This document shows, piece after piece, positions 1 through 55,335 of a stretch of 55,335 nt of DNA. Positions within the stretch are counted from its first letter, which is position 1; each line of letters begins with the position of its first letter. The position numbers and the translations under genes are program-made. The notes below the pieces were generated by a model. That model had not been told where the DNA came from and did no database searches. It worked only from the letters and a program-made list of their open reading frames with translations. Origin of the DNA: Prevotella sp. (GTDB taxonomy: Bacteria > Bacteroidota > Bacteroidia > Bacteroidales > Bacteroidaceae); NCBI GenBank assembly GCA_017410365.1, contig JAFQQY010000030.1:1-55335 (forward strand). The letters are read 5' to 3'.

Positions 1-434
1 CGGTCATTTAGATTTTAGTGCGTTTGTCTTGTTATTTTTGAGAAGATTTTTTATGTGTTCTAAAGGAGTATAGCGGGCTATACGACTGAAGAGACATGAA
101 AAATATGCCAAAAAGAATAGACAAAAGTGCAAAAAGTATTTATTAATATCACATTTACGGTCTATGACCGATTGGGGTTTAATTCGCAAACAGGCAGTTT
201 TTCTCCTTGCATCATGCCATTTAATTCTTAAAATTACTTAAAAGCGCCCAAAAAGCGCCCAAAAATGTAGGTAAAAATTTCTTATACACTGCACTAAACA
301 AACTGTGGTTCAACTTGTTATATGCAAAAATGTAGGATGTAGGAGAAAATGTCATTTAAAAAAATCTTTCTCATTCTCACAAATTGTCAGCAGAAGTCCT
401 TTAGTTTGTTTTTTCATTCTATTTTATGAATAAT
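1..434. other. gene-poor left edge
   Basis: I see no convincing gene here. A 61-codon open frame on the minus strand (189 to 4) has a hydrophobic stretch but no recognisable family and no clear promoter, so I do not call it. The segment holds a short tandem (AAAAGCGCCC twice, about 239-260) and one copy of the dispersed 80-bp repeat described separately. The bases just before 475 form a promoter. Confidence 0.5.
261..341 (+). repeat. dispersed ~80-bp repeat, copy 1
   Basis: This segment begins and ends with the same AAAATGTAGG motif and aligns along its length with the reverse complement of 50082-50162, with the end motifs at nearly the same distance. Both copies contain a TTCT(T/C)ATACA(C/T)TGCA core and a later AACAAACT. 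It lies outside genes in both places. Its nature (MITE-like element or relic) is unknown. Confidence 0.6.
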
Positions 435-465
435 TTTGTATTTCGTTTCTTTTCTATTACCTTTG
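435..465 (+). promoter_or_regulatory. Bacteroidetes promoter of the radical SAM gene
   Basis: The -33 element TTTG lies at 435-438 and the -7 element TACCTTTG at 458-465, with 19 bases between them. Transcription would be expected to start near 470-472, only a few bases before the ATG at 475. This rules out the longer upstream reading frame and suggests an almost leaderless message. Confidence 0.7.
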
Positions 466-474
466 CGAATAGTT

Positions 475-1317
475 ATGATTACCAGATGCTATCTAGAGAT
501 AACTAATGTGTGCAATCTTGATTGCGTTTTTTGTCCTAAGACCCATAGGGCAAAGCACACCCTTACGCCCGATGAGTTTGAAACGCTCACCGACCGCCTG
601 CAGGGTGAGGTGCGTTTTCTCTATTTCCATCTGATGGGCGAACCGTTGCTGCATCCCCATCTGCCGACATTTATCGTTAAGGCACGCGAAAAGGGATTCA
701 TTCCAATCATAACAACCAACGGTACGCTGCTCGGAAGGGCAGAGGGGATAATCGAGGCAAAGCCTCATAAGATACAGATTTCGCTCCACTCCCATGAGGG
801 CAACGGCAAGACCGACCCGCAGCAATACATCGCCGAGGTGATGCAGTTTGCAAAGCGTGCTGCCGCCGAGGGCATCGTGGTGGTGCTCCGACTCTGGAAC
901 GAGGGCGGCTACGACTCTGAAAACACAGAGATAGAACGACTGATGGCAGAGCACCAGCCACAGCCGTGGACGGAGCGTTACGACGGTTGGCGACTTGCGG
1001 AGAACTTGTATCTCGAATACGATAAGATGTTCGAGTGGCCCGATGAGGACAAAGACGACTATGGCGAGGACGAGGTATTCTGCTATGCGCTCCGCAATCA
1101 GATAGGTGTGCTTGCAGATGGCAGTGTGGTTCCTTGTTGTCTCGACCATGACGGGAGCATCACACTGGGCAATCTGTTCGAGCAACCGCTGAGTGAGATT
1201 CTTTCTTCTCCACGTGCACAAGCCATGTACGACGGTTTCAGTCGCCATATAGCAACCGAACCCCTCTGTCGTCGCTGCGGTTATGCTGCTGTGACAAAGA
1301 GGTTCAGGAAGGATTGA
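475..1317 (+). CDS. radical SAM / SPASM domain protein
   Basis: A 280-residue iron-sulfur enzyme of the radical SAM superfamily. The N-terminus carries the cluster motif CNLDCVFC (CX3CX2C), which binds the 4Fe-4S cluster that cleaves S-adenosylmethionine. The LMGEPLLHP segment and the ITTNGTLL segment are the usual SAM-contacting strands. The C-terminal third has SPASM-type cysteines (FCYALRN, VPCCLDHDG and CRRCGYA), a domain that holds extra Fe-S clusters in enzymes that modify peptides, proteins or sugars. The ATG at 475 was chosen over an upstream in-frame TTG at 436 because that TTG is part of the -33 box. No substrate or peptide gene is visible beside it, so the reaction is unknown. Confidence 0.85.
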   Translation: MITRCYLEITNVCNLDCVFCPKTHRAKHTLTPDEFETLTDRLQGEVRFLYFHLMGEPLLHPHLPTFIVKAREKGFIPIITTNGTLLGRAEGIIEAKPHKIQISLHSHEGNGKTDPQQYIAEVMQFAKRAAAEGIVVVLRLWNEGGYDSENTEIERLMAEHQPQPWTERYDGWRLAENLYLEYDKMFEWPDEDKDDYGEDEVFCYALRNQIGVLADGSVVPCCLDHDGSITLGNLFEQPLSEILSSPRAQAMYDGFSRHIATEPLCRRCGYAAVTKRFRKD

Positions 1318-1320
1318 AGT

Positions 1321-1440
1321 GAGGCCTCACCCCCGCCCCCTCTCCATAATGAGAGGGGAGTAATTTGATTGAAGAATTGAAGGATTGAAGAGGCCTCACC
1401 CCCAACCCCTCTCCATAATGAGAGGGGAGTAATTTGATTA
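1321..1440 (+). repeat. two direct copies of a GC-rich palindromic repeat
   Basis: Near-identical copies begin with GAGGCCTCACCCCC at 1321 and 1391 and continue through CCCCTCTCCATAATGAGAGG into a shared AGTAATTTGATT. CCCCTCT and AGAGGGG can form a hairpin. Bases 1384-1430 are identical to the reverse complement of 11066-11112. The repeat follows the stop of the radical SAM gene and could act as a transcript end, but there is no U-tract. Confidence 0.8.
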
Positions 1441-1484
1441 GGGAATTTTGGAGATAGAAGAAAGCAGAAGAAGATAGAAGACAT

Positions 1485-1504
1485 TTGCGTGTCAAGCATC
1501 CGTC
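1485..1504 (+). repeat. short repeat shared with 10801-10821
   Basis: TTGCGTGTCAAGCATCCGTC matches the reverse complement of 10801-10821 with one difference. It lies in a degenerate stretch of the intergenic region (1441-1640) rich in 'aactcc' and 'cttctt' words, with another GCATCCGTCTGAACTC at about 1567. I see no gene between 1318 and 1713. Confidence 0.6.
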
Positions 1505-1640
1505 CTTCAACTTCTTAGCGAAGCGATAACTTCCTATAACTCCCTTTAACTTCTTAAAAAAAGAAAGCATCCGTCTGAACTCCCGAACTCCTAAAGTTAG
1601 ATGAGCGATGAGAGCTTTGATATGAGGGATTGATACTACT

Positions 1641-1676
1641 CCCCTCGCCCTTTGGAGAGGGGTCGGGGGTGAGGCC
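1641..1676 (-). repeat. palindromic GC-rich repeat, variant copy
   Basis: CCCCTCGCCCTTTGGAGAGG followed by GGTCGGGGGTGAGGCC is the same family as the copies at 1321 and 1391, in the opposite orientation and with a different loop. It lies just upstream of the GH28-like gene, in its 5' region. Confidence 0.7.
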
Positions 1677-1713
1677 GCCCGAACTCCTGAACTCCAAAAA
1701 AATAAATACACCC

Positions 1714-3117
1714 ATGTCAACAAAAAAAACACCAACAAACATTCACCCCTCCCTTATGGAGGGGCAGGGGGTGGTCCCAACTCTGGTTATCCTCCTCCTG
1801 TCGCTTTTCGCCTTTACTGCAAAGGCTGCCGACTATAACATCGTGAACTATGGCGCTGTTAACGACACGACTAAACTGAGCACCTCGGCTGTGCAGAAGG
1901 CTATCGACGCCTGTTCTGCTGCTGGCGGCGGCAGGGTGGTGGTGCCTACAGGCAACTACAAGATCGGCACGATAATCCTCAAGAGCAACGTGCACATGCA
2001 CCTGGAACAGGGGGCGACGCTCTATGGCAGCACCGACCTGAAGGACTATCTGCCGATGAAGACCGACTATGTGTCGCTGCGCACGCAGACGGAGACGATA
2101 CAGCTGATATTTGCCGACAAGGCAACCAACGTGGTAATCGACGGTTTCGGTACCATCGACGGACGAGGCCGCTCGTTCAAGAAACTCTCTTGGAACGATG
2201 AGGGCATCACCCGCCCGCATCTGCTGCGCTTCATCCAGAGCAGCGACATAACGCTCCGCGACATCACACTGAAGAACTCCGGTTGCTGGATGCAGCACTA
2301 TCTGGCTTGCGACCGTGTGAAGATTGACGGCATAAAGGTGTTCAACCGCAACAACTACAACAACGACGCCCTCGACCTTGACGGTTGTCATGAGGTGGTG
2401 GTAAGCAATATGCTTGCCGATTCCGACGACGATGCCATCACGCTGAAGAGCACCTCGCCGCGCCTCTGCGAGAATATTCGCATTGCCAACTGTGTGGTAT
2501 CGAGTCATTGCAACGCTATCAAACTGGGCACTGAAACCAACGGCGGTTTCCGAAACATCAATATCAGCGGCATCGTGGTGAAGCCAAGCTACGACCAGAA
2601 GGAAAAATTCTTCGGTCAGTGGATTGGCTCTTCTGCCATATCGCTGGAGATTGTTGATGGCGGCGTGCTGGAGAACGTCAACGTGAGCGACATCACCATC
2701 GAGGGCACCGAGTCGCCCATCTTTGTTCGCCTTGGCAACCGTGCCCGCGGATACAAGGAAGGAGTGCCGGTTACTAAGGTGGGCAAAATCAACGGCATCC
2801 ACCTTAGCAACATCCAGATACGCAATGCTGGCAGCATGGGTTGCTCTATCACGGGCATCCCTGGTCATGAGGTGGAGAACGTATGGCTCGACAATATCAC
2901 CATCCACCACAAGGGCGGCGTTACAGCTGCCGACATGGCAAAGATTAACGAGTCGATAAAGGACGAGAAGGAAAAGGAATATCCTGAGTCAACCATGTGG
3001 GGCAACCTGCCTGCCAAGGGTTTCTTCGTACGTCATGCCCGCAACATCAAGTTCAACAACATCGAGGTAATCACCGAACAGCCGGATGTTAGGGAGGTGA
3101 TTGTGATTAGGGAGTGA
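1714..3117 (+). CDS. glycoside hydrolase family 28-like secreted polygalacturonase
   Basis: A 467-residue right-handed beta-helix protein expected to hydrolyse galacturonan or a related pectin chain outside the cytoplasm. After a signal region that ends near LLLSLFAFTAKA, the mature part opens with the typical YNIVNYGAVND strand. The GH28 active-site pattern is visible: NND at residues 216-218 in a NNDALDLDGC segment, the DDD triplet at 238-240, His265 and Lys270 in HCNAIKLG. The ATG at 1714 is preferred because an upstream in-frame start would translate the repeat at 1641-1676. The gene is followed immediately by a GH43 gene. Residues about 10-22, between the start and the hydrophobic core, are encoded by a palindromic repeat. 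Exact substrate is not known. Confidence 0.85.
   Translation: MSTKKTPTNIHPSLMEGQGVVPTLVILLLSLFAFTAKAADYNIVNYGAVNDTTKLSTSAVQKAIDACSAAGGGRVVVPTGNYKIGTIILKSNVHMHLEQGATLYGSTDLKDYLPMKTDYVSLRTQTETIQLIFADKATNVVIDGFGTIDGRGRSFKKLSWNDEGITRPHLLRFIQSSDITLRDITLKNSGCWMQHYLACDRVKIDGIKVFNRNNYNNDALDLDGCHEVVVSNMLADSDDDAITLKSTSPRLCENIRIANCVVSSHCNAIKLGTETNGGFRNINISGIVVKPSYDQKEKFFGQWIGSSAISLEIVDGGVLENVNVSDITIEGTESPIFVRLGNRARGYKEGVPVTKVGKINGIHLSNIQIRNAGSMGCSITGIPGHEVENVWLDNITIHHKGGVTAADMAKINESIKDEKEKEYPESTMWGNLPAKGFFVRHARNIKFNNIEVITEQPDVREVIVIRE
1743..1776. repeat. palindromic repeat inside the GH28 signal region
   Basis: CACCCCTCCCTTATGGAGGG continues into GGCAGGGGGTGG, a hairpin of the same general design as the intergenic copies. 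It is read in frame as the hydrophilic part of the leader (HPSLMEGQGVV). The family is otherwise intergenic here. Confidence 0.75.
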
Positions 3118-3122
3118 GGAAT

Positions 3123-4640
3123 ATGAAACAATTAATAATAACAATGTTGTTTGTGGCATCTGCTACTATGGCATCAGCCATTCCTGCAGACTATCACTGG
3201 GGCGACCAAGGCAATGGCACGTATATCAACCCTGTGCTTAATGCCGATTTCTCCGACCCTGATGTGATACGCGTTGACGACAAGTATTATATGGTGGCGT
3301 CCGACTTCCATTACATGGGCATGCAGGTGCTCGAGTCGGAGGATATGGTCAACTGGCGCTATGTCAGTCAGATATACTCGCGCCTCGACGAATCGGGATG
3401 GAACGAGATGAAGCATTACTCTGGCGGTTCGTGGGCTCCTGCCATCCGCTATCATGACGGATTGTATTATGTGTATTTCTGCACGCCCGACGAAGGACTG
3501 TATATGTCAACGGCCAAGTCGCCCGCCGGCCCTTGGGCACCGCTGCATCTGATGAAGCGCGTGAAGAAATGGGAAGACCCTTGTCCGCTGTGGGATGAAG
3601 ACGGACAGGCTTATCTCGCGCGCAGCAACTACGGTGCCGGTCCTATCATCGTCCATCGGATGTCGGCAGACGGCAAGCAGTTGCTCGACGACGGTGTAAC
3701 GGTTTATACAGGACCTGTGGCGGAAGGACCTAAGTGGCACAAGCGCAACGGCTACTACTATCTGCTCATTCCCGAGGGCGGCGTGTGCTGCGGGTGGCAG
3801 ACGGTGCTGCGCTCGAAGAATATCTACGGACCGTATGAGAAACGCGTGGTGCTCGAACAGGGTTCTACTCTCATAAACGGTCCTCATCAGGGTTCGCTCG
3901 TTGATACGCCTGACGGTTCGTGGTGGTTCTACCATTTCCAGGAGACGCCGGTGCTCGGTCGTGTGGTTCATCTGCAACCGGCACGATGGGTTGACGGCTG
4001 GCCACTGATGGGTGTCGATATCGACGGCAACGGCATTGGCGAACCGGTTTATGCTTGGCAGAAACCGCTCAGTTTGTCGTCTGACTATGCCCTGCAGACA
4101 ACCGACGATTTCTCTGCACCGCTAGGTTTGCAATGGCAGTGGAACCATAATCCGCATGATTCTCATTGGTCGCTCGATGAGCGCAAAGGATGGCTCACGC
4201 TAAAGCCTCTGCCTGCCGACAGCCTGAAGAACTGTCGCAACATGCTGGCGCAGAAGGTGGTGGGCTATAAGAGTGAGAGCACCACGCTGCTCCGTGCCGA
4301 CGGCAACTGTCGTGCGGGCCTGTTCTGCATCGGCAAGTGGTTCCATGGCATTGGCATCTGTCCAGAGGGCATCTATGTGGAGGACGGCAAGGAGAAGCGC
4401 ATTGTTAAGCGTGGCAAGATAAAGAAACTCTGGCTGCGCGTTGCCAACGACAGCCAGCGCAACGAGCACCAGCTCTATTATAGTCTCGACGGCAAGCGTT
4501 TCACCGCAGTCGAATTACCTTTCCCCATGCGCTGGGGTTATTGGAAAGGCATCCGCGTGGGTGTCTATTGCTATGGTGATGGAGGCAAGGCTGAGTTCGA
4601 TTTCTTCAATCAGGTTGTTGAACATAAGACTTCCTTATAA
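3123..4640 (+). CDS. glycoside hydrolase family 43 (xylosidase/arabinofuranosidase)
   Basis: A 505-residue secreted enzyme with a signal peptide ending near ATMASA. The five-bladed propeller begins with YINPVLNADFSDPDVI (Asp45 is the likely general base), continues with an EDPCPLWDEDG segment carrying the pKa-tuning Asp, and has VAEGPKW with Glu201 as the general acid. The C-terminal part, from about residue 325, looks like the concanavalin A-like domain of GH43 beta-xylosidases. The ATG at 3123 lies 5 bases after the GH28 stop; an in-frame GTG at 3114 would overlap it. The short gap means co-transcription with the GH28 gene. Likely role: trimming arabinose or xylose from pectin or hemicellulose fragments. 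Confidence 0.88.
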   Translation: MKQLIITMLFVASATMASAIPADYHWGDQGNGTYINPVLNADFSDPDVIRVDDKYYMVASDFHYMGMQVLESEDMVNWRYVSQIYSRLDESGWNEMKHYSGGSWAPAIRYHDGLYYVYFCTPDEGLYMSTAKSPAGPWAPLHLMKRVKKWEDPCPLWDEDGQAYLARSNYGAGPIIVHRMSADGKQLLDDGVTVYTGPVAEGPKWHKRNGYYYLLIPEGGVCCGWQTVLRSKNIYGPYEKRVVLEQGSTLINGPHQGSLVDTPDGSWWFYHFQETPVLGRVVHLQPARWVDGWPLMGVDIDGNGIGEPVYAWQKPLSLSSDYALQTTDDFSAPLGLQWQWNHNPHDSHWSLDERKGWLTLKPLPADSLKNCRNMLAQKVVGYKSESTTLLRADGNCRAGLFCIGKWFHGIGICPEGIYVEDGKEKRIVKRGKIKKLWLRVANDSQRNEHQLYYSLDGKRFTAVELPFPMRWGYWKGIRVGVYCYGDGGKAEFDFFNQVVEHKTSL

Positions 4641-4645
4641 ATAAA

Positions 4646-4692
4646 AAATAATCTGAACAACTGTTCGAAAGTGCAGATGTTCAGATTATTTA
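4646..4692. terminator. bidirectional terminator between converging CAZyme genes
   Basis: AAATAATCTGAA (4646-4657) pairs perfectly with TTCAGATTATTT (4681-4692). A-rich and T-rich flanks on both sides let it serve the GH43 gene from the left and the large lyase-domain gene from the right. Confidence 0.75.
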
Positions 4693-4744
4693 AAAAATTT
4701 ACATGATAGAGTCGCAGGGCTTCTATTCTTTCATGTTATAATAT

Positions 4745-7700
4745 TTATCTCCCTACAAACTTCTTTCCCTTCTGGATGTAAATGCCATTGCGAGGCAGTT
4801 GGTTGCCTTTTACCTGTTTGCCGCTTAAATCATAAACGGGAGAGGAGGCGTGATTGTCGGACGGTGACTCGATGCCTTCAATGCCTAATGTCTCGCTTAT
4901 AGGGATGAGGAGGAAGGGGTAGTCGGTGAGAGTTGAATAGTCGCCGACACTCAGATTGCCGTTGCTGTCAACGGTCCAGTACTCCGTAGTTGCACCTATC
5001 GTGCTGCGCATGGCATAGCGGTTGATGCCCTTTGCCTCTTCAAACAGGAACATCTTTGCAGCAATGGTAATGGTGGTGCCCGCCGTGCTCAGTGCCAGAC
5101 TGTCGGCAAGCGAGATGAGCGAGTGCTTGTTGGCATTGTTGCGCTCTATCTTCCATATCTGGTTTCTTTGCGGACTGAGCGAGTCGCCGCGTTCAAACGT
5201 AACCGCCTGCTGATAACCGTTGCCGGTGAGGTATCTGTTGCTGTTGATATGATAAAGCATGTAATAGCCAGGGGTTATCGGCAAAGCCGTCTCACTGCCC
5301 TTGACAAATACTTCGTAAACCACGGTCTCAGTCTTGCCGTTGATGTTTATGCTAACGGTATAAACGCCAGAACTCTCTATTGCTCCCAAGTCAAGGGTGG
5401 CAGCAGTAGAACCGTCGCTCCACTGGTATGTAACTCCTGTTATTGCGTTTGGAACGTATGGCTGCAGCACCACCTTGTCGCCGCTATTGACAATCAGTCG
5501 GGTAGTATCGCTGAGTTCCACTCCGTTGAGAATGACACGCGGCTGCAGATATCTCACACTGATGTGGTAGTTTATCAGTTGGCGTCTGCCACCCTGAGAA
5601 GTTACGATGGCATGTATGGTGCGGTCGCTGGCTATCGGGCCGCTACTTATCTGGTGGCCACGCTGACCGTTGTTCCAAATCACCTGTGGGTTCCAGCCAG
5701 CCACGTCGCCGGCATTGATAGTAACCTGTGAACCGTAGAATACGGTTGCCACTGTGTCGCCAAGCCACTTATCGCCGTCGTAGATGCTGAAGGTGGCATT
5801 GCTTGGCACGCAATCGCCCTCGACAGCTATGGAAAATGCCTGTTCGCTCTGTATGCCGTTCTTATTGGTATATGTGGCGCGATAGATGAAGCTCCTGTCG
5901 CTTGACACGCTGATGTCCTTGGTTGTCTCGCCAGTGTTCCACTGCCATTTGCCTGTGTCTTCCTCGCCGTCGGGCAACTGCGGCATCAGCTTGATGGTCT
6001 TGCCCGCAGGCAGACAACCAGTGCTTGCCACAACATAGGTGTTCTTCAAACCGCCCAGTTCGTTGTGCGCTATGGTCTTGCCGTCGTATTCCATCAGAGG
6101 ACGGAGCAGAGTAGGACGCTTGTCTTCAGGACACAGTTGGGTGTCGTAGGTGTTCATGAGTACCGAATAGCCAAGGTGGTCGTAGCCGCCGCTCGTGCCT
6201 CCCATGCCGCCGCCGTCGGGACCTCCGGCAGTCATCTGTGCGTATGCTCTTTCGGCGAAAGGCATCTTCACGCCTTTCACACCCTCATAATGACCGATTA
6301 CAGTGCCCCAGTAGTTGCGCACTTCAGCCGGTTCTGCCGGCCCGCTCATTAGCCATCCGTTGTGCCATGCCGTGCGGCAATCCACATATTTATAATTGGT
6401 CCAAGGTAATCCCTGAACATTCTGCGTACATGCCGCCACAAACTCGATGCCGGCAGCCATGCGGTTGTCCATATATGAGAACAGGTCGTCGCCCTGATTC
6501 CATGCCACCTTACAGATGTCAACAGCCAAGCCTAAAGCCATGGCGGCATGACCGCCGTCGCGTCCTGACTCCTGCATCTGACCGAGCTTGCCGTATGCTC
6601 CTGTTTCCAGAGACGACTCGCTTGTGGTAACTACAAGGTTGCCGATAAACTCGGTGCAACCGTCGCTCAGTATAGGATTGGCGGTGCGAGGGTCTTGGAA
6701 CGTGCCCACCTGGTCGTACTTCATGAACGACATTCCCTGATTATAGATGAACACATCGTCGCAGAGTATGCCGATGGAGATTACTGCCAAGGCGTTGCAC
6801 AAAGGCCAGTTGCTCCAGTAATGACCAGGACGTATGCCGCCCTGATTGCCCACATTCTCCCATGTGCCGTTTCTGCCCCTGAGGAAGTTAATGTTGCCCG
6901 GATACCACACCGTGAGCATCCATTTCTTGAACTTCTCGAAGTCTTCACGCGACCATCCCTCGTAGTCGCGCACCAGTTCGGCAGCCTGTGCAAACTCATA
7001 GCCATAGAGTCCGGCAGCCAGTGCCCAGTTGCTGTCGCCGCTCACCAGCTTACAGGTGTTTGCCCACTGCATCAGGATTCTCACGGCAGCGGCGGCGTTC
7101 GACTTGGTACCGTCAATCTTCCAGCGTAAGGCATTCTGATAGGCCATGGTGGCACCGCGTGCGGCGTTGATGTAGTTCTCGCCCGAACCGCCGCCACGGA
7201 CAATCGTCTCTACGGGATAGGTGGCGATGCCCGACTGGGCGTATTCAGCATTCTTCAATACGTTGTATGCCTGGGTGACGGTGGCGTTGCCCTCTGCCAA
7301 CTGACGCTTGATGCGGTCGAAGTCGGCTTGGGTATGCAGACCGCCTGGATGGCGGAAACCTCTCTCGGTGTCATAGACATCGGTTATGCCGCTGACATCG
7401 AACACCACGCCTTTGGCTGCCTTGAACACGGCAATGGCATTTTTGAGTTCTTTCTCGCAGTTGTCGTAGGATATCTGACTGCCTTCACTCTCGGCAATGC
7501 CCTTGGCGATGATAAGCGCATCCTGCAACTGCACCGCAGCCCCAACGGGATAGTCGGCTGTGGCAGTGAGCAACTGTTCTGCCTCACCGATGGTTTTCAG
7601 CAGCGAGGCATTGTTGCCACCGCCGCCGTTTATCATTTCATATTCCAGTTCTTCGGTTTTCTTGGCCAGTGTGCCAATCTGCTCTGCCGTCATGCCGCCG

Positions 7701-8383
7701 CCATAATATCGGAAGTCGGCAACAAGAGTCTGTGTGAGATACTTGTCTGAAGCGAAAGGAGCCCTGCCCAGCCAGCAGTGGTTGATGGCAATGGCACCGA
7801 AGTTGGTTGAGTTCTTGTGCATGCCGCTCTTCGTTCCAATCAGTTTGCCATCGATATACAGCATGCCTTTGCCGCTCTTCTCGGTATATGCCACGTGCAT
7901 CCACCGGCCTTTGTCGGATGCAGCACCCTTCTCTATGCCCGTCTCATTCTGATAACCGCCGGTAGAACTGGCGAAGCGTTGCGCGTTCAGGCGGTAGGCA
8001 GAGTACTTGCCTGCCGTAGCATTGACATTATCAGATGTGGCGAACGACCAAAGGAAGAATCCGTTACCCGACAGCGATGCCGCTTCATCGACACGGTAAT
8101 AGACGGAGATGGTGAAGTCGTCGTTCTGACTGAACACCTTGCCCGCAGTGGCGGTCATGTTCAGATAACCGGTGCCGTTGCCAAGGTCGAGCACCTTGTA
8201 CTTGCCCATATTCATCACCTTGGCACTGCTCATTACTGTGGCGGTGATGCCAGACACGTCGTCCTTGACACTGGTGCCGGAAACATTGCTGAAGTCGAAC
8301 TTCATCTTCAGGTTCTCGTCCTGTGCCTTGCTGCTGACAGTCGCCATCAGCAGGCAGATAAATAGTAACAGTTTAGTTTTCAT
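4745..8383 (-). CDS. secreted LamG / alginate-lyase-like / beta-trefoil multidomain protein
   Basis: A 1212-residue secreted protein with a signal peptide ending near ATVSSKA. In order: a LamG/concanavalin-like domain (about 25-245), a short helical linker (about 265-325), a large alpha-helical domain like the alginate_lyase family (about 345-750; note QMQESGRDGGHA and CTEFIGN), Ig-like modules (about 770-1030), a ricin-like beta-trefoil starting at YYMLYHINSNRYLTGNG, and a tail with VYDLSGKQV that resembles the C-terminal signal of T9SS cargo in Prevotella. Likely a surface or secreted polysaccharide lyase; the neighbours suggest an acidic pectic or glucuronan substrate rather than alginate, but this is inference. 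The last gene of an operon with the gene at 8401 (17-base gap). Confidence 0.75.
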   Translation of the reverse strand: MKTKLLLFICLLMATVSSKAQDENLKMKFDFSNVSGTSVKDDVSGITATVMSSAKVMNMGKYKVLDLGNGTGYLNMTATAGKVFSQNDDFTISVYYRVDEAASLSGNGFFLWSFATSDNVNATAGKYSAYRLNAQRFASSTGGYQNETGIEKGAASDKGRWMHVAYTEKSGKGMLYIDGKLIGTKSGMHKNSTNFGAIAINHCWLGRAPFASDKYLTQTLVADFRYYGGGMTAEQIGTLAKKTEELEYEMINGGGGNNASLLKTIGEAEQLLTATADYPVGAAVQLQDALIIAKGIAESEGSQISYDNCEKELKNAIAVFKAAKGVVFDVSGITDVYDTERGFRHPGGLHTQADFDRIKRQLAEGNATVTQAYNVLKNAEYAQSGIATYPVETIVRGGGSGENYINAARGATMAYQNALRWKIDGTKSNAAAAVRILMQWANTCKLVSGDSNWALAAGLYGYEFAQAAELVRDYEGWSREDFEKFKKWMLTVWYPGNINFLRGRNGTWENVGNQGGIRPGHYWSNWPLCNALAVISIGILCDDVFIYNQGMSFMKYDQVGTFQDPRTANPILSDGCTEFIGNLVVTTSESSLETGAYGKLGQMQESGRDGGHAAMALGLAVDICKVAWNQGDDLFSYMDNRMAAGIEFVAACTQNVQGLPWTNYKYVDCRTAWHNGWLMSGPAEPAEVRNYWGTVIGHYEGVKGVKMPFAERAYAQMTAGGPDGGGMGGTSGGYDHLGYSVLMNTYDTQLCPEDKRPTLLRPLMEYDGKTIAHNELGGLKNTYVVASTGCLPAGKTIKLMPQLPDGEEDTGKWQWNTGETTKDISVSSDRSFIYRATYTNKNGIQSEQAFSIAVEGDCVPSNATFSIYDGDKWLGDTVATVFYGSQVTINAGDVAGWNPQVIWNNGQRGHQISSGPIASDRTIHAIVTSQGGRRQLINYHISVRYLQPRVILNGVELSDTTRLIVNSGDKVVLQPYVPNAITGVTYQWSDGSTAATLDLGAIESSGVYTVSININGKTETVVYEVFVKGSETALPITPGYYMLYHINSNRYLTGNGYQQAVTFERGDSLSPQRNQIWKIERNNANKHSLISLADSLALSTAGTTITIAAKMFLFEEAKGINRYAMRSTIGATTEYWTVDSNGNLSVGDYSTLTDYPFLLIPISETLGIEGIESPSDNHASSPVYDLSGKQVKGNQLPRNGIYIQKGKKFVGR

Positions 8384-8400
8384 ATTTATTTTTTTAGTAG

Positions 8401-10701
8401 TTATTTAAAAACCACACCTTCAACATGATTGCCTATAAACATCGGTACCATGTCGGCAGTGCTGTACCAGCGAGGTTTGCCTTCCATGTTGTCATGGATT
8501 CTGCGACCGTTAATCTTCAGTCCGTCGAACAGTATGCCCTTCACCTTGCGCTCCTCGTTGTAACCATTGATTATCGAGAGGTAAGGGGCGCTGCCGTAAT
8601 ATCTGATGTTGCGGAAGGTAATGTTCTCCACACTTTTACCCGGGGCGGTGCAGTATTTCTGGTTGTAGCCCACCTTCACCTGCAAGATGCATCCTTGGTG
8701 AATGTTCTCTATTCTTATATTGTCGAACACCACATCCTTGACGTAGTTGTTGTCGCCGCAGTTTATCGCCAGACAACCCTGATAGTCAACCTGCGGCTCA
8801 CTCTGGCAAAGGATGTCGATATTCTCGTATCGCAGTCCTACGATACTGTCGCCAACCGCCGAGTTGCCGTGTATGCCGATGAAGATAGGATGGGCAACGT
8901 CTGCCCACAGGGTAGAGTTCCACATCCTTACGTTTCGTGCCGAACCGTTGAATCCCTTTCGGGTGGCATAGGCGGTGGTGCAGTCGTCTGACGTGCGACA
9001 GAAGACGCGGTTATAGAACACATCGGATGAGGCGAAGACGTTAAGACCATCGCCCCATGACGGAAAGGAGATGCAACGCACATCGTTTAGCGTGACGCCC
9101 TTGCTCTCGCCAACGGGACAAGTGTTGAGTATCATGCCGTCGATAACCACGTTGCTGCTGCGGTGGACGTGGCATCCCTCATAGCCTCGTGGCGGTCGGG
9201 CGATGCCGCGGCCGAGGATGCTCACGTTACTTGCATCCTCGATGGCGAAGGTTCCGGTGAAATAACTGCCGCCTTCAAGATAGACAGTGGTGTTGGAACC
9301 TATGTGCAGGGTGTCGTCGGTGTAGAAACCAGGGGCGTAATACTCGAACTTCCTTCCCTCTCTCTTTGCCTGCCGGCGTGCCTCGTCGGCCGTTACCGGA
9401 GGATTGGAGGTGAAGATGTGTAGGTTGTCGGTGATATTGCCGTCGAACTCAACGCTGACATTCTCTGGTTGGAATAGCAGGAACTGCACCGTAGAGTCGT
9501 TCTGCACGTTGGCTATCACCCCTCTGTAGTCGGGACGTATGCGGGCAGTCTTGTATTTCTTGTTCTTGCAGACAACCCTTACGAACACGTCGCCGGTGAA
9601 GTCGAAGAAGGCATACGACACCTCTGTCACCTTGTGCTTGCCTTTGGCTATGGGGGCGTTGACCTTAGCCATATAGGTGTCAATCTTCGTCCATTCATTG
9701 CTGCTGCGCGGACGGACGAAGACATCATAGTCGGTTTTCAGCGGAGCACCAACTGGTGCAGGATATGCAAACACCTGATGCAGTTTGCTATACTCCTTTA
9801 CCTTTGGCTTCTTGCCCTTGACAATCTTTTCAGTGTAAGGCATCTTCAGTCCCTTTGTCTTTACATAATGGTTGTACGCACGTTCATAGATAGGCCATAA
9901 CTTTCCGCGCCCCATCTGTCCCGGTTCTGCCCATTCGCAATAGAGTCCGGTGCAGTCGGTCCACGTCTCAAACGGCACATCATAGCCAAGGTTGTAGCGT
10001 GCCGTATATTCAAATCCTTTAAGCAGACGATTGTCAAGTGCTCCCCAAAGGTCATCCCCCTGTTCCCATGCCATCTCGCATATCTGTGACAGAGCTTCAA
10101 GACCCAGCTGCACATGTCCTTGGTCGCGCCCCGTCTCCTGACACTGTCCCGTTTCGGATATGTACTTTGGCAACGAACCGTTGTCGTTGGCATGCAGATG
10201 GTAGTCGGTAGCTGCCTTATACAGCACGCTGTCCTTCATGCAGATGGCACATGCCATGCGAAGTCTGTTGACAATAGCACCCCAGTTGCCGTTGGCGTAT
10301 GGGCTATCTGCCTCGAACTTCTGCATCATTGGCAGAAGGGCGCGCCTTATCATGCCGTTGAAACGGTCTTGCTGCTGCTTGCTGACCGCGCCGTTCCTGC
10401 TTGCGATGGTCATTGCCCTTACGAGGTCGTAGCACTGTATGGCGCAGAGCGGGGCATCATGCCCGTCGAGCTGTTCCAGTGTTCCGGCGTATGCGTCGAT
10501 GATTTCCATTGCCTCTTTGTACTTGCCTGTCTCGGCAAACTCAAGAGCCTTTTTCATGTCACGCTCACTGCCGCCCTTGGTGTTGCGGTATTGTCCGTCG
10601 CGCGCCACAATCTTATAAGGACCTGCCATCTTGTACTGTTCAGCACAGATGAAGCCGGTGGTTAATAGGCAAGCAAGTAGTAAAATTATTGCTTTCTTCA
10701 T
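8401..10701 (-). CDS. alginate-lyase-like domain fused to a right-handed beta-helix
   Basis: A 766-residue secreted protein (signal peptide ending near TTGFICA). The N-terminal half (about 40-330) repeats the helical lyase-like fold of the downstream gene: CQETGRDQGHVQLG matches MQESGRDGGHAAMALG, and WEQGDDLWGALDNR matches WNQGDDLFSYMDNR. The C-terminal half (about 345-766) is a beta-helix of GH28/GH49 type with GDGLNVF, TSDDCTTAY and IFIGIHGN, where the acidic residues could be catalytic. Such a two-enzyme chain would both eliminate and hydrolyse one polymer, or one half may only bind. No clear -7 box is seen upstream; the region before it is repeat-rich. Confidence 0.72.
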   Translation of the reverse strand: MKKAIILLLACLLTTGFICAEQYKMAGPYKIVARDGQYRNTKGGSERDMKKALEFAETGKYKEAMEIIDAYAGTLEQLDGHDAPLCAIQCYDLVRAMTIASRNGAVSKQQQDRFNGMIRRALLPMMQKFEADSPYANGNWGAIVNRLRMACAICMKDSVLYKAATDYHLHANDNGSLPKYISETGQCQETGRDQGHVQLGLEALSQICEMAWEQGDDLWGALDNRLLKGFEYTARYNLGYDVPFETWTDCTGLYCEWAEPGQMGRGKLWPIYERAYNHYVKTKGLKMPYTEKIVKGKKPKVKEYSKLHQVFAYPAPVGAPLKTDYDVFVRPRSSNEWTKIDTYMAKVNAPIAKGKHKVTEVSYAFFDFTGDVFVRVVCKNKKYKTARIRPDYRGVIANVQNDSTVQFLLFQPENVSVEFDGNITDNLHIFTSNPPVTADEARRQAKREGRKFEYYAPGFYTDDTLHIGSNTTVYLEGGSYFTGTFAIEDASNVSILGRGIARPPRGYEGCHVHRSSNVVIDGMILNTCPVGESKGVTLNDVRCISFPSWGDGLNVFASSDVFYNRVFCRTSDDCTTAYATRKGFNGSARNVRMWNSTLWADVAHPIFIGIHGNSAVGDSIVGLRYENIDILCQSEPQVDYQGCLAINCGDNNYVKDVVFDNIRIENIHQGCILQVKVGYNQKYCTAPGKSVENITFRNIRYYGSAPYLSIINGYNEERKVKGILFDGLKINGRRIHDNMEGKPRWYSTADMVPMFIGNHVEGVVFK

Positions 10702-11037
10702 TCTTTATATTTTTTGTATTTATTTTTAAAGGAGTGTAGGAGTATGCTTTCTTTTTTAAGGAGTGTAGGAGTGAAGGAGTGACGCTTCGCTTAGGAGTTT
10801 AGACGGATGCTTGACATGCAAGTATTCTTTGCTACGGATTTGGGGATTTAAAGGATTATTTGCGGGAGAGATTATTTCCTCCCCTTAGCAAGGGGAGGTT
10901 AGGTGGGGATTGTCCCTAATCCATCTTTTTATCCCCCTCTATCTCCCCCTTTTCAAGAGGGAGAACAGTTTGCTTTGTAATAAATTTAATCCTTCAATTA
11001 TTCGCATTCGCTCATCAGCTTCGCAGTCTTCAATCCT
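10702..11037. repeat. repeat-rich intergenic region
   Basis: No gene seen. It contains the 10801-10821 sequence shared with 1485-1504, a perfect palindrome CCTCCCCTT-AGC-AAGGGGAGG at 10878-10898, a weaker one around 10939-10962 (CTCCCCCTT...AGAGGGAG), and 'aggagtgtaggagt' simple-sequence drift. It separates the two - strand transcription units of the carbohydrate locus. Confidence 0.65.
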
Positions 11038-14001
11038 TCAATTCTCAATCAACTCTCTCATCCAAACTCCCCTCTCATTATGGAGAGGGGTTGGGGGTGA
11101 GGCCTCTTCAATTCTCCTACATGCTTCCCTTATCATATCAAGTGTTCCGCTTCCGTCGGAAACATACTTTACCACCATCTCGGCATATTTGAGTGCCTCT
11201 CCCAATACCTCATTCCTAACTCCTAACTCTTTTGCTTTCTCCATCAGTTCGAGCAGCGGCTGCAGGTCTTCAAGTTCCGCCAGATTGCCAGGGCGCATTG
11301 TGTTGAGAATGACATTCAGATTACCAGCATCTGCTGCAGAACCTTCATTCTTAATACGATTCAGTTCTTTCACCATGCGGGCATAGCCATGAGGTGCCCA
11401 TGGAGCATGTTCTGGTATTTTCTTTTCCATCTTCAACCAGGTCTCCTGTTCCTTGATGCGCTCTTCGGCAAGAGCAATGCTTGTTGACGAGTTGCCAAGT
11501 TGGTTAGTTGACATGTTGCTTGTTTCTGAATAGATTTTAAGATAATGTGTAGAGTTCCTGTCAGCGGCATAATCGGGCACGAATGTCCTGCCGTTGAGTG
11601 TAAGCGTATATAGATTGCCGTGCGTGCCAGATGCTGATGTCGGCGGATTGGCGGTGATGGAGTCAAGTTGTGAGTCAACAACGGCAACGGCCTCGTCCCA
11701 TTTTTCTATGCCCTTTGTTGCCATTACCAGCGGACCGTACATCAGTGCGCCGAGCCAGGATGAGGTTATGAGGTTTTGAGGTTGTAAGGTTTTGAGGTTC
11801 TTAGAACCTTGTAGCGAAGCGACCTTAGAACCTTGCAGCGCAGCGACCTCAAACTTATCCGGCCCATAGTGAATATGCTTTGTGAAAGGCATGGTTATTT
11901 CAATCATGTCGCCTTTCTTCCATTTCCTCTCCGCTATCTCCACATATTCTGAAGTGCGGTTGCTGTGACTTATCGTCTTGCCATTGAGTCTCACCTCAAA
12001 CCTGTCAGTTGCCCAGTAAGGTTTGCGCAGTTTCATGGCAAAGCGTTTTCCGCCTTTGATAATCCTTATTGTCGATTTCTCTGCCGGCCACTTGCATTCC
12101 TGTTCTATGACCACACTCTTGTCGCACCATGTTGCTGTGGTTGGCATATAAAGCGCAACCCAAAGTGTCTTGTCGGAAACGAAATATGCTGCCTCCTGAT
12201 ATTTCACGTGATTCTCCGAACCCGTACCTCCGCAGCACGACTCCTGAGGAGTGCGGTTGCCCCATGGTTTGGAAGCGTTCAGGCCAACGGCGTAATGGTA
12301 TGTCGTGAGATAATGCTCTGGATGCAGCGAACCGATAATCTGATTGTAGAGTACGCGCTCATAGTAGTCCATCAGCATGGCATTGTCTGGGTCGAAGCAG
12401 TTGAGGTCTTTCGTCAGCTTCGCCAGATTATACGCACAACAGGTCTCATTGAGCGTGGGGTTAGGAACTGGTCGCCCCTCATGGTCGGTAGCCATGTTGT
12501 TGTTCATGCTCAGCATCTGTGTGTAAGGTTGGCGGAACATCTCGCCGTTGCCTACACCGCCGGTAGCGTAGGCATAACGTCCCTGAACGAGTTGCCAGAA
12601 GTTGAGCGAAAGATTATAGTAATAGTCCTTGCCGTTGCCCCGATAACTGCGCAGCGCACTCGTTATCTTCGGAATGTGTTGGTTGGCGTGGCGCGTGCGG
12701 ATATCGTCGATGTTGCGCGACAGAGGGTCGAAGAATGCAGGACTATCGAAAAACGATGCCGCCTCAAGCAGTCGGTTGCTCTCTTTCTTATCTTCAACCA
12801 TCTCCGACAAACGACTCAACGATTCGCCCATGCCGCCATCCTCGCCGGCGATGTACATGTTCCACATCTCATAGCGGTTGCCTGGTCGCTCGCGCCTCTC
12901 CTCACGTGTGCCGTCAGTCTTCATGAACGTGCGATGATGCAGACGGTTCCACACCCACAATCCCATGTCCTTGGCTATGAGCAATGCCTTGTTGGCAATA
13001 TCCTTGTCGTCAACGTATGTGGCAATATCGATGAGACCAGCCAACTGCTTGTGAATGGCATAATAAGGTGCCCACACCCAGTCGCTGTTGTTGTAAGGAC
13101 GGTACATCTCTATCAGTACGGCATGGTGGGCGGGAATGGCGCCGAGATAACCATAGCCATAGCGGGCATAGTCTTTCTTATGCTCGTTGAATGCCGCCCA
13201 TGTGCCTTTCATGTTGCGCAATTCGTGCTCAGGAGCGAAGTCGCGTGCTTCCCAATAGCGTCCTAACGAATCGTTCCAAACAAACGTGCGTTCCTGACAT
13301 TGGCGCAGTTCGCTTACCATTCGTCGCATTCGTGAACGCAGCGAATCCTTCATGGCAGCATCTGTTGTACTGGCAAAGGCAAATGCCAGTGCCGACATGT
13401 AGTGGCCAGAGCCATGCCCTTTGAGTTTGGTTGTGGGCGAGTCCCAACCGTCGGATTGTCTGTATCCTTCTGTCGGCATACCGTAAGTGTCGCGGTAGTT
13501 ATAGAGTTGCTGACTCACGTCCCAACTCAGAATGGTTCTTATGGCAAGGTCGCGGTTGGAAGTAAGACGGTTGTCACCGTTTATTCTGACGCAGTTCAAC
13601 GGCAAAGGCTCTGCCACAGGTCTGCTGCCTGGCGTTTGGCTGTACTTATCAGTCACCTCGATGAAAGCTTTTACCGGCAAACCGTTTGCTGTGGTGTTGT
13701 CGCCTATGACATATCCGTCAATAGCATATCTGCTGCCGGCAGGATATTTCTTGGCATCAGCCAGTTCCTGCTCGGTGCTTAGTGCGGCATTCTCCCATCT
13801 CACCTGCCGATAACCGCCATTGCCGCTGCTATAAGTGACCCATAAAAGATGAGGCAGTCGTGGCACGGTGCCAACCTGAGTCATGACACGCAATGTGTCT
13901 ATCTTGTTGACAGTCCTTTCATTATTGCCGTTGTTTGCTTCCACTTTGCAGAAAGAAACAGCAAACAATAAAAAGCATATAAGCTTTATTATATTAGGCA
14001 T
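11038..14001 (-). CDS. GH127/GH146-type beta-L-arabinofuranosidase (DUF1680)
   Basis: A 987-residue secreted enzyme expected to remove beta-L-arabinofuranose from arabinan or glycoprotein side chains with a zinc-bound cysteine as nucleophile. After the signal peptide (LLFAVSFCKVEA) the (alpha/alpha)6 barrel holds NETCCAYN, giving Glu519 and Cys521, and ESCCGGTGSENH, giving Cys589 and Cys590. These four match the Zn ligands of characterised GH127 enzymes, where the first Cys of the pair is the nucleophile. Two oddities: residues about 719-747 are encoded by simple repeats (VAALQGSKVASLQGSK), and the last 20 or so residues are read from a palindromic intergenic-type repeat. The natural C-terminus was probably earlier. 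Confidence 0.85.
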   Translation of the reverse strand: MPNIIKLICFLLFAVSFCKVEANNGNNERTVNKIDTLRVMTQVGTVPRLPHLLWVTYSSGNGGYRQVRWENAALSTEQELADAKKYPAGSRYAIDGYVIGDNTTANGLPVKAFIEVTDKYSQTPGSRPVAEPLPLNCVRINGDNRLTSNRDLAIRTILSWDVSQQLYNYRDTYGMPTEGYRQSDGWDSPTTKLKGHGSGHYMSALAFAFASTTDAAMKDSLRSRMRRMVSELRQCQERTFVWNDSLGRYWEARDFAPEHELRNMKGTWAAFNEHKKDYARYGYGYLGAIPAHHAVLIEMYRPYNNSDWVWAPYYAIHKQLAGLIDIATYVDDKDIANKALLIAKDMGLWVWNRLHHRTFMKTDGTREERRERPGNRYEMWNMYIAGEDGGMGESLSRLSEMVEDKKESNRLLEAASFFDSPAFFDPLSRNIDDIRTRHANQHIPKITSALRSYRGNGKDYYYNLSLNFWQLVQGRYAYATGGVGNGEMFRQPYTQMLSMNNNMATDHEGRPVPNPTLNETCCAYNLAKLTKDLNCFDPDNAMLMDYYERVLYNQIIGSLHPEHYLTTYHYAVGLNASKPWGNRTPQESCCGGTGSENHVKYQEAAYFVSDKTLWVALYMPTTATWCDKSVVIEQECKWPAEKSTIRIIKGGKRFAMKLRKPYWATDRFEVRLNGKTISHSNRTSEYVEIAERKWKKGDMIEITMPFTKHIHYGPDKFEVAALQGSKVASLQGSKNLKTLQPQNLITSSWLGALMYGPLVMATKGIEKWDEAVAVVDSQLDSITANPPTSASGTHGNLYTLTLNGRTFVPDYAADRNSTHYLKIYSETSNMSTNQLGNSSTSIALAEERIKEQETWLKMEKKIPEHAPWAPHGYARMVKELNRIKNEGSAADAGNLNVILNTMRPGNLAELEDLQPLLELMEKAKELGVRNEVLGEALKYAEMVVKYVSDGSGTLDMIREACRRIEEASPPTPLHNERGVWMRELIEN
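11066..11112 (-). repeat. palindromic repeat forming the C-terminus of the GH127-like gene
   Basis: All 47 bases equal the reverse complement of 1384-1430. The hairpin arms are CCCCTCTC (11069-11076) and GAGAGGGG (11083-11090). It is translated as EEASPPTPLHNERGVW near the end of the enzyme. Confidence 0.85.
11762..11848 (-). repeat. in-frame simple repeats inside the GH127-like gene
   Basis: Two 24-bp units, each starting TTAGAACCTTG and ending GCGACC (11801-11824 and 11825-11848), differ at two positions. They abut a run of 'gaggtttt' words (11762-11800). The total is 29 codons, so the frame is kept; the 24-bp units give the repeated octapeptides VAALQGSK and VASLQGSK. The segment is absent from the family pattern as I know it. 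Confidence 0.75.
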
Positions 14002-14125
14002 AATTGTTAATAGTTAGTAATCATTATTATATTCAGATGCAAAAATACAAATTTAATTTCATTATCTTGTTCATTGCATCATAAATTATTTCCTATTGTT
14101 ATTCTTAGCACGTCATTCTAAATCG

Positions 14126-14186
14126 GTATACTGCCTGTATACTTTTGGTATACACGGCGTATACCGATGGTATATAGGCAGTATAC
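14126..14186. promoter_or_regulatory. six GTATAC motifs at exact 11-bp spacing
   Basis: GTATAC begins at 14126, 14137, 14148, 14159 and 14181, with GTATAT at 14170, always 11 bases apart with 5-base spacers. The outer motifs also form an 18-bp inverted repeat (14125-14142 with 14170-14187, one mismatch) enclosing a perfect 7-bp hairpin (GGTATAC at 14147, GTATACC at 14159). One turn of helix per motif puts all sites on one face, as expected for cooperative protein binding. It lies 130 bases upstream of the next + promoter and 125 bases upstream of the GH127-like start on -. Confidence 0.7.
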
Positions 14187-14220
14187 CAAATTTGAATGTG
14201 CTGAAAAATCTCCGTTGAAG

Positions 14221-14271
14221 CTTTGTTCTTTTGTACACATTTTACAAAAACTTTGATCTTTTGTATCATTT
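14221..14271 (+). promoter_or_regulatory. tandem direct repeat upstream of the lipoprotein promoter
   Basis: CTTTGTTCTTTTGTACACAT at 14221 and CTTTGATCTTTTGTATCAT at 14251 are nearly the same, 30 bases apart (about three helix turns). They sit 45-95 bases before the -33 box and could be activator sites. A reading frame that starts here is not likely to be translated, because it lies upstream of the promoter. Confidence 0.45.
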
Positions 14272-14315
14272 ATTTGCATAAATATATACTTAAATCACAT
14301 TTCTTATATATAATG

Positions 14316-14347
14316 TTTGCGTGTTATATAAAATATAACTACCTTTG
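14316..14347 (+). promoter_or_regulatory. promoter of the FimA-like lipoprotein operon
   Basis: The -33 element TTTG is at 14316-14319 and the -7 element TACCTTTG at 14340-14347, 20 bases apart. The 5' leader before the ATG at 14400 would be about 45-50 bases. This supports 14400 rather than an earlier start. Confidence 0.75.
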
Positions 14348-14399
14348 TTGCAACAAACTTGTAACTAATCGAAATAATTTACAAATTAAGATAATTGCC

Positions 14400-15791
14400 A
14401 TGCTTAAAATATTATTCCGGCTATCTTTCGTTTTGTCAGCATTGCTATTAGTGGCTTGTTCAGGCAACGACAACGAAACAGACATGCACTACCCCATCGG
14501 CACTCCAGTTGAGGTGCAACTTAGATTATCTCCTGTTGGCAGCTATAATGCAACAAGGGCGGAAGACGCAAATGCAAAGGATGAGGAAATGATGAACAGC
14601 TGGGTTGTCATAGTTGTGAACAATCAGAATCAGATAGAAAAAATTGAATCAGGTTCCATCAGCAATCTTGAACAGGTTGGTATTGCCGACGTGATACTTA
14701 CCGTTGGAGAAAAGACCGTATATTCTTTTGCAAATATTTCTCTTACCAAATTGGCTACTGCACTCAATGTTCAATCTTTATCAGAAGGAAACGTATTGAC
14801 ACTCGACAATATGAAAGCCGCATTGTTTAGTCCTAACGGCAACAATTGGAATGGCACTAACGGCATACCCATGAGCAATTGGCAGACAATTACAGTTACT
14901 GGACCCAAAGAGACGCACGACCTCTTTGTATGCCGCATGATAGCCAAACTTGAGTTTCAGATTAAAAACATCACTGGCAAGGAAATAATAAAGATAAAGA
15001 ATATATCTATCAGCGATATTACGCCCAATGGAACAGCAACCAAACTCATGCCTGCTTCTACTGTAACTAGCGATGAGGCGAGCGAGATGCAACCAAATTT
15101 GCCTGAGCGTGTTAACATAGACAATCCTACGGTTGGAAATAATAATCAGTCAACAACCGTAAATGTGCTTAATGGTACAGAAGAAATAACAATAGCCAAC
15201 GACGAAACCAAGAATGCCACAGTTTATCTGAACGAAAGCAAGATAGACCCAACATCAAGATATGGTTTGTTCATGATTACGCTAACCATCGACAAGGATG
15301 GTGCAAATGAGGAAGTGAGATATGCACTCGTTTCCAATGATAACGAGAAATGGACATACATAGCCCGCAATGATTATCGTATTATCCCGATAGTGCTCGA
15401 CGACTACAAGCTAGACATTATCCCTATCGACTACCCACCGATAGGCGTCTATCCTGCATCTGTGAAAGAAGAGGATGGCACATTTACTTGCACATCTCAT
15501 GCTGCAGGCGAGTTCAGCTTGCAACCAGTGGTAACGAGATACAGCACCGGCGAGCAGTTGCCATACGGCGCTACCGAAAACACTTGGAGCTATGTGGATA
15601 AGAGTTGGACAATAAGCAATCCTAATAGCATTTATAAGACAGCGCCCGCATGGAATGCCACCGACCATTATTTCGAGGGCAGTTTCAATAATTACACTGG
15701 CGAGGCTTACCATGAGTTCAGCGTATTAGTAAACAAGGGCAACAGCGCCCAGCAGACATTAACCTACCGATTGTGGGTAATAAGGAAATAA
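14400..15791 (+). CDS. FimA/Mfa-family-like surface lipoprotein
   Basis: A 463-residue lipoprotein. The start at 14400 gives a classic lipoprotein signal, with the lipobox LLVAC and Cys20 as acylation site. Residues about 35-390 have the pattern of Bacteroidales fimbrillin/anchor proteins (FimA, Mfa1, Mfa2 families): a VEVQLRLSP first strand, a two-lobe beta-rich fold and a TRAED segment near where fimbrillins are processed. The last 75 residues look like a separate beta domain. It lies 34 bases upstream of the giant secreted protein and shares its promoter, so the two probably work together at the surface, with this protein as an anchor or assembly partner. The family assignment rests on sequence pattern only. 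Confidence 0.6.
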   Translation: MLKILFRLSFVLSALLLVACSGNDNETDMHYPIGTPVEVQLRLSPVGSYNATRAEDANAKDEEMMNSWVVIVVNNQNQIEKIESGSISNLEQVGIADVILTVGEKTVYSFANISLTKLATALNVQSLSEGNVLTLDNMKAALFSPNGNNWNGTNGIPMSNWQTITVTGPKETHDLFVCRMIAKLEFQIKNITGKEIIKIKNISISDITPNGTATKLMPASTVTSDEASEMQPNLPERVNIDNPTVGNNNQSTTVNVLNGTEEITIANDETKNATVYLNESKIDPTSRYGLFMITLTIDKDGANEEVRYALVSNDNEKWTYIARNDYRIIPIVLDDYKLDIIPIDYPPIGVYPASVKEEDGTFTCTSHAAGEFSLQPVVTRYSTGEQLPYGATENTWSYVDKSWTISNPNSIYKTAPAWNATDHYFEGSFNNYTGEAYHEFSVLVNKGNSAQQTLTYRLWVIRK

Positions 15792-15825
15792 AAACTATCT
15801 TAATTGACCAAAACAGAAATTCATC

Positions 15826-18800
15826 ATGCAGAAAAAGATATTATCATTAGTTGTTATATTCATTTGTTCTACCTTTGCGTTATTGGCGCAGACGATAACA
15901 GACGGAGGATATTATTATCTACGCAACAGAGATACGGGAAAATTTCTGACTGGAGGAAATAACTGGGGAACTAACCTATGCCTGCATGAAACAGGTATTG
16001 ACTTTAGAGTTAATAAAACCGATAATGGATATACGTTTTATTCTGGAGTAGGAATAACTAAGAATAATGAAGAAAGGTATTATCTTAGTTCATCCGGTTG
16101 TATTGATGCTGCTAACGGCCAATCAGGTCATTATATATTTTTTGATATAACCAACATAGACAATAAATACTTCACCATCAAAGATAATAGCGACGATAGC
16201 AAGGGATATCTTTATGCAACAGGAAAACAAGGGCAGGAGGAAGTAGGATTTGAGGATACAGATGAAATCAAAGAATCACACCAATGGGAATTCTTAACAA
16301 AAGCAGATTTAATAGAAGAGCTTCAAGGCGCAACAACAGCAAAACCTATGAATGCCACGTTCTTTATTTCTGGATTCAATTTTAATAGATATGACAATCG
16401 TAATGATGAAAATTGGATTGGTACAAAAACTATTACAGGAGGAACTCAAATAGGAACAGCAAAATTCTGGTGCGCAAGATTAGACGGCAATGGAGATGTA
16501 TATCAAGAGCTTGAAGATTTACCTACTGGATATTATGAGTTGACGGCTTATGCCTGCTCTAACGGTGGTAATGCCAAAATATATGCAGGGAATACAGAAA
16601 AGGCTATCACAAATGTAGGAACAAACATACCTGATGACAATACCGCTGCTGCCCAAGCATTTGCAGATGGGAACTACAAAACAGAAACGATTGTTGTTCT
16701 AGTTACTAATGGCACTCTGAAAATCGGCGTAAAGAACACTGATGGTGCAGATACTGATAAAACATATTTTGACAACTTCAATCTTAAATATCATGGCAAC
16801 AGAGATACATACGACTATTATCTCCGCAATGTTGCCACTGGGAAATTCTTGCGTGCCGGCAAAAGATTTGGAACACAAGCCATACAGGATGACTGGGGAC
16901 TGAATTTGACTTTTAAAATGAATGCCGATGGCAAATACTCTATTAACACTCGAGTTGGAACTAGCGGCAATTATTTGGGAAGTAATGGGTTTGTTGACGG
17001 TGGGGAAACTTTCTATGAGATGACCGAGGTCTCTGCAAATAAATATACAATCAAAATCGTCAATGGCAATTATCTAACAACTAACACAGAAAACGATGTA
17101 ATTAGCTTTACAGGCACAGTTAATACAGATACAAAAGCACAATGGGAGCTTGTTACACGCGAGCAATTGATTCAGGAGTTAAAGTACTCTAAAGCATCGG
17201 ACACAAACCCTAAAGATGCGACATTCTTTATACAATCGCCAAACCTTGGACAGAAAGACCAAAGAAACAACAACGACAACTGGAAAGGAATAGATTTCGG
17301 CAGTTCTGAATATGGCGGATTGATAGAACAAGGCAATGATAAATTAACGAATCTTGTAATTCAAAAATTAAACAATAACTTCGATACCTATCAGACAATT
17401 ACAGGACTGCCTTCCGGCGTTTATGAGTTGGAGGTACAGGCTTTCTACAATCAAAGTGGAGAAGACATAATACGACCGTTCGTTTATGCAAAGCTACAAG
17501 ACGGCACAGTTATTGGCCAGGCTCCTATTATGTCGAATATTGATAATGTGCAAAGCGAGGACTACACAAATTATGACAACTTGGGAGACAAAACAGAATT
17601 TAAGAGTTCTGCTGTAGATGGCGGATACGTGCCCACTACTCTTAAAGCTGCAGCGTTGGCAATACTTAACGGATATTATAAAGCAGATGCCAAGACTGGT
17701 TTCAACAAAATCCGTTTTGTCGTAACAGAAGATAATGCCACGGTTCAGATAGGTGTCAAAAAGAATAAACTGACAACAAACGACTGGACCGTATTCGATA
17801 ATTTCAAACTAACTTATCTTGGCGAACCTAAGAACGGGGAAACTCAGACAAAATATGGACTTGAGATAGGTGAATACACATACTACCTTAAAAATTATGA
17901 CAATGGCAGATATTTAAATGGAGGTAACGGAGGCAATACGGCGACACTCGGTTATTTGATGAACGAAAATTCAACATACACTGGCGATAATTATAATAAA
18001 GGCGTAAGAGAAACAGAGTTTAAGTTCAGCGTAATAGAGGATGACAAGATTTTGATCCAAACTGATTTTGGCAATAACGGATATCTTGTTAAGGATGGTA
18101 GCAATGCCAAACTTGATGGCGAAAAAGATTATTTAAGAATCAGATGGAATGAAACCAACAAAACATTTTATATAATTTGTGAAGCAAATAGCAAAGAGTA
18201 TTTTTTAAGAAATAGTGATGCCTTGGGTTTTGGAACATCAAGCGGTACAACACCCGGCAGAAACTTCCAATGGGTGTTTCAGACAAAGGAGGACCTGCTA
18301 AATGAATTTAGTGACGCTACTGCCGATAATCCTGTTGATGCGACATTCCTCCTTAGAGGAACATCTTTCCATAATTATGACAATCGCAACAGCGCATGGG
18401 ATGCTCCTAACAGCACATTAGGCGAAGAGTACCATAACGCTACAAACAAAAATAAGACTTTTAACATAAGTCAATTGTTGCAGGACGCTCCTGTTGGAGT
18501 TTATGAATTCGGTTTGCAGGGAGCATATTCAAATAGTAGTAATGCCAAGTATTATGTCTATACCGATGGCAAATTATATACAGGTGAAATAAGCAATAGT
18601 TCTAATTTGCAATCTCACAATGTCATCCGTTTCAAGAAATCGGATAATGACATTATAATTGTTGGAGCCTACAACAACACAGCAACAGAAAACGCTACAA
18701 TATATATAGATAATGTACGCCTGACATATTTAGGCACTGAAGTTAATTCTTTTACCTCTGAGACAACAATAGCAAAGGGTATCAAGCATAAGCATTCGCA

Positions 18801-21800
18801 TTATTACGATATTGCTATAATAAACAGTCATGCCACAGTTGGTACACAAACGAATAACCAGATAATAACTGTTACCGACAACCAAACGACCATGAGCGAT
18901 AGTGCTATGGTTAAACATGTAAGCGGAAGGATGGTGCAGAACACTCCTGTATATTATGAAACTATATATGCAAAAGATGGTGAAGAAATAGAATTGGTTA
19001 TACCAAGCTCTCACCCAAACAAGACATCAAGCCGCAACTTCTATTATCAGCGCTTTTATGATTATGAAACAGATGGCCTTTTTGATGAAGCGACAAAAGG
19101 CACCTTCCGATTCGACAATTTAGATAACCGCGGAAATATTCTACACTCCGATGCTACCATTAGAGACAGGATGCGCATATATGAAGGTACTAAAGATGCT
19201 CCTGCCGGCGGATGGGTGATAGGAACACGCTGGGGACAGCAGGTAATTGCAAAGTTTTATTTCACACCGAAATTCACTGGTAATAAACCTATATATATAG
19301 GTCTCGACCATAGTGAATACACAGATGTAGGTGATATGGGATTGTTTGGCGACCTGACAGAACCAACTCTTGCGCAGCGGGTGGTGTACAAAATTATGCC
19401 AGCAAGCGTAATGGCAGAAAAACTAGAAGAATGCACCGAAGAGAATTTCCTAGAAGTAAAATCTATCTCATTCCCTACCATTTGGCATGGATTGAACAAA
19501 AACGACGACCTTAATGTTGTTGCTCTCGACATGCAGATCAGAAACTATTTTACTGATGCGAATAACGTTCCTAAAGCTGCAGATTTCACAATAAGCCTTG
19601 ATGACGGGGGAACCGGAATTACACTTGCAACAACAAAATTCAGTGGCAATACTGAGCGTTTTATAAAATTCAACTACCCAGAAGGTGGAGAAGTTAAAAA
19701 TTACACAAAAACGGCATATATTAAGGTAACATCAGGAGGCAAGAACATAGCGAAATTCATTCTAGACTTTGTACCTAACACCGAGTTGCGTCCATGGGGC
19801 GACATCATAGGCAAAGAAGACATGCCACGCTCTCCAAGTTATCTGGACAAGAATGCCATACCCCAAGGTACCATAAACTTTGACAAAAGATATTACGACA
19901 ACAACAATACTCTGATTCCGCATGCTGAGACATGGCCGGTGGGCTTTGAGAGTGGTATCAATGGCGTAGAAGAAAATAGACCTGTAGCTAAGCCTGATGC
20001 CTTTAATCCTTATCCTTTGGATTTTGCTCAGACCTCATTCTCCATTCACTATCCAAATGCTAACTTCGGACAATATTCTGTGATGAAATACATGTATATA
20101 CCAGATTATACAAAAGTAAATACTTCGTTAAAAGACGTAAACCAACTATACCACGATTTCTACAAGAACAAGCAGAACAACGAGCAACAAATGGAGAGGT
20201 ATACTGGCGATGGCTACTTTATGTATATAGACGCCAGCCACTTCCCAAGTTCTGTGGCTGAGCTGACCATTAACGAGCAATTGTGTGCCAATACAACCAT
20301 TCACGTCTCTGGATGGGTTACATCTATGGATATATCCAATCATCACAGAGGAAACAAAGCGGGATATTTAATTTTAACTATCGTTGGAAAGAAAAAAGAC
20401 GGAACAGAAGAGGCTGAGGCTATCGAGTCGTTCTGCCCTGGTCCTATCCGTGCCGATGCTATGTCTTATGACGGTCACGTAAAAGTAGAAAATGGTTATA
20501 ATCAAAATATTATTGAATGGGGTACTGATTCACGCTCTATCTGGCAGCAATTTGCATTTTCTTTTGTCATTAAAGAAGAAGTTGCTAATGAATATACGTC
20601 ATACGCTTTAAAGATAGACAATTATTGTCCAGAAACCATGGGTGGCGACATGTTGCTTGACGACGTTCGTCTGTATATTCAGAAAGCAGTGCCAAACATT
20701 ATGCAAACCGCTCCTTTATGCGATGCTGCCAATATGGATAATGTAAAGATTTATACAGATTTTACCACATTAATAAATGCTGTGGGGTTAACGGAGGCTG
20801 AGAAAGAAGAAGATGCGGAAAAAACATATAAAGGATATTTGCCATCTGCATGGTATTGTTTCCTTGACAAGAAAATATATGATGCGACACTGAAAACTAC
20901 TGGAAAAACACAAGAAGATGCTTTTAATGAAGCACTGATACGTACAGGAGGTAATAATGGAGCAGGATACTATAAGTTTGATTTCAGTAGTTGTTTCATT
21001 TCAAACGATGGTTCTGAAGGTTTGATATATAATGCTCAAAAGGATGATGAATTGAAACGAATTTATTTAACTCCTGCCGCTAGTCAACTGACAGCAGGTG
21101 AGACTTCTCTTAAAAACATGGCATATTATATTAAAAGAGATGGTAACTGGCATTCAGAGATCCCTGTGTGGAATGTTGGCACTGGGAATAGTGTTCAAGT
21201 TGTTTATGGTCATAATGATGCAGGAGATCCAACAAGATATACAGATCTTGGTGGATATGAAGAATTGCGAATTTATCAAACAGAGGGTAACCGCGTGCGA
21301 TGTTTCTTCCTTGACAAGAATAATACGATTTCTAAAAACATTGCCGATGGCTACACGAATCTGATAACAAAACCTGAGGGTTGTGATTATTGGAAGGTTG
21401 ATTTGAATGCCATAAAAGCACATGACGATTTTGGGCAGGCGAAACTTATTGGTATTAAATCTGCAAACATGAATGGGGATAATGCCATAGTCTCAAATAT
21501 TACTCTTTACAAATCGTCGGCACTTGAACTTAACAAGCCTTACTATATTTTGTTCCATGCAACAAAAGAAGAGCCTGTCATTAACAATCCTGCAACATTC
21601 TTTAATATCAGTAATGAGAAATGTGCTCCTTTGGCTGAGTTTAATGTGTCTGCAGGTACTATGGTGCGATTCGATGGTACAATGAGTACTGAAGATAATG
21701 ATTTCTGTGAAAATCAGATAGCAACTATCAAAGCAGAAATGCAGGGAATAAACAATAATAGTGTTGAAGTAAAAGTAGACCTGTTCTATGACTGGTGGAA

Positions 21801-24618
21801 TGGCGATAGAACAAGCTATACAGCCAAACTCCCTGATAAGGAATATAGCGCAAAAGATGTTCGCGATATGTTCCGAAAAGAGTATCCTGACGCCACAATA
21901 TATAATGATGAGCCAGCAAAGGGAGAATTCACTGTAGACCATGCGGCAAGCCTCAAAGAACTCCTTGCGCCTAAAGGCAAATTGTATTTATATCAGGCAG
22001 CTCTCAATGTTAAGGTTGTGAACTCTGGCGATAATATGATGAATGTGGTTGTGATACCTGTTGATAATCAAATAGAATCGTATGAAGGATACTGCAACGA
22101 CCCTATGGAGATATCATTAAGGGTAAACAGCAAAGCTCCAACAGCCCTCGATGGTTTTAAGAAAGCCACTTATCCTGATTACATGCAGGAAGTGCCGCTA
22201 CGCATCGGACTGGAGCAAATAAAGGAAGTAACGGCTGATGCAAGCAACGAAAAGGCTCTGTTCATTCCGCTAAGACAGGTGGCACTATCGGGCACAGGAG
22301 GTTACTCTACAATTAGTGTTCAAAAGAAATCAGACGCAGACAACTTTGCCGCCGTATATCTGGCAGAAACAAACGACCCCGAGATGATTTCTTACAACAA
22401 GGTAAACGACAATCTGGAGATGAGATTTGTGGGCAAGATGCATACAATAGTTAAATCGGCAGAAGACAAAAATTATGAAGACTATGTGCAACTGACATTC
22501 AACTCCGACTTCAAGCCAAAGGAGGGATACAGATATACGCTGAAGACATCGTTCATTGAACAGGATGCAAGCAGTAATACAAATACCTGTAATGGCGACT
22601 TGCTGATACCTATGTATATAGTACCGGAATATCAGGTATGGACTGGAGGTGCCGGCAATAATGACTGGACCAACGACAGGAACTGGCGCCGTGCGGACAA
22701 CAGCGAACTGAACAATGGTGAAACGAAATATACTGATGCAGGACGACTGACCAACGAGCAGAACACAACAAGCAACGGACTTGTGCCGATGAACTTCACA
22801 AATGTGTTGATGCAGACAGCCGACGGTACCGGAAATACGTATAGTAGCCTTAGCGCAATAGAAGCAAAGAGTGATGGCATATTAGATCTGACAAGCAGCA
22901 TTACGCATACTACAGACATTGAGTATCATCTAGCAGCAGACAGACAGGAACCAACTGTAACGGGATGGTCTCCTAATGATAATCAGGTTTACTGCGTGCC
23001 TTTCTATACCAACACCTGCGACGAGATAAACTTCGCGCCAAGCAGTCAGATGCTGAACACGCATCTGTTGAATTACAATAAGGCATGGGTGGAGTATGCG
23101 TTGGAATCCAAAAGATGGTATGCACTGTCATCGCCACTGCAGGGAGTGGTTTCGGGCGATATGTACCTGCCACGAAATACAGCCAAGCAGAACACGGCTT
23201 ATTTCTACGATATAAATTATGACAACACGAATTATAGCCGACTGAAGCCAGCCGTTTATCAACAGGCATGGGATAAGGCTGAAGCTACGATATACAGATT
23301 AGAGCGCGACCAATTGATTAACAAGACTCCTCCTGGGCTTGAAAGCGAAACGGCTACAGCCAATGTGGCACGCGTATTCAACTGGAGCAAGGAGTATAAC
23401 GATGTGAAGGTGCCGTTTGGTATCAACGGATTCTCTGTACGTGTGGATGTCACAGATATTGATGGTTACAACAAAGAAGAAGGGAAAAGAGATGTGCTGC
23501 TCAGATTGCCAAAGGCTGATAATACATATAATTATTATATGGGCGACGACGAAACGAACGGGTCAAAGACTGCCGACCTGACCACATTGAGGAACAACGC
23601 CGGCAAGTTGTTCACCGATAATATTGGTACAGATGGAAGCATGACCGTCACGCTTACGAACAACAGCAATGATAACGAATATTATCTCGTGGGCAATCCG
23701 TTTATGAGCGCACTTGACCTCGACAAGTTCTTCGACAAAGACTACAACCCATCGCTCGACGGAACATATTGGATTCTGACAAGCAGCAGCTATACAACGG
23801 GTGTAAAGGATGAAACTCAAAACTGGTTGAGTACAGATGTAGCGTCAACAGGCGATATAGCTCCGCTTCAGGCATTCTTCGTAAGAAAGACAGACGATAA
23901 AGGTGGAGAACTTAAGGTTATATTCACTAAGGATATGGCTGTAGCGGCAACTGGCGATGTTCTGATGACGAGAAGCACAGCAAGCCACACACCAACACTG
24001 CGAATAACGGCAATGCGAAACGGCATGACAAGCAGCGCACTCGTGGCATGCAGGGACAACGCCAATAGCGGTTTCAAGCATGGCGAGGATGCCGAGGCTC
24101 TGTTTGATTCGCATTTGGCAGATGCACCAACAGTATTCACAATGTCAGGTGACAAGGCTGCTGCCATTAATGTAAGGAAATCGCTGAACGGAGTGCCGCT
24201 GGGCATTGAGAGCAATGACGATAGTGCCGTAAGCCTGACATTCAACGGCGTAGAGAATTTCAGCGAAGAATTGTATTTATATGACTTGCTCGAAGACAAA
24301 TCAACACCTATCATCAGTTCTGGAAGTACGGTTAGCATTAGCGGAAAAAACGTAGGACGCTACTATCTCGTAACATCAGACCTGAGCGGTGGCAGCATTG
24401 CCACTACGCCAGTCATCAGTATCGACGGAAAGAGCGTGAGCATTGTTTCTCCAGCAGAAGACATGACAAGCATAACCGTTAACGATGTGGCAGGAAGAAG
24501 AGTATACAGCGATGTGAATGTAGGCAACAGCACCGAGTTTGAACTTCACCAAGGTATATATATAATTAATGTAGAAACGGCAAAGCAACAGGTTAAGGAA
24601 AAGATACTGATAAAATGA
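15826..24618 (+). CDS. giant (2930 aa) multidomain secreted protein with T9SS-like tail
   Basis: Signal peptide ends near FALLAQ. The first 970 residues are three copies of one unit: a ricin-like beta-trefoil start (YYYLRNRDTGKFLTGG at 28, YYLRNVATGKFLRAG near 331, YYLKNYDNGRYLNGG near 686) followed by a jelly-roll-like domain opening with DATFFI or NATFFISG and closing with DNFNLKYHG, NFKLTYLGE or DNVRLTYLG. The rest is beta-rich, with a further binding-type domain near 1465-1635 and WTGGAGNNDWTNDRNW near 2270. The last 80 residues (ITVNDVAGRRVYSD ... GIYIINVE) match T9SS type A sorting domains. Likely a surface adhesin or glycan-binding protein; no catalytic motif is recognised. More AT-rich than the carbohydrate genes to its left. 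Confidence 0.7.
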   Translation: MQKKILSLVVIFICSTFALLAQTITDGGYYYLRNRDTGKFLTGGNNWGTNLCLHETGIDFRVNKTDNGYTFYSGVGITKNNEERYYLSSSGCIDAANGQSGHYIFFDITNIDNKYFTIKDNSDDSKGYLYATGKQGQEEVGFEDTDEIKESHQWEFLTKADLIEELQGATTAKPMNATFFISGFNFNRYDNRNDENWIGTKTITGGTQIGTAKFWCARLDGNGDVYQELEDLPTGYYELTAYACSNGGNAKIYAGNTEKAITNVGTNIPDDNTAAAQAFADGNYKTETIVVLVTNGTLKIGVKNTDGADTDKTYFDNFNLKYHGNRDTYDYYLRNVATGKFLRAGKRFGTQAIQDDWGLNLTFKMNADGKYSINTRVGTSGNYLGSNGFVDGGETFYEMTEVSANKYTIKIVNGNYLTTNTENDVISFTGTVNTDTKAQWELVTREQLIQELKYSKASDTNPKDATFFIQSPNLGQKDQRNNNDNWKGIDFGSSEYGGLIEQGNDKLTNLVIQKLNNNFDTYQTITGLPSGVYELEVQAFYNQSGEDIIRPFVYAKLQDGTVIGQAPIMSNIDNVQSEDYTNYDNLGDKTEFKSSAVDGGYVPTTLKAAALAILNGYYKADAKTGFNKIRFVVTEDNATVQIGVKKNKLTTNDWTVFDNFKLTYLGEPKNGETQTKYGLEIGEYTYYLKNYDNGRYLNGGNGGNTATLGYLMNENSTYTGDNYNKGVRETEFKFSVIEDDKILIQTDFGNNGYLVKDGSNAKLDGEKDYLRIRWNETNKTFYIICEANSKEYFLRNSDALGFGTSSGTTPGRNFQWVFQTKEDLLNEFSDATADNPVDATFLLRGTSFHNYDNRNSAWDAPNSTLGEEYHNATNKNKTFNISQLLQDAPVGVYEFGLQGAYSNSSNAKYYVYTDGKLYTGEISNSSNLQSHNVIRFKKSDNDIIIVGAYNNTATENATIYIDNVRLTYLGTEVNSFTSETTIAKGIKHKHSHYYDIAIINSHATVGTQTNNQIITVTDNQTTMSDSAMVKHVSGRMVQNTPVYYETIYAKDGEEIELVIPSSHPNKTSSRNFYYQRFYDYETDGLFDEATKGTFRFDNLDNRGNILHSDATIRDRMRIYEGTKDAPAGGWVIGTRWGQQVIAKFYFTPKFTGNKPIYIGLDHSEYTDVGDMGLFGDLTEPTLAQRVVYKIMPASVMAEKLEECTEENFLEVKSISFPTIWHGLNKNDDLNVVALDMQIRNYFTDANNVPKAADFTISLDDGGTGITLATTKFSGNTERFIKFNYPEGGEVKNYTKTAYIKVTSGGKNIAKFILDFVPNTELRPWGDIIGKEDMPRSPSYLDKNAIPQGTINFDKRYYDNNNTLIPHAETWPVGFESGINGVEENRPVAKPDAFNPYPLDFAQTSFSIHYPNANFGQYSVMKYMYIPDYTKVNTSLKDVNQLYHDFYKNKQNNEQQMERYTGDGYFMYIDASHFPSSVAELTINEQLCANTTIHVSGWVTSMDISNHHRGNKAGYLILTIVGKKKDGTEEAEAIESFCPGPIRADAMSYDGHVKVENGYNQNIIEWGTDSRSIWQQFAFSFVIKEEVANEYTSYALKIDNYCPETMGGDMLLDDVRLYIQKAVPNIMQTAPLCDAANMDNVKIYTDFTTLINAVGLTEAEKEEDAEKTYKGYLPSAWYCFLDKKIYDATLKTTGKTQEDAFNEALIRTGGNNGAGYYKFDFSSCFISNDGSEGLIYNAQKDDELKRIYLTPAASQLTAGETSLKNMAYYIKRDGNWHSEIPVWNVGTGNSVQVVYGHNDAGDPTRYTDLGGYEELRIYQTEGNRVRCFFLDKNNTISKNIADGYTNLITKPEGCDYWKVDLNAIKAHDDFGQAKLIGIKSANMNGDNAIVSNITLYKSSALELNKPYYILFHATKEEPVINNPATFFNISNEKCAPLAEFNVSAGTMVRFDGTMSTEDNDFCENQIATIKAEMQGINNNSVEVKVDLFYDWWNGDRTSYTAKLPDKEYSAKDVRDMFRKEYPDATIYNDEPAKGEFTVDHAASLKELLAPKGKLYLYQAALNVKVVNSGDNMMNVVVIPVDNQIESYEGYCNDPMEISLRVNSKAPTALDGFKKATYPDYMQEVPLRIGLEQIKEVTADASNEKALFIPLRQVALSGTGGYSTISVQKKSDADNFAAVYLAETNDPEMISYNKVNDNLEMRFVGKMHTIVKSAEDKNYEDYVQLTFNSDFKPKEGYRYTLKTSFIEQDASSNTNTCNGDLLIPMYIVPEYQVWTGGAGNNDWTNDRNWRRADNSELNNGETKYTDAGRLTNEQNTTSNGLVPMNFTNVLMQTADGTGNTYSSLSAIEAKSDGILDLTSSITHTTDIEYHLAADRQEPTVTGWSPNDNQVYCVPFYTNTCDEINFAPSSQMLNTHLLNYNKAWVEYALESKRWYALSSPLQGVVSGDMYLPRNTAKQNTAYFYDINYDNTNYSRLKPAVYQQAWDKAEATIYRLERDQLINKTPPGLESETATANVARVFNWSKEYNDVKVPFGINGFSVRVDVTDIDGYNKEEGKRDVLLRLPKADNTYNYYMGDDETNGSKTADLTTLRNNAGKLFTDNIGTDGSMTVTLTNNSNDNEYYLVGNPFMSALDLDKFFDKDYNPSLDGTYWILTSSSYTTGVKDETQNWLSTDVASTGDIAPLQAFFVRKTDDKGGELKVIFTKDMAVAATGDVLMTRSTASHTPTLRITAMRNGMTSSALVACRDNANSGFKHGEDAEALFDSHLADAPTVFTMSGDKAAAINVRKSLNGVPLGIESNDDSAVSLTFNGVENFSEELYLYDLLEDKSTPIISSGSTVSISGKNVGRYYLVTSDLSGGSIATTPVISIDGKSVSIVSPAEDMTSITVNDVAGRRVYSDVNVGNSTEFELHQGIYIINVETAKQQVKEKILIK

Positions 24619-24664
24619 TTTCATAAAGCATCCACTTAGCCATGCTAACCCTATCGGTTACAAC

Positions 24665-24707
24665 AACTAACCCTATCACTTAGACTCGCTAAATGATAGG
24701 GTTAGTT
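24665..24707. terminator. bidirectional terminator after the giant gene
   Basis: AACTAACCCTATCA (24665-24678) pairs perfectly with TGATAGGGTTAGTT (24694-24707) and is followed by T residues. A further partial copy of the left arm (AACCCTATC) lies just upstream at about 24647. It separates the + giant gene from the converging kinase gene. Confidence 0.85.
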
Positions 24708-24726
24708 TTTATATGTCAATTGGTCT

Positions 24727-26253
24727 TTAATAATCTCGTTTCAGATATATGTCGGCAAGAGCCTTCAACTGACCCGGTGCGTAGGGCTTGCTCAGTATGC
24801 GACGACACCCGGCATGGCGGGCTTTCTGCTGCTGAGTATACTGCAACTGCTCTATCGTGACAATGATAGGGATGTTGAAAGCCTCGGTACGGACATACGA
24901 AACAAGGTCAAGAGATGTGGCTTCACCACCAAAAGCAATGTCAAGCACCAACAAATCTGGCTTCAGATAATATAATTTGTCCATTACCTCTTCTTTATTT
25001 TCTGCCCATAGCACTTCATAGTCTTCTGACAATACTTTAGTTATATCGTCGCAATCGACATCATTATCCTTGGAAATAAGTATTCGCGGACGATCTCCCA
25101 CACTACGCTGTCGAATAAAGTCAACATGCTCGCGCAATGAGACGCTGAAAGTACTGCCTACACCTTCTTCCGACTCTACATCTATCTTACCCCCGAACTG
25201 GTCGACTATGCTCTTGCATATAGAAAGACCGAGACCTGCACCAGGCACGAAATCATTGACTTTCTCAAAGCGCTCGAATATGGTCTTTATATGGTCTTTG
25301 GGAATTCCTCTACCTGTATCTATTACTGACGCACGCGCCCACTCTCCGTCAGACTCCAGTTTCAGAGTTATGCTACCCTCTGTAGTGTTCTTTATTGCAT
25401 TTGATACGAAATTAGACATCACCTGCAGGAAACGGTTGCGGTCCGTCATCACCATTATATTTTCTTCAGGCAGTTCCAGTTTCAGTTCTATGCCACTTGG
25501 AATCTTAAGGCTGTGCACCATGTGGGTTTCTATGAGAAGTTCGGTAAGAGAATGTTCTGCAAAGTTCATCTCCATCTTGCCCGATTCCATTCGCGACAGG
25601 TCGAGGACCTCATTTACAAGTTGCAGCAACTGGGCTGTATTCTTCTTAATCAAGTCCTTGTATATTACCTTTTCTTCTTCGTTATCGGAGTCTGTCAATA
25701 GTTCCGAGAATCCCACAATGGCATTAAGCGGAGTACGTATCTCATGGCTCATGTTTGAAAGAAACACTGTTTTCGCCTTACCTGCCTCTTCCGACGCTAT
25801 TTTTGCCTGATGCAATTCTGAAAACTGCATCATTCGGTCAGTTATATCGCGTATGATAGCCATAACCTTACCGTTGTCCAATGGTACCAAGCGTGCCTTA
25901 AAGTAATATACCAGGTCTTCTGACTGAAGCGGATATTCTATTTCCCTTTTTTTGTTTTCAAGCAAACACTCTTTTATATTCTCTATGTAGAGTTCAGATA
26001 CCTCCGGAGAATATATCATACGGCCGTCTGTGCCTATAAGTTCTTCACGTGTATGCAACAACTGGGCTGACGATGACATGATGACATCGCACAATATGAA
26101 ATCGCTGTCGAAGATAAATATAAATGACGATTGAGCTTCGACTATCTTTTTATAAAGTTCTAATTCTGCAGTTTGCTTCTCGTAAGCCTGTTGCAGTTCT
26201 TGCTGTGTCATATATAAGGTAAAAGGTTTAGGTTTCAAATCAAGCGATATCAT
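24727..26253 (-). CDS. soluble PAS hybrid histidine kinase
   Basis: A 508-residue kinase without membrane segments. Order: N-terminal coiled coil (about 15-45), PAS domain (about 45-145, ending in IIRDITDR), HisKA with the phospho-accepting His170 in SHEIRTPLNA, HATPase with NAIKNT (N box), DTGRGIP (G1) and GAGLGLSI (G2), and a C-terminal receiver with Asp438 in LVLDIAFG and a conserved Lys in LSKPY. The start is the ATG at 26253, whose ATGA overlaps the stop of the upstream response regulator; an earlier in-frame start would overlap it further. The receiver implies a phosphorelay. It senses a cytoplasmic signal, perhaps linked to the adjacent surface or arabinan genes, which is inference. 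Confidence 0.88.
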   Translation of the reverse strand: MISLDLKPKPFTLYMTQQELQQAYEKQTAELELYKKIVEAQSSFIFIFDSDFILCDVIMSSSAQLLHTREELIGTDGRMIYSPEVSELYIENIKECLLENKKREIEYPLQSEDLVYYFKARLVPLDNGKVMAIIRDITDRMMQFSELHQAKIASEEAGKAKTVFLSNMSHEIRTPLNAIVGFSELLTDSDNEEEKVIYKDLIKKNTAQLLQLVNEVLDLSRMESGKMEMNFAEHSLTELLIETHMVHSLKIPSGIELKLELPEENIMVMTDRNRFLQVMSNFVSNAIKNTTEGSITLKLESDGEWARASVIDTGRGIPKDHIKTIFERFEKVNDFVPGAGLGLSICKSIVDQFGGKIDVESEEGVGSTFSVSLREHVDFIRQRSVGDRPRILISKDNDVDCDDITKVLSEDYEVLWAENKEEVMDKLYYLKPDLLVLDIAFGGEATSLDLVSYVRTEAFNIPIIVTIEQLQYTQQQKARHAGCRRILSKPYAPGQLKALADIYLKRDY

Positions 26254-26612
26254 TCTGTACCGCCTATATACTTGGCTATTGTACTCAAGCAAAGTTGGCT
26301 GCTTACCGGCTTTGACATAAATTCATTGCATCCTGCGTCGAGCGCCATTTCGCGGTCACGGTCGAAGGCATTTGCTGTAAGAGCAAGAACAGGCAAATCA
26401 GGATACTCAGACTTGATAATCCTTGTGGCTTCAAGCCCATCCATAACCGGCATCTTCATATCCATCAGCACAAGGTCAATGCCACCGTTTCTCACCATGT
26501 CGACAGCCTCTTGTCCGTTTAAAGCACGAAGCGTCTGGTAAGATTTTTTCAAGATATAAGTCATCAGCATATAGTTGCTGTCATTATCTTCTGCTATCAA
26601 TACTGTTTTCAT
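26250..26612 (-). CDS. single-domain response regulator (CheY-like)
   Basis: A 120-residue receiver domain with the acidic pair in IAEDND, phospho-acceptor Asp51 in LMDMKMPVMDG, the ALTANAF Thr and the SKP Lys. No DNA-binding domain, so it signals by protein contact or passes phosphate on. It is translationally coupled by ATGA to the kinase, which itself ends in a receiver, so the pair could be a His-Asp relay or a CheY-type output. The promoter region upstream is shared back to back with the GH51 gene. Confidence 0.9.
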   Translation of the reverse strand: MKTVLIAEDNDSNYMLMTYILKKSYQTLRALNGQEAVDMVRNGGIDLVLMDMKMPVMDGLEATRIIKSEYPDLPVLALTANAFDRDREMALDAGCNEFMSKPVSSQLCLSTIAKYIGGTE

Positions 26613-26678
26613 GTTCTTTATAATATCAGTTTAAAGTTAGTAATAACAAATAATTATAGTTACTATATTATTTAGGTA

Positions 26679-26686
26679 CAAATATA
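26679..26686 (-). promoter_or_regulatory. -7 element for the response regulator-kinase operon
   Basis: On the minus strand the sequence reads TATATTTG, a TAnnTTTG match about 65 bases upstream of the ATG. No clear -33 element was assigned. Confidence 0.5.
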
Positions 26687-26706
26687 ATACTTTTCATCGG
26701 ATTTTC

Positions 26707-26737
26707 TTGCTACAAAGAAAGTTTTTAACTAATTTTG
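26707..26737 (+). promoter_or_regulatory. promoter of the GH51 gene
   Basis: TTG at 26707-26709 and TAATTTTG at 26730-26737 are 20 bases apart. The start at 26735 in the longest open frame falls inside the -7 box, so translation begins at the ATG at 26771. Confidence 0.7.
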
Positions 26738-26770
26738 TCGAGAAAGTATAACAATTACACTAAAATAACT

Positions 26771-28747
26771 ATGAATTTCAGAAAACTGACTTGTGCTTTA
26801 GCACTATCAACTGCCATGGCAGCTGCGGCCCAGACGCACGTCATGGAAATCAACACAAAAAAAATCGGTGCGCAAATCCAGCCAACGATGTATGGCATGT
26901 TCTTTGAAGACATCAACTATGCTGCCGACGGAGGTCTTTATGGAGAGAAAATTAAAAACCGCTCATTTGAGTTCCCACAGAACTTCATGGGCTGGCAGAC
27001 TTTCGGCAATGTAGAACTGAAGAACGACGGACCGTTTGAGCGTTGCCCACACTACGTAGTTCTTAACGATGCCAAGCATAGCGACCGCCGTTCAGGTCTG
27101 ACAAACGAGGGTTATTTCGGCATTGGCGTACTGAAAGGCGAAGAATATCGATTTACAGTTTGGGCAAAGGCCCCAAAGGGCACTGCACGCATCACTGTCC
27201 AGTTGATAAACGAGAGTTCTATGGGCGAAGGTCAGGACTTTGCTTCTGCACGCCTTGACATTAAAGGCAACGAATGGAAGAAATACGAACTGCGCCTGAA
27301 GTCAAACATAACTATGAACAAGGCAAAGCTACGCATTTTCCTTGAAGGAAGAAACGCTGCCGCTTTAGAGCACATCAGTCTCTTCCCAGTAAACACATAC
27401 AACAATCGTGAGAACGGTTTGCGCCGCGATCTCGTGCAGGCGTTGGCAGACCAGCATCCTGGCGTGTTCCGATTCCCAGGCGGATGTATTGTTGAGGGTA
27501 CCGACCTTGAGACACGCTATCAGTGGAAGAATTCTATCGGTCCGGTTGAAAACCGTCCGCTGAACGGCAACCGTTGGCAGCACACTTTCACACATCGTTT
27601 CTATCCAGACTATTATCAGAGCTACGGACTGGGTTTCTATGAGTACTTCCTGCTATGTGAAGACATCAAGGCTGAACCACTACCGGTACTCAGCGTTGGA
27701 TTGTCTTGCCAATTCCAGAACCGCAACAATCCTAAGGCTCACGTGCCTGTCGACGAATTGCAACCATATATAGACGATTGTCTTGACCTGATTGAGTTTG
27801 CCAATGGCGACGTTAACACTGAATGGGGTAAAAAGCGTGCTGAGATGGGTCATCCAGAACCATTCAACATGACAATGATTGGCGTGGGCAACGAGCAGTG
27901 GGACACTCTCTATTTTGAACGTCTGAAGCCATTCGTAGAAGCCATCCGCGCTAAATATCCAGAAATAAAGATTATCGGTACCAGCGGTCCTGACTCTGAA
28001 GGCAAGATGTTTGAGATAGGATGGAAGGCAATGAAGGAACAGAAGGTCGACTTGGTTGACGAGCATTTCTATCGCCCAGAGTCATGGTTCCTGAAGAGCG
28101 GTCTGCGTTATGAAAGTTACGACCGCAAGGGTCCGAAGGTGTTCGCCGGCGAATATGCTTGCCATGGACGCGGCAAGAAGTGGAACCACTTCGAGGCTTC
28201 ACTCTATGAAGCTGCATTCATGACAGATCTTGAGCGCAATGCCGACATCGTTCACATGACTGCATACGCTCCTCTCTTTGCACACGTAGAGGGATGGCAA
28301 TGGCGTCCTGACCTGATTTGGTTTGACAATACACGCATGTTCAAGTCTGTTAGTTATTATGTACAGCAGATGTACGCAATGAACAAGGGTACAAACGTGC
28401 TGACCATGACCATGGACAAGAAGCCTATTGCTGGACAGGAAGGACAGGACGGTCTGTTTGCAAGTTCTGTTATCGACAAGAACGAGGGTACCGTCATCAT
28501 TAAGATTGCCAACACAAGCAAGTCTGACCAGCCTGTAAGCATCAACCTGAAGGGATTGAAAGGTGAGAAAGACGTTGAACTACTCACATTATCAAGCCCA
28601 GACATGGATGCAGACAACACGCTTGACAATCCTGAAAAGATTGTTCCTCAGAAGGGCAACATGAAGTGTGAAGCAGGAAAGAAGAACACTGTACTCAACG
28701 ACAATGTTCCAGCTATGACATTCCGCCTGTATAAGGTTAAGATGTAA
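26771..28747 (+). CDS. glycoside hydrolase family 51 alpha-L-arabinofuranosidase
   Basis: A 658-residue secreted enzyme (signal peptide ending AMAAAAQ) that releases terminal alpha-L-arabinofuranose from arabinan, arabinoxylan or pectin side chains. N-terminal residues 25-200 are the carbohydrate-binding-like jelly roll found in Bacteroidetes GH51 proteins (MYGMFFEDINYA, LYGEKIKNRSFEF). The barrel has Glu375 in GVGNEQW as acid/base and Glu461 in FAGEYACH as nucleophile. A terminal beta-sandwich ends the protein. It stands alone with its own promoter and two terminators, but complements the GH43 and GH127-like enzymes at the left, fitting arabinan-rich pectin as the target. Confidence 0.92.
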   Translation: MNFRKLTCALALSTAMAAAAQTHVMEINTKKIGAQIQPTMYGMFFEDINYAADGGLYGEKIKNRSFEFPQNFMGWQTFGNVELKNDGPFERCPHYVVLNDAKHSDRRSGLTNEGYFGIGVLKGEEYRFTVWAKAPKGTARITVQLINESSMGEGQDFASARLDIKGNEWKKYELRLKSNITMNKAKLRIFLEGRNAAALEHISLFPVNTYNNRENGLRRDLVQALADQHPGVFRFPGGCIVEGTDLETRYQWKNSIGPVENRPLNGNRWQHTFTHRFYPDYYQSYGLGFYEYFLLCEDIKAEPLPVLSVGLSCQFQNRNNPKAHVPVDELQPYIDDCLDLIEFANGDVNTEWGKKRAEMGHPEPFNMTMIGVGNEQWDTLYFERLKPFVEAIRAKYPEIKIIGTSGPDSEGKMFEIGWKAMKEQKVDLVDEHFYRPESWFLKSGLRYESYDRKGPKVFAGEYACHGRGKKWNHFEASLYEAAFMTDLERNADIVHMTAYAPLFAHVEGWQWRPDLIWFDNTRMFKSVSYYVQQMYAMNKGTNVLTMTMDKKPIAGQEGQDGLFASSVIDKNEGTVIIKIANTSKSDQPVSINLKGLKGEKDVELLTLSSPDMDADNTLDNPEKIVPQKGNMKCEAGKKNTVLNDNVPAMTFRLYKVKM

Positions 28748-28752
28748 TGGAG

Positions 28753-28796
28753 TTAATAGGACTTATGTGGCTAATTAGTCCTATAAGTCCTATTAA
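28753..28796 (+). terminator. hairpin after the GH51 gene
   Basis: TTAATAGGACTTAT (28753-28766) pairs exactly with ATAAGTCCTATTAA (28783-28796). No U-tract follows directly; it stands in tandem with a canonical terminator. Confidence 0.6.
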
Positions 28797-28800
28797 CAAT

Positions 28801-28840
28801 AATAAAAATGCTGGAGCATAACTGCCCCAGCATTTTTATT
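28801..28840. terminator. intrinsic terminator, two-way
   Basis: AATAAAAATGCTGG (28801-28814) and CCAGCATTTTTATT (28827-28840) form a 14-bp stem with T-rich and A-rich sides. It serves GH51 on + and the DUF805 gene on -. Confidence 0.85.
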
Positions 28841-28855
28841 TTTAACTATCAATAA

Positions 28856-29176
28856 TTACATACCCTTTGGGTTCTCGCCATATTCATTTGAACCAGCCTG
28901 GCTGTCGCAAATGAAGAAGTAAATGAGAAGAAGGTTTACTAATGGAACAAGCACCAACAGATACCACCAACCGCTACGGCCTGTATCATGCAGACGACGA
29001 ATACCAACAGCTATAGATGGAATAAGAACTATCAGTCCCCATATCCAACCTACAAATGGAATACAACCGATAATAAAGTTAAGCAGGCAAAACCACCAAA
29101 ACTCAGAACGACGAGCACGACCGCCGAATGTCATAAACTTGCCAAAACAAGTTTTAATTGCTTCTAAAAATCCCAT
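28856..29176 (-). CDS. DUF805 small membrane protein
   Basis: A 106-residue protein of the DUF805 family. It starts with the family pattern GRARRSEFWWF, has two or three membrane segments (about 27-52 and 70-90) and the conserved GIRRLHDTGRSGWW between them. It probably sits in the inner membrane; its function in the family is unknown. It is a single-gene unit, with a shared terminator downstream and an AT-rich divergent region upstream. Confidence 0.9.
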   Translation of the reverse strand: MGFLEAIKTCFGKFMTFGGRARRSEFWWFCLLNFIIGCIPFVGWIWGLIVLIPSIAVGIRRLHDTGRSGWWYLLVLVPLVNLLLIYFFICDSQAGSNEYGENPKGM

Positions 29177-29280
29177 AATAAATTAAATCAATTATAATTA
29201 AACGATAATATATTTTGTAAATATAACTAGTTTTTAGTGTTTATTAAGGACTTTCCCCGTTAATTTATATTAAAATGCTA

Positions 29281-29370
29281 CGCCTGATAATATACAGGCA
29301 TTTGGTACTGCGGCACCAAGTGCCGGCATTCACCTCTACGATTTCAATAGAAATCACAGAGGTTTATTTT
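29281..29370 (+). other. structured intergenic segment ending in a terminator-like hairpin
   Basis: Three hairpins follow one another: GCCTG...CAGGC (about 29282-29299), CGGCAC-CAA-GTGCCG (29311-29325) and CCTCT-ac-GATTTC-aata-GAAATC-ac-AGAGG (29333-29362), the last followed by TTTATTTTT. It fits a small RNA or an attenuated leader on the plus strand; the region lies between divergent genes. No match to a known RNA family is claimed. Confidence 0.4.
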
Positions 29371-29421
29371 TCGTTTTGAAAAAAATCTCGACAATCAGTC
29401 TTCATTCTTCTTTAAAATTCG

Positions 29422-29429
29422 TAATTTTG
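29422..29429 (+). promoter_or_regulatory. -7 element of the holB-ricT-gldH operon
   Basis: TAATTTTG lies 25 bases before the ATG at 29455. The -33 position reads TTC rather than TTG. This promoter places the start downstream of an in-frame TTG at 29437. Confidence 0.55.
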
Positions 29430-29454
29430 CAACGATTTGTATATAATTGGCAAC

Positions 29455-30567
29455 ATGACATTCAACGAGGTAATTGGTCAAGAAGATATAAAGCAAAGAC
29501 TGATGCAAATGCATCGCGAAGGCAGAATGCCTCATGCCATAATGCTATGCGGCCCTAAGGGTTGTGGCAAAATGGCATTGGCAATGGCTTTTGCTTGTCA
29601 TCTGCTGGACACTTCGGCTTCGCAGCATGCCATGCTTGCCAAAATGGAGCATCCGGATCTGCATTTCAGTTTTCCAACTATAAAACTGCCAAGTATGGGA
29701 AGCGACCACAAGCCAATAAGCGATGACTTCATTCGCGAATGGCACAATATGCTGAAAAGCGGTCCTTACTTTACCATGGACCAGTGGATGCAGGAAATAG
29801 GCGCAGAAAACCAACAAGCCATAATAACAGCAGGCGAGAGCGACAACCTGACAAGAAAACTCAGTCTGAAATCAAGTCAGGGTGGCTACAAGGTATCCAT
29901 CATCTGGCTACCAGAAAGGATGAACATCGAATGTGCAAACAAACTGCTCAAGCTATTGGAAGAGCCTCCTATGCATACGGTGTTTATCATGGCATGCGAA
30001 GAACCTGACAAACTGCTAGAAACAATTAAAAGCCGAACACAGCGAATTGACGTCAAGAAAATTGACTATGAAAGCATGTTCAAAGCTCTTATAGAACAAA
30101 GGGCTATCAGCGAAGAGGCAGCAAAAAGAATTGCCCGACTGGCAAACGGAAATTGGCAGAAAGCACTTGAAGAACTTCAGGCAGGAGGCGAGAACGAGTT
30201 GTTTCTTGACATGTTTCAACACGTAATGCGCCTGGCATATATGCGCAACATCAAGGAAATAAAGAAGTGGAGCGAAACAATAGCTGGATTCGGAAGAGAA
30301 AAGCAGAAAAGGTTTCTTGAGTATTTCCTCCGACTGATTCGCGAAAACTTTATATACAATTTCAACAACTCGGAATTGGTGTACATGACTCAGCGCGAAG
30401 AGGATTTCGCCAAGAACTTTGCACGATTCATAAACGAGAACAACATACTGCAGATTTATGACATAACAAATAGAGCAATACGCGACATCGGGCAAAATGC
30501 CAACGGAAAGATTGTGTTCTTCGATTTGGCTATGCAGATGATAGTGCTGTTGCTTCAAAAAAAATAA
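29455..30567 (+). CDS. holB: DNA polymerase III delta' subunit (clamp loader)
   Basis: A 370-residue AAA+ protein of the clamp loader that places the sliding clamp on DNA. It opens with FNEVIGQEDIKQRLMQMHRE and has a P-loop-like GPKGCGKMALA, where the usual Thr/Ser after GK is Met, in line with delta' being a non-ATPase. The KLLKLLEEPP and TIKSRTQRI segments are the sensor-1 and arginine-finger-like region of the family. No zinc-binding cysteines are seen. Its neighbour RicT is also adjacent to holB in Bacillus, so the context supports the call. Confidence 0.85.
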   Translation: MTFNEVIGQEDIKQRLMQMHREGRMPHAIMLCGPKGCGKMALAMAFACHLLDTSASQHAMLAKMEHPDLHFSFPTIKLPSMGSDHKPISDDFIREWHNMLKSGPYFTMDQWMQEIGAENQQAIITAGESDNLTRKLSLKSSQGGYKVSIIWLPERMNIECANKLLKLLEEPPMHTVFIMACEEPDKLLETIKSRTQRIDVKKIDYESMFKALIEQRAISEEAAKRIARLANGNWQKALEELQAGGENELFLDMFQHVMRLAYMRNIKEIKKWSETIAGFGREKQKRFLEYFLRLIRENFIYNFNNSELVYMTQREEDFAKNFARFINENNILQIYDITNRAIRDIGQNANGKIVFFDLAMQMIVLLLQKK

Positions 30568-30589
30568 CAAGAAAACCCCAAACTATAAT

Positions 30590-31909
30590 ATGGAAAAAGA
30601 CAAAGAACACGAAATAATGACGGGCGGAAGCCGCGGCTTGTCGAAAAAAGGCGTAGGCAGACAAGACCGTCAATTAAATACATACGACTGGCTAGCCGAT
30701 GTTCCTGGCAATGCAGAAAGTACCGACCTTGTAGAAGTGCAGTTCAAGCACACAAGAAAAGGCTACTATCATAATGTCAACAACCTGCCACTGAAGAAAG
30801 GAGACATTGTAGCTGTTGAAGCAAGTCCCGGACACGACATCGGAGTGGTGACGTTGACAGGCCGATTGGCAAAGATGCAAATGAAAAAAGCCAACATTAG
30901 ATCAGCTGACGACATCAAACGCATCTACCGACTGGCGCGTCCTATAGATATGGATAAATATCGCGAGGCGAAAGCACGTGAGCACGAAACAATGATTGAA
31001 AGTCGCCAAATAGCAAAAGACTTAGGATTACAGATGAAGATTGGCGACGTGGAATATCAGGGCGACTGCAACAAAGCTATTTTCTACTATATTGCGGACG
31101 AGCGTGTAGACTTCCGACAACTGATAAAGGTACTGGCTGACACTTTCCACGTAAGAATAGAGATGAAACAGATTGGTGCACGCCAAGAAGCAGGACGTAT
31201 TGGCGGTACCGGACCATGCGGCAGAGAACTATGCTGCGCGACATGGATGAAAAACTTCATCAGCGTAAGCACAAATGCTGCAAGATTCCAAGACATATCG
31301 CTAAATCCTCAGAAGCTAGCAGGCATGTGTGCCAAATTAAAGTGCTGCCTGAATTACGAGGTAGACAGCTATATTGAGGCTGGCAAGAAACTGCCAAGCA
31401 AGGAGGTTGTGTTGCAAACACAGGACAACGACTACTATCTGTTCAAGTCGGACATAATGGCTGGCATGATAACCTACTCTACCGACAAGCGCATTGCTGC
31501 AAATCTCGAAACTATCAGTGCAGCAAGAGCCAAAGACATTATCGAGATGAACAGACGCGGCGAAAAACCACTTACATTGCAAGGTGAGGGGAAGGTTGAG
31601 ACTAACGTAAATGGGACAGTCGACCTGCTTCAAGGTGACATCAGTCGCTTTGACAAAGCAAAGAAAAAGAAGAAAAAGCAAGGTGGCAACGGGCACAAGA
31701 ACAACCAGAACGAAGTGACCCAGCAAGCACAGCAAAATGAGAACGCCAGCAATGCCAATAATGCGAATGCTACACCACCAAGCGAAAACGCAGGACAAAG
31801 TGGAGTAAGCAACAATCAGAACCGCCAGCACAAACATAAGAACAAGAGAAACAACCACCGTCAACACAAAAACGGACAACAGCAGAACAATAATGCTCAA
31901 GAGCAATAG
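30590..31909 (+). CDS. ricT: RicT/YaaT-like PSP1 domain protein with basic tail
   Basis: A 439-residue PSP1-family protein. The core (about 40-310) carries the conserved GPCGRELCC and CAKLKCCLNYE cysteine motifs, which in Bacillus RicT help form Fe-S clusters of the RicAFT complex that affects RNase Y. The gene order holB-ricT is conserved with Bacillus. Unlike Bacillus RicT (about 275 residues), it has an extra tail (about 350-439) made almost only of Lys, Asn, Gln, His and Ala, including KKKKKK, probably disordered and nucleic-acid binding. The last 17 bases overlap gldH. Confidence 0.82.
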   Translation: MEKDKEHEIMTGGSRGLSKKGVGRQDRQLNTYDWLADVPGNAESTDLVEVQFKHTRKGYYHNVNNLPLKKGDIVAVEASPGHDIGVVTLTGRLAKMQMKKANIRSADDIKRIYRLARPIDMDKYREAKAREHETMIESRQIAKDLGLQMKIGDVEYQGDCNKAIFYYIADERVDFRQLIKVLADTFHVRIEMKQIGARQEAGRIGGTGPCGRELCCATWMKNFISVSTNAARFQDISLNPQKLAGMCAKLKCCLNYEVDSYIEAGKKLPSKEVVLQTQDNDYYLFKSDIMAGMITYSTDKRIAANLETISAARAKDIIEMNRRGEKPLTLQGEGKVETNVNGTVDLLQGDISRFDKAKKKKKKQGGNGHKNNQNEVTQQAQQNENASNANNANATPPSENAGQSGVSNNQNRQHKHKNKRNNHRQHKNGQQQNNNAQEQ

Positions 31910-32369
31910 AACAATAATTGCATTAATCATACTTACGGTTGCATCGGCCTTCATGACCTCATGCAACCGTAAGACCGTTTATTACCATTTCGAACATACA
32001 GACTTAGAAGGTTGGAATAAAACCGACACCTTATTATATAATATAGGAGCCTTTAGAGATTCGGGCACATTTGAATGCCACGTAGGCGCCCGCATTTCTA
32101 ACGATTATCCATACAAAAGCATAACACTGGTTGTAGAACAGACAATATATCCAGAACAAACTACCATGGAAGACACTTTGGTCTGTAACTTTACTGATAG
32201 CATCGGAAACATATTAGGAAATGGGCTAAGCATATACCAATACGAATATCCCTTACATGAAGCTGTAATTAATGCAAACGACTCTGTAGTATATAAAATC
32301 TGGCACAACATGCGTCAGGAAGAAATCGTCGGGATTACTGATATTGGTATAAAATTGACTAGGAAATAG
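31893..32369 (+). CDS. gldH: gliding-motility-type lipoprotein GldH
   Basis: A 158-residue lipoprotein with the lipobox MTSC, acylated at Cys24. The YYHFEHTDLEGWNKTDTL segment and a compact beta-sandwich are typical of GldH, a protein needed for gliding and linked to T9SS in Flavobacterium; non-gliding Bacteroidales keep it for an unknown role. The start overlaps ricT by 17 bases in another frame. Its stop is 2 bases from the converging rodA stop, so no terminator fits between them. Confidence 0.85.
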   Translation: MLKSNRTIIALIILTVASAFMTSCNRKTVYYHFEHTDLEGWNKTDTLLYNIGAFRDSGTFECHVGARISNDYPYKSITLVVEQTIYPEQTTMEDTLVCNFTDSIGNILGNGLSIYQYEYPLHEAVINANDSVVYKIWHNMRQEEIVGITDIGIKLTRK

Positions 32370-32371
32370 TA

Positions 32372-33841
32372 TTATGCTCTACTACTGTTTCGGCCTGCAT
32401 CTATACGAAGGAATATGAACAGCAGGAAGGTAAAGCCCCAAAGAGAAGAACCTCCATAACTGAAGAACGGCAACGGTATGCCAATAACAGGAGTCAGTCC
32501 GAGCACCATACCGACATTGATAAACACATGAAAAAGGAAAATTGACAAAACGGAATAACCATAAACACGCCCGAATGCTGTGGGCTGCCGCTCAGCAAGA
32601 TAGATAAGTCGCAATATCAACGCAAGGAACAGCAGCAATACACTGGCAGAACCAAGAAAGCCTTCCTCCTCGCCAACAGTACAGAATATAAAGTCAGTAT
32701 GCTGCTCTGGCACAAATCGCAATTTTGTCTGAGTTCCATTAAGAAACCCTTTGCCTTTCAAACCTCCAGAACCAATGGCTATCTGACTCTGATAAACATT
32801 ATAACCAGCATCGTTCTTATCCTCAACAAGACCTAGCAATACCTCAACGCGCTTGCGCTGATGAGGTTCAAATACATTATTCTGCACATAGTCAGCTGAA
32901 TAATAAAACGCAACAGAACCTATAGTGAAAACAGAAATTAGATAATAGTTGCGAATGCGCTCGCCTACCCCACTCCATATAAGATAGCCAACTGTAAACA
33001 GACTAAGAATCAACTGTACCCATGTAATATCAAAAGGTATTACATATTTTGAAAAAAGCAAGAACAACAAAGCAAGTCCAACATTTACTAAAACCAAATA
33101 TAGTGCCTTATTCCTATTCTTGCAATATATGCCAACCATTCCTGCCGTAAAGAGATGTATCAGCAAGAATACCCAAAACCTGCCCAACGAGGTCGGGGTC
33201 TCCCACAACAAGCTATCGGCGAATTTTATGCCAACAACGAAATATACAACAGCTGCGACACCTGTGAAAAGCACACTGCCAGCCATTCCTTCGCGATAAA
33301 AAACCAAAAAGAATGCCAGATAAACGAGAGCCGAGCCTGTTTCACGTTGCATTATAATAAAGAGCATTGGCGTAAGAGCAATGGCAAGGGTTATGCAGAA
33401 ATCCCTTACCTTATAGATATTATATCCATAAGACCCCATAAACTTTGCCAATGCCAACGCCGTGGCAAACTTTGCGAATTCTGCCGGTTGCAGTCGCAGA
33501 GGACCAAGCACCAGCCAAGACCGCGAACCCTTAATCTGATGCGGATTAAAAATTGTGGCGAACAGCAGCAGTAGAAGAATAGCAAAAATGACATAGGCAA
33601 ATGTGTCGTACATGCGATGGTCAAGCAAAAGCAAAACCATTCCTAAGCACAACGACGTACCTATCCACACTATCTGCATACCAGAAGGAGTAGACGTACT
33701 GAAGATATCGGTTTCGCCAAATGTGTAGCTTGCACCGCACACGCTTATCCATCCAAACGTGAGCAGGGCAATATAGATAATTATGGTCCACCAGTCAAGT
33801 GAACCGAGCAAGCCCGTCTTCTTATCTGCTACTTGTGCCAT
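32372..33841 (-). CDS. rodA: rod-shape determining SEDS glycosyltransferase RodA
   Basis: A 489-residue membrane protein of the SEDS family that polymerises lipid II glycan during side-wall growth, paired with PBP2. About ten membrane segments are visible. The conserved RLQPAEFAKFATALALAK loop, the QRETGSALVYLAFF segment and the C-terminal PVIGIPLPFFSYGGSS motif are clear. Its start overlaps the end of mrdA by 20 bases, so the two are translated as a unit. Last gene of the elongation operon. Confidence 0.95.
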   Translation of the reverse strand: MAQVADKKTGLLGSLDWWTIIIYIALLTFGWISVCGASYTFGETDIFSTSTPSGMQIVWIGTSLCLGMVLLLLDHRMYDTFAYVIFAILLLLLFATIFNPHQIKGSRSWLVLGPLRLQPAEFAKFATALALAKFMGSYGYNIYKVRDFCITLAIALTPMLFIIMQRETGSALVYLAFFLVFYREGMAGSVLFTGVAAVVYFVVGIKFADSLLWETPTSLGRFWVFLLIHLFTAGMVGIYCKNRNKALYLVLVNVGLALLFLLFSKYVIPFDITWVQLILSLFTVGYLIWSGVGERIRNYYLISVFTIGSVAFYYSADYVQNNVFEPHQRKRVEVLLGLVEDKNDAGYNVYQSQIAIGSGGLKGKGFLNGTQTKLRFVPEQHTDFIFCTVGEEEGFLGSASVLLLFLALILRLIYLAERQPTAFGRVYGYSVLSIFLFHVFINVGMVLGLTPVIGIPLPFFSYGGSSLWGFTFLLFIFLRIDAGRNSSRA

Positions 33842-35672
33842 AATTGATTCTTCGTTTCTGGAACTCGTCGGCTTTCAACTTTGACTCTTCCGACAGTTCT
33901 CCTTTTATATATTGTTCCATTATCAAACCACCTAATGGCACACCGTAATCAGCTCCCCAACCGCCATTCTCTACATAAACAGCCACAGCAATTTTCGGAT
34001 TGTCCATCGGTGCAAAACCCATAAAGGCGGAGTGGTCGCGACCACGATTCTGTGCAGTACCTGTTTTTCCGCAAACTTCAAAATCGTATTTGGCCAAGGC
34101 TCTGCATGTTCCACCCAAAACAGCAGAACGCATACCCTTAACAACATCGTCATAAGCTGCCTTGACTGCCATTGTATGACGTGGGCGGGTGTATAATGTA
34201 TCAAGCTGCTCATCTTGTATCTTACGCACAACATGAGGCACATAATAATAACCTCTGTTTGCTATCGTCGCACCAAGATTGGCTATTTGAAGAGGGGTGG
34301 CTGTCACTTCACCCTGACCTATCGAAATACTGATTATAGTCAGTCCGTTCCAAGAGCCTCGATATGCTTTATCATAAGTACTGGCATTAGGTATAAATCC
34401 GCGTTTTTCTCCTGGCAAATCAACGCCCAAACGATAGCCGAATCCCATACTCACCATATAATCGCGCCATGTATTCATCGCTTCTTGCACACTGCCATAC
34501 TTCTTCTTATTGCCAATCATGTGATATAGCCCCCAACAGAAGAATCCATTGCACGAAGTGCTTAGTGCTGGCACTAACGACAAGCTCGGTGCATGCCCAT
34601 GACAACCAACATGTAGGCCTCTGAAACTGAAACCATGCGAACAATAATAATGAGTAGAGCTGTTTATAACTCCTTCTGTCATATATGTCAGTCCTTGCGT
34701 AGTCTTGAATGTTGAACCTGGAGGATATTGTCCCATAATGCTTCTATTAAGCAATGGTTTTTGAGGGTCACGGCTAAGAGTATGGTGATTCTTGCTTCTC
34801 TGGCGTCCAACCATCATTCGCGGGTCGTAGGTTGGCGAAGAAACCATACAAAGTATTTCGCCTGTTGCAGGCTCAATGGCTACGATACTGCCTATTTTAC
34901 CTTCTAAAAGTCGTTCGCCTAATGCCTGCAACTTATAATCAATGCTCAAAGTCAGATTCTTTCCCGGAACGGGTTGCCTGTCAAAAGCGCCATCCTGATA
35001 GCGGCCTTTTATTCTGCCATGCACATCGCGCAACAATATCTGCATACCCTTTTCTCCGCGTAACTGCTTCTCATAACTACGCTCAACACCCAACTTGCCT
35101 ATATAGTCGCCTGGCTGATAATAGTTATCTGACTCAATGTCCGCGGGCGAAACCTCCGCAACATCTCCCAGCACATGAGCAGCATAGGGATGGTTGTACT
35201 GACGAATGCTTCGGCGCTGAATGTAGAATCCAGGGAAACGATACATCTTTTCCTGAAAGATACTGAACTCAGCATCTGATAGTTGGGCCATGAATAGCTG
35301 CTGGGTGAAGCGGGAATAACCGGGATTGCGAGCATAGTCCTTAACCTTTGCCATCCGTGCATCAAAGTCTTCTTTAGTAATATTCAAGGTCTTGCACAGC
35401 TCAAGCGTATCGAGTTTTCCTTTCGCCTCGTTCATAACGACCATGATATCGTATGCCGGTTGATTGTATACCAGCAATTCTCCATTGCGATCGGTTATAA
35501 TACCACGTGACGGATAGTCAATTTTTTTTAGGAAAGCATTTGAATCGGCATTCTTCTTATAGTCGTCACTCATCAACTGAAGAGTGAACAGACGGATGAT
35601 GTAAACAAGAACAATGGCTGTTGCCACACCGCCGACTACATATTTTCTCTTACCAAACTCGTAGTTCTTCAC
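33822..35672 (-). CDS. mrdA: penicillin-binding protein 2 (elongation transpeptidase)
   Basis: A 616-residue class B penicillin-binding protein that cross-links side-wall peptidoglycan. One membrane anchor lies near residues 12-30. The transpeptidase signature is complete: Ser320-Thr-Phe-Lys323 in PPGSTFKT, SCN in TSCNGFF, and Lys536-Thr-Gly in CGKTGTAQN. The non-penicillin-binding part has the PSRGIITDRNG motif. The start overlaps the mreD stop by 4 bases (ATGA). Confidence 0.95.
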   Translation of the reverse strand: MKNYEFGKRKYVVGGVATAIVLVYIIRLFTLQLMSDDYKKNADSNAFLKKIDYPSRGIITDRNGELLVYNQPAYDIMVVMNEAKGKLDTLELCKTLNITKEDFDARMAKVKDYARNPGYSRFTQQLFMAQLSDAEFSIFQEKMYRFPGFYIQRRSIRQYNHPYAAHVLGDVAEVSPADIESDNYYQPGDYIGKLGVERSYEKQLRGEKGMQILLRDVHGRIKGRYQDGAFDRQPVPGKNLTLSIDYKLQALGERLLEGKIGSIVAIEPATGEILCMVSSPTYDPRMMVGRQRSKNHHTLSRDPQKPLLNRSIMGQYPPGSTFKTTQGLTYMTEGVINSSTHYYCSHGFSFRGLHVGCHGHAPSLSLVPALSTSCNGFFCWGLYHMIGNKKKYGSVQEAMNTWRDYMVSMGFGYRLGVDLPGEKRGFIPNASTYDKAYRGSWNGLTIISISIGQGEVTATPLQIANLGATIANRGYYYVPHVVRKIQDEQLDTLYTRPRHTMAVKAAYDDVVKGMRSAVLGGTCRALAKYDFEVCGKTGTAQNRGRDHSAFMGFAPMDNPKIAVAVYVENGGWGADYGVPLGGLIMEQYIKGELSEESKLKADEFQKRRINYGTSSR

Positions 35673-36169
35673 CTTACCTTAATACTTTCCAATGTAAGAA
35701 TTAAAACAGTTGTAATCAATGTACTGCCTATGATACACTCAACCCAATAAATAAGATTAAAGAAATGGAATGTTTCGAGTGTAAAGAACAGCAAACAATA
35801 TGCGAGCACAAGAACAAATACATAGAAAGCGAATTTGCCAAATCCGAGATATCGCAATGATGGTTTGACATCTTCAGGTGCATCGTGTTGTATAAACAAG
35901 CTGAAGAAATATGGTTGTATGGCTGCGATTGCTGTAAGAGATGCAGATGCTACGCCTGGCGTATTAGAAAAGATATCGATAATAACACCCATAACGAAAG
36001 CCCACACAAGAACAGCCCATTTAGCCATGTCGCGAGGAAAAAGAAGCACCAGGTAGACATAAAGCAAAGGTGTTGCACATCCGAAAATATGGATATGATT
36101 GAGAACCAATGCCTGCATCAGACACAACACAAGCATGAACGAAATGCGCTTAAGAATGTTGATATTCAT
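35669..36169 (-). CDS. mreD: rod shape-determining protein MreD
   Basis: A 166-residue integral membrane protein with five or six predicted helices and little else, as is usual for MreD. It begins with a ISFMLVLCLMQALVLNHI segment and has a conserved FPRDMAKWAVLVWAF loop. It forms part of the MreBCD elongation complex. Identification rests on its place between mreC and mrdA as well as on the pattern. Gap to mreC is 23 bases. Confidence 0.9.
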   Translation of the reverse strand: MNINILKRISFMLVLCLMQALVLNHIHIFGCATPLLYVYLVLLFPRDMAKWAVLVWAFVMGVIIDIFSNTPGVASASLTAIAAIQPYFFSLFIQHDAPEDVKPSLRYLGFGKFAFYVFVLVLAYCLLFFTLETFHFFNLIYWVECIIGSTLITTVLILTLESIKVR

Positions 36170-36192
36170 AAATCAAATAACTATTATGTTTA

Positions 36193-37053
36193 TCAGTTCT
36201 TATTATTCAGCGAGTCACGTGCAATTTGCATCAAGCGACCACTTTCTACCAATTCCATATCACTAATGACGCACACATCTCTCAGCTTTCCAAAGTCTGT
36301 ACTAAGCTGTATCTTCATCCTATAGGAAAGTCCATCGCGCGAATTGCTTACATCCAGAATCTTTCCGACCAATATCCCTTGAGGAAATATTGACGAATAG
36401 CCATTGGTTTCAACCCAGTCTCCTTTCTCGAAAGTAGCATGCCTTGGTATGTCTTCCAGATATGCGATTCTCGTATCTCCGCCCTGCCATGTGAGATAGC
36501 CAAAGTAGCCACGGTTGCGTATTGTGCAACTGATGCGTGAACGTGAGTTGATAACCGGCATGACAACGGAGTAATGGTCAGAAGCCACACACACAACTCC
36601 AACAACACCAGTACCACATGCCACACCCATATTGGCATCAACGCCATGACTGCGCCCTTTGTCTATAGTTATCAAATTGTCTGCACTATGCAAAGAATTA
36701 CTAATAACTTTTGCCGCTATAGGCTTGTATTTATCAAGCAAATCCAACTCTATGCGCTCTGCTGCTGTAGTATCGGCTGTTGCCTCTGCGTATAAACGGC
36801 TTAACTGGTTTACCTTACGCTCCAAGAAGAAGTTCCTCTGCGTCAGTTGCTTGTTTATGTCAACTAGAGAAAAGAAAGCCGCCACCTCTGCCCCTTTCTC
36901 GTATACATATCCTACCACTGCATTGGCAGAAGAAAACCAGACGCTACCATGATAGATATTATTTCTAAACAGCAATATCGCACTGACTACCTCGAGCAGC
37001 ACGAATAGCATCCAGTGATAGTATCTAACAAGAAACTCCAATAAATTACGCAT
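36193..37053 (-). CDS. mreC: rod shape-determining protein MreC
   Basis: A 286-residue protein: short cytoplasmic start, one membrane helix (about 12-30), a coiled coil (about 60-100), then two beta barrels. VISNSLHSADNLITIDKGRSHG and the VSRTG-like CGTGVVGVV motif are typical of MreC, which holds PBP2 in its active state. The ATG at 37053 is preferred over an upstream TTG at 37062. Confidence 0.93.
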   Translation of the reverse strand: MRNLLEFLVRYYHWMLFVLLEVVSAILLFRNNIYHGSVWFSSANAVVGYVYEKGAEVAAFFSLVDINKQLTQRNFFLERKVNQLSRLYAEATADTTAAERIELDLLDKYKPIAAKVISNSLHSADNLITIDKGRSHGVDANMGVACGTGVVGVVCVASDHYSVVMPVINSRSRISCTIRNRGYFGYLTWQGGDTRIAYLEDIPRHATFEKGDWVETNGYSSIFPQGILVGKILDVSNSRDGLSYRMKIQLSTDFGKLRDVCVISDMELVESGRLMQIARDSLNNKN

Positions 37054-37141
37054 CAGCAACAATCAAATACAATGAATTATGAATTCGGACACGCGCCGAC
37101 ATCGGCTTAATCCAAACCCATAATTCATAACTGTCAAAATT

Positions 37142-38164
37142 CTATCTCATCAAGAATGAGAAACGGTCTACATTCTTCAATGCTATGCCGACACCACGAG
37201 CAACAGCATGCAACGGGTCGTCTGCAATATGGAACTTAATGTTTATCTTGTCTGTAAGACGCTTGTCAAGCCCACGAAGCAAAGCACCTCCACCAGAGAG
37301 ATAGATACCATTCTTAACGATATCGGCATACAATTCTGGCGGTGTGTTCTCCAAAGCTGAAAGTACAGCATTTTCAATCTTAGCAACAGTCTTGTCAAGA
37401 CAATGTGCTATCTCCTGATAACAAACCGGCACTTCCATAGGCAACGCTGTTATACGGTTTGGTCCATGAACGATAAAGTCTTCCGGACCATCGTTCTCCA
37501 AATCAGTAAGAGCAGAACCTACATGTATCTTGATACGCTCTGCCATACGTTCACTGACTTTTACGTTGTGCTGACGACTCATATACTCCTGAATATCTGC
37601 TGTCAGTTCATCTCCTGCAGTACGAATAGAGTTGTTGCTTACGATACCTCCAAGTGAGATAACCGCTATTTCTGTTGAGCCGCCACCTATATCAACAATC
37701 ATATTGCCTTCTGGCGCCTCAACATCAATGCCAATACCGATAGCAGCAGCCATCGGTTCATATATAAGATAAACATCGCGACCGTTAGCGTGCTCTGCAG
37801 AGTCACGTACTGCACGCAGTTCTACTTCCGTAGAGCCTGATGGCACTCCTATGACCATACGCAAAGACGGAGAGAAAAGACGGTGGCCAGTGTGAACCAT
37901 CTTGATTAGTCCTCGCATCATCTGCTCGCAAGCAGAGAAGTCGGCAATCACACCGTCACGAAGCGGACGAATGGTTCTGATGTTTTCATGAGTCTTCTCA
38001 TACATCATCTTTGCCTTTCCTCCAACAGCAACCATCTTGTTTGTGGAACGGTCGAGCGCTACTACTGATGGTTCGTCAACAACAATCTTATCATCACTGA
38101 TAATGATGGTGTTGGCTGTACCCAAGTCTATAGCCAAATCCTGGCTGAATGAAAAAAATCCCAT
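37142..38164 (-). CDS. mreB: actin-like cell-shape protein MreB
   Basis: A 340-residue bacterial actin that polymerises under the membrane and directs the wall-elongation machine. The nucleotide-binding motifs are intact: LAIDLGTANT (phosphate 1), MIVDIGGGSTEIAVISLGG (phosphate 2) and YLSGGGALLRGLD (adenosine). It opens the mreBCD-mrdA-rodA run; the 169 bases to purH upstream contain no clear promoter, so the purH promoter may drive the whole set. Confidence 0.97.
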   Translation of the reverse strand: MGFFSFSQDLAIDLGTANTIIISDDKIVVDEPSVVALDRSTNKMVAVGGKAKMMYEKTHENIRTIRPLRDGVIADFSACEQMMRGLIKMVHTGHRLFSPSLRMVIGVPSGSTEVELRAVRDSAEHANGRDVYLIYEPMAAAIGIGIDVEAPEGNMIVDIGGGSTEIAVISLGGIVSNNSIRTAGDELTADIQEYMSRQHNVKVSERMAERIKIHVGSALTDLENDGPEDFIVHGPNRITALPMEVPVCYQEIAHCLDKTVAKIENAVLSALENTPPELYADIVKNGIYLSGGGALLRGLDKRLTDKINIKFHIADDPLHAVARGVGIALKNVDRFSFLMR

Positions 38165-38333
38165 AGCGTCTGAATTGAATAAATGGAAATCTGAATAATG
38201 TTTTTAACCTATTGATAACGAAAGAAGGATTGATGAGACTAAGTGATTAATTGAGCCCCTGAAAAATAGCAGCGAGATGTCGAGACCACTATGTTTTCAA
38301 AGGCTCAATTCTTCACTTCACCTACCTGGTTTT

Positions 38334-38927
38334 CTACTTGCTGAACCAAGCATGGATTGCTGTATCGTAGTGACTGCTAACACCGAATGCGCGTTCTGCG
38401 AACATTTTACGCTCTTCGATATCTGTCTCAGCACCCTTCTTATTGAGAATCTCAAGCAACACACCATACTCAGCCTTGCTTGGCACGATTACAACATCGT
38501 TGAAGTTCTTTGCGCCAGCACGAATCAGAGAGATACCACCTATGTCTATCTTTTCGATAATGTCTGCATCAGAAGCACCGCTAGCAACTGTATCCTCGAA
38601 TGGGTAGAGGTCAACGATTACCAAATCAATCTCAGGAATCTCATATTGAGCCATCTGTTCACGATCTCCTTCATTTTCGCGACGACCAAGAATACCTCCA
38701 AACACCTTTGGGTGCAGAGTCTTAACACGTCCGCCCAATATAGAAGGATATGTTGTAACATCCTCTACCTTTTGGCATTCATAGCCCAACGACTCGATAA
38801 AAGTCTGTGTACCTCCTGTTGAAAGGAACTTAACACCCTCGTCGTTCAACTTCTTCAGCAACTCATCTAAACCATCCTTGTGGTAAACCGAAACCAATGC
38901 GGTCTTAATCTTTTTTGTTATAGCCAT
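38334..38927 (-). CDS. purH: IMP cyclohydrolase, stand-alone (PurH N-terminal half)
   Basis: A 197-residue protein equal to the IMP cyclohydrolase half of PurH, the last step of purine synthesis (FAICAR to IMP). Family motifs present: ALVSVYHKDGLDELLK, FLSTGGTQTFIESLG, GGRVKTLHPKVFGGILGRR and DIGGISLIRAGAKNF. Bifunctional PurH is about 510 residues; here translation ends with AIHAWFSK just where the first domain ends in other species. No AICAR transformylase remains lie in the 169 bases before mreB. It is probably functional with a separate transformylase elsewhere. Confidence 0.9.
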   Translation of the reverse strand: MAITKKIKTALVSVYHKDGLDELLKKLNDEGVKFLSTGGTQTFIESLGYECQKVEDVTTYPSILGGRVKTLHPKVFGGILGRRENEGDREQMAQYEIPEIDLVIVDLYPFEDTVASGASDADIIEKIDIGGISLIRAGAKNFNDVVIVPSKAEYGVLLEILNKKGAETDIEERKMFAERAFGVSSHYDTAIHAWFSK

Positions 38928-38959
38928 ACTCTATTAAAAATCTTTATACTTAGGACTTG

Positions 38960-38967
38960 CAAAATTA
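38960..38967 (-). promoter_or_regulatory. -7 element before the purH/mreB unit
   Basis: On - this reads TAATTTTG, 33 bases before the purH ATG. The -33 region is AT-rich without a clear TTG. Confidence 0.5.
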
Positions 38968-39094
38968 ATAAAAAGGTATGAGAAAACATTATTAAAAAGA
39001 CGAAAAAATACAACAATTTACACATTATAATATTATAAATCAATTTCCCACGATCTCGCAAAGCCCAAGGACTAATATTTATCACATAAAAAAA

Positions 39095-39120
39095 GCAACC
39101 GCACATACATGTGCAGTTGC
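39095..39120 (-). terminator. terminator of the tRNA gene
   Basis: GCAAC-C-GCACAT and ATGTGC-A-GTTGC form a stem; on the minus strand it is followed by a run of T (complement of 39086-39094). It lies 14 bases after the tRNA 3' end. Confidence 0.88.
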
Positions 39121-39133
39121 CAGTTTTTCAATG

Positions 39134-39207
39134 TAGCGAGGGTGGGGCACGATCCCACGACCTCCGGATTATGAATCCGACGCTCTAACCAGCTGAGCTA
39201 CCTCGCC
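39134..39207 (-). tRNA. tRNA with CAU anticodon, elongator Met type
   Basis: The 74-base cloverleaf is complete: acceptor GGCGAGG with CCTCGCT (a G1-U72 wobble), D arm AGCTCAGCTGGTTAGAGC, anticodon loop TTCATAA on the stem TCGGA/TCCGG, T stem GTGGG/CCCAC, discriminator A73. The anticodon stem lacks the three G-C pairs of initiator tRNA, so it is elongator tRNA-Met or, less likely, tRNA-Ile2. CCA is not encoded (ACAT follows). The T loop reads ATCGTGC instead of TTCGANN, so positions 54 and 58 are A and T, swapped from the usual T and A. Confidence 0.93.
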
Positions 39208-39226
39208 ATCATCGTTTTTGCGGGTG

Positions 39227-39257
39227 CAAAGGTAATACAAAGTTTTTAATCTGCAAA
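39227..39257 (-). promoter_or_regulatory. promoter of the tRNA
   Basis: On the minus strand TTTG (39257-39254) and TACCTTTG (39234-39227) are 19 bases apart, about 20 bases upstream of the mature 5' end. Confidence 0.8.
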
Positions 39258-39297
39258 AAAAAACAGAAAAAAATTCGCCCATTACGAATAAAAAGCG

Positions 39298-39305
39298 TAA
39301 ATTTG
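39298..39305 (+). promoter_or_regulatory. -7 element of the START-like gene
   Basis: TAAATTTG lies about 50 bases upstream of the ATG at 39357. The -33 position reads TTCG, a weak match. Confidence 0.55.
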
Positions 39306-39356
39306 TACCGTCTATGACTTTAGGCAACAACATTTTTATATACTAACCAGAACGAC

Positions 39357-39755
39357 ATGACGCATCAAAAGATTACAATCGAGTATCCTTTGGCCACAAA
39401 ATCGCCCAATATCATCTGGGAACTTATCAGCACTGCTGCCGGCCTACAAAAATGGATTGCAGACTATGTTGAAGAACAAGAAGATGCTGTAACCTTCACA
39501 TGGGGCGAGCCATGGACTCAGCAAGACGTTAAGACTTCTCACATTCTGGAAGTCGACAAGCACAAACTCATCAGATTCAAGTGGGAAGACCACGAAGAAG
39601 AAGGAGACTACTGGGAAATGAGAATTGACAAAAGCGAATTGACAGGAATGCTGACACTTCTCATTACCGACCATGCAGAAGCAGACGATATAAACTACAT
39701 CAAAGATTTGTGGGAGAAGAATCTCGACAGGCTGCATAGAGTAAGCGGACTATAA
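39357..39755 (+). CDS. START-like / SRPBCC domain protein
   Basis: A 132-residue single-domain protein of the Bacteroidetes START-like (AHSA1-related) type. It begins with KITIEYPLATKSPNIIWELI, contains GLQKWIADYV and FKWEDHEEEGDYWEMRI, and ends with the long helix that closes the ligand cavity (WEKNLDRLHRVSG). It has no signal peptide, so it is cytoplasmic. Ligand unknown. It lies between the tRNA and the permease gene. Confidence 0.82.
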   Translation: MTHQKITIEYPLATKSPNIIWELISTAAGLQKWIADYVEEQEDAVTFTWGEPWTQQDVKTSHILEVDKHKLIRFKWEDHEEEGDYWEMRIDKSELTGMLTLLITDHAEADDINYIKDLWEKNLDRLHRVSGL

Positions 39756-39809
39756 CCAAGTTTTTAATAAAAAAACCATAAAATAATCCTCTCTCTGATA
39801 TTTTTGTGC

Positions 39810-39817
39810 TAATTTTG
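39810..39817 (+). promoter_or_regulatory. -7 element of the LptF/LptG-like gene
   Basis: TAATTTTG lies 35 bases before the ATG at 39853, supporting separate transcription from the START-like gene. Confidence 0.5.
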
Positions 39818-39852
39818 CAGTCCGAAACGCCATTGGCATCAAAAAGAGATAA

Positions 39853-41757
39853 ATGCTTCGCATAAAAAAGTTAGACATATTTATTGCCAAACAGTTCGGA
39901 CTGTTATTCATTGCAACATTCTTCATCTGCCAGTTTGTGCTGATGATGCAGTTTCTTTGGCGCTATGTTGACGAACTGATTGGAAAGGGTCTTTCTATGG
40001 AAGTGTTGGCACAGTTCTTCTGGTACATGGGACTGATGCTGATGCCGCAGGCATTCCCGCTTGCCATATTGCTTTCTGCTTTGATAACTTTCGGCAATTT
40101 AGGAGAAAGTTGCGAGCTCACCGCCATCAAGGCTGCCGGCATTTCACTCATGCAGGCTTTCAGGTCGTTGATAATCATTGTCATCATTATCTCAATAAGT
40201 TCTTTTTATTTCCAGAATGTAATAGGTCCGGAGGCAAACAAGTCGTTTGGCCATTTGCTGTTATCTATGAAGCAGAAGAGTCCGGAGCTGGAAATACCCG
40301 AAGGAATATTCTACGACGGTATTCCCAACTGCAACATTTACGTACAGAAAAAAGATATAGAGACCGGTAAGCTTTATGGAATCATGATTTACCGCATGAA
40401 CGGCGGTTATGAAGATGCTGCCATTATACTTGCCGACTCAGGCATGTTGCAATCGACTGCCGAAAAAAAGCATCTGCTACTAACATTGCATAGCGGAGAA
40501 TGGTTTGAAAACATGAAGTCGCAGGATTTGGTTGGTAGCGCCAGTGTCCCATATCGAAGAGAAACATTTATACAAAAACAAATCGTACTTGATTTTGACG
40601 GAGATTTCAATATGGCCGACGTGGCTGGCATATCATCAGACGCACGTTCAAAAGGCTTAGACAAAATATACCACGACCTAGATTCTATCAGACATTACAA
40701 TGACAGTGTAGGCTTCAACTTCTATCGTGGCTCCAAGCACTCTACGTTTTATAGACCGAAGCTCAAACAACACGATACCATAAAAATTGAAAAAGAAGTT
40801 GCTGTTGCCCCTATAGACATTGATACTGTTTTCCAGAAACTAAACAATGTCAGGAAGCGCGACATCATGAAAAGCGCTCTGAACGAGGTCAGAATCACAA
40901 CAACAGAGCTTGATGTAAAAGGCGGCTACACTTCAAATTTGAACAGAAACGAGAGAATGCATCGCATGGAGGCTATAAACAAATTTACTCTATCATTGTC
41001 TTGCCTGTTGTTCTTCTTCATCGGTGCACCACTTGGCGCCATCATCCGCAAAGGAGGTTTGGGCGTACCCGTAATCATCTCCGTACTCGTGTTCATCACA
41101 TATTATATTTTTGACAACTCAGGCATGCGTATGGCACGAAGCGGCGAATGGACAGTTCTTTACGGCAAGTGGATTGCCATGATCGTGCTCTCGCCTCTGG
41201 CCGTCTTCTTTACATACAAGGCCAACAGCGACTCAACTGTATTCAACATAGACATGTATAAGAACGCCTTGTTTGCATTCCTTGGCATCAGAATCAAGCG
41301 GCACATCGTCAAGAAGGAGGTCATAATCAACGACCCGCAATATGCAGATGATACTGACAGGCTGAAGGAAATAAACAAAGATATAGCGGAATATACATCT
41401 AGCTACAACTTGCTAAAGGCACCTAATCCTATCAAAGTGTTCTTTGAACCGGGCAATGACCATAAGATTATCGACCTGAACGAAGAGTTGGAAGCTATAA
41501 TCGAAGATTTATCCAACACCAAAGACCCAGTCATACTTCAAGAACTGAACAACTACCCTATAATAAACCCAGATGCCCACACACGTCCTTTCAGACGCAA
41601 ATGGCTAAATGTAATCACGGGATTGTTCTTGCCTTTGGGCATATACTTCTATCTTAGAATGTGGAGATTCAGACTTAGACTGATGCGCGATTTGAAAACC
41701 ATCAGGCAGACCAACGACGCCATCATTGGCAGAATAGAAGAGAGGCATACCGCCTAA
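39853..41757 (+). CDS. LptF/LptG-family lipopolysaccharide export permease
   Basis: A 634-residue YjgP/YjgQ-family protein, part of the LptB2FG transporter that extracts lipopolysaccharide from the inner membrane. Three helices come first (about 15-35, 50-80, 95-120; LDIFIAKQFGLLFIATFF opens the family pattern), then a periplasmic jelly roll (about 130-370) and three more helices (about 380-460, with FFFIGAPLGAIIRKGGLG). After this there is an extra 170-residue part with another membrane stretch near 596-612, longer than the 360 residues of Proteobacterial LptF/G. Whether it is LptF or LptG cannot be told from here. Confidence 0.88.
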   Translation: MLRIKKLDIFIAKQFGLLFIATFFICQFVLMMQFLWRYVDELIGKGLSMEVLAQFFWYMGLMLMPQAFPLAILLSALITFGNLGESCELTAIKAAGISLMQAFRSLIIIVIIISISSFYFQNVIGPEANKSFGHLLLSMKQKSPELEIPEGIFYDGIPNCNIYVQKKDIETGKLYGIMIYRMNGGYEDAAIILADSGMLQSTAEKKHLLLTLHSGEWFENMKSQDLVGSASVPYRRETFIQKQIVLDFDGDFNMADVAGISSDARSKGLDKIYHDLDSIRHYNDSVGFNFYRGSKHSTFYRPKLKQHDTIKIEKEVAVAPIDIDTVFQKLNNVRKRDIMKSALNEVRITTTELDVKGGYTSNLNRNERMHRMEAINKFTLSLSCLLFFFIGAPLGAIIRKGGLGVPVIISVLVFITYYIFDNSGMRMARSGEWTVLYGKWIAMIVLSPLAVFFTYKANSDSTVFNIDMYKNALFAFLGIRIKRHIVKKEVIINDPQYADDTDRLKEINKDIAEYTSSYNLLKAPNPIKVFFEPGNDHKIIDLNEELEAIIEDLSNTKDPVILQELNNYPIINPDAHTRPFRRKWLNVITGLFLPLGIYFYLRMWRFRLRLMRDLKTIRQTNDAIIGRIEERHTA

Positions 41758-41797
41758 ACATATTTATATATAATAGCAATTAAAACAAATACAATAA

Positions 41798-43024
41798 ATG
41801 GCAGATATAAAATTAAACACTATCGAAGAGGCTCTGGAGGATTTCAAGGCTGGCAAGTTCGTTATCGTGGTCGACGATGAAGATAGAGAAAACGAAGGCG
41901 ACTTGATTTGCGCTGCAGAAATGATAACACCAGAAATGGTGAACTTCATGCTGAAACATGCCAGAGGATTACTCTGCGCACCTATCACTATCAGCAGGAG
42001 CAAAGAACTGGAACTTCCGAGACAGGTTGAAGACAACACCTCGGTTTTGGGTACACCTTTCACTGTAACTATAGACAAACTGGAAGGTTGTAGCACAGGT
42101 GTATCTGCATACGACAGAGCCCAGACGCTCAGAGCACTGGCAGATCCTAACTCAACCCCAACTACATTTGGCAGGCCTGGCCATGTCAATCCGCTATATG
42201 CACAAGACCATGGGGTACTGGCACGTTCTGGTCACACAGAGGCAGCGATAGATCTCTGCAAGATGTCTGGATTATATCCGGCAGGAGTTCTGATGGAAAT
42301 CATGAACGATGACGGCACTATGTCCAGATTGCCCGAACTGATTGAGTTCGGGAAAAAATGGGATATGAAAATTATCTCCATTAAAGACATGATTGCTTAC
42401 CGCCTGAAAAACGAATCATTGATAGAAGTTGGCAACAAAGTAGACATGCCTACACAATATGGGCACTTCAAACTCATCCCATTCCGCCAGAAGAGCACAG
42501 GCATTGAGCATCTGGCACTGATAAAAGGTGAATGGAAAGATGACGAACCAATACTTGTAAGAGTACATTCATCTTGTGCCACCGGCGATATACTTGGCAG
42601 CAAACGCTGCGATTGCGGCGAACAGCTCCACAAGGCATTAGAGAAAATAGAGAAAGAAGGCAAAGGGGTGCTAGTTTACATGCAGCAGGAAGGTCGCGGC
42701 ATCGGACTCATGAACAAGATTGCCGCATATAAGCTGCAAGAGGAGGGCATGGATACCGTTGAAGCCAATATTCACTTAGGTTTTAAGCCTGACGAGCGCG
42801 ACTATGGTTGCGGAGCACAAATGCTACGCTATCTTGGAGTGCGCAAAATGCGTCTGATGACAAACAACCCGACGAAACGTGTCGGTTTGGAGGCATACGG
42901 TATTGAAATCGTAGAGAACGTTCCCATTGAAGTCACCCCAAACGAATATGACTACAAATATCTGAAAACAAAGAAAGAGCGCATGGGACACATGTTGAAC
43001 TTAGATGAAGATTTCAATAGTTAA
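41798..43024 (+). CDS. ribBA: bifunctional RibBA (DHBP synthase / GTP cyclohydrolase II)
   Basis: A 408-residue riboflavin-pathway enzyme. Residues 1-200 are 3,4-dihydroxy-2-butanone 4-phosphate synthase ([18 protein letters not shown] and GHTEAAIDL); residues 208-400 are GTP cyclohydrolase II with the Zn motif [18 protein letters not shown] and QQEGRGIGL. Both active sites look complete. The 40-base gap to the upstream gene is too short for an FMN riboswitch, and it may be co-transcribed with the permease gene. Confidence 0.96.
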
Positions 43025-43054
43025 TAATATTTATGCACGAGAATAAAATTCTTT

Positions 43055-43094
43055 ATTCTTCATTCTTCATTCTTCATTAAAAATATTAAATTTG
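43055..43094 (+). promoter_or_regulatory. promoter region with ATTCTTC triplication
   Basis: ATTCTTC is repeated three times in tandem (43055-43075) followed by ATT, and the -7 element TAAATTTG lies at 43087-43094. The repeat occupies the -33 position, so its copy number could change promoter spacing. Confidence 0.5.
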
Positions 43095-43124
43095 CAGCCG
43101 AAATAAAAAAAAACAACAAACAAA

Positions 43125-44318
43125 ATGGCAAAATTATCTAATCGTTTGCAAAGACTTGCCCCATCGGCAACTCTGGCAATGTCGCAGAAAAGTTCTGAAA
43201 TGAAAGCTCAGGGCATAGATGTTATCAACATGAGTGTTGGCGAACCGGACTTTAATACACCAGACTTGATAAAACATGCTGCGAAAAAGGCCATAGACGA
43301 AAACTACTCTACATACTCACCTGTACCAGGATATGCTGATTTAAGAAAGGCAATTGTTAAGAAGCTCAAGAACGAGAACAATCTGGAATACACCATGAAC
43401 GAAGTCCTCGTTTCAAATGGTGCCAAGCAGAGCGTCTGCAATACTGTAATGGCATTGGTTGAAGATGGCGACGAGGTGATAATCCCTACCCCATATTGGG
43501 TATCATACCCACAGATGGTATTGCTCGCAGGCGGTGTCCCTGTTTATGTTGAAGCAGGTTTCGACCAGAATTTCAAAATGACTCCAGAACAGCTTGAAGC
43601 TGCCATCACCCCAAAGACACGCCTTATCATCCTCTGTTCTCCAAGCAATCCGACTGGCAGCGTTTATTCTAAAGAAGAACTCGAAGGTCTGGCTAATGTA
43701 ATCAAGAAGCACGAAGACCTCTTTATACTTGCAGATGAGATTTACGAGCACATCAACTATATCGGCAAGCACGAAAGCATTGCCCAGTTTGAAGGCATGA
43801 AAGAACGTACCATTATCGTGAACGGCGTTTCCAAGGCCTATGCCATGACTGGTTGGAGAATCGGTTATATCGCAGCGCCTGAGTGGATTGTCAAAGGATG
43901 CAACAAACTGCAAGGACAATATACCAGCGGTCCATGCTCAGTAAGCCAGAAAGCTGCAGAGTTTGCATATACCGCCGATCAAAGTTGCGTAGAAGAAATG
44001 CGTGTTGCTTTTGAGCGCAGACGCAATCTGATAGTGGAATTGGCCAAAGACATACCAGGCCTTGAAGTCAACGTGCCGGAAGGAGCATTCTATCTTTTCC
44101 CCAAATGCAGCAGTTTCTATGGCAAGTCAGACGGTACAACAACAATCAACAACTCTACTGACCTTGCAATGTATCTGCTTGAAAAAGGTCATGTTGCAAC
44201 AGTAGGCGGCGACGCTTTTGGCGATAGCGAATGTTTCAGAATGAGCTATGCGACAAGCGACGAAAACATAATTGAAGCCATGAGACGCATAAAAAATGCA
44301 TTGTCAGAATTGAAATAA
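43125..44318 (+). CDS. pyridoxal-phosphate aminotransferase (aspartate aminotransferase type)
   Basis: A 397-residue fold-type I aminotransferase of the AspC/AAT class. The PLP lysine is Lys237 in SKAYAMTGWRIGY; SNGAKQSVCN binds the phosphate, CSPSNPTGS carries the conserved Asn, and the C-terminal MSYATSD segment carries the substrate-carboxylate position (SYA). MSVGEPDFNTP is typical of subgroup Igamma. Likely converts aspartate and oxaloacetate, though prephenate or aromatic amino acids are possible for this subgroup. It has its own promoter and terminator. Confidence 0.9.
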   Translation: MAKLSNRLQRLAPSATLAMSQKSSEMKAQGIDVINMSVGEPDFNTPDLIKHAAKKAIDENYSTYSPVPGYADLRKAIVKKLKNENNLEYTMNEVLVSNGAKQSVCNTVMALVEDGDEVIIPTPYWVSYPQMVLLAGGVPVYVEAGFDQNFKMTPEQLEAAITPKTRLIILCSPSNPTGSVYSKEELEGLANVIKKHEDLFILADEIYEHINYIGKHESIAQFEGMKERTIIVNGVSKAYAMTGWRIGYIAAPEWIVKGCNKLQGQYTSGPCSVSQKAAEFAYTADQSCVEEMRVAFERRRNLIVELAKDIPGLEVNVPEGAFYLFPKCSSFYGKSDGTTTINNSTDLAMYLLEKGHVATVGGDAFGDSECFRMSYATSDENIIEAMRRIKNALSELK

Positions 44319-44332
44319 ACTATACATCGATA

Positions 44333-44368
44333 AAGGAAACGGTGAGTATTAATTTTCGCCGTTTCCTT
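44333..44368 (+). terminator. terminator after the aminotransferase
   Basis: AAGGAAACGG (44333-44342) pairs with CCGTTTCCTT (44359-44368), with a 16-base loop. Confidence 0.7.
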
Positions 44369-44411
44369 AGTTAAAAGTTATTAAATCATCTTTTAGTAAG
44401 CATTTAATTAT

Positions 44412-44419
44412 TATCTTTG
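44412..44419 (+). promoter_or_regulatory. -7 element of the exbB operon
   Basis: TATCTTTG, followed by a 5' leader of about 110 bases to the ATG at 44535. No -33 TTG stands out and no Fur-type palindrome is evident. Confidence 0.6.
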
Positions 44420-44534
44420 CCAAAAGATAGACGGGACATCCCCTCTGTTTTTTCTTCTTTTAACAGAGTTAGACATTAAATCGACATACAACAAACTTAA
44501 ATTTATAAATAACTAAAAATTAAAAAAATTAATT

Positions 44535-45368
44535 ATGGCAACAACTAAAAATGCAGCAAGCCCAAAGAAAAGTAAGGGCTTCACAGGTATCAAATCAGCG
44601 ATTTGGGTAATGTTAATCTGCTTAATCCTCGGTTACAGCTTCTGGTATTTCGTTCTTGGTAATCCAGACAACTTCGCAGGTGGTGATGTTGAGAACGGAC
44701 GTCCATTGAACCTTATGGGTACTGTTTACCATGGTGGTTATGTAGTAGGTCTTATCTTTACACTTTTGCTTACTGTAGTAGCATTGAGCATCGAGCGTTA
44801 CTTCGCTCTTAAGACAGCTTTCGGTAAGGGTTCTTTGAAGAAGTTCGTTGTTGAAATCAAGGCAGCTATCAAGGCTAACGATTTCGCTAAGGCTCGCGCT
44901 ATCTGCGACAAGCAGCAGGGTTCTGTAGCTAACGTTGTTTTGGCTTCAGTTAACACATACCAGCAGATGGAAGAGACTCCAGGTATCAAGAAGGCACAGA
45001 AGGTAGCTAAGATCCAGCAGGCTCACGAAGAGGCTACTCAGCTCGAAATGCCTACACTCCAGATGAACCTTCCAATCATCGCTACAATCGTTACACTTGG
45101 TACACTTACCGCTCTTTTCGGTACTGTGCTCGGTATGATCGGTTCGTTCCAGGCTCTTGCTGCTGGTGGTGGTGGTGACTCTATGGCTCTTTCTATGGGT
45201 ATCTCTGAGGCTCTTGTTAACACCGCAGCCGGTATTGCTACATCTTGGGTGGCTGTAGTTGCATACAACACATACACAAACAAGATCGACAAGCTTACAT
45301 ACGCACTTGACGAAGTTGGTTACACAATCGCTCAGACTTACGACGCAAACCACGCAGACGAGGCTTAA
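44535..45368 (+). CDS. exbB: ExbB/MotA/TolQ-family proton channel
   Basis: A 277-residue inner-membrane subunit of the Ton motor that uses the proton gradient to drive TonB. Four hydrophobic stretches lie near residues 22-42, 65-85, 175-200 and 220-245, and the MotA_ExbB signature LGTLTALFGTVLGMIGSFQAL is plain. Codon use is strongly biased (GGT, GCT, CGT), like highly expressed genes. First gene of a six-gene run. Confidence 0.94.
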   Translation: MATTKNAASPKKSKGFTGIKSAIWVMLICLILGYSFWYFVLGNPDNFAGGDVENGRPLNLMGTVYHGGYVVGLIFTLLLTVVALSIERYFALKTAFGKGSLKKFVVEIKAAIKANDFAKARAICDKQQGSVANVVLASVNTYQQMEETPGIKKAQKVAKIQQAHEEATQLEMPTLQMNLPIIATIVTLGTLTALFGTVLGMIGSFQALAAGGGGDSMALSMGISEALVNTAAGIATSWVAVVAYNTYTNKIDKLTYALDEVGYTIAQTYDANHADEA

Positions 45369-45398
45369 TTTCTACTAACCCTTTAAAATTTTATCACT

Positions 45399-46025
45399 AT
45401 GGGTAAAGTAAAAATTAAGAAGAGTGACGTCTGGATAGACATGACCCCTATGTCGGACGTGATGACCCTTCTTCTGTGCTTCTTCATGTTGACATCTACA
45501 TTCGTGAAGGTTGAGCCAGTGAAGGTTAACACACCAGGTTCGGTAACAGAGGCCAAAGTTCCAGCATCAGACGTCCTGAATATCCTTATCAATCCGGAAG
45601 GAAAGATATTCATGAGCATGGACAAGACAACCGACCTTGTCATGACAGTTGAAGATATGTGCAGCAAGTTCGGATTCGAGCTGAACGGTCAGCAGATGAA
45701 GAACCTCCGTGAAGACGGTAACATCGGTGTGCCACTGGAAAGCTTCGAGCAGTTTCTGAGTCTTACAAAAGAACAGATGGCTGAGCAGATGAAGAACTTC
45801 GGTGTTCCAACCGACAGTATTGACAACGGAGACGGCACAAAGGGCATGAGCGAGTTCCAGCATTGGGTAAAATCAGCAAGAGGTGCTAACTCAAGCATCA
45901 AGATCTGTATCAAGGCAGACGCTGAGACTCCATACGCTGTTATCAAGAACGTTATGTCTGAATTGCAGGACATGAACGAGAACCGCTATCAGTTAATTAC
46001 ATCATATAAAAAGGTGGAGGACTAA
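45399..46025 (+). CDS. exbD: ExbD biopolymer transport protein, first copy
   Basis: A 208-residue ExbD with one membrane helix (about 18-38; DMTPMSDVMTLLLCFFML contains the proton-path Asp) and a periplasmic domain with a family-typical GKIF/KMSMD part. It has an extra loop (about 75-140) relative to the 140-residue E. coli protein. It pairs with ExbB and lies 30 bases after it. Confidence 0.9.
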   Translation: MGKVKIKKSDVWIDMTPMSDVMTLLLCFFMLTSTFVKVEPVKVNTPGSVTEAKVPASDVLNILINPEGKIFMSMDKTTDLVMTVEDMCSKFGFELNGQQMKNLREDGNIGVPLESFEQFLSLTKEQMAEQMKNFGVPTDSIDNGDGTKGMSEFQHWVKSARGANSSIKICIKADAETPYAVIKNVMSELQDMNENRYQLITSYKKVED

Positions 46026-46028
46026 AGA

Positions 46029-46670
46029 ATGGCTAAAAAGAAAGAAAGCAAACAGAAAAAAATGAATGTCCGCGTAGACTTTACGCCTATGGTGGACATG
46101 ATGATGCTTCTGATCACATTCTTCATGCTCTGTACCTCTCTGAGCAAGCCTCAGTCGATGCAGTTAACCATGCCTAGTAATGATCAGAACCTGGAAGAGC
46201 AGGATAAGAGCCAGACAAAGGCTTCTCATACCTTTACAATCTATCTGGGTGCGAACGACAAAATCTACTTTATTCAGGGACAGCCTGACTACACAAATCC
46301 TGAGTGCATGAAGGAAACAACATGGGGCTCTGACGGTATCCGCAAGGAGATGATTAATCACTACACCGCCGAGGGTATCAACCCAGTTGCACGTATCATG
46401 CTCGCAAAGCAGAAGCTCGATGAGAAGTTTGCTAGCGACCAGATCAAGGAAGAGGAGTATCAGAAAGAGCTTGAACTGATTAAGAAGGGTGAGATTGACG
46501 GTGAAAAGATTCCTGTATTGACAGTTATCATCAAGCCTCTTGATTCATCTACTTATAAGAATATGGTAGACGCTCTCGATGAAATGCAGATTTGCAGTAT
46601 TAGTAAGTACGTTATTGACAAGATTTCTCCAGACGATCAGGCCCTGCTTGACTTGAAAGGTGTTAAATAA
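46029..46670 (+). CDS. exbD: ExbD biopolymer transport protein, second copy
   Basis: A 213-residue paralogue of the previous gene, 3 bases downstream. VDFTPMVDMMMLLITFFML holds the channel Asp; the periplasmic part is again extended. Two different ExbD chains in one operon suggest a hetero-dimeric arrangement inside the ExbB ring, as usual for Bacteroidetes. Confidence 0.92.
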   Translation: MAKKKESKQKKMNVRVDFTPMVDMMMLLITFFMLCTSLSKPQSMQLTMPSNDQNLEEQDKSQTKASHTFTIYLGANDKIYFIQGQPDYTNPECMKETTWGSDGIRKEMINHYTAEGINPVARIMLAKQKLDEKFASDQIKEEEYQKELELIKKGEIDGEKIPVLTVIIKPLDSSTYKNMVDALDEMQICSISKYVIDKISPDDQALLDLKGVK

Positions 46671-46702
46671 GTCGATGTTTAATCTATAAAAGTTTAAAAA
46701 CT

Positions 46703-47524
46703 ATGGCAAAAATAGATTTGATAGACAGCGGATGGGTTGACGTCGTCTTTGAAGGCAAAAACCAGGCATACGGAGCATACCAGCTTCGCAAGAACACTGG
46801 CAAGCGTAATCTTAAGTCAATAATTATAATGTTGGCAGCATTTGCTTTGATTGGTCTGTTCGTATTGGGTAATGCCATTTACGAAGCAAACCGTCCTAAG
46901 GTTGCCATCACTACAGACGTTGAACTTTCTAAATTGGCTCAGAAGAAGGAACCTAAGGTAGAACGTAAGGAACCTATCAAGATTGAAGTTGAGCAGAAGG
47001 TAGTTGAGAAGGTAAAGAGTTCTGTTAAGTTCGTTGCACCTGAAATCAAGAAAGACGAAGAGGTAGCACCAGAAGACGAGCTTAAGTCACAGGACGAACT
47101 TGCCAAGACCACAACAGCCATCGGTTCATTCGACGTGAAGGGTAACGACGAAGCTGAGGGTGAGGTTCTTAAGGCTAAGGAAGTTATTGCACAGGAAGTT
47201 GAAGAAGAGAAGGTGTTCGACGTAGTTGAGCAGATGCCAGAATTCCCTGGTGGTCCTCAGGCTTTGTTCGAGTATCTTTCTAAGAACATCAAATATCCTG
47301 CAATTGCTGAAGAGAATGGAGTACAGGGCCGTGTAATCGTAACATTCGTTGTTGAGCGCGATGGTTCAATCACCGATGTTAAGGTTGTCAAGTCAGTTGA
47401 CCCTTCACTCGACCGCGAGGCTGCACGCGTTGTTAAGAGCATGCCTCACTGGATTCCTGGTAAGCAGAACGGTTCTGCAGTACGTGTGAAGTACACCGTA
47501 CCAGTAACATTTAAATTGCAATAA
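46703..47524 (+). CDS. tonB: energy transducer TonB
   Basis: A 273-residue TonB. One membrane helix lies near 34-56, a charged Glu/Lys/Val linker spans about 70-170, and the C-terminal TonB domain carries PEFPGGPQALFEYLSKNIKY, GRVIVTFVVERDGSI and the final VPVTFKL strand. It contacts TonB boxes of outer-membrane transporters such as SusC proteins. The N-terminal DSGWVDVVFEGKNQAYGAY is a Bacteroidetes hallmark. Confidence 0.95.
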   Translation: MAKIDLIDSGWVDVVFEGKNQAYGAYQLRKNTGKRNLKSIIIMLAAFALIGLFVLGNAIYEANRPKVAITTDVELSKLAQKKEPKVERKEPIKIEVEQKVVEKVKSSVKFVAPEIKKDEEVAPEDELKSQDELAKTTTAIGSFDVKGNDEAEGEVLKAKEVIAQEVEEEKVFDVVEQMPEFPGGPQALFEYLSKNIKYPAIAEENGVQGRVIVTFVVERDGSITDVKVVKSVDPSLDREAARVVKSMPHWIPGKQNGSAVRVKYTVPVTFKLQ

Positions 47525-47527
47525 AGA

Positions 47528-48487
47528 ATGACAAAAACCACATTCAACATATTAGTTGGATTATCTCTTATCTTAGGCTTGTCTGCTTGTAAGCACGACA
47601 AGCCTAAGAATGCAAGAACTGATACTTATTCATCAGGGGCGATTGAGTTCGTCTCTGATGAAAGTTTCAGTCCTATTATCAACGAAGAGCTTGATGTATT
47701 TCACAGCATTTATATACAAGCAAAGGTTACACCTAAATATACAAACGAGCTTGATGCCATAAATATGCTGATGGAAGAGAAAACTTGCCTCGCCATCACA
47801 ACACGCAGATTTACAGATGCTGAGATCGAAAACCTCAGAGGCAGAAAGTTCTTGCCAATCACAGTGCCACTGGCATACGATGGTTTGGCATTTATCATCA
47901 ACAATAATAATCCTGATTCTTGCATTACCGTTAACGACATCCGCAAAATTCTTAGCGGCAAGGCAACAAATTGGAAAGACATATATCCAAATTCTAAGTT
48001 AGGCGAATTTGATGTTGTCTTTGACAACCCAAAATCTAGTACAGTTCACTATTGCGTGGATTCAATATTGGGCGGTGTACCTATCAATAGTCCACACATT
48101 ACTGCGGTTAACAAAAGTGCAGAGGTTATCGACTACGTTTCAAAACACGACAATGCCATTGGCGTGATTGGTTCAAACTGGCTGAACGACAAGCGCGATA
48201 CAACCAACGTAACATTCAAGAAGAATATTAGAGTAATGAGCGTCAGCAGAATGGAGACAGCAAATCCTCTAAACAGCTGGAAGCCATACCAATATTATAT
48301 ATACAACGGCAACTATCCTCTTATAAGAACCATATATGCATTGGTTAACGACCCTATAAACGGTCTGCCATGGGGATTTGCTCAGTTCATAGCCTCACCT
48401 AAAGGACAGCTCATCATCTTCAAGAGCGGATTGCTGCCATTACGAGGTGACCTGACCGTCAGGAACGTTAATGTTACTGACGAGTAG
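47528..48487 (+). CDS. PstS-like periplasmic binding lipoprotein
   Basis: A 319-residue lipoprotein (lipobox LSAC, Cys21). The fold is that of phosphate-type substrate-binding proteins: GAIEFVSDESF start, LAITTRRFTDAEI, then LAYDGLAFIINNNNP and DIRKILSGKATNWKDIYP as in PstS. No Pst permease genes are near. It lies 3 bases after tonB and before the TPR gene, the standard Bacteroidetes Ton operon; its ligand and role in Ton energising are unknown. Confidence 0.82.
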   Translation: MTKTTFNILVGLSLILGLSACKHDKPKNARTDTYSSGAIEFVSDESFSPIINEELDVFHSIYIQAKVTPKYTNELDAINMLMEEKTCLAITTRRFTDAEIENLRGRKFLPITVPLAYDGLAFIINNNNPDSCITVNDIRKILSGKATNWKDIYPNSKLGEFDVVFDNPKSSTVHYCVDSILGGVPINSPHITAVNKSAEVIDYVSKHDNAIGVIGSNWLNDKRDTTNVTFKKNIRVMSVSRMETANPLNSWKPYQYYIYNGNYPLIRTIYALVNDPINGLPWGFAQFIASPKGQLIIFKSGLLPLRGDLTVRNVNVTDE

Positions 48488-48538
48488 TAACAAAATTAAG
48501 AAAAAGCACTGATATTGACATAATAAAAAAACTAGATT

Positions 48539-49984
48539 ATGAAAGTAACAAAATATCTATTAGTTGGAGCATTGATGATAGGATTCAGCGCTCCTGTTAT
48601 GGCTCAAGAGAACCAGTCTCAGATTGAAGCAATAACAAAAATTATCAAGAACAAGCCAGCAGACTTAGAAGACCAGATTAAGGCTGTATACAAGAAGAAC
48701 AAGAAAAAGGCTGATGTTATGGTTGGCATGGGTCAGGCTTTCCTTGAAATCAACGACACAGCAAACGCAAGAGTATACGCTGAATATGCCCTGAAGGCTG
48801 ACAGAAAATATGCTCCTGCATATATTCTTCTTGGCGACATCGAGGTAGTGAATGAAGATGGCGGTAAGGCTGCAACACAATACAACCAGGCTATCTATTT
48901 CGATCCTAAGAATCCAGAAGCATATTACAAGTATGCAAGTGTTTACCGTAAGATTAGCCCAGACGGTGCTATTCAGAAGTTGGAAGAACTTCGCACACAG
49001 CGTCCTGACATTGCTGTAGATGCACAGATTGGTCACCTCTATTACTCAGCTAATGAGTTTGACAATGCTATCAACAGTTTTGCCAAGGCAAATGCTTCAG
49101 ACCTCTCTGACCGCGACCTTACAGAATATGCTATGGCACTCTACTTCACACAGAAGTATCAGAAGAGTATTGATATCGTGAAACAAGGTTTGAGCAAGGC
49201 TCCACGCGATGCTGCATACAATCGTCTTGCTTTGTTCAACTATACCGAGCTCAAGGATTTTGACAACGCTTTGGCATACGCAAACAAATTGTTTAACGAG
49301 TCAGACGATCCAAAGTTCTCATATCTTGACTACGTTTACTATGGCAACGCACTAAACGGTGCTAAACAGGGTGCTAAGGCTATAGAGATGTACAAGAAGG
49401 CACTTGAGCAGGATATTGACAACAAGGACAAGCGTGCAGGTGTTTACAAGCAGATGTCAGATGCTTACGAACAGCTCAGCGACTATGAGAATGCTATCAG
49501 CAGCTATCAGGAATACCTGAACAACCTTTCAAAGAGTTCTGTTTCAGAAATGGCTGACCTTGGTAAATTGTATATCCAGTATGCAAGCGACACTACAAAG
49601 GTATCAGACAATGCTCAGAAAATAGAAATTCTGAAGAAGGCAGAAGGCGTATATGCAGAGATGGAGAAGAATCCAGATGCAACAGAATATGCTATCTTCT
49701 GGCGTGCACGTGTCAACACAATGATGGACCCAGAGTCTGACCAGGCACTTGCAAAGCCATATTATGAAAAACTGATGCAGACAATCGAAGCTAAGGCTGA
49801 GAAGGATAAGGCAGACATTGCACGTGTCATCGAGTGCTACCGTTACATGGCTGCATTAAGCTGGTTGAAGGAAGACAATGAAGAAGCTGCATACAATTAC
49901 TACACAAAGATTCTCACACTTTCTCCAGAGGATCCACAAGCAAAGCAGGCTTCAGAAGTTCTTGCTAAGCGTCTGAAGAAATAA
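48539..49984 (+). CDS. secreted TPR-repeat protein
   Basis: A 481-residue periplasmic protein with a signal peptide ending near GFSAPVMA. At least seven TPR units are seen, for example YAPAYILLGDIEVVNEDGG, KNPEAYYKYASVYRKISPDG, VYKQMSDAYEQLSDYENAI and EEAAYNYYTKILTLSPEDP. It is the last gene of the Ton operon and ends in a strong terminator. Likely a scaffold for envelope protein complexes; not recognised further. Confidence 0.85.
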   Translation: MKVTKYLLVGALMIGFSAPVMAQENQSQIEAITKIIKNKPADLEDQIKAVYKKNKKKADVMVGMGQAFLEINDTANARVYAEYALKADRKYAPAYILLGDIEVVNEDGGKAATQYNQAIYFDPKNPEAYYKYASVYRKISPDGAIQKLEELRTQRPDIAVDAQIGHLYYSANEFDNAINSFAKANASDLSDRDLTEYAMALYFTQKYQKSIDIVKQGLSKAPRDAAYNRLALFNYTELKDFDNALAYANKLFNESDDPKFSYLDYVYYGNALNGAKQGAKAIEMYKKALEQDIDNKDKRAGVYKQMSDAYEQLSDYENAISSYQEYLNNLSKSSVSEMADLGKLYIQYASDTTKVSDNAQKIEILKKAEGVYAEMEKNPDATEYAIFWRARVNTMMDPESDQALAKPYYEKLMQTIEAKAEKDKADIARVIECYRYMAALSWLKEDNEEAAYNYYTKILTLSPEDPQAKQASEVLAKRLKK

Positions 49985-50008
49985 AATCTAACGACAATAA
50001 CAAAACTA

Positions 50009-50048
50009 ACATCCGTGTAAGTAAAGTCAAGGCTACTTACACGGATGT
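50009..50048 (+). terminator. strong terminator of the exbB-TPR operon
   Basis: ACATCCGTGTAAGTA and TACTTACACGGATGT match over 15 bp with a 10-base loop, followed by T-rich sequence. Confidence 0.93.
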
Positions 50049-50081
50049 TTCTTTCTCAATATTTTTAAAAGGACGATTTAT

Positions 50082-50162
50082 CATACATCCTACATTTTTA
50101 GCTCTAATTCTCTGTTTTATAGTTTGTTATATGCAATGTATGAGAATTTCTATCCTACATTA
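50082..50162 (-). repeat. dispersed ~80-bp repeat, copy 2
   Basis: On - this copy begins with AATGTAGGATAGAAATTC and ends with CTAAAAATGTAGGATGTA. It aligns with the + strand of 261-341, ends to ends. It sits just after the Ton operon terminator. Confidence 0.6.
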
Positions 50163-50587
50163 TTTACCTATATAATCCATATTTTTGTAGGTTTTACATT
50201 ACTAAATGCAACTTCCACTTATTCCACCACACACACAATTTCGTGACCGATGGTTAATGCCTGAATCAGCGAGCGGCACGATGCAGTATTTGATATTATT
50301 GGTGTCCGCTAAAAGTCGTTTTTAATCCTTTTAAGCACGTATTTTACATAATCCGTCACAAAATACATGATGAATTTCACATTTCCCGAACGATTGCATT
50401 TAAAATGCAAAACGACCAAATACTGCTATTATGTCTATTTCTTGGGACAAAAAGTGATAAAATACAAGCATCTACAAATATGGATTAACTTAAACAATTC
50501 ACTCAAAGCCCTATGTATTTGTATTTAGTATGGTTTAATTTGTAAAATATTAGTCCCCTACGAATTCTAATTCTTAATTTAATAGCC
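50163..50587. other. non-coding interval
   Basis: Apart from a leftover TTTTTGTAGG like the ends of the repeat (about 50183) I see nothing that supports a gene, RNA or promoter. It is AT-rich with stop codons in all frames. Confidence 0.5.
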
Positions 50588-51871
50588 TTATTTTATCATC
50601 ATAAACATATTCTTGAAGTTAAGAATAACCTTATCATACTGCTGAAAAAAGTCAACTCCCAAAACGATATCGTTAATCTCGTGATGCAAATTCATATATG
50701 GGACATACACATCTTGCATATTCACATCTATACCACAAACTTCAAACTTCACTGAAGGGACCTTAATTGCCATTGTTGAGTAGAAACCATCAACCCTTCC
50801 AATGGTGATTTCTTTTGTCCCGCGAAGTTGTGAGAACTCTTCTTTATGTTTTACAAAATAGTTGTAAGTAAAGCCAGTTTCGGCACCACTGTCCAGAAAA
50901 ACATTCAATAGGCCTGTTGAATCTGTAGCCTTTACATAATATGAAAAACCAGTGTTTCGTAGATTCTTTCCATACTTTGGAGTTGGTGTATAGCGTGATG
51001 GAATCACAAGGCACCTTTTTTTGTTATCAATTTGTATCTCGCCCAACCTTTGCAGAATATCCATACCAATAACTGCATCTACTGTTGCCACCCTATCAAT
51101 AGGTGTTCCATTGTGCGCTATTCCTATAATGTTCTTACATGTAATATTGCCTAATTGTAAGCTATCCAAGTAGACATAATCTCCATATTTGGAACTGTAA
51201 CCAACAAATTCAACTCCTATGAGGTCTGCAAATCTTTTTGAGAAATAGGTGGTTGTTGCTCCCGTATCAAACATAAATTGATATTCTTTCCCATGTACGG
51301 TTACTGGAATGTAATATCTATTAGATGCAGGATTTTGATTGTCAAACAATAGCGTATCGGTACATTCCATTGTGAAAGGAATGCTTATATCCTTTGAATT
51401 GTTAAATACGACTGATGGCGCATCATATTCCTTCAGCGAAAGGTTTCTTTTGTAAATATCCGTCAATCTGCTATAATCAATCGGTGCATTACTCGCTTTG
51501 ATTTGTTCTATCAAATTGGCGGCTTTTTCGGCCGCTGTGCTGTACATACCCAATCGTTCGTAATTACCTAATATTATCTCTGTAAGACTCAAGGCTACAT
51601 TACTGCCGCCAATCTGCTGCTGATATGAGTTTATAAGCGTACGAAATAAATCAACAGCTTCAGCTTCGCGATTGAAGTTTTGTGCTAACATAGCCTCTGC
51701 CATCAATCGAACGTAGTCATATTGGATAGAATCTTTTAATAGAGAATATTCTCTCTCTAAGGTAAACCAATCGGAAGAATTAATCAGTTCACTTACTCGC
51801 ATATCTGCATTCTGAGCATAAGCAGATGAGATAGTTAAAAGGGTTATAAAAGATAAAATTAATTTTCGCAT
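50588..51871 (-). CDS. secreted two-headed retropepsin-like aspartic protease
   Basis: A 427-residue secreted protein with a signal peptide ending near SSAYAQ. The first 150 residues are helical repeats (TPR-like). Two retropepsin-type halves follow: Asp202-Thr-Gly in FMFDTGATTTYF with AVIGMDIL, and Asp327-Ser-Gly in VFLDSGAETGFTY with IVLGVDFF. Each half has both the catalytic triad and the hydrophobic-Gly segment, so the chain could fold as an internal dimer like pepsin. Probable envelope protease; substrate unknown. It has no operon partners. Confidence 0.82.
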   Translation of the reverse strand: MRKLILSFITLLTISSAYAQNADMRVSELINSSDWFTLEREYSLLKDSIQYDYVRLMAEAMLAQNFNREAEAVDLFRTLINSYQQQIGGSNVALSLTEIILGNYERLGMYSTAAEKAANLIEQIKASNAPIDYSRLTDIYKRNLSLKEYDAPSVVFNNSKDISIPFTMECTDTLLFDNQNPASNRYYIPVTVHGKEYQFMFDTGATTTYFSKRFADLIGVEFVGYSSKYGDYVYLDSLQLGNITCKNIIGIAHNGTPIDRVATVDAVIGMDILQRLGEIQIDNKKRCLVIPSRYTPTPKYGKNLRNTGFSYYVKATDSTGLLNVFLDSGAETGFTYNYFVKHKEEFSQLRGTKEITIGRVDGFYSTMAIKVPSVKFEVCGIDVNMQDVYVPYMNLHHEINDIVLGVDFFQQYDKVILNFKNMFMMIK

Positions 51872-52068
51872 AAGTTATAGTATAATTAGTTAGTAATCAT
51901 TAACTTCTTGAACCAAAAGTTGCCAATGCTGATTTTGTCTTTCAGTATAACATCCATGTATTTATTCTGCTATATCACATTAACTACTTACCCAACACGT
52001 AAAAGTCAAACTCTCAATTTATATGCTTATTCTAATAGTAATTTCTATCACCTTTTTCTAATACTTCA

Positions 52069-52812
52069 CTAAAATTCACTGTTATGAGACAAGACAAAAC
52101 TTCCATTCCTAGCGAAATGATTTTGCTCATACTTTTCTATATGCTTCCTGCCTATTTCAGCCATATCCCTTAACTCCTCTGTAATACCTATGCCAGCCTT
52201 GACTAAAGCAAGATTACAATAGCCGATTTCGGCATTGAACTTATCAAGTAAGAATTGTTCTATAAAACTCACTTGATTGCCTTTTAGTTTTATCTCATTC
52301 TGCAATTCCTCCAAATTTCTGTGATAGTAATCTTTGACGTCTTCTATTTTTATGACATCATTAATTTTAGAGGCAAGAAGTATTGCTCCGACACCAACTT
52401 TCACAATGTCGGATTTCACTAAGTCTTTGGCTTTTGCAATCATATCATCTGCTGATAATCCTATCAGTTTCTTACATGAAGGCAAATCTTTGATGGGTAT
52501 CATCGATGATACAAGTTTCTTCAAATGTAAAAGCATATCATATATTAACCATTTTGCTGCATCTATATCAATATTGTCGAGTTTTTGAAACCGTTCTACT
52601 TGAATAATACAACGGGTTATACCTAACATGGTTGTCTCAAAGCATTCATGAAAGACTTCAACCGTATCATGACAATAGTTTCTGAATAAGGCTTTTTGTT
52701 GCTCATAGTTTACCCCATTCCGGCTATTATACTTTTGGCATAGACCTTCTATCTTTGCCAAAACGTATTCTTTATCTTTTGTGGCTACATATATTTCGTT
52801 CAAGTTATTCAT
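52069..52812 (-). CDS. unknown helical protein, third gene of the TA-like operon
   Basis: A 247-residue soluble, almost wholly helical protein without signal peptide or cysteine motif. I do not recognise the family. It lies 12 bases after the Panacea-domain gene on the same strand, so it is almost certainly co-transcribed with the toxin and antitoxin. A short small-residue hydrophobic stretch (VGVGAILLASK, near 140-150) breaks the helices. It could be an extra toxin, a chaperone or cargo. Confidence 0.7.
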   Translation of the reverse strand: MNNLNEIYVATKDKEYVLAKIEGLCQKYNSRNGVNYEQQKALFRNYCHDTVEVFHECFETTMLGITRCIIQVERFQKLDNIDIDAAKWLIYDMLLHLKKLVSSMIPIKDLPSCKKLIGLSADDMIAKAKDLVKSDIVKVGVGAILLASKINDVIKIEDVKDYYHRNLEELQNEIKLKGNQVSFIEQFLLDKFNAEIGYCNLALVKAGIGITEELRDMAEIGRKHIEKYEQNHFARNGSFVLSHNSEF

Positions 52813-52824
52813 TTCTATGTCTTT

Positions 52825-53814
52825 TCAAATTGCCTTAATCATATATGCATCATCAAATGGTATATGCTCACGTTTGTCATGGTGATTGAGCCAGGCATCT
52901 TCATCATGGCTGATTCGAGATATTTCACGAGATGACATTTTGCTAAAATGAGTGCAGATGGAATCAAGCACCTTCAGTTCTGCGTCTGTGAACATACTAT
53001 AGTCCGATTCCTCTGAAGCAATCAGTACACTACCAACAAAGTCACCTACCTGACGAAGTTCTTGCCTCACCTCAGGAAACTCGCTATATACCCTATCCCA
53101 TCTTTCAGGAACTGGTCCGAAGTCTATTGCACGGTATGACAAACCTGTCATTGCCATACCACGCTCTCTATACGACATGAAATCGGTATAGAACAAGAGT
53201 TTATTCATTTTGGTACACCAAACTTCATCACACCTATTTAAAATATATAGCATGATATTCCTCAACCTGTTCAAAGAAAGTTGTGCATATCCATTGTCAG
53301 CTCCACGAGGCGTATTGAAAATCCTTCTGGTCTCGTACTGCTCCATTTTATAAGTCTCACTGCTTGCGATAATAGCTTGCACCTTACTAATGATCTTCTC
53401 GTATTCAGATACTGACAATTCGTTCTTGGAGCATTCCACCATCTCCAGCATCACCTTCGGATTCATGATGGAGCGTATCATCCTACCATTAGATACACTC
53501 GGTACTTCTCCTTGCTCGTATAAACGGTATTGATTAATACCAACACCTAGAATCAGCGACATCTTAGCGGCACTGATTCCGTACCGTTGACGAACAGCAA
53601 TTATCTCATCAGTGTATGGAATACCATACTTCGCCCGATACTGATTAGTTACCTGAACAAATCCTGCCGTATCGCTTTCATCATCAGTAAACTGTTCGCC
53701 GGAATCCTCACATAGCCATGCAATATGCTCATACTCATACTGCTCACCTCGGAAGTTCCATGTACGTTTTTCGTACACTCGCTTCATTTCTTTACCTGTA
53801 AATGGACTCTTCAT
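52825..53814 (-). CDS. MqsA-type HTH / Panacea antitoxin-like protein
   Basis: A 329-residue protein. Residues 1-50 resemble the YgiT/MqsA N-terminal domain, but the CxxC at the start is replaced (SPFTG), so zinc would not bind. Residues about 72-120 are an MqsA-type helix-turn-helix (GISAAKMSLILGVGINQYRLYEQG). Residues about 190-310 are a Panacea (SocA-like, DUF4065) domain: MNKLLFYTDFMSYRERG and AIDFGPVPERW. Panacea proteins neutralise varied toxins by direct binding (PanAT systems). The start lies 2 bases after the stop of the upstream small gene. Confidence 0.85.
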   Translation of the reverse strand: MKSPFTGKEMKRVYEKRTWNFRGEQYEYEHIAWLCEDSGEQFTDDESDTAGFVQVTNQYRAKYGIPYTDEIIAVRQRYGISAAKMSLILGVGINQYRLYEQGEVPSVSNGRMIRSIMNPKVMLEMVECSKNELSVSEYEKIISKVQAIIASSETYKMEQYETRRIFNTPRGADNGYAQLSLNRLRNIMLYILNRCDEVWCTKMNKLLFYTDFMSYRERGMAMTGLSYRAIDFGPVPERWDRVYSEFPEVRQELRQVGDFVGSVLIASEESDYSMFTDAELKVLDSICTHFSKMSSREISRISHDEDAWLNHHDKREHIPFDDAYMIKAI

Positions 53815-53816
53815 AA

Positions 53817-54176
53817 TTACTCCTCCTCAGTTTTAAATGGATATAGCAACGGATACTCTGCTATATGGAATGATATACAAATGGTTTGACATCCTACCCC
53901 ACCAATCATTATTTTGATATATACTTCACGACCTTTCACATCTTTTCCAAAGACCCACATTTCTCCGAGTTTATTCAACTCATCTACTACGGGACCTTGT
54001 ACATAATCCTCCACGACAAGGTTTTCTATTACCACCCTTCTATATGATGGCACAATCTCCAGTTCTTCAAGCGTCTTCTGGTTCTTTCCCCGGTCATCAC
54101 GATAAATGATACCGAAGATTTTCATCTTCTCATGAAACTGGTTCAAGAATTTCTGTACTTCTTCTTTCGTTATCAT
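53817..54176 (-). CDS. RelE/MqsR-superfamily-like toxin candidate
   Basis: A 119-residue protein starting at the ATG 54176 (MITKEEVQKFLNQFHEKM). A longer frame up to 54236 would run through the promoter and operator. The pattern is that of a small ribonuclease-like toxin: helical start, then strands with VIENLVVEDYVQGP, MWVFGKDVKGREVYIKI and a terminal CISFHIAEYPLLYPFK. It precedes an antitoxin of MqsA/Panacea type in the toxin-first order of mqsRA. The fold assignment is inference from context and pattern; catalytic residues are not identified. Confidence 0.72.
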   Translation of the reverse strand: MITKEEVQKFLNQFHEKMKIFGIIYRDDRGKNQKTLEELEIVPSYRRVVIENLVVEDYVQGPVVDELNKLGEMWVFGKDVKGREVYIKIMIGGVGCQTICISFHIAEYPLLYPFKTEEE

Positions 54177-54196
54177 TCCTTGTAAATTTATGATTG

Positions 54197-54240
54197 CAAA
54201 AATACAAATAAAGGTTGGAATACGCAAATATTCCAACCTT
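54197..54240 (-). promoter_or_regulatory. promoter with operator palindrome of the TA operon
   Basis: On - the -33 TTTG (54228-54225) and -7 TATTTTTG (54204-54197) are 20 bases apart. The -33 box lies exactly in the 6-base centre of a perfect 12-bp inverted repeat (AAGGTTGGAATA at 54211-54222, TATTCCAACCTT at 54229-54240). A protein bound here would block transcription; E. coli MqsA binds AACCT/AGGTT half-sites, which occur here as AGGTT and AACCT. Confidence 0.75.
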
Positions 54241-54255
54241 AAAGTTGTGTTTTGG

Positions 54256-54692
54256 CTATTTTTTCACAATTCCATCACAACAAAAGGCCACCACCGTTAC
54301 GATGGCATTCGGACGTGCACATCCCCACGCGATGCGGAAGGCATCACCGGTTCCTGCTACTTCATGCAATCTATCGGATTCTCCGTGGTCGCTAATTCTC
54401 AAGACAAAATCCTGACATTCTTCGGGAGTAGTGAGTAGCACATCGGGATAATGCTATTGCACAAAACGGTGTCTTTTTTCAGACTTCTCACACACGATTA
54501 TGCGGTTAGGTTGCTTTAACATCACGCAAAGCAAAGTGCAAATACCAGCAGGTCCGCTCCAATAGTCAATACGGTATCGTCTTTTGTTATTTCAGTGATG
54601 CGAGCAGCCCAAAAGCCTGTGACCAACTCGTCGGCAACGCATCGCCCAATGCCTTTGGCACCACCTGTTACAATAACTACCTGATCTTTCAC
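54256..54692 (-). pseudogene. chimeric dehydrogenase pseudogene (SDR start, MDR body)
   Basis: The minus frame from a GTG at 54692 reads KDQVVIVTGGAKGIGR, the start of a short-chain dehydrogenase with its TGxxxGIG motif, and runs in frame after VADEL into TGFWAARITEITKDDTVLTI, which belongs to a zinc-type medium-chain alcohol dehydrogenase. A one-base loss near 54557 shifts the frame; in the other frame ICTLLCVMLKQPNRIIVCEK continues, then an amber stop (VQ*HYPDV, about 54452) interrupts, followed by EVAGTGDAFR and CARPNAIVTVVAF. The end is lost. Deletion-fused and decayed. Confidence 0.8.
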
Positions 54693-54819
54693 AATCAAAT
54701 TTATCTATCAATAAAATGATATTTATCTATTTAAAATCAGTCTTATCTATATTATACTGATATTTATAATGCAAATCTACTCATTTTTTCTTTTGTCGGA
54801 TTATTTCTGTCAAAAAATA

Positions 54820-55050
54820 TTATTTACAAGTCGTAAATAAATTGGTAAATGGTTTGTTATACTTCTTCCCATAACCATTGTATTTGAGAATAAATCCGAA
54901 GTATTCCAACTCATCAAGCACCTTGTTCAAAGTTCCTACACTTTGCTTGTCGGTAATATCCAGTATTTACTCACGAGCCATTCCTGTTTTCTTATGCACA
55001 AGAGTAAAGAATATTTTATCGATGTTTTGGGATAAATAAAACTGATGAAT
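54820..55050 (-). pseudogene. fragment of an AAA ATPase C-terminal region
   Basis: The minus frame reads LSQNIDKIFFTLVHKKTGMARE, then a stop (54967-54969), then TDKQSVGTLNKVLDELEYFGFI and KYNGYGKKYNKPF. The winged-helix pattern with GTLNKVLDELE is that of the C-terminal domain of Bacteroidetes ATP-binding proteins (archaeal-ATPase-like). The N-terminal ATPase domain is missing and the end is short. Confidence 0.6.
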
Positions 55051-55113
55051 TATGATAATCGGTAGAAAAGAAGAACTAAGGTAAGATAAAATAACATATA
55101 ACGTGCCAAATCT

Positions 55114-55227
55114 ATGAAGAATATTCCCATATCTTTTGGCTCAAAAAATCACATTTCCCCTGAATATAGACCATGTTGGACAGAAGAAAGAAAAGTGTCT
55201 TATACTGATATAGGTAGACACATTTAG
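55114..55227 (+). pseudogene. short open frame cut by the IS end
   Basis: A 37-codon frame (MKNIPISFGSKNHISPEY ... PCWTEERK) whose last ten codons lie in what looks like the left end of the insertion sequence, so it may be the 5' end of a disrupted gene. I do not recognise the family and cannot see the rest of the gene. Confidence 0.3.
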
Positions 55228-55335
55228 AGTTAATAATTAAATGTGTAAAACTATGAGTAAAAGAATTAGAAGATTCATTAGTGAAGAATTTAAATTGTCT
55301 GTAATTCGTGACTACTACTCTTCCGGCATGAGCAA
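55195..55335 (+). mobile_element. left end of an insertion sequence with truncated transposase
   Basis: A frame from the ATG at 55253 (SKRIRRFISEEFKLSVIRDY ... SSGMS) continues off the edge. RIRRFISEEFKLSVIRDYY is the first helix-turn-helix of IS3-type OrfA or a similar transposase. Upstream, GTGTCT (55195-55200) and AGACAC (55216-55221) form an inverted repeat that probably marks the terminal end. The rest lies outside the window. Confidence 0.65.

Follow-up and report, generated by a model that had tools for sequence, protein, structure and literature searches.

The array of GTATAC motifs described here is probably one copy of a new family of dispersed, non-coding intergenic palindromes of the MITE/REP type, and we put the probability of this reading at about two in three. 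The array lies in a Prevotella sp. genome (G000; 3.28 Mb, 55 contigs, 89% complete), and "the window" denotes the whole stretch of its DNA that was analyzed (55,335 nt). Copies have apparently spread into the intergenic DNA of G000 and, separately, of a few relatives. The length of the array is largely fixed, while its filler sequence varies.

The array in the window

GTATAC starts at positions 14126, 14137, 14148, 14159, and 14181 and GTATAT at 14170, each step being 11 bp; all starts and steps of the six-motif register in the original prediction were thus borne out. The perfect 7-bp hairpin named there (i.e., GGTATAC-ACGGC-GTATACC at 14147-14165) is present, and the outer 18-bp inverted repeat is confirmed apart from a single mismatch. 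The 5-bp spacers, which had been called unrelated, are not: TGCCT is the reverse complement of AGGCA, and a small set of GC-rich 5-mers reappears across other copies (ACGGC 18 times and AGGCA 15 times among the 45 loops of G000, strands merged). Compared with its own reverse complement, the segment 14125-14187 is equal at 52 of 63 positions. A phased pair pattern with up to two mismatches was found six times in the window, compared with 1.58 expected in shuffled windows, and one of 100 shuffles reached six matches; five of the six are consecutive pairs of the array itself (0 or 1 mismatch each). The features are as follows.

14107..14118, unstranded: weak outer inverted-repeat arm, AGCACGTCATTC (by eye)
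14125..14187, unstranded: repeat core, three 19-bp dyads at 22-bp steps, 63 bp, near-palindromic
14125..14143, unstranded: dyad unit 1, GGTATAC-TGCCT-GTATACT
14147..14165, unstranded: dyad unit 2, GGTATAC-ACGGC-GTATACC, perfect 7-bp arms, 5-nt loop
14169..14187, unstranded: dyad unit 3, GGTATAT-AGGCA-GTATACC
14188..14193, unstranded: right end flank, AAATTT (from the 15-copy alignment, by eye)
14317..14347, + strand: match to the Bacteroidota-type promoter motif for the downstream gene, 130 bp beyond the array

The left flank of this copy is AAATC (14120-14124). The weak outer arm AGCACGTCATTC has its partner, GAATGTGCT, at 14194-14202 with a 2-nt gap (by eye). Outer arms are weak throughout G000 (8 to 14 of 25 positions match) and are clearer at some copies of G228, a relative. 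The genes on either side of the array are divergent; one starts 124 bp away, and the likely start of the other lies at a distance of about 210 bp. The motif TTG-N20-TAnnTTTG, which we take to be the Bacteroidota-type promoter, is matched on the downstream side (L005 1696-1726; 0.05 expected in shuffles of that locus). A terminator-like site was looked for at the window copy and none was found. The only Rfam match above the gathering score in the window is a tRNA (39134-39207), and the array has no match.

Three other features of the window were recorded. A 2,930-aa open reading frame (ORF) 3' of the array (15826-24618) has no Pfam match at an E value of 0.001. A 69-bp direct repeat with CCTCACCCCCAACCCCTCTCC (1.9 copies) occupies 1308-1439, and the heptamer ATTCTTC is repeated 4.4 times at 43048-43078, 47 bp ahead of an ORF at 43125, as a possible slippage site.

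Copies and anatomy in three species

A search of G000 with a 71-bp stretch of the window gave 32 matches, which were merged over strands into 15 good copies, one degraded four-unit copy (on contig C29), and one fragment (C31). All 15 good copies carry the 63-bp core, and the surrounding DNA is otherwise mostly unrelated. By eye, ATTT closes the left flank in 11 of the 15 and AAAT opens the right flank in 14, so that most copies have ends of the inverted type (ATTT-GG...CC-AAAT). Each copy comprises three units, the unit being a 22-bp module made of a 19-bp dyad, GGTATAY-N5-RTATACC, and a further 3 bp.

All six hexamers were found in 11 of 15 arrays in G000, 14 of 19 in G228, and 14 of 15 in G251, another relative. 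The statistics below cover the three-unit copies (15 of 15, 17 of 19, and 12 of 15 arrays, respectively); a four-unit G228 array (L092), three G251 arrays with other unit numbers (L114, L115, and L120), and an array that had lost its third unit (L105) were left out. In G000, the 90 hexamer slots hold GTATAC 60 times, ATATAC 15 times, and GTATAT 11 times, and in G228 GTATAC fills 63 of 102. In G251, only eight of the 72 slots hold GTATAC, the other 64 being GTATAT or ATATAC; the dyad is therefore conserved and the palindromic hexamer is not. The conserved unit is thus a 19-bp dyad every 22 bp and not, as had been proposed, a palindromic hexamer every 11 bp.

Within species, the mean pairwise identity of the TATA cores is 0.989 (G000), 0.981 (G228), and 1.000 (G251), compared with 0.734, 0.670, and 0.746 for the spacers. 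The intra-dyad spacers contain on average 3.5, 3.6, and 4.2 G+C positions of 5 in these genomes, and the inter-dyad spacers 2.2, 1.2, and 2.8. Among the loci examined, successive hexamers are 11 bp apart 64 times in G000, 88 times in G228, 76 times in G251, and 135 times in a fourth species, HAN020, where 22-bp steps also occur 21 times with one slot degraded. The other main spacings are 9- and 13-bp steps in G000 (4 times each), read as overlapping calls at GTATATAC, and 10- and 21-bp steps in G251 (6 and 5 times), read as array edges and widened units (e.g., L112, L114, and L117). The one-turn register is thus no accident, as the original prediction had held, since it persists in four species despite varied spacers. 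A largely constant length combined with varying spacers supports, indirectly, the view that spacing matters. One G251 array (C21, L114 631-832) is longer and partly degraded, with widened spacers, and is perhaps an expanding minisatellite derived from the element.

Distribution across genomes

A pattern of four phased hexamers was matched in seven of 398 congeneric genomes, including G000, with overlapping matches numbering 23 in G000, 37 in G228, 27 in G251, four in G361, two in G059, and one each in G129 and G178; a reversed control pattern was matched in none of the 398. BLAST with one 68-bp copy detected eight of the 398 congeners (two of them by weak or partial matches), and renewed searches of eight genomes found further copies in six. 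Of 200 genomes, 13 others had one or two matches to a two-hexamer pattern; its control also occurred in some, and single pairs are therefore treated as background.

Across 84,980 species genomes, a scan returned 91 stretches, of which 71 are from Prevotella or Prevotellaceae metagenome-assembled genomes as judged by their titles (HAN020, 30; RGIG1804, 19; RUG12065, 15; five others, 7). The remaining 20 (15 from other Bacteroidota and five from unrelated taxa) are largely homogeneous 11-bp tandem arrays or single matches. In viral contigs, the pattern matched nine stretches and its reversed control 24; such arrays alone are therefore background, and a virus-borne element was rejected for want of enrichment.

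HAN020 (Prevotella sp.) harbors a second amplified family, in which the register is kept and the spacers and flanks are different. Its arrays have 4 to 10 slots (up to two mismatches per slot), several being cut by contig ends, and they alternate GC-rich and A-rich spacers as the other family does. A second repeat, gaggatagggctcgctattt with variants, recurs around HAN020 arrays (e.g., in the L184 and L200 flanks), and 12 of the 30 arrays are situated where a contig ends, as though assembly were broken by the repeat.

Genomic context and occupied versus empty sites

The 16 places in G000 (15 good copies and the degraded one) are all outside long ORFs; spurious-looking ORFs of 61 to 104 aa overlap four of them, and the degraded copy begins just beyond the stop of a 148-aa ORF. 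Their neighboring genes are divergent at four places, tandem at eight, and convergent at four, with two assignments resting on weak ORFs. In G228, 13 of 16 loci examined have both neighbors, which are convergent at nine, tandem at four, and divergent at none.

Two gene pairs permitted comparison of occupied and empty sites. The mnmG-sdhC gap holds an array in G000, whereas no phased pair occurs there in any of the 17 congeners with both genes (29 best loci examined). At the ilvC gene pair, G228 has an array and G000 lacks one, the gaps being about 0.8 and 0.13 kb; this difference of about 680 bp exceeds the element, and the empty sites are too diverged to define insertion edges. No empty site was found for the window copy when 12900-15800 of the window was compared with five relatives: the matches were limited in G228 to that genome's own arrays and in G123 to the GH127 gene, and the three others gave none.

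Some arrays are common to pairs of species. One orthologous array is found in two species that are about 85% identical at that place. In the one orthologous pair aligned (L182/L210), the arrays agree at 59 of 61 positions and the nearby flanks are 88 to 100% identical, a range that makes the pair uninformative about slower evolution of the array. G251 and G361 have one array in common within 4 kb of 99.7% identical DNA. Such common arrays speak against simple mobility, since they represent retention or joint transfer and not movement.

A conserved orthologous site beside a DUF6078 gene was considered from the flank homology of three arrays (G000 C48, G228 C108, and G251 C21) and rejected, as G228 and G251 have the same gene family with different other neighbors. 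The arrays there lie 7 and 23 bp past the DUF6078 stop in two species (L227 3132-3706 and L228 3508-4084), and the G000 C48 copy is bordered by a stretch 66% identical to the flanks of these arrays. In addition, the sdh region of G228 (L230, C31) is 93% identical to that of G000 (L224) over 1.9 kb, compared with 78 to 79% for ilvC and pgk, which suggests transfer or uneven divergence.

Evidence on a probable mobile element

On the preferred reading, a copying enzyme would recognize the dyads, which would serve either as half-sites paired on the same face of double-stranded DNA or, in single-stranded DNA, as small hairpins. Recognition of this kind would explain the constancy of unit length and TATA cores alongside spacers that drift or are swapped. 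The window copy would simply have landed between two divergent genes, with no regulatory role needed there.

The G000 copies are short, multi-copy (15 good copies), intergenic, and non-coding, as is expected of MITEs. Larger inverted arms surround the core at some copies in the relatives: arms of the gagggtgtgtca type occur at some copies of G251, G361, and G059, and G228 has recurring left and right arms, with two arm types around its copies. The recurring outer arms, which include a gtgtgaagtaa... sequence beside the gagggtgtgtca type, resemble those of MITEs. One left-arm pattern searched in G228 and G000 gave eight hits, all within about 100 bp of array copies. Since the arm sequence differs between species, these outer arms do not delimit the moving unit. 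Visual inspection of the aligned flanks, in which the element boundaries are uncertain, revealed no target-site duplication.

We searched seven array-bearing genomes for the Y1_Tnp domain (PF01797). It is absent from G000 (89% complete), G228, and HAN020, and gave one or two hits in each of G251, G129, G361, and RUG13587; three of the four array-rich genomes thus lack it, and the fourth, G251, has one. That G251 locus (C14, L278 1399-1866, minus strand) is a truncated IS200-like Y1_Tnp ORF with its N-terminal end fused to a GTATAY array (1769-1829). At each of the remaining four Y1_Tnp loci, about 3.3 kb of sequence was free of phased pairs. The truncated ORF is a possible trace of a repeat-handling enzyme, which we take from this single case as a hint and not as support. 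Given the absence of PF01797 from G000, G228, and HAN020, a RAYT-driven REP was rejected, being unproven rather than excluded in G251. Neither the PF01797 search nor the arm pattern searched in G000 and G228 tied a transposase to the repeat.

A broader proposal, which we offer speculatively and consider rather unlikely, is a new class of phased-dyad elements, in which tandem 19-bp dyads would be locked at two helical turns and a candidate oligomeric DNA-binding protein would spread and load on the element. Such elements would have arisen or been remodeled at least twice in gut Prevotella (i.e., in the GG..CC family of G000, G228, and G251 and in the HAN020 family); spacers and flanks would have changed, while the 22-bp module and its alternation of GC-rich and AT-rich spacers would have persisted.

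Alternative explanations

The main rival holds that the copies are multi-site platforms for a candidate dimeric, cooperative DNA-binding protein (a nucleoid-organizing protein or global regulator) and are maintained by selection; with its three dyads spaced by two helical turns, a copy would load three dimers, all on the same face. We judge this to be unlikely, although several observations are consistent with it. The 11- and 22-bp steps are largely fixed in four species with varied spacers, the TATA cores far exceed the spacers in identity in three species (0.98 to 1.00 versus 0.67 to 0.75), and the division into GC-rich intra-dyad and AT-richer inter-dyad spacers recurs in HAN020 with other sequences. 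However, the pattern is found in only seven of 398 congeners, which makes it dispensable for the genus; at neither of the two gene pairs tested is the site conserved; and some copies lie between convergent genes. A fixed length would, moreover, also be expected of recent copies.

A second explanation, which we regard as improbable, is that the repeat acts as an RNA or single-stranded DNA hairpin that ends or protects transcripts at the 3' ends of genes, possibly in both directions. The strand folds as one long hairpin with a predicted free energy of -43.1 kcal/mol, but any row of palindromic hexamers folds likewise, and the long hairpin may be incidental to the palindromic units. The predominance of convergent neighbors in G228 (9 of 13 copies with both neighbors seen, from 16 loci examined) would suit such a role, whereas four of the 16 G000 copies lie between divergent genes and the window copy has no terminator-like site. 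Spacers 1 and 5 are slightly more complementary than shuffled ones in G228 (P = 0.078), but they show no clear covariation in G000 (P = 0.954) or G251 (P = 0.686), and C-A mismatches close 30 of 132 dyads. With neither an Rfam match nor clear spacer covariation, a structured RNA was rejected as a candidate.

It is very improbable that the arrays are decaying minisatellites, in which ordinary slippage repeats of 11 or 22 bp would contain GTATAC by chance. Tandem 11-bp GTATAC arrays that are largely homogeneous do exist in other Bacteroidota and in unrelated taxa (Solitalea, Chitinophaga, and Paraflavisolibacter), viral contigs match the pattern no more often than its reversed control (9 versus 24), and the L114 array of G251 is longer with widened units. 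Against this, the 15 good G000 copies all have a 63-bp core, neighboring units differ in spacer, and most copies have similar ends.

The least probable alternative, now largely refuted, is the face-specific local operator of the original prediction for the GH127 gene and/or the lipoprotein operon: the window copy does lie between divergent genes (124 and about 210 bp from their starts), but the same sequence stands beside other genes at the 14 other good sites in G000, which are unrelated and of mixed gene orientation, and the promoter-like match is 130 bp away. That prediction had named recurrence at many unrelated sites with variable spacing as evidence against itself; the recurrence was found (15 good copies) and the variable spacing was not. 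The original prediction is thus partly supported: the spacing appears constrained, while a site-specific operator is not supported.

Comparison with known repeats

We compared the repeat with known families as they are described in the accessible text of the sources cited. BrickBuilt, a MITE of Porphyromonas gingivalis with 19 copies in one strain, is likewise a multi-copy intergenic repeat of Bacteroidales that has a short tandem-repeat core and small inverted-repeat ends and lacks a transposase (PMC4596501). It differs in having a 23-nt unit (AGAYCATARTATCCTCTCRTRTG) that is not a dyad, a variable unit number, a length of 84 to 991 nt, and a long leader and tail (PMC4596501). Identity with BrickBuilt was rejected by eye, as the 22-bp Prevotella unit, GGTATAY-N5-RTATACC plus 3 bp, is unrelated to AGAYCATARTATCCTCTCRTRTG.

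The REP families described in these sources consist of one hairpin or a pair of them, tagged at the foot (PMC3733652, PMC6006769). Like the Prevotella repeat, GTAG- and CGTC-tagged REPs and REPINs are short, dispersed palindromes of modest stem and loop size that commonly form dimers or clusters and are patchily distributed among species, and the Bacteroidetes TnpA-REP subclass 2.6 is described as flanked by "atypical secondary structures" whose copies recur in the genome (PMC3733652, PMC6006769). The CGTC REP has an 8- to 9-bp stem and a 4- to 5-nt loop (PMC3733652, PMC6006769), compared with the 7-bp arms and 5-nt loop here. Unlike REPs, the Prevotella repeat has three dyads at exact 22-bp steps, and three of the four array-rich genomes have no Y1_Tnp. 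By eye, the 15 aligned G000 copies have neither a GTAG-type tetranucleotide beside the core nor a CGTC foot; a GTAG or CGTC REP, as the available descriptions define it, is ruled out by the missing foot.

PINSR is a 188-bp repeat of the Prevotella intermedia/nigrescens group with 177 to 184 copies, reported without terminal inverted repeats (PMC4755523). It, too, is a dispersed, intergenic, non-coding, lineage-specific Prevotella repeat, and the array is set apart from it by that published description (i.e., 188 bp and no inverted ends), not by sequence (PMC4755523). The accessible part of a MITE review names no Prevotella element (PMC10969869). We found no description of this repeat in the literature covered by our search, to which subscription journals and preprints were mostly external.

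Implications

Short dispersed palindromes shape bacterial genomes. In the family described here, a strict two-turn module is kept in different species with different filler, and searches of three of the four array-rich genomes found no REP-type transposase. The family lends itself to counts and tests of what selects for spacing over sequence. It also indicates that, where phased palindromes lie upstream of a gene, a genome-wide check for further copies is needed before they are called an operator.
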